From positions 1,817,239 to 1,881,238 of the forward strand of contig NZ_SHLI01000001.1 in NCBI RefSeq assembly GCF_004217415.1: a stretch of 64,000 bases of DNA, read 5' to 3'. The DNA comes from Spiribacter vilamensis (GTDB lineage Bacteria; Pseudomonadota; Gammaproteobacteria; Nitrococcales; Nitrococcaceae). Both the position numbers and the translations under genes were made by a program. The notes beneath the pieces are model-generated. The model was not told the DNA's origin and ran no database searches. It saw nothing but the letters and a program-made list of their open reading frames with translations. Each line of letters starts with the position of its first letter. Position 1 is the first letter of the stretch. This document shows positions 1-64,000 of this stretch, in pieces.

Positions 1-556
1 GTTCGATCTGCTGCCGGCCAACGGCGACCTCACGGCGGCCGAGGTCGGTTTGATGGCCGCGGGCGAGGGTCGCGAAAAGCGCCTCCAGACGGCGATTGCG
101 ACCTGTCGCGATGACTATGACCACATCCTTATCGACTGCCCGCCATCGCTGAACCTGCTCACCCTCAATGCCTTCGTGGCGGCCGATCACGTCCTCATTC
201 CCATCCAGTGCGAGTACTACGCCCTCGAAGGGCTGAGCGCGTTGCTCAACACCATCCACCGGATCCAGCAGACGGTTAATCCGGCGCTCGAGATCGAGGG
301 ACTGGTGCGCACCATGTTCGATGGCCGCAATAATCTCTCCAACCAGGTGGGGGCCCAGCTGCTCGCGCACTTCCCGGGGCAGGTCTATCGCACCCAGATC
401 CCGCGTAACGTTCGTCTCGCCGAGGCCCCGAGCCACGGCCTGCCGGTATTGCAGTATGATCGGTCGTCGCGCGGCGCGGTCGCCTATCTCGCTCTCGCCG
501 CCGAGTTGCTGCGGCGCCAGCGGGCCGCGGGTGCCGATGCAGGAGGATTGCGATGA
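1..556 (+). CDS. parA: ParA/Soj chromosome partitioning ATPase (5' truncated)
   Basis: C-terminal part of a ParA/Soj-family ATPase, open from base 2 and cut by the window edge. ParA proteins bind DNA non-specifically when ATP-bound and move ParB-parS complexes during chromosome segregation. Visible are the Walker B region (DYDHILIDCPPSLNLLT), the PIQCEYYALEGL segment, and the conserved tail IPRNVRLAEAPSHGLPV. The Walker A motif lies upstream of the window. The stop codon overlaps the parB start (ATGA at 553-556), so the two genes are translationally coupled. The family is certain; only the N-terminus is unknown. Confidence 0.95.
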   Translation, partial: FDLLPANGDLTAAEVGLMAAGEGREKRLQTAIATCRDDYDHILIDCPPSLNLLTLNAFVAADHVLIPIQCEYYALEGLSALLNTIHRIQQTVNPALEIEGLVRTMFDGRNNLSNQVGAQLLAHFPGQVYRTQIPRNVRLAEAPSHGLPVLQYDRSSRGAVAYLALAAELLRRQRAAGADAGGLR

Positions 557-1416
557 CCAATCGACGCAAGGGGCTGGGTCGCGGGCTGGATGCCCTGCTT
601 GGCGAGGCGGGCGCTGCAGCGGACAGCGCCGTCGCCGACGATCTTCGCGAGCTGCCGCTCGATCAGCTCGAGGGCGGGCGCTACCAGCCGCGCCGCGAAT
701 TCGACCCGGCCGCCCTCCAGGCGCTGGCCCAGTCGATTCGCACCCAGGGGGTGGTCCAGCCGATCGTCGTGCGTGCCATTCCGGAGACCGACCGCTACGA
801 GATCATCGCCGGTGAACGCCGCTGGCGCGCCGCGCAGCTGGCAGAGCTGGAGACGATCCCGTCAATCATCCGCGATATCTCCGACGAAATGGCGGTGGCG
901 GTCGCGCTCATCGAGAACATACAGCGTGAAGACCTCAACCCGCTCGAGGAGGCCAACGCCCTGCAGCGGCTGACCGGGGAGTTCGGGATGACGCACCAGG
1001 CGATCGCCGAGGCGGTGGGGCGCTCACGGGTCGGGGTATCGAACCTGCTGCGCCTGCTCGAGCTGACCGCCGAGGTCAAGGCGTACATCGGCGACGGGGC
1101 GCTGGAGATGGGGCATGCCCGGGCGCTGCTGGCGCTCGATCCCGCGGCCCAGGCCGAAGCGGCGGCGCGCGTAGTAAGTCGTGGCCTGACCGTGCGCCAG
1201 ACCGAGGCACTGGTTCGGCAGCTGCTCGCCGGCGAGTCCGGGGAATCCGTGGACCCGCCCCGCCCCGACCCCAATATCCGCCGGTTGCAGGACGATCTCG
1301 CCGATCGGCTGGGCGCCAGTGTGCGCATCGAGGCGGGCCAGCAGGGCAAGGGGCGGCTGGTGATACGCTATAACAGTCTCGACGAGCTCGACGGCATTCT
1401 CGAGCACATCCGTTGA
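553..1416 (+). CDS. parB: ParB chromosome partitioning protein
   Basis: A 287-residue ParB/Spo0J-family CTPase that loads at parS sites and acts with ParA in origin segregation. It has the N-terminal basic GLGRGLDALLG motif. The CTP-binding GERRWRA motif is at about 87-93 and ENIQREDLNP at about 121-130. A helix-turn-helix follows at about 146-168 (MTHQAIAEAVGRSRVGVSNL), and the C-terminal 60 residues form the dimerisation domain. The start overlaps the parA stop. I saw no parS consensus (TGTTTCACGTGAAACA-like) in the window. The gene order parAB-atp is typical of gammaproteobacteria near the origin. Confidence 0.97.
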   Translation: MTNRRKGLGRGLDALLGEAGAAADSAVADDLRELPLDQLEGGRYQPRREFDPAALQALAQSIRTQGVVQPIVVRAIPETDRYEIIAGERRWRAAQLAELETIPSIIRDISDEMAVAVALIENIQREDLNPLEEANALQRLTGEFGMTHQAIAEAVGRSRVGVSNLLRLLELTAEVKAYIGDGALEMGHARALLALDPAAQAEAAARVVSRGLTVRQTEALVRQLLAGESGESVDPPRPDPNIRRLQDDLADRLGASVRIEAGQQGKGRLVIRYNSLDELDGILEHIR

Positions 1417-1441
1417 AGCGAATGGGTGACTTCTCTATACT
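1413..1441 (+). promoter_or_regulatory. Probable sigma70 promoter of the atp operon
   Basis: TTGAAG (1413-1418) and TATACT (1436-1441) are separated by exactly 17 bases, close to the sigma70 consensus. The -35 box overlaps the parB stop codon. The site lies 34 bases before atpI, the first gene of the ATP synthase operon. Confidence 0.7.
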
Positions 1442-1474
1442 CCAACGACTTTCGCAGGGCGTTGCGACGGCGAT

Positions 1475-2636
<1,162 letters not shown>

Positions 2637-2673
2637 GGGGTCGGCCGCAGGCCACCCATTCAAACGCTTTTAA

Positions 2674-2967
<294 letters not shown>

Positions 2968-3023
2968 ACCCATCGGACGAGACGACAACCTGCCATTCAC
3001 CGGCAGCCATCGGAGAGTAGACC

Positions 3024-3494
3024 GTGGGTATTAACGCAACGCTGTTCGGACAGATGATCACCTTCGTGGTGTTCATCCTGTTCACCATGAAGTTCGTCTG
3101 GCCGCCCATCAAACAGGCCATGAGCGAGCGCGAGAAGCGGATCGCGGACGGTCTGGCTTCCGCCGAGCGCGGCCAGCAGGAGCTGGAACTCGCCAAGGAG
3201 CGGGGTGCAGAGCACATCCGCGAGGCCAAGACACAGGCGGGCGAGATCATCGAGCGGGCCAACCGTCAGAGTGCGTCCATCATCGAGGAGGCGCGCGAGG
3301 AGGCCCGGGCGGTCGCCGAGCGTGAGAAGGCCGCTGCCGATGCCCGCATCGAGCAGGAGGTCAGCCAGGCGCGGGCCGCGCTCCGTCGGGATGTCTCGGA
3401 TCTCGCCATCGCGGGTGCCAGCCGCATCCTCGAGCGCGAGGTCGACCCGAAGGCACATCAGCAGATGCTCGACGAGCTGGCTGAGCAGGTCTGA
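3024..3494 (+). CDS. atpF: F0F1 ATP synthase subunit b
   Basis: A 156-residue peripheral stalk subunit. One N-terminal membrane helix (about residues 5-25) is followed by a long charged amphipathic helix rich in Glu, Arg and Ala that dimerises and reaches F1-delta. The start is GTG at 3024, preceded by a GGAGAG site; the encoded [10 protein letters not shown] matches the usual b-subunit beginning MNxNATLxGQ. atpH follows after 11 bases. Confidence 0.97.
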
Positions 3495-3505
3495 GGCAAA
3501 GGGAT

Positions 3506-4042
3506 ATGGCGCAGAAAACCACGGTTGCCCGTCCCTATGCCGACGCAGCATTCCAGCTTGCTCAGGCCGCCGGGGCACTGGCGGGCTGGGGCGAAGGGCT
3601 GGCGATGGCGGCGGCGGTTGTCGAGGACAGCCGCGTCGCCGCGGTGCTTGGCCACCCGCGTGTCGACGATGATCGCAAGGCCGGTCTCATTCTGGACGTA
3701 TGCGGTGATGCACTCGATACCCGGCAGCGCAATTTCGTGCGGTTGCTGGTCGAGCGTAATCGCATCGGCGTGCTGCCCGAGATCAGTCGCCAGTACGACC
3801 GCCTTCGGGCCGAGTACGAGAAGACGCTGGATGCCGAGCTGATCAGCGCCCATCCGATTGACGATGCGGCGCGCGACCGGCTCGCGGAAGCGCTTTCACA
3901 ACGCCTGGCGCGCACGGTGAGCCTGCAGACGCAGGTCGACGAATCGCTCATCGGCGGTGCGGTCATCCGCGCCGGCGACCTGGTTATCGATGGCTCGGTG
4001 CGCGGTCGGCTCAACCGGCTTACCAGCGCCCTCAGTCGCTAA
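3506..4042 (+). CDS. atpH: F0F1 ATP synthase subunit delta
   Basis: A 178-residue F1 delta subunit (OSCP-type), which connects the b-dimer stalk to the top of the alpha3beta3 hexamer. The N-terminal start (TVARPYADAAFQLA) and the C-terminal GGAVIRAGDLVIDGSVRGRL motif are diagnostic. Its length is that of the E. coli subunit. It is followed by atpA after 13 bases. Confidence 0.97.
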   Translation: MAQKTTVARPYADAAFQLAQAAGALAGWGEGLAMAAAVVEDSRVAAVLGHPRVDDDRKAGLILDVCGDALDTRQRNFVRLLVERNRIGVLPEISRQYDRLRAEYEKTLDAELISAHPIDDAARDRLAEALSQRLARTVSLQTQVDESLIGGAVIRAGDLVIDGSVRGRLNRLTSALSR

Positions 4043-4055
4043 GAGGACAGATTAG

Positions 4056-5597
4056 ATGCAACTCAATTCCACGGAAATCAGTGACCTGATCAAACAGCGC
4101 ATCGAGGGCTTCGAGTCCGTCGCCGAGGCGCGTAACGAGGGGACGGTGGTCAGTGTCAGCGATGGCATCATCCGTATCCACGGCATCAGCGATGTCATGC
4201 AGGGCGAGATGCTGGAACTGCCCGGCGAGACCTACGGCATGGCGCTCAACCTCGAGCGCGACTCGGTCGGCGCGGTTGTACTGGGTGATTACTCGCACCT
4301 CAACGAAGGCGACACCGTTCGCACGACGGGACGCATCCTCGAGGTGCCCATCGGCGAGGGGCTGCTCGGGCGTGTCGTCAATACGCTCGGTGAGCCGATC
4401 GACGGCAAGGGCGCCATCACCTTCGATCAGACCGCGCCCGTCGAGAAGGTCGCACCGGGTGTGATCGATCGCCAGTCGGTTGACCAGCCGGTTCAGACAG
4501 GGCTCAAGGCCATCGACTCGATGGTGCCGGTGGGACGCGGCCAGCGGGAGCTGATCATCGGCGACCGCCAGACCGGCAAGACGGCGGTGGCGGTCGACGC
4601 CATCATCAACCAGAAGAATACCGGCATTAAGTGCATCTACGTGGCGGTGGGCCAGAAGGCGTCCTCGATTGCCAACGTGGTCCGCAAGCTCGAAGAGCAT
4701 GGTGCGCTCGACAACACCATCATCGTCGCCGCATCGGCAGCCGAGTCGGCAGCGCTGCAGTTCATTGCGCCCTACGCGGGCTGCACCATGGGCGAATTCT
4801 TCCGCGACCGGGGTGAAGACGCGCTGATCGTCTTCGATGATCTCTCCAAGCAGGCCGTGGCGTATCGCCAGGTGTCGCTGCTGCTGCGCCGGCCGCCGGG
4901 TCGCGAGGCCTTCCCCGGCGACGTCTTCTACCTCCATTCGCGGCTCCTCGAGCGGGCGGCGCGGATCAACGAGGCCGACGTCGAGCGGCGCACCAACGGC
5001 GAGGTCAAGGGCAAGACCGGGTCGCTAACCGCGCTCCCGATCATCGAGACTCAGGCCGGCGACGTCTCGGCATTCGTGCCGACCAACGTGATTTCCATCA
5101 CCGACGGCCAGATCTACCTGGAGACCGACCTGTTTAACGCCGGTATCCGGCCGGCGATCAACGCCGGTCTGTCGGTGTCCCGCGTTGGCGGTTCGGCGCA
5201 GACCAAGATCGTCAAGAAGCTCGGTGGCGGTATCCGTCTCGCCCTCGCGCAGTATCGCGAGCTCGCGGCGTTCGCGCAGTTCGCCTCCGACCTCGACGAG
5301 TACACGCGCAAGCAGCTCGAGCGCGGTGAGCGCGCGATGGAAATCCTCAAGCAGGGTCAGTACGCCCCGCTGTCGGTGGCCTTTATGGCGCTGTCGCTGT
5401 TCGCCCTCAACGAGGGTTATCTCGACGATCTCGACAACAAGAAAGTCAGTGACTTCGAGGCCACTCTGCATCAGCATGTGGCGAACAACGCGGTCGAGCT
5501 CATGCAGAAGATCAACGACACCGGGGACTACACCGATGAAATCAAGGACCAGCTCACGGCGGTTCTCGATGATTTCAAGGCAACGGGTACCTGGTAA
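4056..5597 (+). CDS. atpA: F0F1 ATP synthase subunit alpha
   Basis: A 513-residue non-catalytic nucleotide-binding subunit of F1, the same length as E. coli AtpA. The Walker A motif GDRQTGKT is at 169-176. The segment containing the arginine finger ([13 protein letters not shown]) and the C-terminal helical bundle are intact. The ATG at 4056 follows an AGAGGA ribosome binding site. Confidence 0.99.
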
Positions 5598-5619
5598 GGC
5601 ACTTTAAGGCAGGAACGCC

Positions 5620-6492
5620 ATGTCCGGCGCGAAAGAAATACGCACTCAGATCAAGAGTGTCGGCAACACGCAGAAGATCACCACGGCCATGGAGATGGTC
5701 GCGGCCTCGAAGATGCGTGGGGCGCAACAGCGCATGCAGGCCGCGCTTCCCTATGCCGACAAGATGCGCCAGGTCATCCGGCACCTGGCGCGGGCCAATC
5801 CGGAGTACCGGCATCCTTTCCTGACGGTGCCTGAAACCGAGGATCGGGTCGGATATATCGTTATATCCAGCGACCGCGGGCTCTGCGGCGGACTCAACAA
5901 CAACCTGTTCCGTACGATGATCAAGGATCTGCGAGAGCAGGAGGCCGCCGGTCGCGAGGTCCGCCTGTGCACCGTCGGTTCGAAGGGGATCCAGTTCTTC
6001 AGCCGCCTGCCGCCGACGATCATTGCCGAGGTCTCGCAGCTCGGCGACAAGCCGGCGCTGGCCGATATCATCGGCACGGTCAAGGTAATGATGGATCAGT
6101 ACGCGGAGGGAAGCCTCGATCGGGTCGTCCTCTGCTACAACCGTTTCGTCAATACGATGACGCAGAAGCCGGTGATGGAGCAGATCCTGCCGCTGCCGAT
6201 AACCGAGGACGACGACAGCACCCGCTCCGCCCACAGCTGGGACTATCTCTACGAGCCGTCCCCGGCCGAGGCGCTGGATCAGCTCCTCGAGCGGTATATC
6301 GAGTCCCTGGTTTTCCAGGCCGTGGTCGAGAACATCGCCTGTGAACAGGCCGCACGCATGGTGGCCATGAAGTCCGCTTCCGATAACGCCGGCAAACTGA
6401 TCGACGACCTGAATCTCGCCTATAACAAGGCGCGTCAGGCGGCGATTACCACGGAGCTCTCCGAGATCGTGGCCGGCGCCGAAGCCGTCTAG
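5620..6492 (+). CDS. atpG: F0F1 ATP synthase subunit gamma
   Basis: A 290-residue central rotor shaft. The N-terminal coiled-coil helix ([20 protein letters not shown]) and the matching C-terminal helix ([20 protein letters not shown]) are the two shaft strands. The [14 protein letters not shown] motif in the central domain is typical. It lies between atpA and atpD as expected. Confidence 0.98.
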
Positions 6493-7923
<1,431 letters not shown>

Positions 7924-7934
7924 GGAAGGCCGCT

Positions 7935-8363
7935 ATGGCGACTACCATGCATATCGACATCGTGAGCGCCGAGGAGTCGGTTCACTCCGGCACGGCCTCT
8001 TTCGTCTCGGCACGGGCCGTCGGTGGCGAGGTCGGCATCTACCCGCGCCACGTCCCGCTGCTCGTGCAGCTGAAGCCGGGCGAGGTCACGGTGCGCGATG
8101 AATCCGGGGAAGACCAGTTCTTCTACGTCTCCGGCGGTACCATGGAGGTCCAGCCGGACGTGGTGACGGTGCTCGCCGACGCCGCGACACGCGCCCGGGA
8201 TATTGACGAGGCCGCCGCGGAGCAGGCGCGCAAGCGGGCCGAAGATGCCCTCGCCAATCGCAGCAGCGAGATGGATTACGCCCGCGCCCAGGCCGAACTG
8301 GTCGAGGCCGCCGCCCAGCTACGAACCGTCCAGAAAATCCGCAAGGCCGCCAACCGGACCTGA
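7935..8363 (+). CDS. atpC: F0F1 ATP synthase subunit epsilon
   Basis: A 142-residue epsilon subunit: an N-terminal beta-sandwich (GEVGIYPRHVPLLVQLKPGEV) that binds the c-ring and gamma, and a C-terminal two-helix regulatory domain (EAAAEQARKRAEDAL). It couples rotation and can inhibit hydrolysis. It is the last gene of the atp operon. The 41 bases before glmU hold a short GC hairpin (CCCCGG/CCGGGG, 8365-8388) without a T tract, so read-through into glmU is possible. Confidence 0.97.
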   Translation: MATTMHIDIVSAEESVHSGTASFVSARAVGGEVGIYPRHVPLLVQLKPGEVTVRDESGEDQFFYVSGGTMEVQPDVVTVLADAATRARDIDEAAAEQARKRAEDALANRSSEMDYARAQAELVEAAAQLRTVQKIRKAANRT

Positions 8364-8404
8364 TCCCCGGCTGGACGGCCCTCCGGGGGGCGGGAAGGAG
8401 TCCC

Positions 8405-9775
8405 ATGTCCAGTCCACCACTCAGCATCGTTGTCCTCGCCGCCGGCGAGGGCAAGCGCATGCGCTCCCGGCGGCCCAAGGTGCTCCAGCCCGTCGCGGGT
8501 CGTCCCATGCTCGATCACGTCCTCGAGACGGCCCGTCAGCTCCAGCCCCGGTCCATCCACGTCATTCACGGCCATGGCGGCGAGGCGGTGCAGGCGGCGT
8601 TCCCCGATCCCGATCTGCACTGGGTCTACCAGGCGCAGCGCCTCGGCACCGGCCATGCCGTACAGCAGGCACTGCCGCATATCCCCGACACCCACCAGGT
8701 GCTGGTGCTCTGTGCCGATGTACCGCTGACGCGTCCGCAGACGCTGCAGGCGCTGGTGGCCGAGGCCGGATCGGGCGTGTCGTTGCTGACGGTCGTGCTC
8801 GACGACCCCACCGGCTACGGCCGGATCCTGCGCGATGCCGACGGCACAGTCAGTGGCATCGTCGAGCAGAAGGATGCCACGGCCGAGCAGCAGCGGCTTA
8901 GCGAGGTCAACACCGGCGTGCTCTGCCTGCCCGCCGGGCCTCTGCGGCGGTGGCTCGACACGCTCGACACCGGTAACGCCCAGGGCGAGTACTACCTCAC
9001 CGACTGTATCGCGATGGCGCACGACGAGGGCCGGGCCGTGCAGCCGATCGCCTGCGCCGACCCGCGCGAGGTACAGGGCGTTAACGACCGCGAGCAGCTG
9101 GCGACAGTGGAACGGGCCTGCCAGCAGCGCCAGGCGCGGACCCTGATGCGCGATCACGGCCTCGGCCTTGCCGATCCGGCGCGCTTTGATCTGCGCGGCA
9201 CTCTCACCGTGGGCGAGGACTGCTTCATCGATGTCGACGCCATTATCGAAGGTGAGGTCACCCTCGGCGACGGTGTCCGGATCGGGCCTTTCACCCGGCT
9301 GCAGGATTGCAGCGTCGCCTCGGGCACCGAGGTACTCGCGCACTGCGACATCGAGGCGGCGGAGATCGGCAGCGACTGCCGGATCGGGCCTTTCGCACGC
9401 CTGCGACCGGGAACCATACTGGCGGCGTCGGCCCGCGTCGGCAATTTCGTCGAGGTCAAGCAGGCGCGGATCGGTGCGGGCAGCAAGATCAATCACCTGT
9501 CCTACGTCGGGGATGCACGAATCGGTGCCGACGTGAACGTCGGTGCCGGGACCATTACCTGCAACTACGACGGCCGCGACAAGCATGTCACGCAGGTCGA
9601 TGACGGGGTCTTCATCGGCTCCAACAGCGCGCTGGTCGCACCGGTACACATTGCGTCGGGCGCCACGATCGGCGCCGGCACGATACTGCGGGACGATGTC
9701 GCCGCCGACAGCCTCGCCGTGGATCGGGGTCACGTCCGCCAGATCGCTGGCTGGGGCGCCCGGCGCGACGGATAA
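8405..9775 (+). CDS. glmU: Bifunctional N-acetylglucosamine-1-phosphate uridyltransferase/glucosamine-1-phosphate acetyltransferase
   Basis: A 456-residue bifunctional enzyme that acetylates glucosamine-1-phosphate and then makes UDP-GlcNAc, the precursor of peptidoglycan and surface polysaccharides. The N-terminal pyrophosphorylase domain has LAAGEGKRMRSRRPKVLQP, a close match to the GlmU signature. The C-terminal half is a left-handed beta-helix of hexapeptide repeats (from about residue 250), ending in GAGTITCNYDGRDKHVTQ and FIGSNSALVAPV. Its length equals that of E. coli GlmU. The adjacent glmS completes the amino-sugar route. Confidence 0.98.
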   Translation: MSSPPLSIVVLAAGEGKRMRSRRPKVLQPVAGRPMLDHVLETARQLQPRSIHVIHGHGGEAVQAAFPDPDLHWVYQAQRLGTGHAVQQALPHIPDTHQVLVLCADVPLTRPQTLQALVAEAGSGVSLLTVVLDDPTGYGRILRDADGTVSGIVEQKDATAEQQRLSEVNTGVLCLPAGPLRRWLDTLDTGNAQGEYYLTDCIAMAHDEGRAVQPIACADPREVQGVNDREQLATVERACQQRQARTLMRDHGLGLADPARFDLRGTLTVGEDCFIDVDAIIEGEVTLGDGVRIGPFTRLQDCSVASGTEVLAHCDIEAAEIGSDCRIGPFARLRPGTILAASARVGNFVEVKQARIGAGSKINHLSYVGDARIGADVNVGAGTITCNYDGRDKHVTQVDDGVFIGSNSALVAPVHIASGATIGAGTILRDDVAADSLAVDRGHVRQIAGWGARRDG

Positions 9776-9795
9776 TTCGATAAGGGGGAAACCGG

Positions 9796-11628
9796 ATGTG
9801 TGGAATCGTCGGAGCGATCGCGGAAAGGGATGTCGCCCCCATTCTGCTCGAGGGTCTGCGGCGGCTCGAATACCGGGGCTACGACTCCGCCGGGCTGGCA
9901 CTCCTTGATGCAGCCGGCGAGCTGCACCGGCACCGCGCCGTCGGCAAGGTCGAGGTCCTGGCGGCCGCGCAGGCGGCCCGGCCCCACAGCGGTGGGGTGG
10001 GCATCGCGCATACCCGCTGGGCCACCCATGGCGCCCCCACCGAGGCGAATGCCCATCCCCATGTCGCCCGCGATGAAGTGGCGATCGTCCACAACGGCAT
10101 CATCGAGAACCATGAGGCCCTGCGCGAGCGCCTGACCGCGGCCGGTTACACCTTCGAATCGCAGACCGATACCGAGGCGGTGGTGAATGCCGTCCACGAG
10201 CGACTCGACGGTGGAGATGACCTGCTCGCCGCCACGCAGGGAGTCATTGCCGAACTCACCGGCGCCTATGCGCTGGGGGTGATCGCCCGACGTGATCCGC
10301 ATCGCCTGATCGTGGCGCGGCGGGGCAGCCCGCTGGTGATCGGCGTGGGCATCGGCGAGCACTTCATCGCCTCCGATGTCGCCGCCCTGCTGCCGGTGAC
10401 CCGGCGCTTCATCGATCTCGAGGAAGGCGACGTCGCCGAGCTCACCCGCGAAGCGGTACGGGTGTTCGACGCCGACGGCCACCCCGTCGAGCGCCCGATC
10501 CGGACCTCCGATCTCACCGCCGATGCCGTCGAGCGCGGGGCGTTCCGGCACTTCATGGCCAAGGAGATCCACGAGCAACCGAATGCCGTTGCCGAGACAC
10601 TCGAGGGGCGGGTGGCCGATGATCGCATCCTGCCCGAGGCCCTCGGCCCGGCGGCGACGCAACTGCTCGGCGATGCCCGGCGGATCCAGATCGTCGCCTG
10701 CGGGACCAGCTATCACGCCGGCCTGGTCGCCCGTTACTGGTTCGAGTCCATCGCCGGGCTGCCCTGCGATGTCGAGGTGGCAAGCGAATTCCGCTACCGC
10801 CGCCACGTGGTATCGCCGGGGACTGTGTTTGTCACCCTGTCCCAGTCCGGGGAGACCGCCGATACCCTCGCCGCGCTGCGCGAGGCGAAGACCCTCGGAT
10901 ACCTCGCGACCCTGGCGATCTGCAACGTCCCCGAGAGTTCGCTGGTCCGCGAATCCGACCTGGTCATGATGACCCGGGCGGGGCCGGAGATCGGCGTTGC
11001 CTCCACCAAGGCCTTTACCACCCAGCTCGCCGCGCTGTTGCTCACGGTCATCGCCGCCGGCCGGGCCCATGGCCTGGCGCGCGACGAGGAAGCGCGCCTG
11101 ATCCGGGCGCTGCGCCAGATCCCGCGCCAGATCGAGACGGTGCTGGGCCTCGAGTCACGCATCGAAACGCTCGCCGAGGCCTTCATTGACAAGCATCACA
11201 CGCTGTTCCTGGGCCGCGGGACACAGTACCCGATTGCGATGGAGGGCGCGCTCAAGCTCAAGGAAATCTCCTACATCCACGCCGAGGCCTACCCCGCGGG
11301 CGAGCTCAAACACGGGCCCCTGGCCCTGGTGGATGCCGATATGCCGGTGGTTACCGCCGCACCCAACAACGAGCTGGTGGAAAAGCTCAAGTCCAACCTC
11401 CAGGAGGTGCGCGCCCGGGGCGGGCGGCTGTACGTGTTTGCCGACCCCGCGGCGGCGCCGGCCGCCTCGGCGGATTGCCAGGTGATCGCCCTGCCATCGG
11501 TGGACGAGGTCGTCGCCCCGCTGCTCTACACCATTCCGTTTCAGCTGCTTGCCTACCACGTCGCCGTCCTCAAGGGGACCGATGTCGACAAGCCGCGTAA
11601 CCTCGCGAAGTCCGTCACCGTCGAGTGA
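9796..11628 (+). CDS. glmS: Glutamine-fructose-6-phosphate aminotransferase (isomerizing)
   Basis: A 610-residue GlmS that converts fructose-6-phosphate and glutamine to glucosamine-6-phosphate. The N-terminal glutaminase has the catalytic Cys after the initiator Met (MCGIVGAI). Two SIS sugar isomerase domains follow ([37 protein letters not shown]). The C-terminus ends in the typical [13 protein letters not shown]. Its stop codon overlaps the GTG start of the next gene. Confidence 0.98.
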
Positions 11629-12893
11629 CAACGCTCGCGGGGTTGCTGCTAGGGGCCTGTGTCGCCATCAGCGCCATCGCCAGCCTGACCGGCTGGCTGC
11701 CGCTGCTGGCGGCGGGGATACCCGCCTGGCTGGCGGGCATAATCCTCTGGCCGGGCGTCCCCCGGCGTATCCGCATCCAGAGCACGGTGCTCCTTGGCGT
11801 CGGCGGCCTGGGGCTCGCCGTTGGCGGGGTGGCCGATGGCGCGGTGGACTGGCGCACGGCGATCGCCGGCAATGCGCTGCTGATCGCCATGCTCGCCGCG
11901 GTGAGTTTCCTGCGCCTGATTGCGGTGCCGCCTACCGCCGAGTCGGCCGATGTCCCGCAGGGTCGGCGCAGCCTCGTTACCACACTCGCCGGTGTGCACC
12001 TGTTCGGATCGGTGGTGAACCTGCCCACCGTGTTCATCATGGCGAGGCGCATGAGCGACGGTCATACCCTGACGCGCCAGCAGGCCATCACACTGGTGCG
12101 CGGGTTCGGCAGCGCCGCCTTCTGGTCGCCCTTTTTCGCCGCCATGGCCGCGGCGCTGACCTACGCGCCGGGCGCCCGGCTGCCGCTGCTCCTCCTCTTC
12201 GGGATACCGCTGGCGCTGGCGGCGCTTTTGCTGACGTTCCGCGACGTGAGCGCGCTGGATGTCGATGCCTTCAGTGGCTACCCGATCAACTTCAGCAGCC
12301 TCTGGCTGCCCGGCCTGCTGGGCCTCGCGATCCTGCTGGCGCACAGCTGGCGGCCGTCGTTGTCGGTGCTGGGGCTGATCGCCCTGCTCGCACCGACGGT
12401 GACGGCGGCAGCGCTGGCGGTAACCCATCGCCAGCCGGCCCGGGTGCTGGCCGAGCATGTCCGCACGGGCCTGCCGGCGATGCGTGGTGAGCTGGTCCTG
12501 TTCCTGTCGGCGGGGGTCATGGCGGCCGGCCTGATGAGCCTGGTGGCGGTGACCGGCTTTTCGCTGCCGTTTGACCGTTTCGGCGCACTGGAGGCGGGGT
12601 TGTTGCTGACCGGCCTGGTGGCGTTGTCCATCGTCGGGGTGCATCCGGTGATCGGAGTCGCCGCGGCGGCGGCGGTCGTGGCGCCGCTCGACCCCGATCC
12701 CAGCCTGCTGGCGAGCTGTTTCCTGGCCGCCTGGGGAATCGGTGTGGCGGTGAGCCCGCTGTCCGCCCTGAGCCTGGCGCTGCAGGGCGCCTATGACCTG
12801 CGGGCCCTGCAGCTATTGCGCTGGAACCTGCCCTACGCGGCGATCATGATCGCCACTGCCGCGGCGTTGTTCCTGCTGCACCCCGGCGGCTGA
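11625..12893 (+). CDS. Polytopic membrane protein of unknown function
   Basis: A 422-residue, very hydrophobic protein with roughly ten to twelve predicted membrane segments. I do not recognise the family. The GTG start overlaps the glmS stop (GTGA, 11625-11628), so it is probably translated by coupling to glmS. A loop around residues 105-160 carries charged and Gly/Ser-rich stretches ([15 protein letters not shown]). A C-terminal part ([27 protein letters not shown]) resembles the re-entrant, glycine/serine-rich segments of ion or dicarboxylate transporters of the IT superfamily, but this is weak. A transporter is the best guess. Confidence 0.75.
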
Positions 12894-12903
12894 TCCGCCG
12901 GAT

Positions 12904-13368
12904 TCACTCGGCGGGGGTGTTATCCCCCTTTTTGAACAGATCGGCCATCCGGTCGGCCTCCTCGCGGGCCGAGACGATGGGGGTGATGTCGTACTGGACG
13001 CCGAGGTAGTAGAGCAGCTGACCGTTCTCGTCGAGCAGCGGCTGGACGGTCAGCTGGTTGTGGAACAGCTCGCCGTTCTTGCGGTAGTTGCGCAGCACCA
13101 CCTCGACCCGCGAATGCGTCTTCATGGCCTCGCGGATCGTCTCCAGACCGGGCTGGTCGCGGTCATCGCCATGCAGGAACCGGCAGTTGCGGCCGATGAT
13201 CTCGTCCTGCCCGTAGCCGGTGATGTCCTCGAACACCTTGTTGGCGAACACGATCGGATTGTCCGGCTGATCGGGATCGGACAGCGTGATGCCGTTCACG
13301 CAGGTATCGAGGATCTGGGTGAGGACGTTGGGGATGATCCCCGGGTCTTTCTCCGGTGTGAATTCCAT
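12904..13368 (-). CDS. Short LOV-domain blue-light photoreceptor
   Basis: A 154-residue single-domain PAS/LOV protein. The flavin-cysteinyl signature GRNCRFLHG contains the photoactive cysteine (Cys62 from the ATG at 13368). The FMN-contacting positions NYRKNGELFHN and the terminal QYDIT glutamine region are present, so photochemistry is expected. A short C-terminal helix (SAREEADRMADLFKK) follows and there is no effector domain, as in the short LOV proteins of Pseudomonas. ATG 13368 is chosen over GTG 13371 because AGGAG lies seven bases upstream. TGATG overlaps the stop of the upstream SRPBCC gene, so the two are cotranscribed and translationally coupled. Confidence 0.9.
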   Translation of the reverse strand: MEFTPEKDPGIIPNVLTQILDTCVNGITLSDPDQPDNPIVFANKVFEDITGYGQDEIIGRNCRFLHGDDRDQPGLETIREAMKTHSRVEVVLRNYRKNGELFHNQLTVQPLLDENGQLLYYLGVQYDITPIVSAREEADRMADLFKKGDNTPAE

Positions 13369-13844
13369 CACTGCTCTCCTGAGGGGGCACGAGCGGTATC
13401 GGGCGTCTCCGATTCCACCAGTTGTTTGAGGTTGCGGGCGACACGATCTACGCCGGTCTGGACGGCGTGCGTGATGAGTTTCTCGAAGGGCCGGAAGGCG
13501 AGGCCCAGTTGCCCGAGCTCGAAGCGGAAGGTGAGCCGGGTCACGTCATCACCCTCGGCGGTGAACCAGAAATCGATGTAGTAGGGGTCTTTCACACCCT
13601 GGAAGCCGATGTGCTCATTGGGCTCAAGGGCGACGACCTCGAAATCCGTCGTGGTGCGACGACCCTGATCGACCCGCATCTGTCGGCCGCGCCAGCCCTT
13701 GACCAGCGGGCCCTCGGACAACGGTTTGAGGCTTTTCACCTCGGGCGACCAGCGCGGATAGTTTTGGACAAAGTCGTCGACGACGAACGAAAACACCACG
13801 GGACTGGGTCGGCGGATCATCGCGGTTGCGCTGGTTTTGACCAT
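13368..13844 (-). CDS. SRPBCC family (START-like) ligand-binding protein
   Basis: A 158-residue protein of the SRPBCC/polyketide cyclase-like fold. Family signs are an N-terminal PSPVVFSFVVDDFVQNYPRWSPE segment, alternating beta-strands, and a long C-terminal helix (GLAFRPFEKLITHAVQTGVDRVARNLKQL). These proteins bind hydrophobic ligands in a deep cavity; the ligand here is unknown. It is the first gene of a two-gene operon with the LOV photoreceptor. That pairing suggests a role in a light or redox stress response, which is inference. Confidence 0.8.
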   Translation of the reverse strand: MVKTSATAMIRRPSPVVFSFVVDDFVQNYPRWSPEVKSLKPLSEGPLVKGWRGRQMRVDQGRRTTTDFEVVALEPNEHIGFQGVKDPYYIDFWFTAEGDDVTRLTFRFELGQLGLAFRPFEKLITHAVQTGVDRVARNLKQLVESETPDTARAPSGEQ

Positions 13845-13920
13845 GATTCTCCCCGGCGCTTATTCGCCAGCCTTGATGTCTGCACTGTAACCCGATGTCG
13901 AAGAATTCCGGAACCGCGTT

Positions 13921-13936
13921 GTCACACCAGTGTGAC
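13921..13936. promoter_or_regulatory. Perfect palindrome between divergent genes, candidate operator
   Basis: GTCACACCAGTGTGAC has two perfect 7-base arms around a 2-base centre. It lies in the 115-base gap between the SRPBCC-LOV operon (leftward) and the DUF4864-like gene (rightward). A second weaker inverted pair (ATTAA/TTAAT) follows at about 13938-13955. The arrangement is that of an operator for a dimeric regulator; the half-site order is opposite to the CRP consensus. The regulator is unknown. Confidence 0.5.
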
Positions 13937-13959
13937 CATTAACCGAGGGATTAATCGCC

Positions 13960-14427
13960 ATGCCTTATTTTCGATTGTTTGCCGGCCTGATGGCCAGCTG
14001 CATCCTCGCCACCCCCGCCGCTGCCAGCGAGCCCGCCGTCCCCGGTCCGGATCTGACCGCCCGGGAGGTCGTGGACATCCAGCTACGGGCACTCAGCGAC
14101 AATGATGACCCCGTCCCCGACGCCGGAATCGAGCAGGTCTGGGCGTTTGCCCACCCCGATAACCGCGCCGTGACCGGCCCCCTGCCGCGGTTCAAGCGGA
14201 TGATCAAGGGACGGGGTTACGGCGTGTTGATCAACCACTCCCGTGCCGAAGTGGAGGCCCTGGGCGAGGGGCCTAACCGTGCCGTCTACCGGGTGCGGGT
14301 CGTGGCCCGTGATGGCGGTTTCCATCGCTTTCGCTGGCAACTCGAGAAGGCGTCCCTCGATGCCGGCGAGGCCTGGATGACCACCGGCGTGACGCCGGGC
14401 CGCGATACCGGTGAGAAGATGCTCTGA
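13960..14427 (+). CDS. Secreted DUF4864-like protein
   Basis: A 155-residue protein with a Sec signal peptide (about residues 1-23, ending PAAAS). The mature part has TAREVVDIQLRAL, a VWAFAHPDNRAVTGPLPRF segment and a final beta-rich region with a conserved tryptophan (HRFRWQLEK). This pattern resembles the DUF4864 family of small exported proteins of unknown function. It is transcribed divergently from the LOV operon across a palindromic site. No catalytic motif is visible. Confidence 0.7.
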   Translation: MPYFRLFAGLMASCILATPAAASEPAVPGPDLTAREVVDIQLRALSDNDDPVPDAGIEQVWAFAHPDNRAVTGPLPRFKRMIKGRGYGVLINHSRAEVEALGEGPNRAVYRVRVVARDGGFHRFRWQLEKASLDAGEAWMTTGVTPGRDTGEKML

Positions 14428-14438
14428 GGGCGTCCCGC

Positions 14439-14861
14439 TCAGGCGAGCGTCGTGGTGACGTCGATATTGCCCCGAGTGGCATAGGAATAGGGGCAGACCA
14501 CGTGGGCGGCCTCGACGAGCCTTTCGGCGTCGGCGCGCTCGACGCCCGGCAGATCAACGGACAGGTCGACGCCGATGGCAAAGCCCTCGCCATCGTCACG
14601 CTTGCCCAGCGACACCTTGGCGGTGACCTGTGTCTCGGACGGCACCTTGATGCCCGCCTGGCCGCCGGCGAACTGCATGGCGCCGAGGAAGCAGGCCGAA
14701 TAGCCACAGGCGAACAGCTGTTCCGGATTGGTGCCGTCGCCGCCGGGGCCGCCGAGTTCCTTCGGCGCGGTGAGCTTGACGTCGAGTGAGCCGTCGCTGA
14801 TAGCGGCGTGCCCGTCGCGGCCGCCGTTGGCGGTACCGGTGGTGGTGTAGAGGACTTCCAT
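14439..14861 (-). CDS. ohr: Organic hydroperoxide resistance protein (Ohr/OsmC family)
   Basis: A 140-residue Ohr-type thiol peroxidase that reduces organic hydroperoxides using a reactive cysteine pair and lipoylated proteins as electron donors. Catalytic Cys57 lies in GYSACFLGAM and resolving Cys123 in HVVCPYS. The assisting Arg15 (GGRDG) and Glu47 (NPEQLF) are in place. An AGGAG site is eight bases upstream. It follows a PAS gene by 18 bases in the same direction and is probably cotranscribed with it. oxyR lies 3 kb away, but Ohr is usually controlled by OhrR. Confidence 0.93.
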   Translation of the reverse strand: MEVLYTTTGTANGGRDGHAAISDGSLDVKLTAPKELGGPGGDGTNPEQLFACGYSACFLGAMQFAGGQAGIKVPSETQVTAKVSLGKRDDGEGFAIGVDLSVDLPGVERADAERLVEAAHVVCPYSYATRGNIDVTTTLA

Positions 14862-14879
14862 GCGATTAACTCCTGTTGC

Positions 14880-15278
14880 TTAGATTCGGCCGGTGACGTC
14901 GTACTGGACGGCGACATGGTGGGTGACCCGTCCGTCCTGGCGGACCGGGACGACCTTCCACTCGAGGATGAACTCGCTGCCATCCTTGCGGTAGTTGACG
15001 GTCTCGCCGTGGAACACTTCGCCACGGCGGATCTGTTCGCCGAGGCGCTGGAGGACGGCGGACTCGGTCTTCGGCCCCTGCAGCATCCCCGGGGTCCGGC
15101 CGACGACCTCGTCGGCGGTATAGCCGGTGATCTCGGTAAACGCCGGGTTGACGTAGATAATCGGCCCGGCGCTGCCGTCCTCGGCGGCCTCGGTGATCGT
15201 GATGGCGTTCAGCGAGTGATCGGCGGTCGCCTTGAAAAGCGCGTTGCCGAGGGGTTCATCGATTTCGGGACTGTCCAT
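14880..15278 (-). CDS. Single PAS-domain protein, LOV-like without the photoactive cysteine
   Basis: A 132-residue protein with one PAS domain closely resembling the LOV protein 1.5 kb away: same length class and the same NYRKDGSEF and VAVQYDVT segments. The LOV signature GRNCRFL is replaced by GRTPGMLQG, removing the photoactive cysteine and its flanking Asn and Arg. It therefore cannot form the flavin-cysteinyl adduct; it may bind another cofactor or act as a partner. It has no effector domain. It probably forms an operon with ohr. Confidence 0.85.
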   Translation of the reverse strand: MDSPEIDEPLGNALFKATADHSLNAITITEAAEDGSAGPIIYVNPAFTEITGYTADEVVGRTPGMLQGPKTESAVLQRLGEQIRRGEVFHGETVNYRKDGSEFILEWKVVPVRQDGRVTHHVAVQYDVTGRI

Positions 15279-15340
15279 TCCAGCGTGCTCCGTAGTGGTT
15301 GGGATTTACTACTTTACGCTCCCAGCCACGGGGGGGTGTG

Positions 15341-16147
15341 TCAAATACCGGCGTGGCGGCGGGACAGGCCACGGGCCAGGGTATTGAGGAGCGCGAACAG
15401 GATCGCGGCGACGCAGACGATGCTCGGCCCGGTGGGCGTATCGAGGTTCCATGATCCCCACATGCCGCCGAGCACCGAGACCGTCCCGACCACCGCCGCG
15501 ATCAGCGCCATGCGCTCGGGCGTGTGACTGAACGGCCGGGCACTGGCGGCGGGGATGATCAGCAGGGCCGCGATCAGCAGTACGCCCACCACCTTGATCG
15601 CTACCGCCACCACGATGGCCAGCGCGACGGTCAGGATCAGCCGCTCGCGACTCGGATCGATGCCCTCGGCATGGGCCATCTCGGTGCTCACGGTGGCCAG
15701 CAACAGCGATTGCCAGCGCCACAGCGTCAGTCCCAGCACCAGCAGCGAGCCGGTCCAGATAATGGCCAGGTCGGTGCGACCGACGGCGAGGATGTCGCCG
15801 AACAGGTAGGCCATCAGATCGATGCGCACGTCGCTCAGGAACGACACCGCGACCAGCCCGAAGGCCAGCGATGAATGCGCCATGACCCCCAGCAGTGTAT
15901 CCATGGCATAACCGCGGTCGGTGAGCAGGCTGACCGTCACCGCCATCAGCAGTGACACCGCCAGCACCCCGGCGAATACCGACATCGACAGCGCCAGCGA
16001 CAAGGCAACGCCGAGCACGGCGGCATGGGCGGTTGCCGCGCCGAAGAAGGCCATCCGCCGCCAGACCACGAAACACCCCAGCGGTGCCGCGGCCAGGACC
16101 ACGCCCAGGCCGGCGAGGGTCGCCCGCACCATGAAGTCATCCAGCAT
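15341..16147 (-). CDS. znuB: Zinc ABC transporter permease ZnuB
   Basis: A 268-residue membrane permease of the ABC-3 (ZnuB/MntB) family with about eight to nine membrane helices. Family features are CFVVWRRMAFFGAATAHAAVLGVAL and HAEGIDPSRERL. The ATG at 16147 is preferred over the in-frame ATG at 16153 because GGAG lies seven bases before it. It overlaps the end of znuC by 11 bases, so the two are coupled. With ZnuC and ZnuA it forms a high-affinity zinc importer. Confidence 0.92.
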   Translation of the reverse strand: MLDDFMVRATLAGLGVVLAAAPLGCFVVWRRMAFFGAATAHAAVLGVALSLALSMSVFAGVLAVSLLMAVTVSLLTDRGYAMDTLLGVMAHSSLAFGLVAVSFLSDVRIDLMAYLFGDILAVGRTDLAIIWTGSLLVLGLTLWRWQSLLLATVSTEMAHAEGIDPSRERLILTVALAIVVAVAIKVVGVLLIAALLIIPAASARPFSHTPERMALIAAVVGTVSVLGGMWGSWNLDTPTGPSIVCVAAILFALLNTLARGLSRRHAGI

Positions 16148-16913
16148 GGTCATGCTCCGTCGCCGGGGCATGGGGGTGGTGATCGGGATTGTGGCGGAAG
16201 ATGGCGAGCGCCTCCTCGTCGTCGGTGCCGAACAGGGCACGGTACTCAGGCGCGGCCGTCACCGCCTCGGGACGCCCCTGGCAGCAGATGTGGTGGTTGA
16301 GGCAGATCACCCGGTCGGCGGCGCGCATGACGACGTGGAGGTCGTGACTGACCAGCAGGATGCCGCAGCCCAGGCGGTCGCGGAGTTGCTCGAGCTGGCG
16401 GTAGAAGTCCGCCGTGCCGGTCTGATCGAGCCCCTGCGAGGCCTCATCGAGCATGAGCAGATTGGGCTCGTCGATCAGGGCCCGCGCCATCAGCGCACGC
16501 TGGAACTGGCCGCCGGACAGCGAGGCCAGCGCCGTATCGGCGCGGCCGGGGATGCCGGCCTGCGCGAGCGCCTGGTCGATGGTCGCCCGGTCATGACGGC
16601 GTGGCAGGTTGAGGAACCGCCGCACGCTCAGCGGCAGCGTCGGGTCGATATGCAGCCGCTGCGGGACATAGCCCAGGCGTAGGTCGTCGGCGCGCCGGAT
16701 ATGGCCGCTATCGATGGCAAGGGCGCCGATCAGCGCTCGCAGCAGGGTCGACTTCCCCGAGCCGTTGGGCCCGACCACGGTGACGATCTCGCCGGCACGC
16801 AGGCGCAGGGTGATGTCCTCGAGGATGTGATTGCCACCGATACGGACGTTGAGGGCCTGCGCCTCGATCAGCGGGGTCTGTGGGTGCGTCATGATGGACG
16901 AGGAAGTTGCCAT
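16137..16913 (-). CDS. znuC: Zinc ABC transporter ATP-binding protein ZnuC
   Basis: A 258-residue ABC ATPase. Walker A is GPNGSGKST, the signature motif is LSGGQFQRALMARAL, Walker B is LLMLDEASQGLD, and the switch histidine is in LLVSHDLHVV. The C-terminal tail is histidine-rich (HNPDHHPHAPATEHDHAG), as in other ZnuC proteins. The start at 16913 (MATSSSIMTHP) or 16892 (MTHP) is not settled, as neither has a clear ribosome binding site. The promoter region is shared with divergent znuA and contains a Zur-like box. Confidence 0.93.
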   Translation of the reverse strand: MATSSSIMTHPQTPLIEAQALNVRIGGNHILEDITLRLRAGEIVTVVGPNGSGKSTLLRALIGALAIDSGHIRRADDLRLGYVPQRLHIDPTLPLSVRRFLNLPRRHDRATIDQALAQAGIPGRADTALASLSGGQFQRALMARALIDEPNLLMLDEASQGLDQTGTADFYRQLEQLRDRLGCGILLVSHDLHVVMRAADRVICLNHHICCQGRPEAVTAAPEYRALFGTDDEEALAIFRHNPDHHPHAPATEHDHAG

Positions 16914-16946
16914 AGCCGTGGTTGTTCGAAAAGGCTTGATATTATC

Positions 16947-16959
16947 GTTATAGTATAGC
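16947..16959. promoter_or_regulatory. Zur box (zinc uptake regulator operator)
   Basis: GTTATAGTATAGC is a near-perfect match to the core GTTATANTATAAC of proteobacterial Zur operators, with one changed base. It lies in the AT-rich 77-base gap between znuC (leftward) and znuA (rightward), and overlaps the probable -10 regions of both. The zur gene itself is not in the window. Confidence 0.8.
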
Positions 16960-16990
16960 ATTACATTTACGCCTGTTGAGGAGTCATCCC

Positions 16991-17989
16991 GTGAATCATT
17001 TGTATCGATCCGACCGGACGCGCCGCACGGCGCTGGCCCTGGGGCTGATGGTAACCGCCCTGGCCGCGCCGGTGTCCGCTGCCCCCCAGGTCGCCACCGA
17101 TATCGCCCCCGTCCACTCACTGGTCAGCCGGGTGATGGATGGCGTCGGTGAACCGTCGCTGGTGATCCAGCCGGGCGCCTCGCCGCACAACTATTCCCTG
17201 CGCCCGTCCGAGGCCGGTGCGCTGGAATCGGCCGACGTGGTCTTCTGGGTCGGCGATGAGCTGACGCCCTGGCTGACCGGAGCCCTGGACAATCTCGCGG
17301 GCGATGCCCGGCAGGTGGCACTGCTGCACACGGAGGGCACCGAGCGCTACGCCTTCCGTGACCGTGTGCTGGCCGAGGCCGGCGGGCATGACGACCACGG
17401 GCACGAGTCGCACAGCGATGATGGCCACGACGACCACGGTGACCATGGCGAAGAGGGACATAACGACGGCCGTATCGACCCGCATGCCTGGCTGGATCCG
17501 GCCAATGCCCGTCACTGGGCGGGCCTGATCGCCGAGACCCTCGCGGCGGAGGATCCCGCCAACGCGGATCAGTACCGCGAGAATGCCGAGGCGGTCCGCG
17601 CTGACATCAATGACATGATGGGGGACATCCGTGCGGCGGTGGAACCGGTCTCGGACGTCCCCTTCGTGGTCTTCCACGACGCTTACCAGTACTTCGAGCG
17701 GCGCTTCGGCATGAATACCGTGGGCGCGATCTCGCTCAGTGATGCCAGCGATCCGAGCCCGGCGCATATTGCCGAGATCCGCACCGTCGTCGATCGCCAC
17801 GATGTGCAGTGCGTGTTCGCCGAGCCGCAGTTCAACCCGCAGCTTGTCGAGACCGTTCTGGGCGGGACCGATGCCCGCACCGGCGTGCTCGACCCGCTCG
17901 GCAGTGATATCGCCGTCGGTGACGAGTTCTACGCCACCCTGATCAATCAACTCGGCGAGCGCCTGGTGTCCTGCCTCGAGGGAAGCTGA
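16991..17989 (+). CDS. znuA: Periplasmic zinc-binding protein ZnuA
   Basis: A 332-residue cluster A-I metal-binding protein. A signal peptide (about residues 1-30, ending PVSA) precedes TDIAPVHSLVSRVMDG. Metal-site histidines are expected in PHNYSL, DPHAWLDP and VFHDAYQYF. A His/Asp-rich flexible loop at about 130-156 (HDDHGHESHSDDGHDDHG and more) is the zinc-scavenging loop of ZnuA rather than of manganese-binding homologues. GTG at 16991 is chosen because GAGGAG is suitably spaced before it. Confidence 0.93.
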   Translation: MNHLYRSDRTRRTALALGLMVTALAAPVSAAPQVATDIAPVHSLVSRVMDGVGEPSLVIQPGASPHNYSLRPSEAGALESADVVFWVGDELTPWLTGALDNLAGDARQVALLHTEGTERYAFRDRVLAEAGGHDDHGHESHSDDGHDDHGDHGEEGHNDGRIDPHAWLDPANARHWAGLIAETLAAEDPANADQYRENAEAVRADINDMMGDIRAAVEPVSDVPFVVFHDAYQYFERRFGMNTVGAISLSDASDPSPAHIAEIRTVVDRHDVQCVFAEPQFNPQLVETVLGGTDARTGVLDPLGSDIAVGDEFYATLINQLGERLVSCLEGS

Positions 17990-18009
17990 TGCGCTAGACT
18001 CGCGGAGCT

Positions 18010-18927
18010 ATGAACCATGTCAACTTCCGCGATCTGCGCTACCTGGTCGCCGTCGCCGACCATCAGCACTTCGGTCGGGCGTCGGCGGCCTGCTATGTCA
18101 GCCAGCCGACGCTCAGCACCCAGATCAAGAAGCTCGAGGGCTATCTCGGGGTGCAGCTGGTCGAGCGCACCAGCAAGCGGGTCCTGGTGACCCCCGTCGG
18201 GCAGATGATCACCGAGCGTGCCCGCCAGGTGCTCAACGAGGTCGATGACCTGGTCAGCGTCGCCCGGGCCGCCGGCGACCCCATGAGCGGTGATCTGCGC
18301 ATCGGCATCATCCCGACGCTGGGGCCGTACCTGATCCCGCATCTCTTCCCGGTCCTGCAGGCGCAGTACCCGAAACTGCGGATGCTGCTCCACGAGGAGC
18401 GCACCCGCGGGCTGGTCGAGCGGCTGCAGGAAGGTACGCTGGATGCCGCCATCATGGGGGTGCCGGTGCCCGACGAGGGGCTGGTCGCCCGGTCGCTTTT
18501 CCAGGAGCCGTTCGAGGTGGCACTGCCAATCGACCATCCGCTGGCGGCGCAGTCCAGTATCGGCCGGCACGACCTTGACGGCACGTCCATGCTGCTGCTC
18601 GAAGAGGGTCACTGCATGCGCGACCAGGCCCTCGATTTCTGCTCGCGGGTGGGTGCCCGCCAGGAGCAGGACTTCCGGGCCACCAGCCTCGAGACCCTGC
18701 GCCAGATGGTGGCCACCGGCGCCGGCGTCACCCTGATGCCGACCCTGGCCGTGCAGGCCGCCGGCACCCAGACCGAGGGGCTTGTCGTGCGGCCATTCGC
18801 CGGCCCACCGCCGGTGCGCGAGCTGGCGATCTATCGCCGTCGCGGCTGTGCCCGCGAGCCGGTGATCAGTGCGCTTGCCGAGCTCATCCGCGATTTGCCG
18901 CCGGTGAGGGCACTGCCCGCCACCTAG
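18010..18927 (+). CDS. oxyR: Hydrogen peroxide sensor OxyR (LysR family)
   Basis: A 305-residue LysR-type regulator. An N-terminal winged helix-turn-helix (HFGRASAACYVSQPTLSTQIKKLE) is followed by a periplasmic-binding-like sensor. The redox pair Cys202 and Cys211 sits in LLEEGHCMRDQALDFC, matching Cys199/Cys208 of E. coli OxyR, so this is OxyR and not a generic LysR. A TAGACT hexamer at 17995-18000 would place transcription start only a few bases before the ATG. Nearby ohr and redox genes fit an oxidative-stress role, though OxyR binding sites were not identified. Confidence 0.94.
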   Translation: MNHVNFRDLRYLVAVADHQHFGRASAACYVSQPTLSTQIKKLEGYLGVQLVERTSKRVLVTPVGQMITERARQVLNEVDDLVSVARAAGDPMSGDLRIGIIPTLGPYLIPHLFPVLQAQYPKLRMLLHEERTRGLVERLQEGTLDAAIMGVPVPDEGLVARSLFQEPFEVALPIDHPLAAQSSIGRHDLDGTSMLLLEEGHCMRDQALDFCSRVGARQEQDFRATSLETLRQMVATGAGVTLMPTLAVQAAGTQTEGLVVRPFAGPPPVRELAIYRRRGCAREPVISALAELIRDLPPVRALPAT

Positions 18928-18940
18928 TTCCGGGGCGCGC

Positions 18941-18949
18941 TGATATACT
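18941..18949 (+). promoter_or_regulatory. Extended -10 promoter of uvrD, possibly leaderless
   Basis: TGATATACT matches an extended -10 element (TG-N-TATACT). It ends seven bases before the uvrD ATG at 18957, so transcription would begin at or next to the start codon. No good -35 is evident, as allowed for extended -10 promoters. Confidence 0.5.
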
Positions 18950-18956
18950 CGCAGGA

Positions 18957-21131
<2,175 letters not shown>

Positions 21132-21138
21132 GACCGCT

Positions 21139-23865
21139 ATGAGTGATCCCGACAAGCGCCTGTTGCTGGTGGACGGTTCGTCCTATCTCTACCGGGCCTA
21201 TCACGCCCTGCCGCCGCTCACGAACACGTCGGGCGAGCCCACCGGCGCGATCTACGGTGTGCTCAGCATGCTCCGGCGACTGATCGAGGACTACCGGCCC
21301 GTGCACATGGGCGTGGTCTTCGACGCCCCGGGCAAGACCTTCCGCGACGAGCTGTTCGCCGAGTACAAGGCCAACCGCCCGCCCATGCCCGACGATCTCG
21401 CCGCCCAGCTCGAGCCGCTCAAGGCGGTGGTCCGCGCCATGGGCCTGCCGCTGATCGAGGTGGGGGGTGTCGAGGCGGATGACGTCATCGGCACCCTCGC
21501 CGTGCGCGGTCGGGCGGACGGGCTCACGCTGCTGATCTCGACCGGCGACAAGGACATGGCGCAGCTCGTCAACGGCGGGGTCACGCTGCTCAACACCATG
21601 TCCAACACGACGCTTGATCGCGACGGTGTGATCGGGAAATTCGGTGTGCCCCCCGAGCAGATCATCGATTACCTGGCCCTGGTGGGGGATACCTCGGACA
21701 ATATCCCCGGCGTGCCCAAGGTCGGTCCCAAGACCGCCGCCAAGTGGCTCGGCCAGTACGGTTCCATCGATGGCATCCGCGAGAACGCCGGTGCCATCGG
21801 CGGCAAGGTCGGCGAGAGCCTGCGCGCGCATCTCGACGAGCTCGATCTGTCGCGCCAGCTGGCGACCATCCAGTGCGACGTCGATCTGCCCCTGGCGCCG
21901 CTGGCGATCCGCCTCGACAGCCCCGACCGCGACGAACTGGCCCGGCGCTACCGGGGGCTCGGCTTTAACACCTGGCTGCGTGAGATCGAGGCCGATGCCG
22001 GCGAGACCGCTGAGCCGGCCGCCGCGACCGCGTATCACGACGCCGCCGATCCGCAGGCCAGCTATCACTGCATCCAGACCGAGGCCGATCTCGAGGCGTG
22101 GCTCGAGCGGCTCGCTGCCGCGCCTTTTTTCGCCCTCGACCTCGAGACCGACAGCCTCGATTACATGCGCGCCCGGGTGGTCGGCGTCTCGTTCGCCGTC
22201 ACCGCAGGAGAGGCCGCCTATCTGCCGCTCGCGCATACCGGCCCGGATCAGCCCCGGCAGCTCGATCGCGATGCCACCCTGGCGCGGCTGAAGCCGCTGC
22301 TCGAGGATCCCGCCGCCGGCAAGCTGGGGCAGAACCTCAAGTACGACATGAGCGTACTGGCCAACCACGGCATCACCCTGCGCGGCGTGGTCCACGACAC
22401 CATGCTCGAGTCGTACTGCCTGGACGCCACGGCGGCCCGCCACGACATGGACTCGCTCGCGCAGAAATACCTCAACTACCGCCCTATCGGTTACGAGGCC
22501 GTGGCCGGCAAGGGGGCGAAACAGATCACCTTCGACCAGGTGGCCCTCGACCAGGCGGTGGATTACGCCGCTGAAGACGCCGACATCACACTGCGGCTGC
22601 ACGAGTCGCTGTGGCCGTCGCTCGCCGAGCGGCCCGGGCCGATGTCGGTGTACGAGTCCATCGAGCTGCCCCTGCTGCCGGTGCTCTCGCGGATCGAGCG
22701 CACCGGGGTGCGCGTTGATGCCGGCCTGCTGGCGACCCAGAGCCGCGAGCTCGCCGAGACCATGCAGCAGCTCGAGTCGCAGGCGCATACCGCCGCCGGC
22801 GGGCCATTCAACCTGGGCTCGCCCAAGCAGATCCAGGAGATCCTCTACGAGCGCCAGGGGCTGCCGGTACTGGCGAAAACGCCCAAGGGGGCCCCGTCCA
22901 CCGCCGAGTCGGTGCTCGAGGAGCTGGCCGCGCAGGGGCATGACCTGCCGCGTCTGATCCTCGATTACCGGGGCGTCTCCAAGCTGCGCTCCACCTATAC
23001 CGAGAAGCTGCCGACCCTGATCAACCCGCACACCGGGCGCGTGCATACCTCCTATCACCAGGCGGTGGCCGCCACCGGGCGCCTGTCGTCGTCGGATCCC
23101 AATTTGCAGAACATCCCCATCCGCACGCCCGAGGGCCGGCGCATCCGGCGCGCCTTTGTGCCCACGCCGGGCTATCGACTGATGGCGGCGGATTACTCCC
23201 AGGTGGAGCTGCGCATCATGGCGCACCTGTCCGGGGACGACGGGCTGCGCCGGGCGTTCGCCGAGGGACAGGACATCCACGCGGCGACCGCGGCCGAGGT
23301 GTTCGGCGGCGAGGCGGCGGCGGTCAGTGGCGATCAGCGCCGTGCCGCCAAGGCCATCAATTTCGGTCTCATCTACGGTATGTCGGCGTGGGGGCTCGCC
23401 CGCCAGCTGGGCATCGAGCGCGGCGAGGCACAGGCCTATGTCGATCGCTACTTCGAGCGCTATCCCGGCGTGCAGGCGTTCATGGACCGGACGCGGGAGA
23501 CCGCCCACCAGCAGGGCTACGTGGAAACGGTGTATGGCCGCCGGCTCTACCTGCCCGAGATCAACAGCCGCAACAACCAGCGCCGCCAGTACGCCGAGCG
23601 CACCGCCATCAATGCCCCGATGCAGGGGACTGCGGCGGATATCATCAAGCGGGCGATGATCGCCGTGGACGACTGGATCGGCCGGGAGCAGCCGGATGCG
23701 ACGCTGGTCATGCAGGTCCACGACGAACTGGTGCTCGAGGTGCCGGCCGGCGACGAGGCCGCGATTGGCGAGCGGATCCGCGGTTTCATGGCGGCGGCCG
23801 CCGACCTGGACGTCCCTCTGGAGGTGGAAGTCGGCATCGGTGACGATTGGGATACCGCCCACTGA
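21139..23865 (+). CDS. polA: DNA polymerase I
   Basis: A 908-residue DNA polymerase I, beginning MSDPDKRLLLVDGSSYLYRA. The 5' nuclease domain covers about residues 1-300 (GVEADDVIGTLA, GDTSDNIPGVPKVGPKTA). A 3'-5' exonuclease domain has the FALDLETDSLDYM carboxylates and so is probably active. The polymerase domain has DYSQVELRIMAHLS, AAKAINFGLIYGMS and QVHDELVLEVP, carrying the two catalytic aspartates. It fills gaps in repair and processes Okazaki fragments. It is downstream of uvrD and upstream of a probable sRNA. Confidence 0.98.
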   Translation: MSDPDKRLLLVDGSSYLYRAYHALPPLTNTSGEPTGAIYGVLSMLRRLIEDYRPVHMGVVFDAPGKTFRDELFAEYKANRPPMPDDLAAQLEPLKAVVRAMGLPLIEVGGVEADDVIGTLAVRGRADGLTLLISTGDKDMAQLVNGGVTLLNTMSNTTLDRDGVIGKFGVPPEQIIDYLALVGDTSDNIPGVPKVGPKTAAKWLGQYGSIDGIRENAGAIGGKVGESLRAHLDELDLSRQLATIQCDVDLPLAPLAIRLDSPDRDELARRYRGLGFNTWLREIEADAGETAEPAAATAYHDAADPQASYHCIQTEADLEAWLERLAAAPFFALDLETDSLDYMRARVVGVSFAVTAGEAAYLPLAHTGPDQPRQLDRDATLARLKPLLEDPAAGKLGQNLKYDMSVLANHGITLRGVVHDTMLESYCLDATAARHDMDSLAQKYLNYRPIGYEAVAGKGAKQITFDQVALDQAVDYAAEDADITLRLHESLWPSLAERPGPMSVYESIELPLLPVLSRIERTGVRVDAGLLATQSRELAETMQQLESQAHTAAGGPFNLGSPKQIQEILYERQGLPVLAKTPKGAPSTAESVLEELAAQGHDLPRLILDYRGVSKLRSTYTEKLPTLINPHTGRVHTSYHQAVAATGRLSSSDPNLQNIPIRTPEGRRIRRAFVPTPGYRLMAADYSQVELRIMAHLSGDDGLRRAFAEGQDIHAATAAEVFGGEAAAVSGDQRRAAKAINFGLIYGMSAWGLARQLGIERGEAQAYVDRYFERYPGVQAFMDRTRETAHQQGYVETVYGRRLYLPEINSRNNQRRQYAERTAINAPMQGTAADIIKRAMIAVDDWIGREQPDATLVMQVHDELVLEVPAGDEAAIGERIRGFMAAAADLDVPLEVEVGIGDDWDTAH

Positions 23866-23891
23866 ACTTCGCTGAAGGCGGCGCTGTCATT
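23864..23891 (+). promoter_or_regulatory. SigmaE/AlgU-type promoter of the polA-engB sRNA
   Basis: GAACTT (23864-23869) and TCATT (23887-23891) are separated by 17 bases, resembling the extracytoplasmic-stress sigma consensus GAACTT-N16/17-TCtgA. The -35 overlaps the polA stop codon. The predicted start, about seven bases after the -10, coincides with the first hairpin of the RNA at 23898. Confidence 0.55.
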
Positions 23892-23895
23892 AAAG

Positions 23896-24025
23896 GTGCG
23901 TCAGTGCCCGACGCGGTCCGCCACTCCCTCCCTTGGGTGCGGGCCAGAGCGATCCGGCCGTACCCCCCCCACGGTCGGATCAATCGTCCCCGGTATCCAT
24001 ACCCCCCTGGATGCCGGGGTTTTTT
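23896..24025 (+). ncRNA. Candidate small RNA between polA and engB (Spot 42/ErsA position)
   Basis: About 130 bases with no gene can fold into four consecutive hairpins: 23898-23914 (GCGTC/GACGC); 23915-23945 (9 pairs, one bulge, loop with CCCTCCC); 23951-23981 (11 pairs, loop of A and eight C); and 23988-24019 (12 pairs, loop with six C), ending in TTTTTT. All stems pair fully apart from G-U wobbles and one bulge. The polA-engB gap holds the sRNA Spot 42 in enterobacteria and ErsA in Pseudomonas. ErsA is about 130 nt and AlgU-controlled. C-rich loops suggest pairing with G-rich ribosome binding sites. There is no obvious Spot 42 sequence identity. Confidence 0.75.
23988..24025 (+). terminator. 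Rho-independent terminator (sRNA/polA)
   Basis: A 12-base stem (CCCCGGTATCCA with TGGATGCCGGGG, one G-U pair) with an eight-base C-rich loop is followed by TTTTTT at 24020-24025. The T tract overlaps the engB stop codon on the other strand. This is the clearest intrinsic terminator in the window. Confidence 0.9.
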
Positions 24026-24629
24026 ATGTCTGCAGCCAGTCGTCGAGCTGCCGGCGGGCATCATCCACCCCTTGCCGAGTCTGCGATGAAAAGAGCTGGG
24101 CGGTGGCCGCCGGACAGATCGCCCGGGCATCCCGACGCACCGATTGCAGCGTATTCCCCGCGCGACCACGACCGAGCTTGTCGGCCTTGCTGAGCAATAC
24201 ATGCACGGGCAGTCCCGCGGCCTCGCACCAGGTCAGCATCTGCGAATCCAGCGGGCCCAGCGGATGGCGGATGTCCATGATCAGGATCAGGCCGCGCAGA
24301 CTCTGGCGGTTTTCGAGGTACTGCGGCAGGATCCGCTGCCAGTGCTCGCGCACCGACGCCGGGGCCTTGGCATAGCCGAAACCGGGCAGATCGATGAGCC
24401 GCGCCGTGGCGGCATCCTCGGCCAGGGGAAAGACGTTGATCTGCTGCGTACGGCCCGGCGTCTTGCTGACCCGGGCGAGCTGCTTCTGGTCGGTGATGGC
24501 GTTGAGGGCGCTGGATTTGCCGGCATTGGAGCGGCCGGCGAACGCCACCTCGTCGCCGCGGTCCGCGGGCAATTGCGCGGGTTCGACGGCGGAGAGGAGG
24601 AATTGCGCCCGGCGGTAGTCTAATGTCAT
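24024..24629 (-). CDS. engB: Ribosome biogenesis GTPase EngB (YihA/YsxC)
   Basis: A 201-residue TRAFAC GTPase needed for large ribosomal subunit assembly. G1 is GRSNAGKS, G2 TPGRTQ, G3 DLPGFGYA, and G4 SKAD (usually TKAD). Length fits the family. It converges with polA and the candidate sRNA. A TAGACT hexamer on its strand at 24691-24686 may be part of its promoter. Confidence 0.96.
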   Translation of the reverse strand: MTLDYRRAQFLLSAVEPAQLPADRGDEVAFAGRSNAGKSSALNAITDQKQLARVSKTPGRTQQINVFPLAEDAATARLIDLPGFGYAKAPASVREHWQRILPQYLENRQSLRGLILIMDIRHPLGPLDSQMLTWCEAAGLPVHVLLSKADKLGRGRAGNTLQSVRRDARAICPAATAQLFSSQTRQGVDDARRQLDDWLQT

Positions 24630-24652
24630 TTTTCAGCTTTGAATCATTTAAA

Positions 24653-24682
24653 TTGACCCCCCGTCGGGGGCGTTGGTATAAC
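24653..24682 (+). promoter_or_regulatory. Probable promoter of the cytochrome c4 gene
   Basis: TTGACC (24653-24658) and TATAAC (24677-24682) are 18 bases apart. The spacer carries a small perfect inverted repeat (CCCCC/GGGGG). The cytochrome ATG lies 29 bases beyond the -10 box. Confidence 0.6.
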
Positions 24683-24711
24683 GCTAGTCTACCCAATAAC
24701 TATCGGACATT

Positions 24712-25350
24712 ATGATCGTCAAGTTGCTAACCGCGTTTACGGCGCTGCTGCTGGTGAGCGGCGCGGCCCAGGCCCAGCTCGAAAACGCCGACCCGCAGCG
24801 CGGCAAGGCGGCCTCGGCGACCTGTGCGGCATGCCACGGGCAGCAGGGCAATAGTATCGTGCCCAATTACCCCAACCTGGCCGGTCAACACGCGGATTAC
24901 ATCTACGATCATTTACAGTTCTACAAGTCCGGTGAGCGCGACAATGCCATCATGCTGGGCCAGGCCGCAGGGCTCGACAAGCAGACCATGGCCGATCTGG
25001 CGGTGTACTTCTCCGACCTGGATGCCGAGCTGGGTGAAACGCCGGAGGAGCTGCTCAGCACGGGGCGGAGCATCTACATGGGCGGCATCGCCGAGAAGGG
25101 GGTGCCGGCCTGCGTGAGCTGCCACGGCCCCGGGGGCATGGGCGTGCCCGGCAGCGGTTATCCCCGGCTCAGCGGCCAGAAGGTCGACTATACCACCGAG
25201 CAGCTGGGCCTCTATCGCTCCGGCGAGCGGTCCGGCTATGGCCAGGCCGGGCTGATGAATGACATCGCCTCGAAGCTCACCGATGAAGAGATCCAGGCGG
25301 TGGCCAACTACGTACGCGGACTCTACCCGACGGATATCGCCGCCGAGTAA
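24712..25350 (+). CDS. Dihaem cytochrome c4
   Basis: A 212-residue periplasmic electron carrier with a signal peptide (about residues 1-21, ending AQA). Two haem-binding motifs, CAACH at 38-42 and CVSCH at 134-138, lie in two similar c-type domains, each with a later axial methionine candidate. This two-domain design is cytochrome c4, which donates electrons to terminal oxidases. The downstream ResB, CcsA and DsbA genes make the haem-attachment machinery, so the block is functionally coherent. Confidence 0.93.
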   Translation: MIVKLLTAFTALLLVSGAAQAQLENADPQRGKAASATCAACHGQQGNSIVPNYPNLAGQHADYIYDHLQFYKSGERDNAIMLGQAAGLDKQTMADLAVYFSDLDAELGETPEELLSTGRSIYMGGIAEKGVPACVSCHGPGGMGVPGSGYPRLSGQKVDYTTEQLGLYRSGERSGYGQAGLMNDIASKLTDEEIQAVANYVRGLYPTDIAAE

Positions 25351-25374
25351 TCCACGAGCAGAGGTGGACATTCC

Positions 25375-27444
25375 ATGGCGGAGAATGCTGCGGCAGTGAC
25401 AGGCAGCCCGGCCGGCTCGAAGCGGCGCGAACGGCGTCGGTCGAGCCCGGTATGGCTGGAGTTCCTGGGCTCGATGAACCTCGCCATCACCCTCCTGGTG
25501 GTGGTGAGCATCGCGTCGGTCATCGGAACCGTCCTGCCGCAGAACGATCCCTATAACGACTACCTCATCCAGTTCGGGCCGTTCTGGTTCCAGGTCTTCA
25601 AGGCACTGAACCTCTACGACGTCTACTCGGCCTGGTGGTTTCTGGGCATCCTCGGTTTCCTGATCGTTTCCACCGGGGTGTGCGTCAGTCGCCATATCCC
25701 CGGGGTCTGGCGCGAGGTGACCCGCTATCGCACCCATGTCCGCGAGCAGTCATTGCTGGCGCTCTCCAGCCACCGGCGCTGGCAGGTCGATGCCGATGCC
25801 GACTCGGCGGAGATGGTGGCCGACTCGGCGTTCCAGGGCTACGGCTATCGCACCCGCCGCGAGGTCCGGGGCGATACGGTGATCCTCGCCGGCATGAAGG
25901 GGACCGCTACCCGGGCGGGCTACGTGCTGACCCACCTTGCGGTCGTAGTCATCGCCGTAGGCGCGCTGATCGACGGCAACATCGGCCTGAAGATCCGCGA
26001 GATGACCGGCAACCTGGCCGTGGAGACCCGCGATCTGCCGGTGTCGCAGGTGCCGGGGGAGAGCTGGCTGGGGCCGGACAGCGGCTCGTTCCGGGGCAAT
26101 GTCACCATTCCCGAAGACACCAATACGAACGTCGCCTTCCTGCAGGTGCGTGACGGTTACGTGGTCCAGGAACTGCCCTTCGAGGTCTACCTCGAGGACT
26201 TCCGTATCGATCACTACCCCAACGGCATGCCCAGCAGCTACGAAAGCGACCTGGTGATCCACGACCCCGAGCTCGACGAGCCGATCCGCGAGACGATTTC
26301 GGTCAACGAGCCGCTGACCCATCGCGGCCACACGCTCTACCAGGCCTCCTTCTCCGATGGCGGGACGGCGCTGGAGCTGACCGGCCACCTGCTCGACGGC
26401 TCCGGTGCATCGATGCCGGTCAACGGCCGGGTGTTCGAGAACCTGCGCCTGCAGCTCGGCGGCATGGAGCGCACCATGGAAATCGATGATTTCCAGCTCT
26501 TCAACGTCAATGCCGATCCGCGCGCCGTGGAGCGTACCGGGGCCCGCGACGAATTCCGCAACGTCGGGCCGTCGTTTAACTACACCCTGCGCGACGAGGC
26601 CGGCCAGGCGCGGGAATTCCAGACTTACATGGCGCCGGTGGAAATCGACGATCGCTGGTACTACCTGCACGGCATCCGCAACGGCCCCGGCGAGCCGTTT
26701 CGCTACCTGCATGTCCCGGCGGATGAAAACGCCTCGATGGAGACGTTCCTCGACTTTCATGCCGCGCTCGATGACCCGAACCGCGTCGAGCAGGCCGCCC
26801 AGCGCGCCGCCGACGGTCTGCTGGGGCGGATGGGGGTCGCCAATCCCGATCTCGGTGAGCGGGTGGCCGGCACCGCCGATGACATGATCGCCACCCTGCT
26901 CGATGGCGGCTTCGGGGCGGTGAATCGCCAGCTCGAAAACCGGGTCGCCGGCTCGAATCGCCCGGAGATGCTGCTCGAGTTCTCGCGCTCGGTCCTGCAG
27001 CGCACGATGTTCGAGATCTATCGCGAGGTGCTCGCCGCCCGCGAGGGCGTGCAGCTGTCGATGGTGCAGACCGATGCCGATCAGCGCGCGTTCTTCGAGG
27101 ACGCGATGAACGCCGTCTCGACGGTGGCCGATTACGGATCGCCGGTCATCTTCAGCATCGATCACTTCGATCATCGCCAGGCGACGGGGCTTCAGATCAC
27201 CCGCGCGCCGGGCAAGAATGTCGTGTATGCCGGCTCGGCCATGCTTACACTGGGGGTGTTCCTGCTCTTTTATATATCCCACCGGCGGGTATGGGCGCTG
27301 ATCACTCCCCGCGAGGACGGCGGTGCCGACCTGCTGATGGCCGGCGCCAACCAGCGCCAGCCCGAGGCCTTCGCGGCGGAATTCGGGACAATGGTGGAGG
27401 CGGTCGACTCGCAGTTCGACCCACGCAAAACGGACCGAGGTTAG
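25375..27444 (+). CDS. resB: Cytochrome c biogenesis protein ResB (Ccs1)
   Basis: A 689-residue ResB-family membrane protein of System II cytochrome c maturation. It partners CcsA to carry haem across the membrane and attach it to apocytochromes. Three hydrophobic helices lie in the N-terminal 200 residues (LEFLGSMNLAITLLVVVSIA; WWFLGILGFLIVSTGVCVSRH; YVLTHLAVVVIAVGALIDG). A long periplasmic domain follows, and a fourth helix near residues 620-640 precedes a cytoplasmic tail. The start at 25375 gives MAENAAAV. ccsA begins four bases after its stop. Confidence 0.93.
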   Translation: MAENAAAVTGSPAGSKRRERRRSSPVWLEFLGSMNLAITLLVVVSIASVIGTVLPQNDPYNDYLIQFGPFWFQVFKALNLYDVYSAWWFLGILGFLIVSTGVCVSRHIPGVWREVTRYRTHVREQSLLALSSHRRWQVDADADSAEMVADSAFQGYGYRTRREVRGDTVILAGMKGTATRAGYVLTHLAVVVIAVGALIDGNIGLKIREMTGNLAVETRDLPVSQVPGESWLGPDSGSFRGNVTIPEDTNTNVAFLQVRDGYVVQELPFEVYLEDFRIDHYPNGMPSSYESDLVIHDPELDEPIRETISVNEPLTHRGHTLYQASFSDGGTALELTGHLLDGSGASMPVNGRVFENLRLQLGGMERTMEIDDFQLFNVNADPRAVERTGARDEFRNVGPSFNYTLRDEAGQAREFQTYMAPVEIDDRWYYLHGIRNGPGEPFRYLHVPADENASMETFLDFHAALDDPNRVEQAAQRAADGLLGRMGVANPDLGERVAGTADDMIATLLDGGFGAVNRQLENRVAGSNRPEMLLEFSRSVLQRTMFEIYREVLAAREGVQLSMVQTDADQRAFFEDAMNAVSTVADYGSPVIFSIDHFDHRQATGLQITRAPGKNVVYAGSAMLTLGVFLLFYISHRRVWALITPREDGGADLLMAGANQRQPEAFAAEFGTMVEAVDSQFDPRKTDRG

Positions 27445-27448
27445 GTAA

Positions 27449-28615
27449 ATGGTTGCGACCCGCGAGGAAATGATTCGACAGATGCGCCGGCCGTCGCTCT
27501 GGCAACGGCTGACGCTGGGCGACTGGGCCTGGGCGGCCCTGGTGGCGTTTGCCACCGCCGGGGCCTTCCAGGTCCTGGGCGACGTCATGAACGGCTACGA
27601 GGTGGTGATCACGCTGTTCACCGCCGCCGCGATGGTCGGCATCGGCTGGCACTGGCATGCCTCGCGGATCTACATGGGCGCGGTCTGCGTACTGAGCCTG
27701 TTCGCGGTTATGCGCTACCCGGCGCTGGAGGCCGCACAGACCGACTTCTTCCTGCGGTACCTGCTCTCCAGCCAGTCGGCGATCATGTGGATGAGCGCGC
27801 TGTTCCCGGCCGCAACGCTCGTCTACGGCCTCTCGCTGGTGACCGGACACGCCTTCACCGGCCGGGTCGCCTCGACGCTGACCTGGTTCGGCGCCGGCGC
27901 CGGGCTGATCGGCCTGCTGGTGCGCTGGCACGAGACCCACCTCTTTGCCGGCGGTATCGGCTACATCCCGGTCAGCAACCTCTACGAGGTCTTCGTGCTG
28001 TTTGCGGTGATTACCGCGCTGATCTATCTCTACTACGAAAAGGCCCAGCAGACCTATTCCATGGGCTTTTTCGTGCTGCTGGTGATCGCCGCCTCGGTGG
28101 GCTTTCTGCTGTGGTACCACTTCGAGCGCGGCGCCTCGCAGATCGAGCCGCTGGTCCCGGCGCTGAAGAGCTACTGGATGAAGATCCACGTGCCCGCCAA
28201 CTTCATCGGCTATGGCTGTTTCGCGATCGCCGCGATGCTGGGGGTGGCCTACCTGATCCGCGCCCGCGTCCCCGACGGCAGCCGCTGGGCCGAGCGCCTG
28301 CCCACGCTCAAACAGATCGACGATGTCAGTTATCGCACGATTGCGCTGGGCTTCGCGTTCTTCACCGTCGCCACCATTCTCGGCGCCCTGTGGGCGGCCG
28401 AGGCGTGGGGGGCCTACTGGTCGTGGGACCCGAAGGAGACCTGGGCGCTGATCGTCTGGCTCAACTACGCGGCCTGGCTTCATTTGCGCTATACCAAGGG
28501 CCTGCGTGGTGCACCCATGGCCTGGTGGGCAGTGGTCGGGCTTTTCGTGACCACCTTCGCCTTCCTGGGCGTGAACATGTTCCTCTCGGGCCTGCACTCT
28601 TACGGTGAGCTTTAA
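27449..28615 (+). CDS. ccsA: Cytochrome c biogenesis protein CcsA (ResC)
   Basis: A 388-residue polytopic haem handler. The tryptophan-rich WWD domain (AEAWGAYWSWDPKETWALI) and conserved histidines in membrane helices (RWHETHLFAGG, YAAWLHLRYTKG) are the haem-binding elements of the CcsA/CcmC/CcmF superfamily. The order resB-ccsA marks a System II apparatus, common in betaproteobacteria and in some gammaproteobacteria, instead of CcmA-H. Its end is immediately followed by a DsbA gene. Confidence 0.94.
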   Translation: MVATREEMIRQMRRPSLWQRLTLGDWAWAALVAFATAGAFQVLGDVMNGYEVVITLFTAAAMVGIGWHWHASRIYMGAVCVLSLFAVMRYPALEAAQTDFFLRYLLSSQSAIMWMSALFPAATLVYGLSLVTGHAFTGRVASTLTWFGAGAGLIGLLVRWHETHLFAGGIGYIPVSNLYEVFVLFAVITALIYLYYEKAQQTYSMGFFVLLVIAASVGFLLWYHFERGASQIEPLVPALKSYWMKIHVPANFIGYGCFAIAAMLGVAYLIRARVPDGSRWAERLPTLKQIDDVSYRTIALGFAFFTVATILGALWAAEAWGAYWSWDPKETWALIVWLNYAAWLHLRYTKGLRGAPMAWWAVVGLFVTTFAFLGVNMFLSGLHSYGEL

Positions 28616-28616
28616 T

Positions 28617-29267
28617 ATGCCAACGACACGATTCCCCCGCTTCCTTACCGGCGCCGCGCTGGCGTTGTTCTCCCTGGTGATCGGGCTGGGTGCCACCGGC
28701 GCCCTGGCCCAGGAGGGGTACCGCACGCTCGATACACCCCAGTCCACCGATACCGACGAGGGGCGGGTGCAGGTCCGGGAGTTTTTCTCCTACGGCTGCC
28801 CGCACTGCAGCGACTTCGAGCCGGTGCTGAGCAACTGGACCGCGGACAATGCCGACCGGGTCGAGGTGATCCATACGCCGATCACCTTTGGACGCGACAG
28901 CTGGGCGGTGCTGGCGCGGGCCTATTACGCCGCCGATGCACTGGGGATCCTCGATCAGACCCACCGCGCGCTGTTCGATGCCATTCATGACGAGGGCCGT
29001 CGGTTCCAGAGCCACGACGACGTCGCCGCCTTCTACGCGAGCGTGGCGGATGTCACCGAGGCCGAGGTGATGGATGCGCTGAATTCGTTCGCGGTCAGCT
29101 CCAGCCTCAACCGCGCCGAGCGCCTCGCCCAGGCCTACGGGGTCCGCGGGACGCCGTCCGTTGGTGTCGCCGGCCGGTACCTGGTGGATGTGCGCGAGGC
29201 CGGCGGCCAGCGGGGCATGCTGGATGTGGCCGATTCGCTGGTGGCCGATGAGCTGGGTGACGGCTGA
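28617..29267 (+). CDS. dsbA: Thiol:disulfide interchange protein DsbA
   Basis: A 216-residue periplasmic oxidoreductase. A signal peptide ends near ALAQ (residue 32). The active-site CPHC motif at 61-64 lies in a thioredoxin fold with a helical insertion, and the cis-proline segment is RGTPSVGVAGRY. The ATG at 28617 is preferred to an upstream GTG (28605) that lies inside the ccsA end. Placement after resB-ccsA suggests a role in cysteine redox control of apocytochromes as well as general disulfide formation. Confidence 0.92.
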   Translation: MPTTRFPRFLTGAALALFSLVIGLGATGALAQEGYRTLDTPQSTDTDEGRVQVREFFSYGCPHCSDFEPVLSNWTADNADRVEVIHTPITFGRDSWAVLARAYYAADALGILDQTHRALFDAIHDEGRRFQSHDDVAAFYASVADVTEAEVMDALNSFAVSSSLNRAERLAQAYGVRGTPSVGVAGRYLVDVREAGGQRGMLDVADSLVADELGDG

Positions 29268-29270
29268 GCG

Positions 29271-30155
29271 GTGACTGACCTGCCCACGGACGCCGACGCC
29301 CGCGGGTCGGCGCCCGTTACCGACAACGGCCCGCTCCTCTCTTCCGGGCCGCGATTACCGGCGCGGCTGCGGCTGATGAGCTTCAACATCCAGGCCGGTA
29401 TCGAGACCCGCTACTATCACCAGTATTTCACCCGCGGGTGGCGGCATGTGCTGCCGGACCGGGGCCGCGTCCCCAACCTGCGACGCATCGCCGATACCAT
29501 CCGCGAGTTCGACCTGGTCGGCCTTCAGGAGCTTGACGCCGGCAGTCTGCGCAGCGGCTTCGTCGACCAGACGGCCTTCCTGGCGAAGACCGCGGTCTTC
29601 CCGCATCGCTATATCCAGACCAACCGGCCACTCGGGCGCCTCGCCCAGCACAGCAACGGCCTGCTCTGCCGGATGCCCGCCACGGCGGTTACCGAGCACC
29701 GCCTGCCGGGGCGGATTCCCGGGCGCGGGGCGCTACTGGTGCGGTTCTCGACGCCGACGGGTGACCTGGTGGTGGTGTTGCTGCACCTGGCGCTCAGCCA
29801 GCGTGCCCGGCTCTCGCAGCTCGCCTACATCGCCGAGTGCATTGCCGACGAGCCGCACGTCATCGTGATGGGCGATCTCAACTGCCACTCGGCCAGCCCG
29901 GAGCTGCGGTATCTCTGCGCCGAGACCGACCTGCGCGAGCCGATCAACGAGGTGCCCACCTACCCGAGCTGGCGCCCGGCTCGCAATATCGACCATATCC
30001 TCGTCACCCCGAGCCTGGCGGTAGAGACGGTGGAGGTGCTGGATGCCCCGCTCTCCGACCACCTCCCGCTGACCATGACGGTCAGTCTGCCGGCAGCGCT
30101 GCGTGGTCCGATCCGAGCATCGGATCAAGGGCGGCACGCACCGTCTCGAGGATAA
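29271..30155 (+). CDS. Endonuclease/exonuclease/phosphatase family hydrolase
   Basis: A 294-residue EEP-superfamily metal-dependent phosphoesterase. Motifs in order are LRLMSFNIQ, LVGLQELD, LLHLALS, VMGDLNCH, NIDHILVT and SDHLPL, which supply the metal-binding and catalytic residues. The substrate cannot be told from sequence; family members cleave nucleic acids, phosphoinositides or sphingomyelin. No signal peptide is seen; the first 35 residues look disordered. GTG start at 29271. The 3' end overlaps convergent tesA by 74 bases. Confidence 0.85.
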   Translation: MTDLPTDADARGSAPVTDNGPLLSSGPRLPARLRLMSFNIQAGIETRYYHQYFTRGWRHVLPDRGRVPNLRRIADTIREFDLVGLQELDAGSLRSGFVDQTAFLAKTAVFPHRYIQTNRPLGRLAQHSNGLLCRMPATAVTEHRLPGRIPGRGALLVRFSTPTGDLVVVLLHLALSQRARLSQLAYIAECIADEPHVIVMGDLNCHSASPELRYLCAETDLREPINEVPTYPSWRPARNIDHILVTPSLAVETVEVLDAPLSDHLPLTMTVSLPAALRGPIRASDQGRHAPSRG

Positions 30156-30744
30156 TGGGCTGTGCCTGTTCGTTGGGGTGGATGCCATCGGACTGCATCA
30201 GCGACGGGTCGTCGGCGACGCCCTCGAGCAGCTTGGGGATGAGGGTGACGCCGGTGCGCTCCGCCACCTCGCGGTAGACATCACGGAACCGTTCGATGAA
30301 GGCGCTGCCATAATTCGAGGGCAGGCGGACGCCGGCGAGGATCACCCGGGCATCGGCGTCGCGGGCCTGCCCGATCATCGCGACGAGGTTGTCGCGCATG
30401 GTGTCGAGCGAGATGCCGCGCAGGCCATCGTTACCACCGAGCGCGATGATGACGATGTCGGGCCGGTGGGTGTCGAGGGCATCGGGGAGTCGTGCCCGAC
30501 CGCTGGCGGTGGTCGCACCGCTGATGGCGGCGTTGACCACCTCGACCTGCGCGCCCAGATCGGTCGACAGGCGGGCCACCCATCCCGATTCGGTCGGCAT
30601 GTTGTAGGCGGCCGACAGGCTGTCGCCGAGGACCAGTATTCGCGGCTCGGCGGCCGCGGTGGCGGTCATCGAACCGATGATCAGCAGGGTGATTACCCGT
30701 AACCAATTGCTACTCAGGAGCCGCACTCGCATGCCCGATACCAT
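30082..30744 (-). CDS. tesA: Arylesterase/lysophospholipase TesA (SGNH hydrolase)
   Basis: A 220-residue secreted GDSL/SGNH hydrolase. A signal peptide (to about residue 32, ATAAA) precedes block I ILVLGDSLSA (catalytic Ser), then GGNDGL (Asn) and SDGIHPNEQAQ (Asp and His). TesA acts as a thioesterase, protease and lysophospholipase in the periplasm. ATG at 30744 is supported by a GAGGGG site eight bases upstream. The next gene starts on the opposite strand at 30731, so the two 5' ends overlap by 14 bases. The same divergent tesA-ybbA arrangement is known in E. coli. Confidence 0.92.
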   Translation of the reverse strand: MVSGMRVRLLSSNWLRVITLLIIGSMTATAAAEPRILVLGDSLSAAYNMPTESGWVARLSTDLGAQVEVVNAAISGATTASGRARLPDALDTHRPDIVIIALGGNDGLRGISLDTMRDNLVAMIGQARDADARVILAGVRLPSNYGSAFIERFRDVYREVAERTGVTLIPKLLEGVADDPSLMQSDGIHPNEQAQPIILETVRAALDPMLGSDHAALPAD

Positions 30745-31438
30745 GGAATCATCCCCTCAAGGTTCGCCGGTGCTCGAAGCCAGCGCCCTCGCTATGCGCT
30801 TCGAGGCCCCGGAGGGCCGGATCAGCCTGTTCGAAAACCTCGATCTTAGCATTGATGCCGGCGACTCCCTGGCGATTCTCGGGACCTCGGGCTCGGGCAA
30901 GTCGACGCTGCTGGGGCTGCTGGCGGGCCTGGACCTGCCCAGTGGCGGCCGGGTCAGTCTCGATGGTCATGACCTCACCACCATGGACGAGGACGAGCGC
31001 GCGGCGCTGCGCAGCGGCCGGGTCGGGTTCGTGTTCCAGGCCTTCCACCTCCTGCCCGGTCTGACCGCGCTGGAGAACGTGATGCTGCCGGCGGAGCTCG
31101 CCGGGGACAGTGATGCCCGCGCCCAGGCGGCCGCCGCCCTCGAGCGGGTGGGGCTGAAGGATCGCACCGCCCACTACCCCGCCCAGCTCTCTGGCGGCGA
31201 GCAACAGCGTGTCGCCATCGCCCGCGCCTTCGTGAGCCGGCCGCGGATCCTGTTCGCCGACGAGCCCACCGGCAATCTCGATCACCACACCGGCGAGCAG
31301 ATCATCGACCTGCTCTTCGCCCTCAACCGTGATTCGGGCACCACGCTAATCCTGGTTACGCACGACCATGCCATTGCCGGGCGCTGCGACCGGGTGCGCT
31401 ACCTGCGCGATGGCGCGCTGGCGCAGGAGGCCGGCTGA
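30731..31438 (+). CDS. ybbA: ABC transporter ATP-binding protein (YbbA-like)
   Basis: A 235-residue MacB/LolD-type ABC ATPase. Walker A is GTSGSGKST, signature [15 protein letters not shown], Walker [13 protein letters not shown], and the H-loop is VTHDH. ATG 30731 is supported by CAGGAG ten bases upstream. It ends in TGATG overlapping the start of the permease. Neighbourhood and sequence match the E. coli YbbA-YbbP pair, whose substrate is not settled. Confidence 0.92.
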
Positions 31439-33912
31439 TGCTCTCGCTGCGGTTGCTCTACCGCGACTGGCGGGGCGGTGAGCTGCGCCTGCTCGCGCTC
31501 GCCCTGATCATCGCCGTGGCCGCGGTGACCGGCGTGTCCTGGCTCGCCGACCGGGTCGCCGGTGCCACCGAGGCCCGGGCGGCCGACCTGCTCGCGGCCG
31601 ACCGCGCGGTGGAGTATCCCTCGCCCATCCCCGATGCCTGGCAGGCCGACGCCGAATCCCTTGGCCTCGCCACCGCTCGCACGGCGGTCTTCCCCACCGT
31701 GGTGCTGAGCGGTGACGAGAGCCGGCTGGTGTCGGCGAAGGCGGTCACCGAGGGCTATCCGCTGCGCGGCAGCCTGCGCACCCGGCCCGAGCCCGGTGCG
31801 GCGGAGGTCGAGCCGCCGGGTATCCCCGAGCCGGGCACGGCCTGGATCGAATCGCGGCTGCTGGGCCTGCTCGACCTGGAGATGGGCGAGACGCTCCGTG
31901 TCGGTGAGCGCGTTCTCGAGATTACCGCCATCCTCAGCTTCGAGCCCGATCGGGGCCAGGGCTTCGGCGGACTGGCGCCCCGGGTGATGTTCAACCAGTC
32001 CGACCTGGCCGCCACCGAGCTCCTCGGCGAGGGCAGTCGGGTCCGTCACAAGCTGCTCCTCGCCGGTGAGGCGGCGACCGTAAAGGGCTTTACCGACCGG
32101 CTGGCGGCCGAGCAGGGCAACGCCGTCGAGATCGAACGCCCCAGCGAGCAGGGCCGTGGCGCCTCGGAGATCATCGGCCAGGCGAAGCGCTTCCTCGGTC
32201 TGGCCGCCCTGCTGACGGTGATCGTCGCCGGTGTCGCGGTGCTCCTGACGGTCCGCCACTATGCCGAGCGCCAGATCACCGGCGTCGCCGTGATGCGCGC
32301 CATTGGTGCCACGCGCCGACAGGTGCTGGGCCTGATGGTGGGCAAGCTGCTGTGGCTGGGGCTGTTCGCCGGGGCGATCGGTGCAGGGCTGGGTTATCTC
32401 CTGCACCTCGGCATGCTCGCGCTGGTCGCGGAACTGATCGACACCCGTCTGCCGCCCGCCGGCTGGCAGCCGCTCGCCACCGGCTGGCTGACGGCAGCCG
32501 CCGCGCTCATCGGCTTTGCCCTGCCCACCCTCGCGCGGCTGCGTGATGCCCCGCCCATGCGGGTTCTGCGCCAGGATCTCGGCAGTGGACTGCTGCGAGC
32601 CGGCATGCCGCTATTTGTCGCCGCGCTGGCGATCTTCGGGCTGATGGCCTGGCAGGCGGGGGATCTACGCGTCACGCTGAGTGTCTTCGGTGCGGTGGCG
32701 GCGACGCTGGTGCTGCTCGCCGCGGTGGCGGCGGCGGTGGTCTATGGCGCCCGGGCCTGGGCGCGGCGCGGCGGCAACAGCCGGCTGCTGTGGCTGACGG
32801 GGTTCACGCGCCGGCCGGTAACGGCCACGATCCAGATCGTCGCCGTGGGCCTCGGGCTGATGAGCCTGTTCCTGCTGGCGGTGGTGCGTAACGACCTGCT
32901 CAATGCCTGGGAGAGCGAGATCCCGCCGGATGCGCCCAACCAGTTCCTCATCAACATCCAGCCGGATGAGCTCGACGGCGTGCGCTCGACCCTCGCCGGG
33001 GCCGATATCGATACCCGCTTCTATCCCATGGTGCGGGCGCGGCTGACGTCGCTTAACGAGGACTCTGTCGAGGCCGAGGACTACGACAGCGCCGAGGCCC
33101 GCCGCCTCGCCCGGCGCGAGTTCAACCTCTCGTGGACGAGAGATCTGCAGTCGGACAACCGCATCATCGCCGGCGACTGGTGGGGCGCCACGGAGGACCC
33201 GCCGCCGCAGCTCTCGGTGGAGACCGACTTCGCCGAGCAGATCGGCGTTGAACTGGGCGACCAGCTGACCTTTACCTCCGGTGGCCGCCAGGTCACCGCC
33301 GAGGTCACCAGCCTGCGCGAGGTGCGCTGGGAGAGCTTTAACGTCAACTTCTTCGTGCTCGCCTCGCCCGGGACCTTCGACGATCTGCCCCAGACCTGGC
33401 TGACCAGCTTCTACCTGCCGTCCGAGGACAGTGCGGTGCTGAACGACCTGGTGCGCGAGTATCCGAGCGTGACACCCATCGATGTGAGCAGTGTCCTGCG
33501 CATCGTGCGCACGATCATCGACCAGGGCGCGAGCGTGGTCGAGCTCATGGCGCTACTGACCCTGGCCGCCGGGGTGCTGGTGCTGCTGGCGGCGCTGCAG
33601 ATCACCGGCGAGCAGCGTCGCTTCGAGAGTGCCCTGCTGCGGGCGCTGGGCGCGAGCGGCAAACGCATCCGGCGCATGGCCCGGCTCGAGTTCTGGCTGG
33701 TGGGCCTGGTCGCCGGCGGCATCGCCGGGCTCGCCGCCACCGCGGCCGGCGTGGTGGTGGCGGAGGTGCTGTTTAACCTCGACTACCCGTTCCGGCCGTT
33801 GACGCTGGTCGCCGGTGCGCTGGTGGGGCTGGTGACCGTCTGGGTGGCGGGATCGCTGGGGGCAAGGCGGTATTACCGGGTATCGCCGATGCGGTTATTA
33901 CGAGAAGGCTGA
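31438..33912 (+). CDS. ybbP: FtsX-like ABC transporter permease (YbbP-like)
   Basis: An 824-residue permease with two FtsX domains. One N-terminal helix is followed by a large periplasmic domain, three membrane segments around residues 255-360, two more near 385-440, one near 470, a second periplasmic domain, and three C-terminal helices near 700-810. This ten-helix design is typical of YbbP/AttF-type exporters. It is translationally coupled to the ATPase. A mechanotransmission or lipid/lipoprotein role is likely by family. Confidence 0.9.
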   Translation: MLSLRLLYRDWRGGELRLLALALIIAVAAVTGVSWLADRVAGATEARAADLLAADRAVEYPSPIPDAWQADAESLGLATARTAVFPTVVLSGDESRLVSAKAVTEGYPLRGSLRTRPEPGAAEVEPPGIPEPGTAWIESRLLGLLDLEMGETLRVGERVLEITAILSFEPDRGQGFGGLAPRVMFNQSDLAATELLGEGSRVRHKLLLAGEAATVKGFTDRLAAEQGNAVEIERPSEQGRGASEIIGQAKRFLGLAALLTVIVAGVAVLLTVRHYAERQITGVAVMRAIGATRRQVLGLMVGKLLWLGLFAGAIGAGLGYLLHLGMLALVAELIDTRLPPAGWQPLATGWLTAAAALIGFALPTLARLRDAPPMRVLRQDLGSGLLRAGMPLFVAALAIFGLMAWQAGDLRVTLSVFGAVAATLVLLAAVAAAVVYGARAWARRGGNSRLLWLTGFTRRPVTATIQIVAVGLGLMSLFLLAVVRNDLLNAWESEIPPDAPNQFLINIQPDELDGVRSTLAGADIDTRFYPMVRARLTSLNEDSVEAEDYDSAEARRLARREFNLSWTRDLQSDNRIIAGDWWGATEDPPPQLSVETDFAEQIGVELGDQLTFTSGGRQVTAEVTSLREVRWESFNVNFFVLASPGTFDDLPQTWLTSFYLPSEDSAVLNDLVREYPSVTPIDVSSVLRIVRTIIDQGASVVELMALLTLAAGVLVLLAALQITGEQRRFESALLRALGASGKRIRRMARLEFWLVGLVAGGIAGLAATAAGVVVAEVLFNLDYPFRPLTLVAGALVGLVTVWVAGSLGARRYYRVSPMRLLREG

Positions 33913-33927
33913 CGAGAGGTGCTGTGC

Positions 33928-34001
33928 CGCTGCCGTCCCCTCGTACCGGGCTCATACTTCGCTGGCGCTCAGAAATCGCCCGGTACGAGGGGACGGCAGC
34001 G
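33928..34001. repeat. Perfect 24-bp palindrome with conserved 26-base loop (element 1)
   Basis: Two arms of 24 bases (33928-33951 and 33978-34001) are exact reverse complements. They start CGCTGCCGTCCCC and end with the inner CCGGGC. The 26-base loop reads TCATACTTCGC, five variable bases, then CTCAGAAATC. The same loop, in reverse orientation and with only three differences, occurs in element 2 at 34421-34496, whose outer arm sequence is unrelated. There is no T tract, so it is not a standard terminator. It starts 15 bases after the ybbP stop. Confidence 0.9.
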
Positions 34002-34074
34002 ACAAGCCATGGCTCGTGGGGGTGGTTGCTTCGGCTATCCGCCAGCTACGGGGCCTTGCTGGGCGAGGTGAAAG

Positions 34075-34356
34075 ATGAGTGATGAGGCGTTCGACAGCGT
34101 ATGGGACGCCATCGAGGATACGGCTGCTGAAGCGGAGAAGATGAAGCTTCGTTCGAGTCTGATGATGGCCCTCGAGCAGCATATTAGTCGGCAGGGTTGG
34201 ACCCAGGGCGAAGCCGCCGTGCAGCTCGGCGTTACCCAACCCCGGGTGTCCGACCTGATGCGCGGCAAGGTCCACCTGTTCGGCCTCTACACCCTCGTGA
34301 ACATGGCCGTAGCCGCCGGCCTCCACATCGAAATGCACGTACAAGACCCCGCGTGA
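34075..34356 (+). CDS. XRE/HigA-like helix-turn-helix protein
   Basis: A 93-residue DNA-binding protein. An acidic N-terminal segment (FDSVWDAIEDTAAEAEKMKLRSSLMMAL) is followed by a helix-turn-helix (WTQGEAAVQLGVTQPRVSDLMRGK). This layout is typical of antitoxins paired with RelE/HigB or Gp49-like toxins. No toxin gene is found upstream or downstream; the expected place is occupied by the palindromic element. It is either an orphan antitoxin or a stand-alone regulator. It is flanked by elements 1 and 2. Confidence 0.85.
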   Translation: MSDEAFDSVWDAIEDTAAEAEKMKLRSSLMMALEQHISRQGWTQGEAAVQLGVTQPRVSDLMRGKVHLFGLYTLVNMAVAAGLHIEMHVQDPA

Positions 34357-34420
34357 GCCAGGGGGGATTAGAGGAAATTCTGCGTGTGGATCGGTTGATT
34401 AACCGCCAGAGCCCAGGTGT

Positions 34421-34496
34421 ACCGGTTTCGTGCTCTTTCCCGGGCGATTTCTGAGCAGCGGCGAAGTATGAGCCCGGGAAAGAGCACGAAACCGGT
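34421..34496. repeat. Perfect 25-bp palindrome with conserved 26-base loop (element 2)
   Basis: Arms at 34421-34445 and 34472-34496 are exact reverse complements. They start ACCGGTTTCGTGC and end with the inner CCCGGGC. The loop (34446-34471) read on the minus strand is TCATACTTCGC, five variable bases, CTCAGAAATC, i.e. the loop of element 1. The two elements point in opposite directions around the XRE gene. Element 2 ends eight bases before the end of cysQ on the opposite strand. Confidence 0.9.
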
Positions 34497-34504
34497 GCTG
34501 TGCT

Positions 34505-35359
<855 letters not shown>

Positions 35360-35535
35360 GGGGTCGAATATACATGGCCGGCGGGGAAAGTTGACAGGGC
35401 AGAATCAGGGGGCTAGCCTCCGCTTAACAGCCATTCAGGCACCGTCCCCTTGAAATTTCCGTTGATTTGCCGGGCGGCTCCGTCCGATTGGTCCAGTCTT
35501 GATCAGTTACCGATACCCGTTTGGAGGAATGCTTC

Positions 35536-35862
35536 GTGAGCGACAATATCGTCCACGTGTCCGATGCCAATTTTGAATCCGAAGTCGTGAATGCCGGTCA
35601 GCCCGTCCTGGTGGATTACTGGGCCGAGTGGTGCGGCCCCTGCAAGATGATCGGCCCGATCCTCGAGGAAATCGCGGGCAGCTATGAAGGCCAGCTCCGG
35701 ATCGCCAAGCTCAATATCGACGAGAACCCGGAGACGCCGCCCAAGTACGGTATCCGCGGGATCCCGACGTTGATGCTGTTCAAGAATGGCGGTGTCGAGG
35801 CGACCAAGGTGGGCGCGTTGTCCAAGGCGCAGCTCTCCGCATTCATCGACAGCAACCTTTAA
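35536..35862 (+). CDS. trxA: Thioredoxin 1
   Basis: A 108-residue thioredoxin. The active site WCGPC has Cys33 and Cys36, the cis-proline lies in [14 protein letters not shown], and the length equals E. coli TrxA. The start is GTG at 35536 with GGAGGA seven bases upstream. It lies upstream of rho, as in many gammaproteobacteria. Confidence 0.97.
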
Positions 35863-35911
35863 CCCGCGGGACACCTCCGGGGTGCGTCCCCTCCTCTCCT
35901 ACCAAGGCAGC

Positions 35912-35933
35912 GGCCGTCCGTCGGGCGGCCCTT
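35912..35933 (+). terminator. Weak hairpin between trxA and rho
   Basis: GGCCGTCC and GGGCGGCC pair with one G-U around a three-base loop (35912-35930), followed only by CTTT. It may attenuate trxA read-through or belong to a regulated rho leader. The short T run makes full termination doubtful. Confidence 0.35.
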
Positions 35934-35942
35934 TGAACACTA

Positions 35943-37195
<1,253 letters not shown>

Positions 37196-37199
<4 letters not shown>

Positions 37200-37690
37200 C
37201 TGTCGGGCTGGCGCTCCCAGGTCTCGAAATCCATCGGGTAGGCGTGCTCGGCGTCCGCCGGATGGTGGGTGATGGCGGTGCGCTGCCAGTCCGGGCCCTC
37301 GAACACCGGAAACCAGGTATCCCCCGCCAGCTCGGCCCGCACCCGGGTCAGCTCGATGCGATCGGCGCGCGGTAGAAACGCCTCGTAGATGGCCGCACCG
37401 CCGATCACCATCAGTTCCGCCACATCCCCGGCCGCCGCGATGGCCGCCTCCATTGAATGCACCACGTCGACCCCCGGCGCCGACCAGTCCGGGTTGCGGG
37501 TCATGACGATGTTCTGGCGCCGCGGCAGCGGCCGGCCGATGGACTGGTAGTTGCGGCGCCCCATGACGATGGGCTTGTCCCGGGTGAGCGCCACGAAATG
37601 CCGCATGTCGTCCGGCAGGCGCCAGGGCAGGTCGTTGTCCTGTCCGATTACGCGGTTGTCGGTCATGGCGACGACGAAGGTTATCTGCAT
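37196..37690 (-). CDS. folA: Dihydrofolate reductase
   Basis: A 164-residue type I dihydrofolate reductase. Features are [27 protein letters not shown] with the catalytic aspartate, [23 protein letters not shown], and the NADPH loop [13 protein letters not shown]. It supplies tetrahydrofolate, which thyA next to it oxidises to dihydrofolate. The thyA-folA order on this strand makes a functional pair. It converges with rho with a four-base overlap. Confidence 0.97.
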
Positions 37691-37701
37691 GGGGGCGGCT
37701 C

Positions 37702-38496
37702 CTAGACGGCGATGGGGGCGGTGATGCGCGGGTGCGACGTGTAGCCGTTCACCTGGATGTCATCGAAGCGGAAGTCGAACAGGTTGTCGATATCCGGGTT
37801 GAGCGCGAGGGTCGGCAGCGGCAGCGGATCGCGGGCCAGCTGCGTGTCGGCCTGCTCGAGGTGATTGAGATACAGATGGGCATCGCCCAGCGTGTGGATG
37901 AATGTGCCCGGTTCGAGGCCGGTGACCTGCGCGACCATGTGGGTGAGCAGCGCGTACGAGGCGATGTTGAACGGCACACCCAGGAACAGATCGGCGCTGC
38001 GCTGGTAGAGCTGGCAGGAAAGCCGCCCCTCGGCGACATAGAACTGGAACAGCACATGGCAGGGCGGCAGCCCCATGCGATCGACCTCCGCCGGGTTCCA
38101 GGCGCTGACGATGTGGCGGCGCGAATCGGGGTTGTCGCGGATCTGCGCCACCACCCGGGCGATCTGGTCGATGTGCCCGCCCTCCGGCGTCGGCCACGAT
38201 CGCCACTGAACGCCGTAGATCGGCCCCAGATCGCCGTTTTCATCGGCCCATTCGTCCCAGATGCGAACATTGTTGTCCTTGAGGTAACGGATGTTCTGCT
38301 CGCCGGCGAGGAACCACAACAGCTCGTGGATGATGGCGCGCAGATGCAGCTTCTTGGTGGTTACCATCGGGAAGCCGGCGGCGAGGTCATAGCGCATCTG
38401 CCAGCCGAATACCGAGCGTGTGCCGGTGCCGGTGCGATCGGCCTTTTCGACGCCGTGATCGCGGACGTGGCGGAGGAGGTCGAGATACTGCTGCAT
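37702..38496 (-). CDS. thyA: Thymidylate synthase
   Basis: A 264-residue ThyA that methylates dUMP to dTMP. The catalytic cysteine is Cys146 in [12 protein letters not shown]. The phosphate-binding arginines ([12 protein letters not shown] and [11 protein letters not shown]) and the C-terminal [12 protein letters not shown] are intact. Length equals the E. coli enzyme. It is followed after 11 bases by folA. Confidence 0.98.
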
Positions 38497-38520
38497 GGCG
38501 GCGGGTGACTCCGTAGTGGG

Positions 38521-39318
38521 CTAGTTCGAGGCGGGGGACAGGCGGTGGCGATAGGCCCAGGCGAGCAACGCCAGGCCGGCCGCGACCATGGGGAGCGACA
38601 GCAGCTGGCCCATGGTCAGCCAGCCGCCCATCAGATAGCCGATATGCGCATCCGGCAGACGCACGAACTCCACCGCGAACCGGGCGAGCCCGTAGCCGGT
38701 GAGGAACACCCCCGTGATGGCACCCGTCGGCCGCGGATGGCGGGAGAACCCCCAGACCAGCGCGAACAGCGCCAGCCCCTCCAGCGCCAGCTCGTAGAGC
38801 TGCGAGGGATGGCGGGGTTCCGTGCCCAGCGGCGGGTAGACCATTCCCCAGGGCCATTGCGTGGGCGCGCCCCAGAGCTCGCCGTTGATGAAGTTGCCGA
38901 GCCGCCCGGCGGCCAGCCCCGGGGGGATCAGGGGCGCGACAAAGTCGCCCAGCGCCAGCGCGCCGATACGCTGGCGGCGCGCGTACCAGGCCATCATCAC
39001 GATCACGCCGAGCAGGCCCCCGTGGAAGGCCATGCCGCCCTCCCACACCCGCAGCAGCGAGAGCGGATCGGCCAGCAGGTCGCCGCCACTGTAGAAAAGC
39101 GCGTAGCCGACCCGACCGCCGACCACGACGCCGATGGCGCCAAAGAGGAGCACATCGTCCATCTGCGCGGGGCTGACCGGGGTGTCGGCGCGCCGGGCCC
39201 GCAGTCGCCCCAGCCACCAGGCGAGGCCGAAGCCGATGGCATACATGACGCCATACCAGTGGATGTCGAGGGGGCCAAGGGACAGGGCGATCGGATCGAT
39301 GGCGGGATACTGCAGCAT
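38521..39318 (-). CDS. lgt: Prolipoprotein diacylglyceryl transferase
   Basis: A 265-residue inner-membrane enzyme with about seven helices that attaches diacylglycerol to the lipobox cysteine of prolipoproteins. The Lgt signature is seen as [13 protein letters not shown], and the HPSQLYE motif is intact. The N-terminus [20 protein letters not shown] is typical. It lies upstream of thyA, an order common in gammaproteobacteria. Confidence 0.97.
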
Positions 39319-39350
39319 GGGCGCTATTGTGACCGAAGCAACCGAGTCCG

Positions 39351-40964
39351 TCAGCTGTCTCTCATACCCGGATCCGCACAGTGGATGACCATGCCGCGGC
39401 CCCGCGATTTGGCCTCGTACAGCGCCGCGTCTGCCCTTAGCAGCAGTTTCTGGCTGTCATCGCGCTCGCCGCCCAGGGGCGCCAGCCCAATGCTCAGCGA
39501 CAGGCCCCGGGGCGCTTCCGAGCCCGCGAGATGCAGCCCACCGACGGTTTCCTGGATGCGCTCGGCGACCTTCCCGGCCGCCTCGACATCCGTATCGGGC
39601 AGCAGGACAAGGAACTCATCGCCGCCGATCCGCCCGGCGATATCGGTGGTGCGCAGCGTTTGGCGCAGGGCCTCGGCGAAGTGGACGAGGGCCTCGTCGC
39701 CGGCGTCATGGCCGTGCGAGTCGTTGATCTCCTTGAAGTAGTCGATATCGATCAGCAGCGCGGTCGTGGCGTTGCCGATGCGATCCGTCCGCGCCAGTTC
39801 CTCCTCCAGTCGATCGAAGATATGACGCCGGTTCGGCAGCTCCGTGACCGGATCCGTATTGGCCAGATCGCGCAGGCGCTGCTCGTAGGCCTTGCGCTGC
39901 GTGACATCCCGGTACTGCCAGAGATGGCCCTGGTATGACCCCTCGAGGAAAATCGGCATGAAGTCGCGCTCAATCCGTCTGCCATCGGTCAGTTCGTGCA
40001 GCTCGCCGTGAACGGGAACGCGATTGGCGATGGCCTCCCTAGTGCGCTCGAGGAACCCGCGCGGGTCGGTGCAAAGCGCGGCGATGGCCGCCTTCGTCCG
40101 TTCGGTACCGCAACCCTCCATCTCACCGGGCGAGTCGCAGAGGTGGAACAGGCTGCAAAGAGCCGGGTTGGTCAGGACGATCGCCTCGTGCTCGTCCTCC
40201 ATCAGTACCCCACCCTCGAGGCTGGTCAGCAGGGTCCGCAGGCGTTCGCGTTCGGTCTTCAGTTTCTCCTCCGAGGCGAGACGATCGGAGATGTCCATGG
40301 CCCCGATCACGACCAGCCACGCCCCGGTCTCCGGATCCGGCATCCGCCGGGCTTCCTCGCGGAACCACGCGCTGCCGTCGGCGGTGTTGAGGCGGGCCTC
40401 GATAACGGCCTCACCGTTTTCCCCGATGGCCTCGTGCAGGGCCTGGAAACCGGCCTGATCGGCGAACTCGTCGCCAAGCGTCGGGTGATCGCCGAGCCGG
40501 GCGGCGGCGGCCGGGTTGCGGCTGATGACACTCAGCGATTCGTCGTAGACCGAGACGAGCATCGATGAGTGGCGCAACGCCTGCAGGGCGCGCTGTGTCG
40601 GCGAATCCAGCACGTCCAGCCGCGTACCCTCCACCAGCATGGCGAGTCGCCCGTCTTCGAGATGAAAGGGCTGGCAGGCGCAGTGCACCGTGACGGGGTT
40701 CCCGTGCGGGAAGAATGACCACGAATCGACGATGGTCTCGCCCGCCTCGAGGCGGCGCAGGTAATCTTCCAGTTGCTGGCGCACCGCCTCGGTCATGGTG
40801 GCACCGAAATCCCGGGCGCGGAGTGATGCCAGGGAATCCGCGCCCCACAGTTTAATGGCCGCCGGATTGGCCCAGGCCATGGCGCGGCGCTCGATATCGA
40901 ACACCCACAGCGGGCTGACCAGCCGATCGGTGAATGCCTGGATTGCCGGATCGTCCAGATCCAT
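39351..40964 (-). CDS. PAS-GGDEF diguanylate cyclase
   Basis: A 537-residue cytoplasmic sensor enzyme. About three PAS-like domains (residues 10-110, 130-230, 240-365) precede a C-terminal GGDEF domain (from about 375). The active-site GGDEF is intact ([12 protein letters not shown]) and a product-inhibition I-site RTTD lies five residues before it, so c-di-GMP synthesis with feedback control is expected. No membrane helix and no EAL domain are seen. The signal is unknown. c-di-GMP commonly promotes polysaccharide production and biofilm formation. Confidence 0.92.
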
Positions 40965-41105
40965 CTGACCATCTCCCTCTCTTGTCCCGGGCGTGGATAG
41001 TACTCGCTAAATCAGGCGATTAGGAAATGCCGGGTGTCCACCCGGCGGAGCGTTCGCTAGACTGCTTCGACAGATATGGCGCAATGGCAGAGTCAGGGAG
41101 ATACC

Positions 41106-41783
41106 GTGCAGCAGTGGGCGCGTGCGATGGGCAGGATCGGATTGATGACGCTGGTGATCATGCTTGCGACGGCGGGCGGGGCGGTCGCGCAGACAACGGC
41201 CTACGTCACCGACGAGCTCGAGATCACTATGCGCAGTGGTCAGGGCAATGACTACCGGATCCTCCGCGTGCTGCCCTCGGGCGCCCGGCTCGAGGTCCTG
41301 CAGCGCGGCGAGACCTGGACCCGGGTGCGCGCCGGCGATACCGAGGGCTGGGTGCGCAGTATCTACCTGCAGTCCGAGCCCGGTGCCGCCGCGCAGCTCG
41401 AGGAGGCCACCAGCCAGCTGACCGAACTGCGCGACGAGAACCAGGCGCTGACCGAGGAGTTGGACGAGCTCGAATCCCGGCTGGAAACGGTTAGCGAGGA
41501 GAACGAGCAGCTGCGCGCCGACAACCAGCGCATGACCCAACGGCTGCAGCAGGCCGAGGAGGGGCTCGAGCTCGCCGACGAGAACCAGTCGCTGAAAAAG
41601 GAAGTGCTCGATCTCGAGCGCCAGGTCCAGGACCTCTCCCGCGAGGCCGATCGCATGGCCGATCGCGAGAACCGGGACTGGTTTATCGCCGGGGCCGGGG
41701 TGATCGTGTTCGGGATGCTGTTCGGCATTACCCTGACCCGCATTCGCTGGCGGCGGCGCAGCAGTAGCTGGAGCGAGCTGTAG
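41106..41783 (+). CDS. SH3b-coiled-coil membrane protein (YgiM/TIGR04211-like)
   Basis: A 225-residue protein: signal peptide (about 1-28, GGAVA), a bacterial SH3 domain (TTAYVTDELEITMRSGQGND to about 90), a long coiled coil of Glu/Leu/Gln heptads (about 95-190), and a C-terminal membrane helix (WFIAGAGVIVFGMLFGITL) with a basic tail. This layout matches the TIGR04211/YgiM family, envelope proteins of unclear role. GTG 41106 is chosen because GGGAG is just upstream. A TAGACT hexamer at 41057-41062 may be its -10 box. Confidence 0.87.
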   Translation: MQQWARAMGRIGLMTLVIMLATAGGAVAQTTAYVTDELEITMRSGQGNDYRILRVLPSGARLEVLQRGETWTRVRAGDTEGWVRSIYLQSEPGAAAQLEEATSQLTELRDENQALTEELDELESRLETVSEENEQLRADNQRMTQRLQQAEEGLELADENQSLKKEVLDLERQVQDLSREADRMADRENRDWFIAGAGVIVFGMLFGITLTRIRWRRRSSSWSEL

Positions 41784-41796
41784 GGCGCGGCCGACC

Positions 41797-43116
41797 ATGA
41801 CCGATCGCCTCAACGCCCTGGTGGACTGGTTCCGCCACAGCTCGCCGTTCATCCACGCCCACCGCGGGCGGACGTTCGTGGTGAGCGTCGGCGGCGAGGC
41901 ACTGAGCGACGGCACCGCCGCGGCACTGGTGCACGACCTGGCGCTGTTGAACGGCCTGGGGATCCGTCTGGTGCTGGTGCCGGGCGCCCGGCCGCAGGTC
42001 GAGGAGCGCCTCAACGCCCGCGGTGCGGCGATCCGCTACGTGAACGGGCTGCGGGTGACCGATGCCGAGGCCCTCGGCTGCGTGGTGGATGCCGTGGGCA
42101 GTGTCCGGCTCGCCATCGAGGCACTGTTCTCCATGGGGCTCGCCAACTCGCCGATGGCGGGACTGCGTTTGCAGGTGGCGAGCGGCAATTTCGTCACCGC
42201 CCGACCGCTCGGTGTCCGCGATGGCGTCGACTACCGGCAGACCGGCGAGGTCCGGCGCATCGATACCGCCGCCATCCGCCAGCGCCTCGACGACGGCGCT
42301 CTGGTGCTCCTGAGCCCGCTGGGTGTCTCGCCCACCGGTGAGCAGTTCAACCTCTACGCCGAAGACGTCGCCGTGGCCGCGGCGCGCGGGCTGCAGGCCG
42401 ACAAGCTGTTGTTCCTCCACGAGGGTGAGGGTCTGGTGACCGCGGCGGGCACGCCGCTGGGCGAGCTGACGGTGGAAGAGGCCCGTGACCGCTTCGAGTC
42501 GGCCGCCGGCGATGCCGAGCCCCTCCGCGCCCAGGTCACCCGCGCCATCACCGCCTGTCGGGGCGGGGTGGCCCGGGTGCACCTGCTGCCGCGGCAACGC
42601 GACGGCGCCATCCTCGGCGAGCTCTTCACCCGTGATGGCGTCGGCACACTGATTACGCCGCGGGCCTTCGAGCGCCTGCGGCCGGCCTCGGTAGAGGATG
42701 TCAGCGGCATCCTGGCGCTGATCGCGCCGCTCGAGGACGACGGCACGCTGGTGCGCCGCACCCGCGAGCGGCTCGAGACCGAGATCGGTGACTTCACGGT
42801 GATGGAGCGCGAGGGGACCGTGGTGGCCTGCGCCGCCCTGCATCGCATTGAGGACACGGCCGCGGCGGAGATCGCCTGCCTGGTGGTGCATCCCGACTAT
42901 CGCGACGGTCACCGCGGCCGCCAGCTCCTCGAGCGGCTGGAGCGCGACGCCGCCGCGGCGGGCCTCGAATCGCTGTTCGTGCTCACCACGCGCACCGCCC
43001 ACTGGTTCCGCGAGCAGGGCTTCGTCCCGGCGGATGTGGCATCACTACCCGCCGAGCGGCAGGCGTTCTACAACCTGGCGCGCGGTTCCAAGGTGCTGGT
43101 CAAGGCGCCCGGTTAG
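41797..43116 (+). CDS. argA: N-acetylglutamate synthase
   Basis: A 439-residue ArgA that acetylates glutamate in the first step of arginine synthesis. An N-terminal amino-acid-kinase-like domain (residues 1-285, FVVSVGGEAL and LVPGARPQVEERL) is fused to a C-terminal GNAT acetyltransferase domain (CLVVHPDYRDGHRGRQLLERLE). The domain order and length are those of gammaproteobacterial ArgA, normally feedback-inhibited by arginine. The 3' end overlaps the next convergent gene by four bases. Confidence 0.95.
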   Translation: MTDRLNALVDWFRHSSPFIHAHRGRTFVVSVGGEALSDGTAAALVHDLALLNGLGIRLVLVPGARPQVEERLNARGAAIRYVNGLRVTDAEALGCVVDAVGSVRLAIEALFSMGLANSPMAGLRLQVASGNFVTARPLGVRDGVDYRQTGEVRRIDTAAIRQRLDDGALVLLSPLGVSPTGEQFNLYAEDVAVAAARGLQADKLLFLHEGEGLVTAAGTPLGELTVEEARDRFESAAGDAEPLRAQVTRAITACRGGVARVHLLPRQRDGAILGELFTRDGVGTLITPRAFERLRPASVEDVSGILALIAPLEDDGTLVRRTRERLETEIGDFTVMEREGTVVACAALHRIEDTAAAEIACLVVHPDYRDGHRGRQLLERLERDAAAAGLESLFVLTTRTAHWFREQGFVPADVASLPAERQAFYNLARGSKVLVKAPG

Positions 43117-44054
43117 CGCTGCGCGACGCGCTCGGGCAGCTCGGTCAGCCGAACGTTGGCCATGACCCGGTCGAGCCGGTTGGTGGTGATCATGGCGCGC
43201 ACCTCGTCGACATAGGCCATGCCCCGCTCGGAGTATCGCTCGAGCCCGCCGGCCATCTGCGCCGGGGTCATGTCCCGGCCGGCCTGCCGGGCCCGGGTGC
43301 GCAGCGAGCGAAAGCGCTCGTAGGCGTCGTGGCGGTTGAGGTTGTTCAGGTAGCTACGCACCGAGATGCGCAGGGTCTCGAACCGGCGCACGAAATGATC
43401 GGCATCGGCGTTACGGTTGCGCGGCGTCATGCCCTGGCTCGCGTCCCAGGTCCACTCGCCGAACAGGTTGTTGCCCTCAAGCGCGAAACGCGACGTGCCC
43501 CAGCCGCTCTCCTTGGCCGCCTGCGCCAGCGCCAGTGCCGGCGGAACGGCGTCCACGCGAGCCCGCAGCGTCTGCGCAGTGGCATCGGCCTCGGGATCGG
43601 TCTTGACCCCGTACTCGCGGGACAGCTGCGCGAGGACCTCGGTCTGGCGGTCTTCCGGCAGATCGCCGGCGATCGCCGCCATCAACTCCTCGCGCTGGGC
43701 CTCGATGCGGGCGTTCTCGGCCAGCACCAGCGGCAGCAGGGTCCGAAAGAACAGCGATTTCTTGACCTCGGTGCGGGTCTCGGCCAGGTCATTGGGGAAT
43801 GACTGCACGCTCACCGGCGGGACCTGGTCGGCGGGCCAGGCATAACCGGCGTCGGTGAACACGCCTTGCAGGGCCTCGGCGCTGCTGACCTTCACCGGCT
43901 GCAGCGGCGGGACGTCACCATCGCTTGCGGCCGTATCGGGCCAGGTCAGCCAGGTTACCGCGATGGCGGCGAGTGTCGCCGTCAGGGGCAGTGCGTCGAT
44001 GATCGTACGGAGCATGCCGGCCGACGCCGGGTTGTTATCGGTTGTTGTTGCCAT
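43113..44054 (-). CDS. Bax-like peptidoglycan glucosaminidase
   Basis: A 313-residue protein with an N-terminal membrane anchor (ALPLTATLAAIAVTWLTW, about 22-39) and a C-terminal glucosaminidase domain of the Bax/FlgJ (GH73) type. Motifs are PPALALAQAAKESGWGTSRF, with the expected catalytic glutamate, and GNNLFGEWTW. A conserved Bax-type segment precedes it (LVLAENARIEAQREEL). It probably cleaves peptidoglycan from the outer face of the inner membrane. Its start overlaps the EVE gene by 20 bases, so they are probably cotranscribed. Confidence 0.88.
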   Translation of the reverse strand: MATTTDNNPASAGMLRTIIDALPLTATLAAIAVTWLTWPDTAASDGDVPPLQPVKVSSAEALQGVFTDAGYAWPADQVPPVSVQSFPNDLAETRTEVKKSLFFRTLLPLVLAENARIEAQREELMAAIAGDLPEDRQTEVLAQLSREYGVKTDPEADATAQTLRARVDAVPPALALAQAAKESGWGTSRFALEGNNLFGEWTWDASQGMTPRNRNADADHFVRRFETLRISVRSYLNNLNRHDAYERFRSLRTRARQAGRDMTPAQMAGGLERYSERGMAYVDEVRAMITTNRLDRVMANVRLTELPERVAQR

Positions 44055-44517
44055 CCTGCTTTTCCATGTCGAGGATATGTTGCCACTCCGCCTCGCTCAC
44101 CGGCATGACCGAGAGCCGGTTGCCGCGCTGGACCAGCCGCATGTCGGCGAGTGCTGGCTCGGCCTTGAGCTCGGTGAGCGAGATCAGGCGATCGAGGTGG
44201 CGGATGTAGCGCACATCCACCATCAGCCAGCGCGGGTTGTCCGGATCGCTCTTCGGGTCGAAGTACTTCGCGTCGGGATCGAAGGCGGTGTGGTCGGGAT
44301 AGGCCTCGCTGACCACCTCCATAACGCCCACGATCCCCGGCACCTTGGTGTTGGAGTGGTAGAAAAACGCCTGGTCGCCAGGCTGGAACCGATCGCGGAA
44401 CAGGTTGCGGACCTGGTAGTTGCGGATACCGTCCCAGTGCTCGGTGCCGTCGGGTTCGGCGGCGAGATGATCGATGCCATAGACATCCGGTTCGGATTTC
44501 ATGAGCCAGTAGGCCAT
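44035..44517 (-). CDS. EVE domain protein
   Basis: A 160-residue single EVE-domain protein (PUA-like fold). It begins MAYWLMKSEPDVYGID and has WDGIRNYQVRNLFRD and FFYHSNTKVPGIVGVMEV, the aromatic cage region. EVE domains recognise modified bases in DNA or RNA, and in bacteria often occur near RNA-processing or defence genes. Here the context is housekeeping. The ATG at 44517 gives the conserved MxYWLMKSEP start. A TAGACT (44562-44557 on this strand) may be its -10. Confidence 0.9.
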   Translation of the reverse strand: MAYWLMKSEPDVYGIDHLAAEPDGTEHWDGIRNYQVRNLFRDRFQPGDQAFFYHSNTKVPGIVGVMEVVSEAYPDHTAFDPDAKYFDPKSDPDNPRWLMVDVRYIRHLDRLISLTELKAEPALADMRLVQRGNRLSVMPVSEAEWQHILDMEKQDGNNNR

Positions 44518-44559
44518 TACGCTATCCACCAAAGGCTTGTGATCGGTTGACCGACCAGT

Positions 44560-45147
44560 CTAACAGAGATGGATTGTGTGATCCGTGACCACCCGGTCCA
44601 GGCGCTCGTCCCAGGGATCGTGGGGGATGGCAGGGTGCTGCTGGCCGGCATGGGCCAGGCCCACGCGCAGCGGCCGCCGGCCCCGACCCCGTCCCGCGAG
44701 GGTCCGGTCATAGAACCCGCCGCCCCGGCCCAGCCGATGGCCGGCGGCATCGAAGCCCACCAGCGGCATGATCAGCACATCCAGCGCCGCGACCGGGCAC
44801 ACGGGGGCGTCGGGACGGGCCGGCATGCGGATGCCGTATCGGCCGGTGACGAGCGGGGTGGTCGGGCCATAACGACGAAACACCAGTCGCTGCGAGGACT
44901 GGATGACCGGCAGGTAGACACGCTTACCCGCCCGCCAGGCGGCGTGGAGGAGCGGCGTGGTATCGATTTCGCCATCGGTGGCGAGGTAGAGCGCGACGTG
45001 TCGGGCTCGGCGCCACGGTGGCAGCCGGGTGACACGATGGGCGGCCGTTTCGGCGGCCTTGCGGGCCGCCCGGCCACGGATCCGGCGCCGCCGGGCTCGC
45101 AGCTCGCGGCGCAGATCCGTCTTGGTGTCTGAGTGGGTCCCCATCAT
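44560..45147 (-). CDS. 5-formyltetrahydrofolate cyclo-ligase
   Basis: A 195-residue 5-FCL (YgfA family), which converts 5-formyl-THF to 5,10-methenyl-THF with ATP. Features are DLRRELRARRRR at the N-terminus, LYLATDGEIDT, and the GHRLGRGGGFYDR motif near the C-terminus. The ATG at 45147 (or 45144) lies within the 3' end of the 6S RNA, so the gene is probably expressed by read-through from ssrS. This is like E. coli ssrS-ygfA but even tighter. Longer readings would place the N-terminus inside the RNA and are rejected. Confidence 0.9.
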   Translation of the reverse strand: MMGTHSDTKTDLRRELRARRRRIRGRAARKAAETAAHRVTRLPPWRRARHVALYLATDGEIDTTPLLHAAWRAGKRVYLPVIQSSQRLVFRRYGPTTPLVTGRYGIRMPARPDAPVCPVAALDVLIMPLVGFDAAGHRLGRGGGFYDRTLAGRGRGRRPLRVGLAHAGQQHPAIPHDPWDERLDRVVTDHTIHLC

Positions 45148-45322
45148 GCCGTTCGGGCGTCGCCCTTGAACCCTTTGGTTCAGGTCGGGAAGGTCGAATG
45201 ACGTCTTAGGCTTTCCGCACGCGGCGGACCTGCACACCAACGGCATTACAGCCCCTTCCCTAAGGCGCATGATTGTAGGGTCAAGAATGCATAAGCCCGG
45301 TGTCGAACACCACAGGGACCCA
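45134..45322 (-). ncRNA. ssrS: 6S RNA
   Basis: The 206-base gap between zapA and the 5-FCL gene is the standard place for ssrS. On the minus strand it contains TGAACCAAAGGGTTCAAGGG, a close match to the conserved E. coli 6S segment CTTGAACCAAGGGTTCAAGG. The predicted ends close a terminal stem: TGGGTCCC (from 45322) pairs with GGGGACCCA (to 45134). The resulting 189 bases agree with the usual size of about 184. 6S RNA mimics an open promoter and sequesters sigma70 polymerase in stationary phase. End positions are estimates. Confidence 0.88.
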
Positions 45323-45353
45323 TTTACAGTTTGCCTTGAGGAAGCGGGCGCGT

Positions 45354-45668
45354 CTAGCGTCGACGCAACTCGGCGGGGATGTCGACCTGGTCGAGGTAGT
45401 CATGGATGCGGGTATCGAGGGCCTGCAGGCGCTCCCCCAGCGATCCGTCGTCGTGGGACTGTGCCTGCGCCTCGAGCAGCTCGTGCATCAGGTTGAGCGC
45501 GGTGACGATGGCGATGCGGTCGGTGCCCACCACCCGTCCACCGTCGCGGACTTCGCGCATGCGCGCATCGAGCTGGCGGGCCGACTCGCGCAGCTCGGCC
45601 TGCTGGCCCGGCGGCGCGGCCACCATGAAATCGCGGTCGAGAATATTGACCTTGACCGGCTCGCTCAT
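45354..45668 (-). CDS. zapA: Cell division protein ZapA
   Basis: A 104-residue ZapA that bundles FtsZ filaments. The N-terminal VKVNILDRDFMVAAPPG strand region and the following helix (LRESARQLDARMREVR, TDRIAIVTALNLMHELL) are typical. Its start overlaps the stop of the ZapB-like gene (ATGA). It lies directly upstream of 6S RNA, as in E. coli. Confidence 0.93.
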   Translation of the reverse strand: MSEPVKVNILDRDFMVAAPPGQQAELRESARQLDARMREVRDGGRVVGTDRIAIVTALNLMHELLEAQAQSHDDGSLGERLQALDTRIHDYLDQVDIPAELRRR

Positions 45669-45892
45669 CCGTCCTGCTCCAGGGCCTTCAGCCGGCCGAT
45701 CATCGCCTCGATGCGGGCGCGGGCGGTCTCGTTTTTCTCGAGCAGGGCGGCGCGCTCGGCGTTGAGGGATTCCTGGGTGCGCAGCAGCACGCGATTCTCG
45801 TCACGCAGCTGCTCGCAGAGCTGGATCAACCGCTCCACGCGCCGTTCGAGCCGGTCCGCCTGTTCGTTAACGGAATCAACCACTTGTCCCAT
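45665..45892 (-). CDS. TIGR02449/ZapB-like coiled-coil protein
   Basis: A 75-residue, almost entirely coiled-coil protein (DRLERRVERLIQLCEQLRDE; LLEKNETARARIEAMIGRL). Small proteins of this type precede zapA in many gammaproteobacteria and resemble the FtsZ-ring factor ZapB. ATG 45892 or an upstream TTG 45901 are possible starts. It is coupled to zapA by a four-base overlap and diverges from ygfB. Confidence 0.83.
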   Translation of the reverse strand: MGQVVDSVNEQADRLERRVERLIQLCEQLRDENRVLLRTQESLNAERAALLEKNETARARIEAMIGRLKALEQDG

Positions 45893-45910
45893 CCCCTTCA
45901 ACTGCCGCTG

Positions 45911-45932
45911 AGTCTAGCAGCAATGCTAGACT
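45911..45932. promoter_or_regulatory. Palindromic divergent promoter region of ygfB and the ZapB-like gene
   Basis: AGTCTAGCA and TGCTAGACT are perfect 9-base inverted arms around GCAA, filling most of the gap between the divergent genes. Each arm presents an outward-facing GCTAGACT, i.e. a TAGACT -10-like hexamer on each strand. For ygfB, transcription would start at or near the ATG at 45940. Confidence 0.5.
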
Positions 45933-45939
45933 AATGCCC

Positions 45940-46527
45940 ATGAATGAATCCGAACGCTATACCGATGTGGTCGCGGCGCTGGCGGGCGTCGAGGCCGAGA
46001 TTTCCGCCGCCGAGGCGCAGGGCATGCTCTGCGGGCTTTTCTGCAGTCCCGAGACGCCCGACACGGCGCAGTGGATTGCCCAGGTGCTGGATGGCCTGTC
46101 GCCCAAGGGCGAGCCGGCCCGCGAGGTGCTCGAGACGCTGAGCGCGCTCTACCAGGACACCCGCGACCGGCTCGAGAACGACAGCCTCGAGTTCGAGCCG
46201 CTGCTGCCCGATGACGATGCCCCCATCGGCGAGCGCGCCGCGGCGCTGGGTCACTGGTGCGAGGGCTTCCTGTTCGGGATCGGCGTGGCGGGCAGCCACG
46301 ACCCGGCGAAGCTGCCGCGCGAGGCCAACGAGGTGATCAACGACCTCACCGAGATCGCGCGCATCGACGCGGACGCCGAGTTCGACGAGGACAACGAGAT
46401 CGCCTATACCGAGCTGGTGGAATACCTGCGCGCGGCGACCCTGCTGGTGCGCGAGCACACGGCGCTGCCCTCCTCGGCCCAGCCGGTGGAGGCCGGGGAT
46501 CGCGCCGACCCCGATGTACTGCATTGA
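45940..46527 (+). CDS. ygfB: YgfB/UPF0149 family protein
   Basis: A 195-residue YgfB-family protein. Family features are AEAQGMLCGLFC, LGHWCEGFLFGIG and the acidic DDDAPIGERAAAL segment. The protein is strongly acidic. In Pseudomonas, YgfB influences expression of other regulons, but the molecular function is not settled. The order ygfB-pepP-ubiH is the same as in E. coli. ATG 45940 is preferred; an ATG at 45934 is nearly at the -10-like hexamer. Confidence 0.9.
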   Translation: MNESERYTDVVAALAGVEAEISAAEAQGMLCGLFCSPETPDTAQWIAQVLDGLSPKGEPAREVLETLSALYQDTRDRLENDSLEFEPLLPDDDAPIGERAAALGHWCEGFLFGIGVAGSHDPAKLPREANEVINDLTEIARIDADAEFDEDNEIAYTELVEYLRAATLLVREHTALPSSAQPVEAGDRADPDVLH

Positions 46528-46544
46528 CCCGGGATACAGCCGCC

Positions 46545-47837
46545 ATGGACACCATTGAATACGCCCGTCGCCGCGATGCCCTGATGGAGCGGATGGGCGA
46601 TGACGCCATCGCCGTGATCGCCGGGGCCGGCGAGCACCCGCGCAATCGCGACGTCGACTACCCGTTCCGCCAGGACAGCGACTTCCGCTACCTGACCGGC
46701 TTTATCGAGCCCGACGCCGTCGCCGTGCTGGCGCCGGGCCGGGCCGAGGGCGCGTTCATCCTGTTCTCGCGTGAGCGGGATCCGCTGCGCGAGACCTGGC
46801 AGGGCCGCACCATCGGTCAGGATGCCGCGCAGTCGGAGTACGGCGCCGATGCCGCCTACCCCATCGACGAGCTCGACGAGGTCATGCCCGGGCTGCTGGC
46901 CGACCGGTTATCGCTCTACTGCGCGCTGGGCGCCGACGACACGTTCGACCAGCGCCTCATCGCCTGGGTCAACGACGCCCGCTCGCGTTGGGGTGCGCGT
47001 GCGCCCCAGGCCTATGCGGCCATCGAGCCGCTGCTGCATGCCGAGCGCCTGGTCAAATCCCCCGCCGAGATCGAGCAGATGGGCGCCGCGGCTCGGATCT
47101 CCGCCGCCGCGCATCGCCGGTTGATGGCCAACCTGCGCCCGGGCATGCGGGAGTACGAGGTCGAGGCGGAACTGCTCTACGAATTCCGCCGTCACAACGG
47201 CGAGCCGGCCTACCCGATCATCGCCGGCGGCGGGGCCAATGCCTGCGTGCTGCATTACATCGCCAACCAGGCCGAGTTGCGCGACGGCGATCTGATCCTG
47301 GTGGATGCCGGGATCGAGCGGGCGGGCTATGCCGCCGACATCACTCGGACCGTCCCGGTGAACGGGCGCTTCAGTGCCGATCAGCAGGCCATCTACGAGG
47401 TGGTGCTCGCCGCCCAGCACGCGGCCCTCGAACGGGTCGCGCCGGGCGAGAGCTTCAACGCCGCCCACGAGGCCGCCACCCGCGTGCTGGTGACGGGCAT
47501 GGTGGATCTGGGGCTGCTCGAGGGCGGCGTCGATGACCTGATCGAGTCCGGCGACTACCGGCGCTATTTCATGCATCGCACCGGGCACTGGCTGGGGATG
47601 GACGTCCACGACGTCGGGCCTTATAAGGTCGATGGTGACTGGCGCCTGCTGCAGCCGGGCATGGTGGTAACGGTGGAGCCGGGGCTCTATATCCCGCCGG
47701 GCAGCCCGGTGGACGAGCGCTGGCAGGGCATTGGCATTCGCATCGAGGACGACTGCGTGGTGACCCATGACGGTCACGAGAACCTGACCGAGGCGGTGCC
47801 CAAGACCGTCGATGCCATCGAAGCGGCGATGGCCTGA
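46545..47837 (+). CDS. pepP: Xaa-Pro aminopeptidase PepP
   Basis: A 430-residue metallopeptidase that removes an N-terminal residue preceding proline. The N-terminal creatinase-like domain has NRDVDYPFRQDSDFRYLTGF. The C-terminal pita-bread domain has the dinuclear metal ligands: LVDAGIERAGYAADITRT (two Asp), HRTGHWLGMDVHD (His), VTVEPGLYI and GIRIEDD (two Glu). ATG 46545 matches the E. coli start region. It is part of the ygfB-pepP-ubiH operon. Confidence 0.95.
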   Translation: MDTIEYARRRDALMERMGDDAIAVIAGAGEHPRNRDVDYPFRQDSDFRYLTGFIEPDAVAVLAPGRAEGAFILFSRERDPLRETWQGRTIGQDAAQSEYGADAAYPIDELDEVMPGLLADRLSLYCALGADDTFDQRLIAWVNDARSRWGARAPQAYAAIEPLLHAERLVKSPAEIEQMGAAARISAAAHRRLMANLRPGMREYEVEAELLYEFRRHNGEPAYPIIAGGGANACVLHYIANQAELRDGDLILVDAGIERAGYAADITRTVPVNGRFSADQQAIYEVVLAAQHAALERVAPGESFNAAHEAATRVLVTGMVDLGLLEGGVDDLIESGDYRRYFMHRTGHWLGMDVHDVGPYKVDGDWRLLQPGMVVTVEPGLYIPPGSPVDERWQGIGIRIEDDCVVTHDGHENLTEAVPKTVDAIEAAMA

Positions 47838-47859
47838 ACCCGGAGGAGGCTTGAGCGCC

Positions 47860-49125
47860 ATGGCGTCTGACAACGCGAGTGAGGATCATCGATTCGATGT
47901 GGTGATTGCCGGCGGTGGGCTCGTCGGCGCGAGCCTGGCCGTCGCGCTGCGAGACAGCGGCCTGACGGTGGCGGTGGTGGAGCCGGTGGAGGCCCGGTCC
48001 GACCAGCAGCCGAGCTTTGACGAGCGCCACACCGCGCTGGCGCCCACCTCGCGACGGTTCTTCACCAACCTCGGGCTCTGGCCCGCCATCGAGCCGGGGG
48101 TGGAGCCGATCGAGCAGATCCACGTCTCCGATCGCGGCCATGGCGGCTTTACCCGCCTCACCGCCGAGGCCGAGGGCCTGCCGGCGCTGGGCCACGTGGC
48201 GCCCAACCGGGTGCTGGGCCAGGCGTTGCGACCGGCGATGGAGGCGGCGGCGACACTGTTCTGCCCGGCGCGCATTATCGATAGCCACGCGCAGTACGCC
48301 GCCGATGACAACGATGACGCCGCGCGACTGATTGGCCGCAAGGTGCGCATCGCCACCGATAGCGGCGAGACGACGCTCACCACGCGGCTACTGGTGGTGG
48401 CGGACGGCGTGCACTCCACCACCCGCGCGGCGCTCGGTATCGACACCCGCGAGCGCGACTACGGCCAGAGCGCGGTCATCGCCAACGTCCGCGCCGAGCG
48501 GCCGCACAAAGGCATGGCCTACGAGCGCTTCACCCCCGAGGGGCCGCTCGCCGTGCTGCCGGCGGCGGGGGGGCGTGTGTCCATCGTCTGGCCGCTGCCC
48601 ACCGAGACCGCCGAATGGATGGCCTGGGAGACCTCCGATGCCACCTTCCTGGCGCGGTTGCAGGCGACGTTTGGCTGGCGACTGGGCAAGCTGGAGGCGG
48701 TGGGCAAGCGGTCGCTCTACCCGCTGGCGGCGGTAACGGCGACGGAATTCGCGACCGACCGGGCCGTGGTGCTGGGCAATGCCGCCCATGCGCTGCACCC
48801 GGTGGGCGGCCAGGGGCTCAACCTGGCGCTGCGCGATGTCGCGGCGCTCGCCGAGGCGCTTGGCGGGGCCACCGATCCGGGTGACGCGGATCTGCTATCC
48901 GCCTATGCCCAGTCCCGCGAGGGCGATTACCGGCGCACCTACGCCTTCACCGACGGCCTGGTGCGTCTATTCAGCAATGATTCGCTGGCGCTGGCGGCGA
49001 TCCGTAACATCGGCCTGACGGCGCTGGACCTGATCCCGCCGGCACGGCGGCTTTTAATGAAACAGGGGACGGGGGCGGCCGGCAATGTCCCGCCGCTGTG
49101 CCAGGACCAGGAGGCAACATCATGA
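47860..49125 (+). CDS. ubiH: FAD-dependent ubiquinone hydroxylase (UbiH-like)
   Basis: A 421-residue flavoprotein monooxygenase. The FAD site GGGLVGASLAVAL lies near the N-terminus, the DG motif is ADGVHSTTR, and the second FAD motif is LGNAAHALHPVGGQGLNLAL. Position after pepP and sequence fit UbiH (2-octaprenyl-6-methoxyphenol 4-hydroxylase); the paralogues UbiF and UbiI are alternatives and neither is adjacent. ATG 47860 follows GGAGGAGG. The stop overlaps gcvH (ATGA). Confidence 0.9.
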   Translation: MASDNASEDHRFDVVIAGGGLVGASLAVALRDSGLTVAVVEPVEARSDQQPSFDERHTALAPTSRRFFTNLGLWPAIEPGVEPIEQIHVSDRGHGGFTRLTAEAEGLPALGHVAPNRVLGQALRPAMEAAATLFCPARIIDSHAQYAADDNDDAARLIGRKVRIATDSGETTLTTRLLVVADGVHSTTRAALGIDTRERDYGQSAVIANVRAERPHKGMAYERFTPEGPLAVLPAAGGRVSIVWPLPTETAEWMAWETSDATFLARLQATFGWRLGKLEAVGKRSLYPLAAVTATEFATDRAVVLGNAAHALHPVGGQGLNLALRDVAALAEALGGATDPGDADLLSAYAQSREGDYRRTYAFTDGLVRLFSNDSLALAAIRNIGLTALDLIPPARRLLMKQGTGAAGNVPPLCQDQEATS

Positions 49126-49514
49126 GCGAGATTCCCGCCGATCTGCGGTATGCCACCACCCACGAATGGGTGCGCGACGACGGTGACGGTGTCATCACCG
49201 TCGGCATCACCGATCACGCCCAGGCCGAGCTCGGTGACCTGGTCTTCGTCCAGCTGCCCGGCGAGGAGGGCGCCGTCGAGGCCGGGGCCGCCTGCGCCGT
49301 GGTGGAGTCGGTGAAGACCGCCTCGGATATCCACGCGCCGGTGGACGGCGAGATCATCGCCACCCACGACGACGTGGCCGATGATCCGGAGCAGGTCAAC
49401 ACCGATCCCTACGGCGAGGGCTGGCTCTTTACGATGCGCATGGTGGACGACGCCTCGCTGGGTGAGCTGCTGGATGCCGACGGCTACGCCGAACTGATCG
49501 ACGACGACGCGTAA
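49122..49514 (+). CDS. gcvH: Glycine cleavage system H protein
   Basis: A 130-residue lipoyl carrier. The lipoylated lysine is Lys65 in VESVKTASD, and YATTHEWVRDDGDGVITVGITDHAQ and GEGWLF are standard. It is very acidic. Its start overlaps the ubiH stop, so it belongs to that operon. gcvT and gcvP, often adjacent, are not nearby. It either works with distant GcvT/GcvP or serves as a lipoyl shuttle; lipoylated proteins also donate electrons to Ohr in some bacteria. Confidence 0.94.
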   Translation: MSEIPADLRYATTHEWVRDDGDGVITVGITDHAQAELGDLVFVQLPGEEGAVEAGAACAVVESVKTASDIHAPVDGEIIATHDDVADDPEQVNTDPYGEGWLFTMRMVDDASLGELLDADGYAELIDDDA

Positions 49515-49527
49515 GAGGGAGCAAGCC

Positions 49528-51312
49528 ATGACCACGGAGGGGGGGAATAGCGGCGACCTGCTCACGCGGGCCCGGGCCTGGCGGGATGCCGATCCCGATC
49601 CGGCGACGCGGGCCGAGCTGGATGCGCGGATCGAGCAGGGCGACGTGCGCGACTGCTTCGAGCCGCCGCTGGGGTTCGGGACCGCCGGCCTGCGCGGCCT
49701 GAAGGGCCCCGGCCCGGCGCACATGAACCATCGCCTCATCCAGCGGGTGACGGCGGTGCTGGCGGACCTGCTGCGCGCCGAGGTGCCGGATGCCGCCGAG
49801 CGCGGCGTGGTGATCGGGTATGACGCCCGGCATGGCTCCGCCGAGCTGGCGGAGACGGCGGCGCAGACCATCGCCGGCGCCGGGCTGGGCGTGCACGTGT
49901 TCGATACCTATGCGCCGACGCCGCTGGTGGCCTTCGCCGCGCTGGAGCTGAATGCGACGGCGGGGCTGGTGCTGACGGCCAGCCACAACCCGCCGGAGTA
50001 CCTGGGCTACAAGGTCTATGGCGCGCGGGCGGTACAGATCGTCCCGCCCACCGACGAGCGCATCGCCCAGGCCCTGGGGGCCCTGCCCGCTGGGGTCGAG
50101 ATCCCGCAGCTGGATGCCGAGGCGGCCGCTGCGAGTGATCGCTGCCCTTACTGGCGGATGCACGGCGATGAGCTGCGATCGACCTACCGTGCGGCCATTG
50201 CCCGGCCGTCGTCGACGGAGACCCCGCTGCGGGTGGCCTACAGCGCCATGCACGGCGTCGCCGGTGATCTGGTTCGGGACGTCCTGGCCCAGCAGGGCGG
50301 GATTGAGCTCGTGGAGGTCGACGAGCAGGCGGCACCGGACGGGGATTTCCCCACCGTGCGCTTCCCCAACCCCGAGGAGCCCGGCGCGCTGGATCGCCTG
50401 ACCGCTCGTGCCGCGGAGGTGGGTGCGGACCTGGCCCTGGCCACCGACCCCGATGGCGATCGGCTGGCGGTGGCGCTCGCCGACGAGCAGGGCGAGTGGC
50501 AGGTGCTGATGGGGGATCAGACCGGGGTGCTGATTGCCGATGCGCTGATGGACCAGGCCGTGAACGGTGGCGAGGACAACGATCAGCCGGCGCATAGCCG
50601 GCCGTTCGTGATGAACACGGTGGTCAGTTCGCGGCTGCTGGGCCGCGTGGCGGATTATTATGGCGTGGACTGCGAGCAGACCCTGACCGGGTTCAAGTGG
50701 CTGTGGAACCGGGCGCTGGAGCGCGAGACCGAGGGCGATCATTTCCTGTTCGCCTACGAGGACGCCATCGGCTTTTGCCCGACGCGCCGGGTGCGCGACA
50801 AGGATGGCATCGCCACGGCCGTGGTGGTCACCGAGATGGCGCGCGCGGCCAAGACCGCCGGGACGACGCTGTATGCGCAGCTGCAGGCGATCTACCAGCG
50901 CCACGGCCTGTCGGTGAACCGGCAGGTCAGCATCAAGCTCAGCGGCGATGACGCCCGTGATCGCATGAACGAGCGGCTGCAGGCCCTGAGGCAGACACCG
51001 CCCATCGAGGTCGCCGGACTGGCCGTCACGCGCATCCACGACTACCAGACCGCCCAACGTCACGCCCCGGATGGTAGCGATGCCGAACCCATCCCGCTGC
51101 CGGCGACGGACCTGGTCCAGCTAGACCTGGCGGGCCGCGAGGGGACCTATCACGTGAGCATTCGCCCGAGCGGCACCGAGCCCAAGCTCAAGATTTACCT
51201 CGAGTACCTGGGGGCGCCGGCGAGTGCCGATCTGGCGGGGGAAAGCCAGGAGGCGGATGGGCAGTTGGAGCGGATCGGGCAGGATCTGGAAAGGAAGTTG
51301 ACCAATGAATGA
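49528..51312 (+). CDS. Phospho-sugar mutase (phosphoglucomutase/phosphomannomutase family)
   Basis: A 594-residue alpha-D-phosphohexomutase, of the long type like PgcA/Pgm2. The catalytic serine lies in LTASHNPPEYLGYKVYG, the metal loop is ATDPDGDRLAVAL, the sugar-binding loop FAYEDAIGF, and the phosphate loop IRPSGTEPKLKIY. The start GFGTAGLRGLKGPGP is typical of the long family. It interconverts hexose-1- and -6-phosphates for sugar nucleotide supply. It overlaps the Wzz-like gene by eight bases, tying it to the polysaccharide locus. Confidence 0.9.
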   Translation: MTTEGGNSGDLLTRARAWRDADPDPATRAELDARIEQGDVRDCFEPPLGFGTAGLRGLKGPGPAHMNHRLIQRVTAVLADLLRAEVPDAAERGVVIGYDARHGSAELAETAAQTIAGAGLGVHVFDTYAPTPLVAFAALELNATAGLVLTASHNPPEYLGYKVYGARAVQIVPPTDERIAQALGALPAGVEIPQLDAEAAAASDRCPYWRMHGDELRSTYRAAIARPSSTETPLRVAYSAMHGVAGDLVRDVLAQQGGIELVEVDEQAAPDGDFPTVRFPNPEEPGALDRLTARAAEVGADLALATDPDGDRLAVALADEQGEWQVLMGDQTGVLIADALMDQAVNGGEDNDQPAHSRPFVMNTVVSSRLLGRVADYYGVDCEQTLTGFKWLWNRALERETEGDHFLFAYEDAIGFCPTRRVRDKDGIATAVVVTEMARAAKTAGTTLYAQLQAIYQRHGLSVNRQVSIKLSGDDARDRMNERLQALRQTPPIEVAGLAVTRIHDYQTAQRHAPDGSDAEPIPLPATDLVQLDLAGREGTYHVSIRPSGTEPKLKIYLEYLGAPASADLAGESQEADGQLERIGQDLERKLTNE

Positions 51313-52222
51313 CTATAGGGCCCCCGTGCCGGCCGATGACGAGATCAGCCTGTTCGAACTCTGGGATGTGCTTGTCCGACGCCGCAGGACGATCATCGTC
51401 GTGTTCATCCTGGCCTTCGGGATTACCGCGGGCTATGGCCTGCTCAAGGAGCCTGTTCACCGGCTGACCGCGGTGATGGATGTCGGCCGGATCCCGAACC
51501 TACCGGATAATCCGACGACCTCCATCGATCCCTCGGACGCCGTGGCCCCGCTGGAAGCGGCGGGTTCGGTGGTGACCCGACTCAACGAGGTGTTGATTCC
51601 CCGGGTTCGGGAGGAGAACTCGGCGACGATGGCCGGATTGCCGGCCGTGAACGCCGGAGTCGCGGACAGCCGCGCCGGACTGATCCGCCTCACCGCCGAG
51701 GCCCCCGACAGTGTCACTGAGGACACGCAGACCCTCATGACACGGATCCTGGATGTGAGCGTCTCGGACTACCGCTCCCAGTGGCAGGCACAGTCGCGTT
51801 GGCTGGAGGATCGGATCGACTCCCTCGAGCGGCGGGAGGCCGCCATCAACAGCCGAATGCCCGCAGGCAATCGCGGTGCGATGGATGAGGCGCTGGGGCT
51901 GACCGGTGAGGAAGGCGAAGCCGCCGGTACCCAGGTGATGCACGACCTGATCACGACGGCCATCAATTACCGTTCCGAGGCCTACCGCTGGGATCTCGAC
52001 GACGAGCTATCGGCGCTGCGGATGGCGTCTTCACAGATGGCCGGCCCGCGGATTGAGCGCGAGCCTGCCGTATCGGAGAGCGGCATTGGTGCGAGTACCA
52101 GCCTGTTGCTCGCTCTCGGCGCCGTCCTCGGCCTGATGCTGGGCGTGTTCGCGGCGTTCATCCGCGAATTCCTGTTCAATGCCCGCCAGTACCGCGAGCA
52201 GCCGGACGCCGATCAGACCTGA
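51305..52222 (+). CDS. Wzz-like polysaccharide chain length determinant
   Basis: A 305-residue inner membrane protein. It begins with the Wzz-type [20 protein letters not shown], followed by membrane helix 1 (about 28-47, [18 protein letters not shown]), a periplasmic part with moderate coiled coil ([20 protein letters not shown]), and a C-terminal helix ([20 protein letters not shown], about 263-283). This is the two-helix layout of polysaccharide co-polymerases, which set O-antigen or capsule chain length. The kinase domain of Wzc-type proteins is missing. Its end overlaps the convergent epimerase by ten bases. Confidence 0.82.
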
Positions 52223-53235
52223 TAGTAGTCCCGATACCACTCCACAAAGCGGCGCACGCCCTCTTCCACCGGTGTTGAGGGCTGGTAGCCGACGGCCTGT
52301 TTGAGGTCGTCGGCGCTGGCCCAGGTGTCGGGTACGTCGCCGGCCTGTAGCGGCAGCATCTCCATCTCGGCCTTTTTGCCCAGGCATTCCTCGAGCACGC
52401 GGATATAGTCGAGCAGCTGGACCGGCTGGTTGTTGCCGATGTTGAACAGCCGCCAGGGCGCCTGGCTGGTGGCGGGATCGGGGGCGTCGCTGCGCCAGTC
52501 CGGGTTGCCGGCGGCGACGTCGTCGCAGGCGCGGATCACGCCCTCGGCGATGTCCTCGACGAAGGTGAAGTCGCGCTGGTGGTGGCCGTGGTTGAACACC
52601 TGGATGGGCTCGCCGGCGAGGATCTTGCGGGTAAACAGGAACAGCGCCATGTCCGGCCGGCCCCAGGGCCCGTAGACCGTGAAGAACCGCAGCCCCGTGC
52701 AGGGCAGGCCGAACAGGTGGGCGTAGCTGTGGGCCATCAGCTCGTTGGCGCGCTTGGTGGCGCCGTAGATGGCGAGCGGATGGTCGGCCGGCTCGTGCTC
52801 GGTAAAGGGCATGTGGGTATTGGCGCCGTACACCGAGCTGGTGGAGGCGTAGACCAGGTGCTGGACGTCGTTGTAGCGACAGCCCTCGAGCACATTCAGA
52901 AAGCCGGTGACGTTGCTGTCGACATAGGCCTGGGGGTTGTCGAGGGAATAGCGCACCCCGGCCTGGGCGGCCAGGCTGATCACTCGGTCGAAGCCCTCGT
53001 CGGCGAACAGGGCCCGCATGGCGTCGGCATCGGCCAGGTCCATGCGGTGGAAGCGGAACCGGCCGGGGCCGTCGCCCTCGCGGGTCATCAGCCGGGCCAG
53101 GCGCGCCTCCTTGAGGCTGACGTCGTAGTAGTCGTTGACGTTATCCAGCCCCACCACGGTATCGCCGCGGGCAAGGAGCTGTTCGCAGGTGTGATAGCCG
53201 ATGAATCCGGCGGCGCCGGTGACAAGTACCTTCAT
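52213..53235 (-). CDS. NAD-dependent epimerase, UDP-glucuronate 4-epimerase-like
   Basis: A 340-residue extended short-chain dehydrogenase. The Rossmann motif GAAGFIG starts at residue 8, and the catalytic YGATK (Tyr, Lys) is preceded by [27 protein letters not shown] and [35 protein letters not shown] are characteristic of UDP-glucuronate 4-epimerases that make UDP-galacturonate. ATG 53235 is chosen over an in-frame start 75 bases upstream. It is read opposite to the neighbouring polysaccharide genes. Confidence 0.9.
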
Positions 53236-53377
53236 GGCTGCAGACGATACCGGGTGACGGCGCCGGGAGCCAGTTCGACGGAGGCCCCCTCCACGTGGAG
53301 GGGTTGCCATGCGCTACCCCATCCCGGCACTTTATGTCGCATACTTGTTCACGGATTGAACGCATCGGAGGGTGACG

Positions 53378-53875
53378 TTGAAGCACTGGTATGCCATCTA
53401 CTGCAAGCCGCGCGAGGACGAGCGCGCCGAGCTGCACCTGGGTCTGCAGGATTTCGAGGTGTTCCGCCCGAAGCATCGGGTGCGACGCAAGCGCCCCGGC
53501 GGTATGGCGACGCTGATCGAATCGCTGTTCCCGCGTTATCTGTTCATCCATCTGGATGACATCGCTGAGAACTGGGCACCGATCCGCTCAACCCGCGGGG
53601 TGGCGGGCATGGTGCGCTGGGGCGGCCACGCCCCGCCGGTGCCGAATCACGTGGTGGAGTGCCTGCAGCGGAACGTCGACGAGGTGGGCTGCATCCCCAC
53701 GCCGCCGTCGGATTACAAGCCGGGCGACCGGGTGCGCATCCTGGAGGGGCCGTTCGCCGGGCTGGAGGGCCTGTTCTACCGCCGGCGCGATGACGAGCGC
53801 ATCATGCTGCTCATGGAGATCATGAAACAGCCGCAGAAGATGACGGTGTCGGAGTCGATGGTGGCGAGGGCGTGA
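53378..53875 (+). CDS. rfaH: Transcription antitermination protein RfaH
   Basis: A 165-residue NusG paralogue. The N-terminal NGN domain has KHWYAIYCKPREDERAELHL, FRPKHRVRRKR and ESLFPRYLFIHLDD, which are RfaH-type. The C-terminal KOW domain has YKPGDRVRILEGPFAGLEGLF. RfaH is recruited at ops sites in transcribed leaders and lets polymerase run through long surface-polysaccharide operons. TTG 53378 is chosen because GGAGG is six bases upstream. An exact ops sequence lies 102 bases after its stop. Confidence 0.92.
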   Translation: MKHWYAIYCKPREDERAELHLGLQDFEVFRPKHRVRRKRPGGMATLIESLFPRYLFIHLDDIAENWAPIRSTRGVAGMVRWGGHAPPVPNHVVECLQRNVDEVGCIPTPPSDYKPGDRVRILEGPFAGLEGLFYRRRDDERIMLLMEIMKQPQKMTVSESMVARA

Positions 53876-53977
53876 GGGAGACGAGGCCTTCTGATTGACT
53901 GGATGTTGTGGGGTCCATCACACTTCGCGGAAATTGGATTTGGGCGCTGATTCGCTAAAGAGGGCGGGGTCGGTATC

Positions 53978-53990
53978 GGCGGTAGCGTGT
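53978..53990 (+). promoter_or_regulatory. ops element (RfaH recruitment site)
   Basis: GGCGGTAGCGTGT contains the complete ops core GGCGGTAGCGTG known from E. coli RfaH-controlled operons. It lies in the untranslated leader between rfaH and the first gene of the polysaccharide cluster, on the sense strand, where the polymerase would pause and load RfaH. Confidence 0.88.
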
Positions 53991-54000
53991 CTAAATTACT

Positions 54001-54081
54001 GTAGGGGCGCGGGATTGGTGGGTTCCAACCGCCTCCGCGTTCCCGAAGTCGGCGGCCGGAACCCACCAATCCCGCGCTACA
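54001..54081 (+). repeat. Long imperfect hairpin downstream of ops
   Basis: A left arm at 54001-54026 (GTAGGGGCGCGGGATTGG and on) pairs with the right arm at 54058-54080 (GGAACCCACCAATCCCGCGC and on). About 23 bases pair perfectly, with a three-base GGG bulge. The loop has its own CCGCC/GGCGG pair. It sits 10 bases after the ops site, in the leader. The right arm is also the end of the first direct repeat unit. No T tract follows. Confidence 0.8.
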
Positions 54082-54194
54082 GCTCGTCGTCGTGTTCTTG
54101 AGGTCGGCGGCTAAAGGCAGCCAATCCCATAGCACACCCCATCCTCCGTGTTCGTGAAGTCGGCGGCGGGAATCCACCAGTCCCGCGCGACACC
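54032..54194 (+). repeat. Three degenerate ~55-base tandem repeats in the polysaccharide leader
   Basis: Units at about 54032-54081, 54085-54136 and 54141-54194 share CGTGTTCnTGAAGTCGGCGG followed by GGAAnCCACCAATCCCGCG. The GTCGGCGG core recurs at 54048, 54103 and 54159, a 55-56 base period. With the ops site they fill the 342-base gap between rfaH and the MarR-type regulator gene. The rest of the gap (53876-53977) shows only a weak TTGACT (53895-53900). Confidence 0.8.
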
Positions 54195-54217
54195 GTATCT
54201 CTGCGTAGTAATCATTA

Positions 54218-54583
54218 ATGTCTGGTATTTCGAACACGGCGTCGCTGGATGAGGGTTTGGCGTTGCGGGCGTTGGAGGCGTTGGAGCGGGATCCGACGTT
54301 GAGTCAGCGGGCGTTGTCGCGGGAGCTGGGGGTGAGTCTGGGGAAGACGCACTACTGCCTGCGGGCGCTGATCGACAAGGGGCTGGTGAAGCTGTCGAAC
54401 TTCCAGCACAGCCCGCGCAAGCTCCGATACGTCTATCTCCTCACGCCGCAGGGCATCGAGGAGAAGACGCGTATCACGTTTACCTTCTTGCGCCGCAAGG
54501 AGGCGGAGTACCAGGCGCTTCAGGCGGAGATCGCTGAGTTGCGGGCGCGGGTTGGGGCAGTGCCAAGTGGCGGTGCGGAGTAG
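54218..54583 (+). CDS. MarR family EPS-associated transcriptional regulator
   Basis: A 121-residue winged helix protein. Its helix-turn-helix region is ALERDPTLSQRALSRELGVSLGKTHYCLRALIDKGLVKL, followed by a wing (SPRKLRYVYLLTPQGIEEK) and a C-terminal coiled-coil helix. This matches the family of small MarR-like regulators found at the head of exopolysaccharide clusters (TIGR04176 type). It is the first gene after the ops site and repeat leader. Confidence 0.88.
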   Translation: MSGISNTASLDEGLALRALEALERDPTLSQRALSRELGVSLGKTHYCLRALIDKGLVKLSNFQHSPRKLRYVYLLTPQGIEEKTRITFTFLRRKEAEYQALQAEIAELRARVGAVPSGGAE

Positions 54584-54699
54584 GTAATCGATTGCGCGAA
54601 CGGCGCTTATACGTGGTAAGCAGTTAGCATCGGTCGCGAAAAATTTACTTTGCCTCAATACCTCAATGACAAAAGCGCCAATGAGGAGGGGTGCAGGGA

Positions 54700-55167
54700 A
54701 TGATTAGCGCAGGCATCGAACTCGCCAGGTTCTTCTACGAGAGTTACCAAGCGGATGCCGCCAACGATCTAGGTAAACAACGCATCCAAGAGACGATTCA
54801 TCGCGAGCTCATGCTCAACGCGGAACTGGTCGGCGAAGCTAGCGAAGTGGTGGACCGCGAACCGCTCCTAGCCCATTCGCTCCTGATGCAGACTGAAACT
54901 GAGGGGTTTGCCGCGCTCGCAACGGCGGGCCTACCACTGGCCAGAATTTTCTCTGCGGGATGGTCTATGGACAAACACCCGAGAGTTACCGACCGTAGTA
55001 AGTTCGCAACCATTAGCCGGGTGAGTGAGCTCGTGGAACGCGCCTATCATCGGATACGCATCCAACAGATACGCAGCGAGATTGGACAGGAAAAAGCCTC
55101 AGCATCGCTCGGTTATCTCAAAATCCTGCTAGCTAAAGCGGCGCAGGCAACCCGCCCGGAAAACTAA
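54700..55167 (+). CDS. Hypothetical protein in the polysaccharide locus
   Basis: A 155-residue, mostly helical protein that I do not recognise. It has a hydrophobic N-terminal stretch (ISAGIELARFFYESY), a charged middle, and a C-terminal SLGYLKILLAKAA. No signal peptide, membrane helix or catalytic motif is evident. GAGGAGGG precedes the ATG at 54700; a GTG at 54691 is possible but too close to that site. Base composition is lower in GC than the flanking housekeeping genes. Confidence 0.6.
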   Translation: MISAGIELARFFYESYQADAANDLGKQRIQETIHRELMLNAELVGEASEVVDREPLLAHSLLMQTETEGFAALATAGLPLARIFSAGWSMDKHPRVTDRSKFATISRVSELVERAYHRIRIQQIRSEIGQEKASASLGYLKILLAKAAQATRPEN

Positions 55168-55218
55168 AAGCACCGATATCCTGCGGCGATTATCCAACAA
55201 AACCACAACCCAAAGCCT

Positions 55219-56328
55219 ATGACACACCCCACCATCCCTTTCATCGACCTCAAATCCCAGTTTTCGGCCCTCGAGCCCCAGATCCGTGAGCGCATGGATC
55301 GGGTGCTGGCGCATGGCCAGTACATCCTCGGCCCGGAAGTGACGGAGCTGGAAGAGCAGCTTGCCGATTTCGTTGGCGTTACCCACTGCTATGGCGTCGC
55401 GTCGGGAACGGACGCGCTCCAGATCGCCTTGATGGCGCTCGGGGTGGGGCCGGGCGATGAAGTTATTACGGTGCCCTATACCTGGATTTCATCCGCCGAG
55501 ACGATTGCTCTGGTGGGGGCCAGGCCCGTGTTCGTGGATATCCAGCCGGATACCTGGAACATGGACCCGACGCAGCTGGAGGCGGCGATCACCGAACGCA
55601 CACGGGCGATTATGCCGGTGGGGATCTATGGTCAGCCCGCGGATATGGCTGCGGTGAATGCCATCGCGGATCGTCATGGGCTTCTGGTGGTAGAGGATGC
55701 CGCGCAGAGCCTGGGCAGCACCCACCACGGCAAGCGTGCCGGTGGGCTGGGGACGATCGGTTGCACCTCGTTTTTCCCGAGCAAGCCGCTCGGTTGTTAC
55801 GGCGACGGTGGTGCTCTGTTCACCGACAATCCCGATCTCGCCCAGCGTATGAAGCAGATCCGCAATCACGGGCAGGCGAAAAAGCACCACCACCCGATCC
55901 TTGGCATCAACGCCCGTCTCGATACACTGCAGGCTGCGGTCCTGCTGGCGAAGCTCGAGGTCTTTGATCAGGAGATTGATCAGCGGCAGACGGTGGCAAG
56001 CCACTACGCTCGAGCGCTGAGCGGCTCGAGTATCAAGGCGCCACAGGTCGCCAATTCCAATACCTCGGTCTGGGCGCAGTACACGGTGTTGTCGGATGAC
56101 CGGGAGGCGCTGAAGGAGCGCCTTAAGGCCGAGGGCATTCCCTCGGTCAATTACTATGCGGTCCCGATGCATCGGCAGCCGGTGTTCGCCGACCTTGGCT
56201 ATCAGGCCGGCGACTTCCCGGTCAGTGAGCACGTCGCCGATCATTGCCTGAGCCTGCCGATGAGTCCGGCACTGACGGCGTCGCAGATCGACCATATTAC
56301 GTCCACGCTCGTCGCCCGTGCCGACTGA
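55219..56328 (+). CDS. DegT/DnrJ/EryC1/StrS aminotransferase (WbpE-like)
   Basis: A 369-residue PLP-dependent sugar aminotransferase. The PLP lysine is Lys189 in FFPSKPLGCYGDGGAL, and VVEDAAQSLGS carries the pyridine-binding aspartate. YGVASGTDALQIALMALGVG is a typical family segment. With the adjacent oxidoreductase and acetyltransferase it fits WbpE, which aminates UDP-3-keto-GlcNAcA. The sugar assignment relies on this context. Confidence 0.88.
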   Translation: MTHPTIPFIDLKSQFSALEPQIRERMDRVLAHGQYILGPEVTELEEQLADFVGVTHCYGVASGTDALQIALMALGVGPGDEVITVPYTWISSAETIALVGARPVFVDIQPDTWNMDPTQLEAAITERTRAIMPVGIYGQPADMAAVNAIADRHGLLVVEDAAQSLGSTHHGKRAGGLGTIGCTSFFPSKPLGCYGDGGALFTDNPDLAQRMKQIRNHGQAKKHHHPILGINARLDTLQAAVLLAKLEVFDQEIDQRQTVASHYARALSGSSIKAPQVANSNTSVWAQYTVLSDDREALKERLKAEGIPSVNYYAVPMHRQPVFADLGYQAGDFPVSEHVADHCLSLPMSPALTASQIDHITSTLVARAD

Positions 56329-56348
56329 GCTCACCCCTCTGGAAACCT

Positions 56349-57413
56349 ATGTATCGCGAACAAGCCAACCCCATTACCGGCCGACGTATCCGTGTCGCGA
56401 TCGTCGGCTGCGGCCGGATCGCCAACAAGCATTTCGAGGCGCTGGAAAAGCATCAGGACAATCTGGAGCTGGTCGCCGTCTGCGATAGTCACCCGGAGAC
56501 GCTCAAGGCCGCCGAGGCGCGCACGGGTGCCCAGGGTTATGCCAGTTATCCGGCCCTGCTGCAGTCGGCGGACATCGATGCGGTAATCCTCTGCACGCCG
56601 AGTGGCATGCATTCGCCGCAGACCATCGCTGCTGCAAGGGCCGGTAAGCACGTGATCACGGAAAAGCCCATGGCGACGCGCTGGGCGGATGGTCAGCGGA
56701 TGGTGAGGGCATGCGACGATGCGGGCGTGGGTCTGTTCGTGGTCAAGCAGAACCGGCGTAACGCGACGTTGCAGCTCTTGAAGCAGGCCGTGGAGCAGAG
56801 GCGCTTCGGCCGTATCTACATGGTCAACCTCAACGTCTTCTGGACCCGCCCGCAGGAGTATTACGACTCGGCCCGCTGGCGCGGGACCTGGGAGTTCGAT
56901 GGCGGCGCGTTCATGAACCAGGCCAGCCACTACGTGGACCTTTTGGACTGGTTGATCGGGCCGATCGAGAGTGTGCAGGCGTATACCGGAACACTGGCGC
57001 GGGATATTGAAGTCGAGGATTCCGGGGTGTTGAACGTGCGCTGGCGGAATGGTGCGCTGGGCAGCATGGCCGTGACGATGCTCACCTACCCGAAGAATCT
57101 TGAGGGCTCCATCACGATTCTGGGCGAGAAGGGCACGGTGCGTGTGGGGGGTGTCGCCGTGAATGAGATTCAGAACTGGCAGTTCGAAGATCATCGGCCC
57201 GAGGACGACAACATCCACGAGGCGAGCTATGAGACCACCTCGGTCTACGGCTTCGGCCACCCGGCCTATTACGAGAACGTGATCGCTACTCTGCGTGGCG
57301 AGGCCGAGCCGGACACCGACGGCCGCGAGGGCCTGAAGTCCCTGGAGGTCCTCATTGCCACTTACTTGTCTGCCCGAGACGGCCGTCAGATCGCCCTGCC
57401 GCTGGAGTACTAG
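56349..57413 (+). CDS. Gfo/Idh/MocA oxidoreductase (WbpB/WlbA-like)
   Basis: A 354-residue NAD(P)-dependent sugar dehydrogenase. The Rossmann fold starts at [14 protein letters not shown] (about residue 14) and the catalytic EKP motif is ITEKPMA. The C-terminal domain has [20 protein letters not shown] with the conserved histidine. Placed between the WbpE-like and WbpD-like genes, it probably oxidises C3 of UDP-GlcNAcA. ATG 56349 is chosen by homology to the family start. Confidence 0.88.
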
Positions 57414-57421
57414 ACACCCTC

Positions 57422-58024
57422 ATGGCCGACTACAAGGTTCACGAGACCGCCATCGTCGACGAGGGCGCCACCATCGGTGCTGACTCCCGAGTTTGGCACT
57501 GGGTTCACGTCTGCGGGGGTGCGCGCATCGGGGAGAACTGCTCCTTCGGTCAGAACTGCTTCGTCGGCAACCGCGTGGTCATCGGCAACAATGTCAAAGT
57601 GCAAAACAACGTCTCGGTCTATGACGATGTCATCCTTGAAGACGATGTTTTCTGCGGTCCGAGCATGGTCTTCACCAACGTCTACAACCCCCGTGCCGCC
57701 GTCCCGCGCAAGGACGAATACCGGCCCACCCACGTGAAGTGGGGCGTGACCATCGGCGCTAACGCCACCATCGTCTGCGGCATCACCCTCCATGAGCACG
57801 CCTTCATCGCCGCCGGGGCGGTGGTGACCAAAGATGTGCCCGACTTCGCCCTCATGGGCGGCGTGCCCGCCAAACAGCTCGGCTGGATGAGCCGGTATGG
57901 GGAACGGATCCCGCTACCCGTTGAGGGCGAGGGCGAATACCGTTGCCCCCACCTAAATGATCTCTACCGGCTGGAAGGGGGCCAGATGAAGCTGGTAGAG
58001 GCTGGCTGCCTTCCTTCCCAGTAG
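57422..58024 (+). CDS. Sugar N-acetyltransferase (WbpD-like hexapeptide family)
   Basis: A 200-residue left-handed beta-helix acyltransferase with hexapeptide repeats ([50 protein letters not shown]). The [18 protein letters not shown] segment is typical of WbpD, the acetyltransferase acting on UDP-GlcNAc3NA. The acetylated product feeds synthesis of diacetamido-hexuronic acids in O-antigens. The enzyme making UDP-GlcNAcA (WbpA) is not in the window. Confidence 0.88.
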
Positions 58025-58063
58025 TAATGCGGAAAAAAGTCGTGCAATTCATGAGCCCGAAAG

Positions 58064-58101
58064 ATGCGTGATCCCAGCCACCGCTCGGCTGGATCCTGCA
58101 T
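58064..58101. repeat. Imperfect hairpin in the gap before wzx
   Basis: ATGC, GATCCCAGCC and GGCTGGATC, GCAT form an interrupted stem around a seven-base loop. No T tract follows. It lies in a 178-base non-coding gap in which nothing else was recognised. Confidence 0.45.
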
Positions 58102-58202
58102 AGGGACCTCATTCAATACATCGGGAGTCCTGCCCGTCTCACTGAACCGCTGCAGCACTGCTGAGCCTCTCGACTCTGAAACCATTCAGCTCTTTTGTTT
58201 TG

Positions 58203-59681
58203 ATGCAATTGTTGCGCATGGCCGCTGAGAAGTTGAAAAAAACGGCGCGGCGCCTGCTGCCCAGGAATCGCTTCGCCCGCAGCGTCAGCATTCTGGCCGG
58301 AGGTACCGCGGCAGGGCAGATTATCGTCGTCGCCGCCTCGCCAATCCTCACGCGGCTCTACAGCCCGGAAGACTTTGGCGTACTGGCCGTTTTTGCCTCC
58401 CTGCTGGGAATCCTCGGTGTCATTGCCAGCCTGCGCTACCAGCTCGCGATCCCACTACCGGAGACCGACGAGGAAGCGGCCAACGTCACCGCGCTCAGCC
58501 TGGTCGTGGTGCTGGGTATGGCCCTGCTAACCGCGGTCATCGCTATACCCTTCCGGCAGCCGATTGCCGACGCCCTGAATACCCCGCTTCTGGCGGATTA
58601 CATCTGGCTGCTGCCCCTGGGTCTGCTGCTAATGGGGATCTATCAGGTTTTCAACTATTGGGCTATTCGTAATAAGGCCTTTGGAGTACTCGCTCAAACG
58701 AAGCTTACCCAGAGCGTGGGCATGGTCGTAGTCCAGATCGGGGGGTATGCGCTCGGGCCAATCGCGCTATTGATTGGAAGGATCGTGGGGCAAGCGGCGG
58801 GTATATTCAGCTTAAGCACTACCGTAATAAATAAACACCGAGGCCAGTTTTTAGAAGTCACCTTTTCTAAGCTTGCCGGGTCTACTAAAAATCACCGATC
58901 CTTCCCTTTGATATCTACTTGGAGTGGGCTTTGTAGCTCTGGAGGATCACAGCTTCCTCCTTTGTTGATTGCCGTTATCTTGGGTCCTGGAGCTGCAGGT
59001 TTCTACGCACTTACAAACCGTGTCCTTTCACTGCCTGTGGGGGTTATTAGCAAATCAATGGGCGATGTCTTCTATGGTGAAGCCATAGAAGCCAATAAAA
59101 GAGAAAGTCTAGGTTTCTTGGTGGTAGACATTTATTCAAAAATGGTCGCCGCAAGTTTGCCAATAGCAGCGGTCCTTTTCTTTTCGGCGCCGGAAGCGTT
59201 TCGGTTGATATTCGGAGAAGATTGGGCAAAATCAGGTGAACTAGCAAGCTGGATGATACTTTGGGTCTTCTTCCAAGTTGTTACTACGCCCCTAGGAAAG
59301 GTGTTTCTTATCCTTGACCGTCACGGTTCTGCTTTGTTGTTTCAGTTGGCCTTCTTGGTGACTACGGTTATTTCTATTATAATCGGGGGGTTGTGGTTTG
59401 AAGATTTGATAGTATTGGTAGCAATTATGGCGACAGGCAGATCAGCTGTATATTGTTTCCGGCTTGGAAAAATACTAAAAATTTCTGAAGAACGAATACG
59501 GGAACTGTGGCATCCAATTTTTAGTAATCTTCCATATGCAGCACTATGCGCGTCACCTGTCATCTTTTCCGTTAATTTGCTATCAGAGACTGCTTATGAA
59601 AAATACATAAAGTTTTTCCTCTTTTGTCTTTCATTTCTCATGTCTGCAGTTCCCTTGCTGAAAATCTTTGCCAAACGCTAA
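58203..59681 (+). CDS. Wzx-type polysaccharide flippase
   Basis: A 492-residue membrane protein of the MATE-like oligosaccharide flippase family with about 12-14 helices. FARSVSILAGGTAAGQIIVVAASPILTRLYSPEDFG is the typical N-terminus. It moves lipid-linked repeat units across the inner membrane. Base composition changes inside the gene: 58441-58500 has 41 G/C of 60, and 58861-58920 has 25 of 60. The 3' half and the following genes are AT-rich, so the gene looks like a recombination mosaic. ATG 58203 is preferred over TTG 58200. Confidence 0.88.
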   Translation: MQLLRMAAEKLKKTARRLLPRNRFARSVSILAGGTAAGQIIVVAASPILTRLYSPEDFGVLAVFASLLGILGVIASLRYQLAIPLPETDEEAANVTALSLVVVLGMALLTAVIAIPFRQPIADALNTPLLADYIWLLPLGLLLMGIYQVFNYWAIRNKAFGVLAQTKLTQSVGMVVVQIGGYALGPIALLIGRIVGQAAGIFSLSTTVINKHRGQFLEVTFSKLAGSTKNHRSFPLISTWSGLCSSGGSQLPPLLIAVILGPGAAGFYALTNRVLSLPVGVISKSMGDVFYGEAIEANKRESLGFLVVDIYSKMVAASLPIAAVLFFSAPEAFRLIFGEDWAKSGELASWMILWVFFQVVTTPLGKVFLILDRHGSALLFQLAFLVTTVISIIIGGLWFEDLIVLVAIMATGRSAVYCFRLGKILKISEERIRELWHPIFSNLPYAALCASPVIFSVNLLSETAYEKYIKFFLFCLSFLMSAVPLLKIFAKR

Positions 59682-59712
59682 AACCCGCGTTCAGTTACAA
59701 CGGAGTGGCCGA

Positions 59713-60252
59713 ATGAAATTTGCACTTTTTAATCAGGCCCTCGGTAAAATTATTTTTGTTCTTTGGCCTAAATATTTAAAAGAAGGGAATGAGCACTCCG
59801 CGTATATTGTTATAAAGCATTGGTTCTTGCAGAAGATTCTCCGTATTAATGGAGATGTGCCTTGGCCTGTACATCCAACCTCAAAAGTAACGAAACCGCA
59901 GAACATTGTAAGAGGAACAAGAACCCCTGGTCTCTCTGCTGGATGTCATATCGACGGTAGAAACGGAATTGTTTTTGGCTCGAATGTTTGGATTGGTCCC
60001 TTTGTAGCAATCATATCAATGAATCATGACGTGAGTGATTATCATGTATATGTGCCGGAAAAACCAATTCTCATTGGGAAAAATTCTTGGCTGGCGACTA
60101 AATGCGTCATTTTGCCTGGGGTTTTCTTGGGAGAGCACACAGTGGTGGCCGCTGGAGCTGTCGTTACAAAATCCTTTCCTGAAGGTAACCAGCTGCTTGC
60201 TGGTGTTCCTGCTATTGTGGTTAAACAACTAGGTGACTATCAAGGTCTCTAA
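59713..60252 (+). CDS. Hexapeptide-repeat acyltransferase
   Basis: A 179-residue left-handed beta-helix acyltransferase of the Maa/WbbJ group. Features are GIVFGSNVWIGPFVAIISMNHD, GKNSWLATKCVILPGV and AGAVVTKSFPEGNQLLAGVPA. The histidine of SMNHD is the likely catalytic base. It probably O-acetylates a sugar of the surface polysaccharide. ATG 59713 has GGAG eight bases upstream; an earlier in-frame start overlapping wzx is less likely. It is AT-rich compared with the chromosome. Confidence 0.85.
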   Translation: MKFALFNQALGKIIFVLWPKYLKEGNEHSAYIVIKHWFLQKILRINGDVPWPVHPTSKVTKPQNIVRGTRTPGLSAGCHIDGRNGIVFGSNVWIGPFVAIISMNHDVSDYHVYVPEKPILIGKNSWLATKCVILPGVFLGEHTVVAAGAVVTKSFPEGNQLLAGVPAIVVKQLGDYQGL

Positions 60253-60357
60253 CTTGAGGCCTGCAAAGGTAAGTTGAACATTTAAACCCCTTTCTTGCGA
60301 GATGATCTTTCCCACCTGCAGTGGACACCTCAGTAACTTGTAGACTGGAGGTGAACC

Positions 60358-60660
60358 ATGGCAACAGCAGCCAACGACATGCCCAAGCGCAAGAAGGCCC
60401 GCTACGGCGCAGAGTATCATGCCGAGGCCCTGTCGCTCGCCGAGCGAATCCATGTTGCAGCCGCAGCCAGTGAGCTCGGCCTGCACGCCACACAGATCTA
60501 TCAGCGGCGGGCGAAGGCCGCACATGAGAAGTCCGTCAGTGACTGCGAGCGCCAGCTCCGCGAGGAGAACGCCCGGCTAAAACGGCAGCTCGCCGAGAAG
60601 ACCGAAGAGGTCGAGATCCTGGGAAAAACAGCGGCGTACTTTGCGAAGAAGCTGGACTGA
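60358..60660 (+). CDS. IS3-family transposase OrfA
   Basis: A 100-residue DNA-binding subunit. It has a helix-turn-helix (AAAASELGLHATQIYQRRA) and a leucine-zipper-like C-terminus (LREENARLKRQLAEKTEEVEILGKTAAYF), as in IS3/IS911 OrfA. A GGAGG site precedes the ATG. OrfA is intact, but its partner OrfB is interrupted. Confidence 0.9.
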   Translation: MATAANDMPKRKKARYGAEYHAEALSLAERIHVAAAASELGLHATQIYQRRAKAAHEKSVSDCERQLREENARLKRQLAEKTEEVEILGKTAAYFAKKLD

Positions 60661-61523
60661 AGTACGCCGCCATCCATCAGCACCGATCAATCCACAGCAT
60701 TGCCCGTCAGTGCACGGTCCTGAGCGTTTCACGCAGTGGCTATTACGCGTGACTGCGTCGGGTCGAACAAGGCTCGCAGCGGGAAGAGGCCAGGGTTAGA
60801 CGGGATGCGAAAGTGGTCGAGATCTTCGAGGCCAAGAAGCGCCGCTATGGATCACCTCGCCTTGCCAGGGAACTGGAGGCTGAGGGCATGGCCATGAACC
60901 GTAAGACGGTGGCGGAGAGTATGCGGCGGCAGGGCCTGCGGGCCAAAGCGGCTAAGCGCTTCCAACGCACAACAGACTCGAACCACTGCCTCGGCGTCGC
61001 GCCCAATCGACTTGACCAGAACTTCAGTGCAGAGCGTCCGGACGAGAAGTGGGCGGGCGATATTACGTAGCTGCGCACCACGCAGGGCTGGCTGTACCTG
61101 GCCGTCGTGCTGGATCTTTGCACCCGCAAGGTCATTGGCTGGTCGACCAGCACTCGGATCGACGCTGACCTGGCCTGTACGGCGCTTCAGGCGGCGATCG
61201 CCCGACGTGGAGAGCCTCGCGGCGTGATCATGCACACGGACCGAGGCAGTGTTTACTGTGGCTGGCAGCATCGGAATCTAATCCGCCGTTACGGGCTGCT
61301 TGCCAGCATGAGCGGGCGGGGCAACTGCTACGACAATGCCGTGGTGGAGAGCTTCTTCCATAGCCTGAAGATCGAAAGCATCCATGGAGAGCCGCTGATG
61401 CATACGGAAGCACTACGCCGACGGCTTTTCGAAACCATCGAAATCGAGTGCGACCGAACCCGTCGCTACTCTGCCCTCGGATACATCAGCCCCGATGTGT
61501 TCGAGGCATCGATAGCGACTTAA
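60657..61523 (+). pseudogene. IS3-family transposase OrfB, two in-frame stop codons
   Basis: The frame starting LKYAAIHQHRSIHSIARQCT is a DDE integrase-type transposase. It is interrupted by TGA at 60750-60752, where SGYYA is usually followed by Trp. A second stop, TAG at 61068-61070, occurs where GDIT is usually followed by Tyr. Both are single-base changes; the frame is otherwise open. Catalytic residues remain recognisable: Asp in AGDIT, Asp in MHTDRGS and Glu in NAVVESFFHSLKIE. The element cannot transpose by itself. Confidence 0.9.
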
Positions 61524-61553
61524 TCGAGTGTCCACTGTTGCTGGGCAAGATCA

Positions 61554-61655
61554 AACCGAACCCGTCGCCATTCTGCCCTTGGATGCCTCAGCCCTGAGGC
61601 ATTCGAGGCCCGGACAGTGGCGTAATCGAGTGTCCACTGTTACCGGGCAAGATCA
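61554..61655 (+). mobile_element. Remnant of a second, related IS3-family right end
   Basis: About 100 bases directly following the IS repeat the last 100 bases of that IS with scattered differences. Shared parts include CGAACCCGTCGC, CTGCCCT, the ATTCGAGGC-like region, and TAATCGAGTGTCCACTGTT followed by GGGCAAGATCA. Transcribed neighbours are unaffected, as the next gene starts at 61693. Confidence 0.85.
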
Positions 61656-61692
61656 AGATGCTGTTTCGTTAAATCAGAGGTCAGCGCTACCA

Positions 61693-62916
61693 ATGAACGT
61701 TTTAGTAGTAGGCTTAACGCCGGATTATTACTCATCGCCTGTGTCTACAGCTGTGACTGCTCACCGGGCAGCTATGCGTTCTACAAACATGGGCGCATCA
61801 TTTATAACACGTTCAATTGTGTCCATGTTTAACGCGGAATATATTGACTTCATGTTGGATGTCGATATCTCAGAACTTCAAAATAAGTATGACGTATGCG
61901 TTGTTTCACTAGCCAGTCATCTCGGTCCTTCTCGCGATGTCAGCAAATTAGTGGGCTTTCTGAAACAATTAGATCTAAAAACAGTGTTTTTATCCGGCGG
62001 TCTTGACGCCGGTGCGACGGGCGCACAAAAAATTCATAAAAGTCTAATTGACCTTCTTGATTTATGTTCAGCAGATAATCAGTGGATAGGAGTGAGGGGA
62101 GCAGCGTCTGCGCTGTACTTACATCGCCAAGGCTTTAACAACGTGGTTCCTGTCGGTTGCCCAACAATGTATTCGCGTTTTTCAAGCGAAATACAAACAC
62201 CAAGAATCGAAGGGGCAACCGACATCGCAGTTCCTTTTCATTGGAAGATCGCGGCAAATCTTATAAACGAGTTAAGCGATCATTTTTTGATTGGTCAGGA
62301 TTCCATAGATGAGGAGTTATTTCTGGGCGGTAACGGACAACGAATAACAAATAACATTCATCGCAACATAGGGGGTTCAAAAAGAGAGATTCGCGAAAAA
62401 TTAAGAGCCGCCATCTCAAAAAATTCCTATTTTCCTGAGAAATACGATAAATGGTATGAGGCGCTTGGGGCGCAGACGGCTTTGTTATCAGGAAGGTTGC
62501 ATGGGGCAATCTGTGGCTTAACGCAAGGAGTGCCAACCGTTCTTGTTCCGTGGGACATAAGATCGAGAGAGATTGTTGATTACTTTTGTATGCCTGTTAC
62601 CTCTAGCGATACAATTAGCAACGATGGGGCCCGCTCTGCTGTCCTTAATGCTGATTTCGATAAATACAACGAACGGCGAGCGGTATGTTGGGCAAGGTGG
62701 TCAGAATTTGTTCAGACGAACGGTCTAGAATTTCCTATGCAAGAGTCCAATAAAACACAAAGTTCGACTCGGGGATATGCGGAGTTGTTATGGAATGATA
62801 AAGAGCTGTTGGGAACAGCATCTCTATTACGAGATCGAGAAGACGATCGATATCCACTCTCTTTTCGTCGAATATTAAGAAATTTTAAGCGGAACGCAGT
62901 GTCCTATTATAAATAG
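61693..62916 (+). CDS. Polysaccharide pyruvyl transferase family protein
   Basis: A 407-residue protein related to the polysaccharide pyruvyl transferase/CsaB group (PF04230 type). The clearest motif is LLSGRLHGAICGLTQGVPTVLVPWD near residues 270-295, the nucleotide-sugar-like pocket with a conserved His. VSLASHLGPSRDVSKLVGF and CSADNQWIGVRGAASA fit the family. The frame is open upstream through the IS remnant, but ATG 61693 begins the conserved MNVLVVGLTP. Low GC indicates acquisition with the surrounding cluster. Pyruvylation of a sugar is the best guess. Confidence 0.75.
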   Translation: MNVLVVGLTPDYYSSPVSTAVTAHRAAMRSTNMGASFITRSIVSMFNAEYIDFMLDVDISELQNKYDVCVVSLASHLGPSRDVSKLVGFLKQLDLKTVFLSGGLDAGATGAQKIHKSLIDLLDLCSADNQWIGVRGAASALYLHRQGFNNVVPVGCPTMYSRFSSEIQTPRIEGATDIAVPFHWKIAANLINELSDHFLIGQDSIDEELFLGGNGQRITNNIHRNIGGSKREIREKLRAAISKNSYFPEKYDKWYEALGAQTALLSGRLHGAICGLTQGVPTVLVPWDIRSREIVDYFCMPVTSSDTISNDGARSAVLNADFDKYNERRAVCWARWSEFVQTNGLEFPMQESNKTQSSTRGYAELLWNDKELLGTASLLRDREDDRYPLSFRRILRNFKRNAVSYYK

Positions 62917-62976
62917 GGTAAGCGTAAGATGATTGAAGCACGGGGTTGTGATTCTTGATGGAGTAGAAGGTGGAAA

Positions 62977-63918
62977 ATGCGGGTTTTTAAAAAAGCCAAA
63001 ACCAAGACGTTGCAATTATTTGGGCGGGGGGTTCTCTCGCCGCTGGAAAGTGTTCTTTTTTGGAAGTATCAAGATTCTCTTTTATTTCCGCCAGTATTTT
63101 TTCTCGGCGCTCCAAGATCTGGTACCACTTTAGCTATGCAGGTCATAACTGATGTTTTTGACGTTGGGTATATAAGCAATCAGCACTGTAAGTATTTCGG
63201 TGCCCCAGCGATAGCGGAGAAATTTTTCCACCCTACGGCCGAACGGCCACGGTCAGGTTTTCATTCGATTCACGGGCGAACAAATTCGGCGTACGAACCT
63301 GCGGAGTGCGGCCAATGGTGGTATAGATTCTTTCGACGCCATCCTAGGTACGTAGATTTAAAAGGCGCAAATAAACGTAAAATGCATCGTTTTCGGAGGT
63401 CGGTTAAATCATTAATAGATGCATTCGAGCGTCCTGTTGTGTTTAAAAATCCACACGCGGCGTTGCGAATCCAGCCCATTGAAAAGTTTATACCGGAATC
63501 TCTTTATATAGTTGTCCATCGGGATGAAATTGATAATGCGCATTCTTTACTAGACGTTAGGCAAAAGGTTCATAAGGATTATGGCAAGTGGTGGTCAATG
63601 GAACCACCTTCAATCGAACAGCTTGAGAAGCTACCTGCTCCAGAGCAAGTTGTAGAGCAAGTAAGACGAATTTACGCGACGATTAATCAAGATCTAAGCT
63701 TGAGTGATGTAAAGCCGTCGAAGTGCTTTTTTCTCAAGTACGAAGATCTTTGTGACGACCCAGCGAAAGAGATGGATAGGCTCGAACAGTTCTTTAAAGA
63801 TAATGAGTGTCAAATTGAGAGGCTCAATCCGCCGCCAAAGCCCTTTCCTCGTCGCAATTCCATAACGATAGATGCGGAGCTCTATGCCGAGGTCAAAAAA
63901 TATGCCGAAAAACATTGA
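62977..63918 (+). CDS. Sulfotransferase family protein
   Basis: A 313-residue PAPS-dependent sulfotransferase. The 5'-phosphosulfate-binding loop FFLGAPRSGTTLAMQV is near residues 42-57. The 3'-phosphate-binding region is IVVHRDEIDNAHSLLDVRQ, and PVVFKNPHAALRI is a conserved strand-helix. It probably adds sulfate to a sugar of the surface polysaccharide. It is AT-rich like its neighbours. The next gene begins inside its last 17 bases. Confidence 0.82.
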   Translation: MRVFKKAKTKTLQLFGRGVLSPLESVLFWKYQDSLLFPPVFFLGAPRSGTTLAMQVITDVFDVGYISNQHCKYFGAPAIAEKFFHPTAERPRSGFHSIHGRTNSAYEPAECGQWWYRFFRRHPRYVDLKGANKRKMHRFRRSVKSLIDAFERPVVFKNPHAALRIQPIEKFIPESLYIVVHRDEIDNAHSLLDVRQKVHKDYGKWWSMEPPSIEQLEKLPAPEQVVEQVRRIYATINQDLSLSDVKPSKCFFLKYEDLCDDPAKEMDRLEQFFKDNECQIERLNPPPKPFPRRNSITIDAELYAEVKKYAEKH

Positions 63919-64000
63919 TACCGTGGAAGAATTTTGGTCATGGGATACGATCCGTAGAGCGCAGAAAAACGCTAACGAAAAATCAATCGTGCGGTTTTTA
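63902..64000 (+). CDS. Start of an unidentified gene, cut by the window end
   Basis: An open frame from ATG 63902 to the window edge (33 residues, MPKNIDTVEEFWSWDTIRRA and on). It overlaps the sulfotransferase stop by 17 bases in a coupled arrangement, which supports it being real. The product cannot be identified from this fragment; a sugar-modifying or methyltransferase enzyme would fit the position. Confidence 0.55.
   Translation, partial: MPKNIDTVEEFWSWDTIRRAQKNANEKSIVRFL

Follow-up and report, generated by a model that had tools for sequence, protein, structure and literature searches.

The RNA gene between polA and engB

The window, a 64,000-nucleotide stretch of the genome of the salt-loving bacterium Spiribacter vilamensis, carries between polA and engB a short unit that a preliminary description had read as a stress-regulated small RNA (sRNA) with C-rich hairpin loops. 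The features of the locus are as follows.

20803 to 23865, forward strand: open frame ending in polA (DNA polymerase I), the upstream neighbour of the sRNA; the real polA start probably lies inside this frame
23864 to 23869, forward strand: GAACTT, -35 element (promoter of sigmaE/AlgU type), which overlaps the stop codon of polA
23886 to 23891, forward strand: GTCATT, -10 element, read directly in the sequence (TCATT at 23887-23891)
23898 to 24026, forward strand: body of the sRNA gene, sX13/ErsA-type, ~125-130 nt, its 5' end deduced from the promoter
23898 to 23914, forward strand: hairpin 1, loop AGTGCCC, near-invariant across the order
23915 to 23945, forward strand: hairpin 2, loop CTCCCTCCCTT (from fold, covariation and loop counts)
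23951 to 23981, forward strand: hairpin 3, loop of eight C (from fold, covariation and loop counts)
23988 to 24025, forward strand: hairpin 4, loop of six C, forming with T6 an intrinsic terminator (hairpin 23988-24019, TTTTTT 24020-24025)
24024 to 24629, reverse strand: engB/yihA, the convergent neighbour of the sRNA

Direct reading placed the polA stop TGA at 23863-23865 and bore out the GAACTT-N17-TCATT promoter that had been said to overlap it. The four consecutive hairpins of the preliminary description were likewise found, the last of them as an intrinsic terminator by both its coordinates and a terminator scan, which picked up hairpin 4, and the C-rich loops of hairpins 2-4 read CTCCCTCCC, eight C and six C as had been claimed. 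Segment 23898-24026 of the forward strand was confirmed as a compact RNA gene. The fold energy of 23897-24028 was -68.4 kcal/mol compared with -46.7 (sd 3.9) in 200 dinucleotide shuffles (z = -5.6), none of which folded equally well. Hairpins 3 and 4 had their C-runs open in the predicted ensemble (unpaired 1.00), while hairpin 2 had one CCC open (RNA nt 33-35, 1.00) and the other partly paired (nt 29-31, 0.37); the predicted fold contained no long open stretch. The loop of hairpin 2 is one that we take to be similar to the ribosomal anti-Shine-Dalgarno sequence.

Among relatives, the C-terminal 153 residues of PolA were present in 90 of 95, engB was convergent with polA in all 80 loci having engB within the fetched stretch, and the RNA unit occurred at 36 of the 80 polA-downstream loci examined (22 of 23 in its own family). 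Twenty-four of 30 stem pairs had changed on both sides, and 95.0% of alignment cells were paired; shuffles gave 84.1% (none of the 500 reached 95.0%), and sliding the alignment gave at most 46.5%. Loop 3 retained CCCC in 78 of 81 sequences and loop 4 in 71 of 81, and loop 2 carried CCYCC in 60 of 81. Neither the stems nor the loops spoke against the earlier reading of a stress-type sRNA with C-rich loops, which is supported at the level of sequence comparison.

Genomic distribution and promoter type

A covariance model whose training set included the window RNA among others (R1) scored the window RNA at 100.7 bits in its own genome and matched 121 of 369 sampled gammaproteobacterial genomes. 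The match lay at most 3 kb downstream of polA in 50 of the 76 matched genomes for which the place of polA was known, and 27 of 29 fetched match loci adjoined polA or engB. A pattern scan of named genomes returned 33 stretches, 25 of which carried 26 RNA copies at 81-124 bits; the remaining eight appeared chance-like and unrelated, yet scored 13.7-31.8 bits with R1. Some genomes held two to four RNA copies, and additional copies were met in Alkalilimnicola ehrlichii and Aquisalimonas lutea. In the Spiribacter genome itself a second copy was rejected, the best other match (23.3 bits with R1 and 15.4 with a second model, R2) having no promoter-like site.

One reading of these data is that the RNA is nothing but the 3' end of polA, an extended terminator region that possibly yields a processed 3'UTR fragment, with neither a promoter of its own nor a function in trans, and the overlap of the promoter-like site with the polA stop, together with the suitability of the last hairpin as a polA terminator, is what one would expect of it. 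However, 12 loci from a sister family carry the unit inverted relative to polA with its promoter box kept, the unit was also met away from polA, one genome carried four copies with a promoter-like site at each, and hairpins 2 and 3 covaried as well as the terminator hairpin. We therefore regard this reading as highly improbable, and the comparison of loci indicates that RNA and promoter move as a block.

A GAAC (or GAAAC) box stood 33-35 nt ahead of the RNA core in all 36 loci, with the distance from polA stop to core ranging from 31 to 209 nt across 24 same-strand loci. The strict pattern GAACNN-N15/16-GTC was found at 55 of 73 RNA sites, compared with a shuffle mean of 0.66. The rpoE gene of the Spiribacter genome has a promoter of the same type (GAACTT-N16-TCTAC), and the 200 nt preceding rpoE contained GAACNN-N15-GTC at 19 of the 21 loci examined (mean in mononucleotide shuffles, 0.23); RpoE was detected in all 40 relatives searched and exceeded its cut-off in 39. 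Two scans were uninformative on this point: a sigma70-type scan of 23500-24700 gave no promoter (0.3 expected by chance) and does not bear on sigmaE-type sites, and a search of the Spiribacter genome for GAACTT-N16/17-GTCNNA gave no site and says nothing of a sigmaE regulon, because the sRNA site ends in GTCATT and the rpoE site in GTCTAC, so that the pattern misses both.

On another reading the RNA exists but is constitutive or depends on a different sigma factor, GAACTT being incidental; this would fit the 18 of 73 sites lacking the strict motif and the two sX13 loci examined, both of which show GAACC and then a TATA-like stretch, with no GTC, and so lack the strict sigmaE-type pattern. We nevertheless think this reading quite unlikely, since the motif is conserved far above shuffles and is of the same type as the promoters that precede rpoE in the same genomes, and since ErsA is described as induced by AlgU (PMC5819304). 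One ErsA locus, with an RNA over the ErsA cut-off, carried GAACTT-N17-TCATA, giving ErsA and the window RNA the promoter GAACTT-N17-TCAT(A/T) in common. Envelope stress is the probable trigger of window RNA expression.

Relation to described RNA families

The closest described polA-linked relative by model score is sX13 (RF02232) of the Xanthomonadaceae, not ErsA (36.7 versus 21.5 bits). Like the window RNA, sX13 is a string of C-loop hairpins with a terminator downstream of polA, and two of its traits, a place downstream of polA and stem-loops with C-rich (4C/5C) loops, were both found in the window RNA. A third trait of sX13 is Hfq-independent repression of mRNAs carrying G-rich motifs, for which candidate sites were found. 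The sX13 model matched the window RNA at full length (E = 1.8e-5), with its 36.7 bits lying below the curated Rfam cut-off of 50, and a stricter search of the Spiribacter genome with this model gave no match; on a congener (G005) the model reached 50.2 bits, over the 50-bit cut-off. The reverse comparison gave sX13 45.7 bits with R1, and R2, built without sX13, recovered a pair of sX13 genes, which scored 51.5 and 50.1 bits. The two RNAs differ in that the window RNA has four hairpins, whereas sX13 is described as an unstructured 5' region followed by three (PMC3771888), and in the sigmaE-type promoter of the window RNA, which both sX13 loci examined lack.

ErsA (Pseudomon-1, RF01719), of which the RNA had been proposed to be the counterpart, shares the polA-engB gap with it and at locus L145 follows polA in the same orientation. 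This proposal held at the sequence level for position and for the sigmaE/AlgU-type promoter; it was weakened by the low score and by the nearer sX13, which had gone unnamed. The ErsA model gave 21.5 bits on the window, below the curated cut-off of 50, and in reverse ErsA was recovered weakly, at 23.8 bits with R1 and 34.0 with R2, which was built without ErsA but whose training set held loci brought in by the ErsA model below its cut-off. Spot 42 (RF00021) lies in the same gap in E. coli (polA-spf-yihA); its Rfam model had no match in the window, either at the gathering score or among lax matches, and R2 had none to spf at E up to 10. Rejected as a relative, Spot 42 is a positional neighbour only.

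Two loci beside engB matched the Burkholderia RNA anti-hemB (RF02837) over its cut-off, and R1, whose training set did not include these loci, gave them 60.7 and 58.1 bits; unlike those loci, the window RNA reached only 22.2 of 49.5 bits with the anti-hemB model. We know of no tested function for anti-hemB. The alphaproteobacterial ar7 (RF02342) is described as having three hairpins, C-rich motifs and a polA-type locus (PMC3771888); R2 matched five of nine ar7 loci weakly (23.9-26.6 bits), and neither polA nor engB was found within 1.5 kb of the nine. The 6C and Scr3202 models outscored sX13 on the window (40.7 and 38.7 bits), matching the last two hairpins only and staying below their cut-offs; these scores were taken as convergence on C-loops.

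The window RNA seems, from model scores and gene order, to join a wide and so far split family that includes sX13 and ErsA, of which no unified description was found in the literature searched. It could be argued instead that ErsA, sX13 and the window RNA are convergent, C-rich hairpin strings having arisen repeatedly and C-runs inflating model scores, as the 6C and Scr3202 scores, those of the eight seemingly unrelated scan stretches and the different sX13 promoter would suggest. The neighbours and hairpin order are the same, however, with ErsA sharing the promoter also, the models match in both directions, and the matches cluster beside polA or engB; convergence is accordingly the less probable account, though one that keeps some weight. 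We lean, with reserve, towards a single ancient family comprising ErsA, sX13, anti-hemB and the Spiribacter RNA, occurring in roughly one in three gammaproteobacterial genomes (in the GTDB sense): a sigmaE-born anti-Shine-Dalgarno mimic beside polA/engB that would have travelled as a movable cassette of promoter, hairpins and terminator, been turned round, amplified to as many as four copies and placed at other sites, and whose Xanthomonas branch would have left sigmaE control.

Proposed function and its meaning

We consider it fairly probable that the RNA is a free-standing, sigmaE-driven envelope-stress sRNA whose C-rich loops pair with G-rich mRNA sites and lower translation. The gene unit, its structure and terminator, the promoter type, an RpoE with a matching promoter and the homology to sX13 and, more weakly, to ErsA all have support in the sequence. 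On envelope stress, RpoE (sigmaE) would transcribe the sRNA between polA and engB as a rigid string of four hairpins presenting C-rich loops, which would mimic the 16S rRNA end that carries the anti-Shine-Dalgarno sequence. By analogy with sX13, for which such lowering of translation was demonstrated experimentally in Xanthomonas, the loops would pair with mRNAs at G-rich enhancer or ribosome-binding sites and repress them, presumably with little need of Hfq.

In a prediction of targets, GGGAGGG-N2-12-ATG occurred at 39 sites compared with 17 for the reversed pattern, and plausible starts among 30 fetched sites included mraY, a D-Ala ligase-like gene, thiol peroxidase, purN, phaR and a Crp-type regulator. 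Over their first 200 residues, the mraY and ligase-like candidates reached 156.0 of 192.05 and 45.3 of 243 bits in NCBIfam, both below cut-off; for two more candidates NCBIfam gave no match. Because G-rich sites ahead of ATG are common, the predicted targets have little specificity; duplex energies were computed without a control and were given no weight.

The C-rich loops could alternatively serve protein binding or sponge activity, which would leave room for the near-invariant hairpin 1, a feature that simple loop pairing does not explain. We judge this unlikely, since sX13 is described as repressing reporters through its C-rich loops and G-rich mRNA motifs, although the same report describes compensatory mutants that failed to restore regulation, so that direct pairing was not formally proved (PMC3771888). 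The mechanism may differ between branches, because ErsA is described as requiring Hfq for anr activation, with anr binding predicted via a U-rich unstructured domain (PMC8575079). An Hfq gene was present in all 40 relatives searched.

Regulation in Spiribacter is described as very scarce (PMC3832224); this analysis adds to it a likely sigmaE regulon whose output includes a non-coding RNA. The answer also covers a whole class, joining RNA families that have been filed apart, and suggests that, in many bacteria, envelope stress is coupled to a general restraint on those mRNAs whose ribosome-binding sites are strong and G-rich.

A hairpin RNA gene downstream of polA

The region between polA and engB contains the following features, listed with the one other RNA gene of the window.

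23863-23865, + strand: stop codon of polA, by direct reading
24629-24024, - strand: engB, convergent with polA, by direct reading
23898 (start) to 24025 (end of T-run), + strand: putative sRNA core of four hairpins ending in T6, by reading and fold
23898-23914, + strand: hairpin 1, GCGYCAGTGCCCGRCGC, almost invariant in sequence within the order, as the other stems are not
45134-45321, - strand: 6S RNA, 86.8 bits, the sole Rfam match in the whole window at gathering score

The preliminary description of a GAACTT-N17-TCATT element followed by four hairpins after polA was borne out by reading and fold: the element lies between polA and the RNA hairpins, and the fold was far more stable than those of shuffled sequences (z = -5.6; 0 of 200 as good). 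We take the locus to be a conserved sRNA gene, an addition to the sX13/ErsA type, which to judge by its promoter is very probably controlled by sigmaE.

Among 95 relatives searched for the C-terminal part of polA, 90 were positive, at 92 places, with no match in G021, a genome of the window's own family. Downstream regions were fetched for 80 of these places, the remaining 12 being one fragment and 11 distant places ranked near the bottom; two of the loci come from a possibly mixed assembly (G002). When searched for the 5' hairpin core, 36 of the 80 loci proved to carry the RNA: 22 of the 23 from the family to which the window belongs, 2 in family f4 and 12 in family f2. In the own-family genome G018, no RNA core was found and the gap downstream of polA is only 6 bp.

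As cut, the 36 RNAs were 108 to 136 nt long, and the gaps in their alignment include lengths that are not multiples of three, which speaks against a coding function. RNAalifold gave four helices with 30 pairs, and the covariation on which the preliminary description had staked its proposal was present, 24 of the 30 pairs having changed on both sides. Paired cells amounted to 95.0% vs 84.1% in shuffles (0 of 500 reached 95.0%) and fell to 46.5% when partners were slid by one column. Helix 1 was the exception: 4 of its 5 pairs showed no variation at all, and thus sequence conservation rather than covariation. A second, wider alignment comprised 81 matches, from which a covariance model, R2, was built without sX13 or ErsA proper but with loci weakly brought in by the ErsA model; here 29 of 30 pairs, helix 1 among them, had changed on both sides, in an alignment that was fitted to the model and is so biased in its favor. 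The C-rich loops, likewise expected to persist in relatives, were retained, with CCCC in 78/81 (loop 3) and 71/81 (loop 4) and CCYCC in 60/81 (loop 2).

Promoter and sigmaE

In each of the 36 loci the RNA core is preceded, at 33-35 nt, by a GAAC (or GAAAC) box with GTC after it, while the distance from the polA stop to the core ranged from 31 to 209 nt in the 24 same-strand loci; the box therefore belongs to the RNA and not to polA. The strict form GAACNN-N15/16-GTC occurred in 55 of 73 RNA sites (100 shuffles: mean 0.66, maximum 3), the 73 being 50 matches of R1, a covariance model built solely from the 36 loci, 20 of the 23 in a further R1-scored set and three extra copies. By R1 score, the strict form was present in 37/39 sites at 80 bits or more, 15/26 at 30-80 bits and 3/8 under 30 bits.

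RpoE was found in all 40 relatives searched (39 over cut-off) and once in the window's genome, despite the Spiribacter genome paper, whose available part lists no stress sigma factor besides sigma32 and sigma54 (PMC3832224). Among 21 rpoE loci, namely the organism's own and 20 fetched of the 40, 19 carried a promoter-type site within 200 nt upstream of rpoE (mononucleotide shuffles: mean 0.23). These sites offer independent evidence suggesting that sigmaE of this lineage reads the motif. The own-genome locus reads:

L218 (G000:C1:419300-421800), 786 onward: rpoE, with a GAACTT-N16-TCTAC site at 748-774, 38 nt before the start codon

The motif was absent from both sX13 loci examined, where GAACC is followed by TTATA or CTATAA and there is no GTC:

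L137, upstream of 641, - strand: GAACC and TATA-like stretch
L244, upstream of 1616, - strand: GAACC and TATA-like stretch

The TATA-like stretch in place of GAACTT..GTCATA is perhaps a switch away from sigmaE.

Inversion, copy number and distribution over the class

In 12 f2 loci, Aquisalimonas lutea and Methylonatrum kenyense included, the whole block of promoter, RNA and terminator is inverted, giving the order engB, RNA, convergent polA, with the same reading on named contigs. G223 has four tandem copies between polA and engB (L146 1091-1839, - strand), each preceded by a GAAC-N16/17-TCTGA site, and G330, of the same genus, also gave four matches. Alkalilimnicola ehrlichii AK92 has three copies, its extra ones lying 2.5 kb past the polA-linked copy and on another contig, and A. 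lutea has two. The extra copies in these two genomes, with promoter-like sites present, are:

L196, 1805-1916: extra RNA copy
L168, 1135-1248: extra RNA copy
L182, 2994-3100: extra RNA copy

Over the class, R1 at E up to 0.001 (these E-values being rough) matched 121 of 369 sampled genomes and 99 of 272 genera. Among the 76 of these 121 genomes with a polA position listed, the match lay within 3 kb downstream of polA in 50 and not in 26; of 50 polA-linked matches in 49 of the genomes, 44 were oriented as polA and 6 oppositely. engB adjoins the RNA in six genomes counted as polA-unlinked (G178, G208, G248, G024, G373 and G318), and 27 of the 29 best survey matches apart from the window's own (L219-L247) had polA, engB or both within ~1.5 kb on each side.

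Relation to known RNAs and proposed mode of action

In a lax Rfam search the window's RNA gave a full-length match of 36.7 bits to sX13 (E = 1.8e-5) and scored 21.5 bits against ErsA, while C-rich 6C (40.7 bits) and Scr3202 (38.7 bits) spanned only the last two hairpins. In a stricter search of 95 genomes the sX13 model exceeded its cut-off in two, at 103.2 bits in G065 and 50.2 in the congener G005, reached 32.6-42.4 bits in further congeners and gave no match in the window's own genome; among 369 genomes, the ErsA model exceeded its cut-off in G214 alone. Conversely, R1 recovered sX13 of G065 at 45.7 bits and ErsA of G214 at 23.8, and R2 gave 51.5 and 50.1 bits for two sX13 genes and 34.0 for ErsA (E = 2.9e-6). 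The earlier likening to ErsA held, though more weakly than the link to sX13. Spot 42 was not recovered, R2 giving no match at spf of E. coli with an E limit of 10. R1 scored eight seemingly unrelated stretches from a pattern scan at 13.7-31.8 bits, so that a single match near 30 bits proves little without its neighbors.

Two anti-hemB loci over the Rfam cut-off scored 60.7 and 58.1 with R1, and anti-hemB may belong to the same family as the Spiribacter RNA. Matches adjoining engB are:

L154, 1491-1596: anti-hemB, also R1-positive
L157, 1509-1610: anti-hemB, also R1-positive

Nine ar7 loci, with neither polA nor engB within 1.5 kb, scored 23.9-26.6 bits with R2 in five cases and 18.2 in one, with nothing in three. 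As judged from sequence, sX13, ErsA and related families likely constitute one family.

No paper in the literature searched named ErsA and sX13 together, and sX13 is said, in the available text of PMC3771888, to occur only in Xanthomonadaceae. The suggestion that the RNA is undescribed in this lineage agreed with the literature matches listed, Spiribacter plus small RNA included, none of which described it (subscription papers, e.g., the 2015 ErsA paper, lay outside the search); Spiribacter is mentioned for the proX motif in the accessible part of an RNA-discovery paper (PMC8632094).

The Spiribacter RNA shares its loop design with sX13 and its promoter type with ErsA. According to the portions available, experiments showed that sX13 acts without Hfq and uses its C-rich loops to repress mRNAs carrying G-rich motifs close to the start codon, and compensatory mutants did not restore regulation (PMC3771888); ErsA is induced by AlgU and forms an incoherent feed-forward loop with it on algC (PMC5819304). 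Hfq is encoded, but little dependence on it would be expected because little of the RNA is unpaired outside its loops and T6 tail. Under envelope stress, the Spiribacter RNA would keep mRNAs that have strong, G-rich ribosome-binding sites from being translated.
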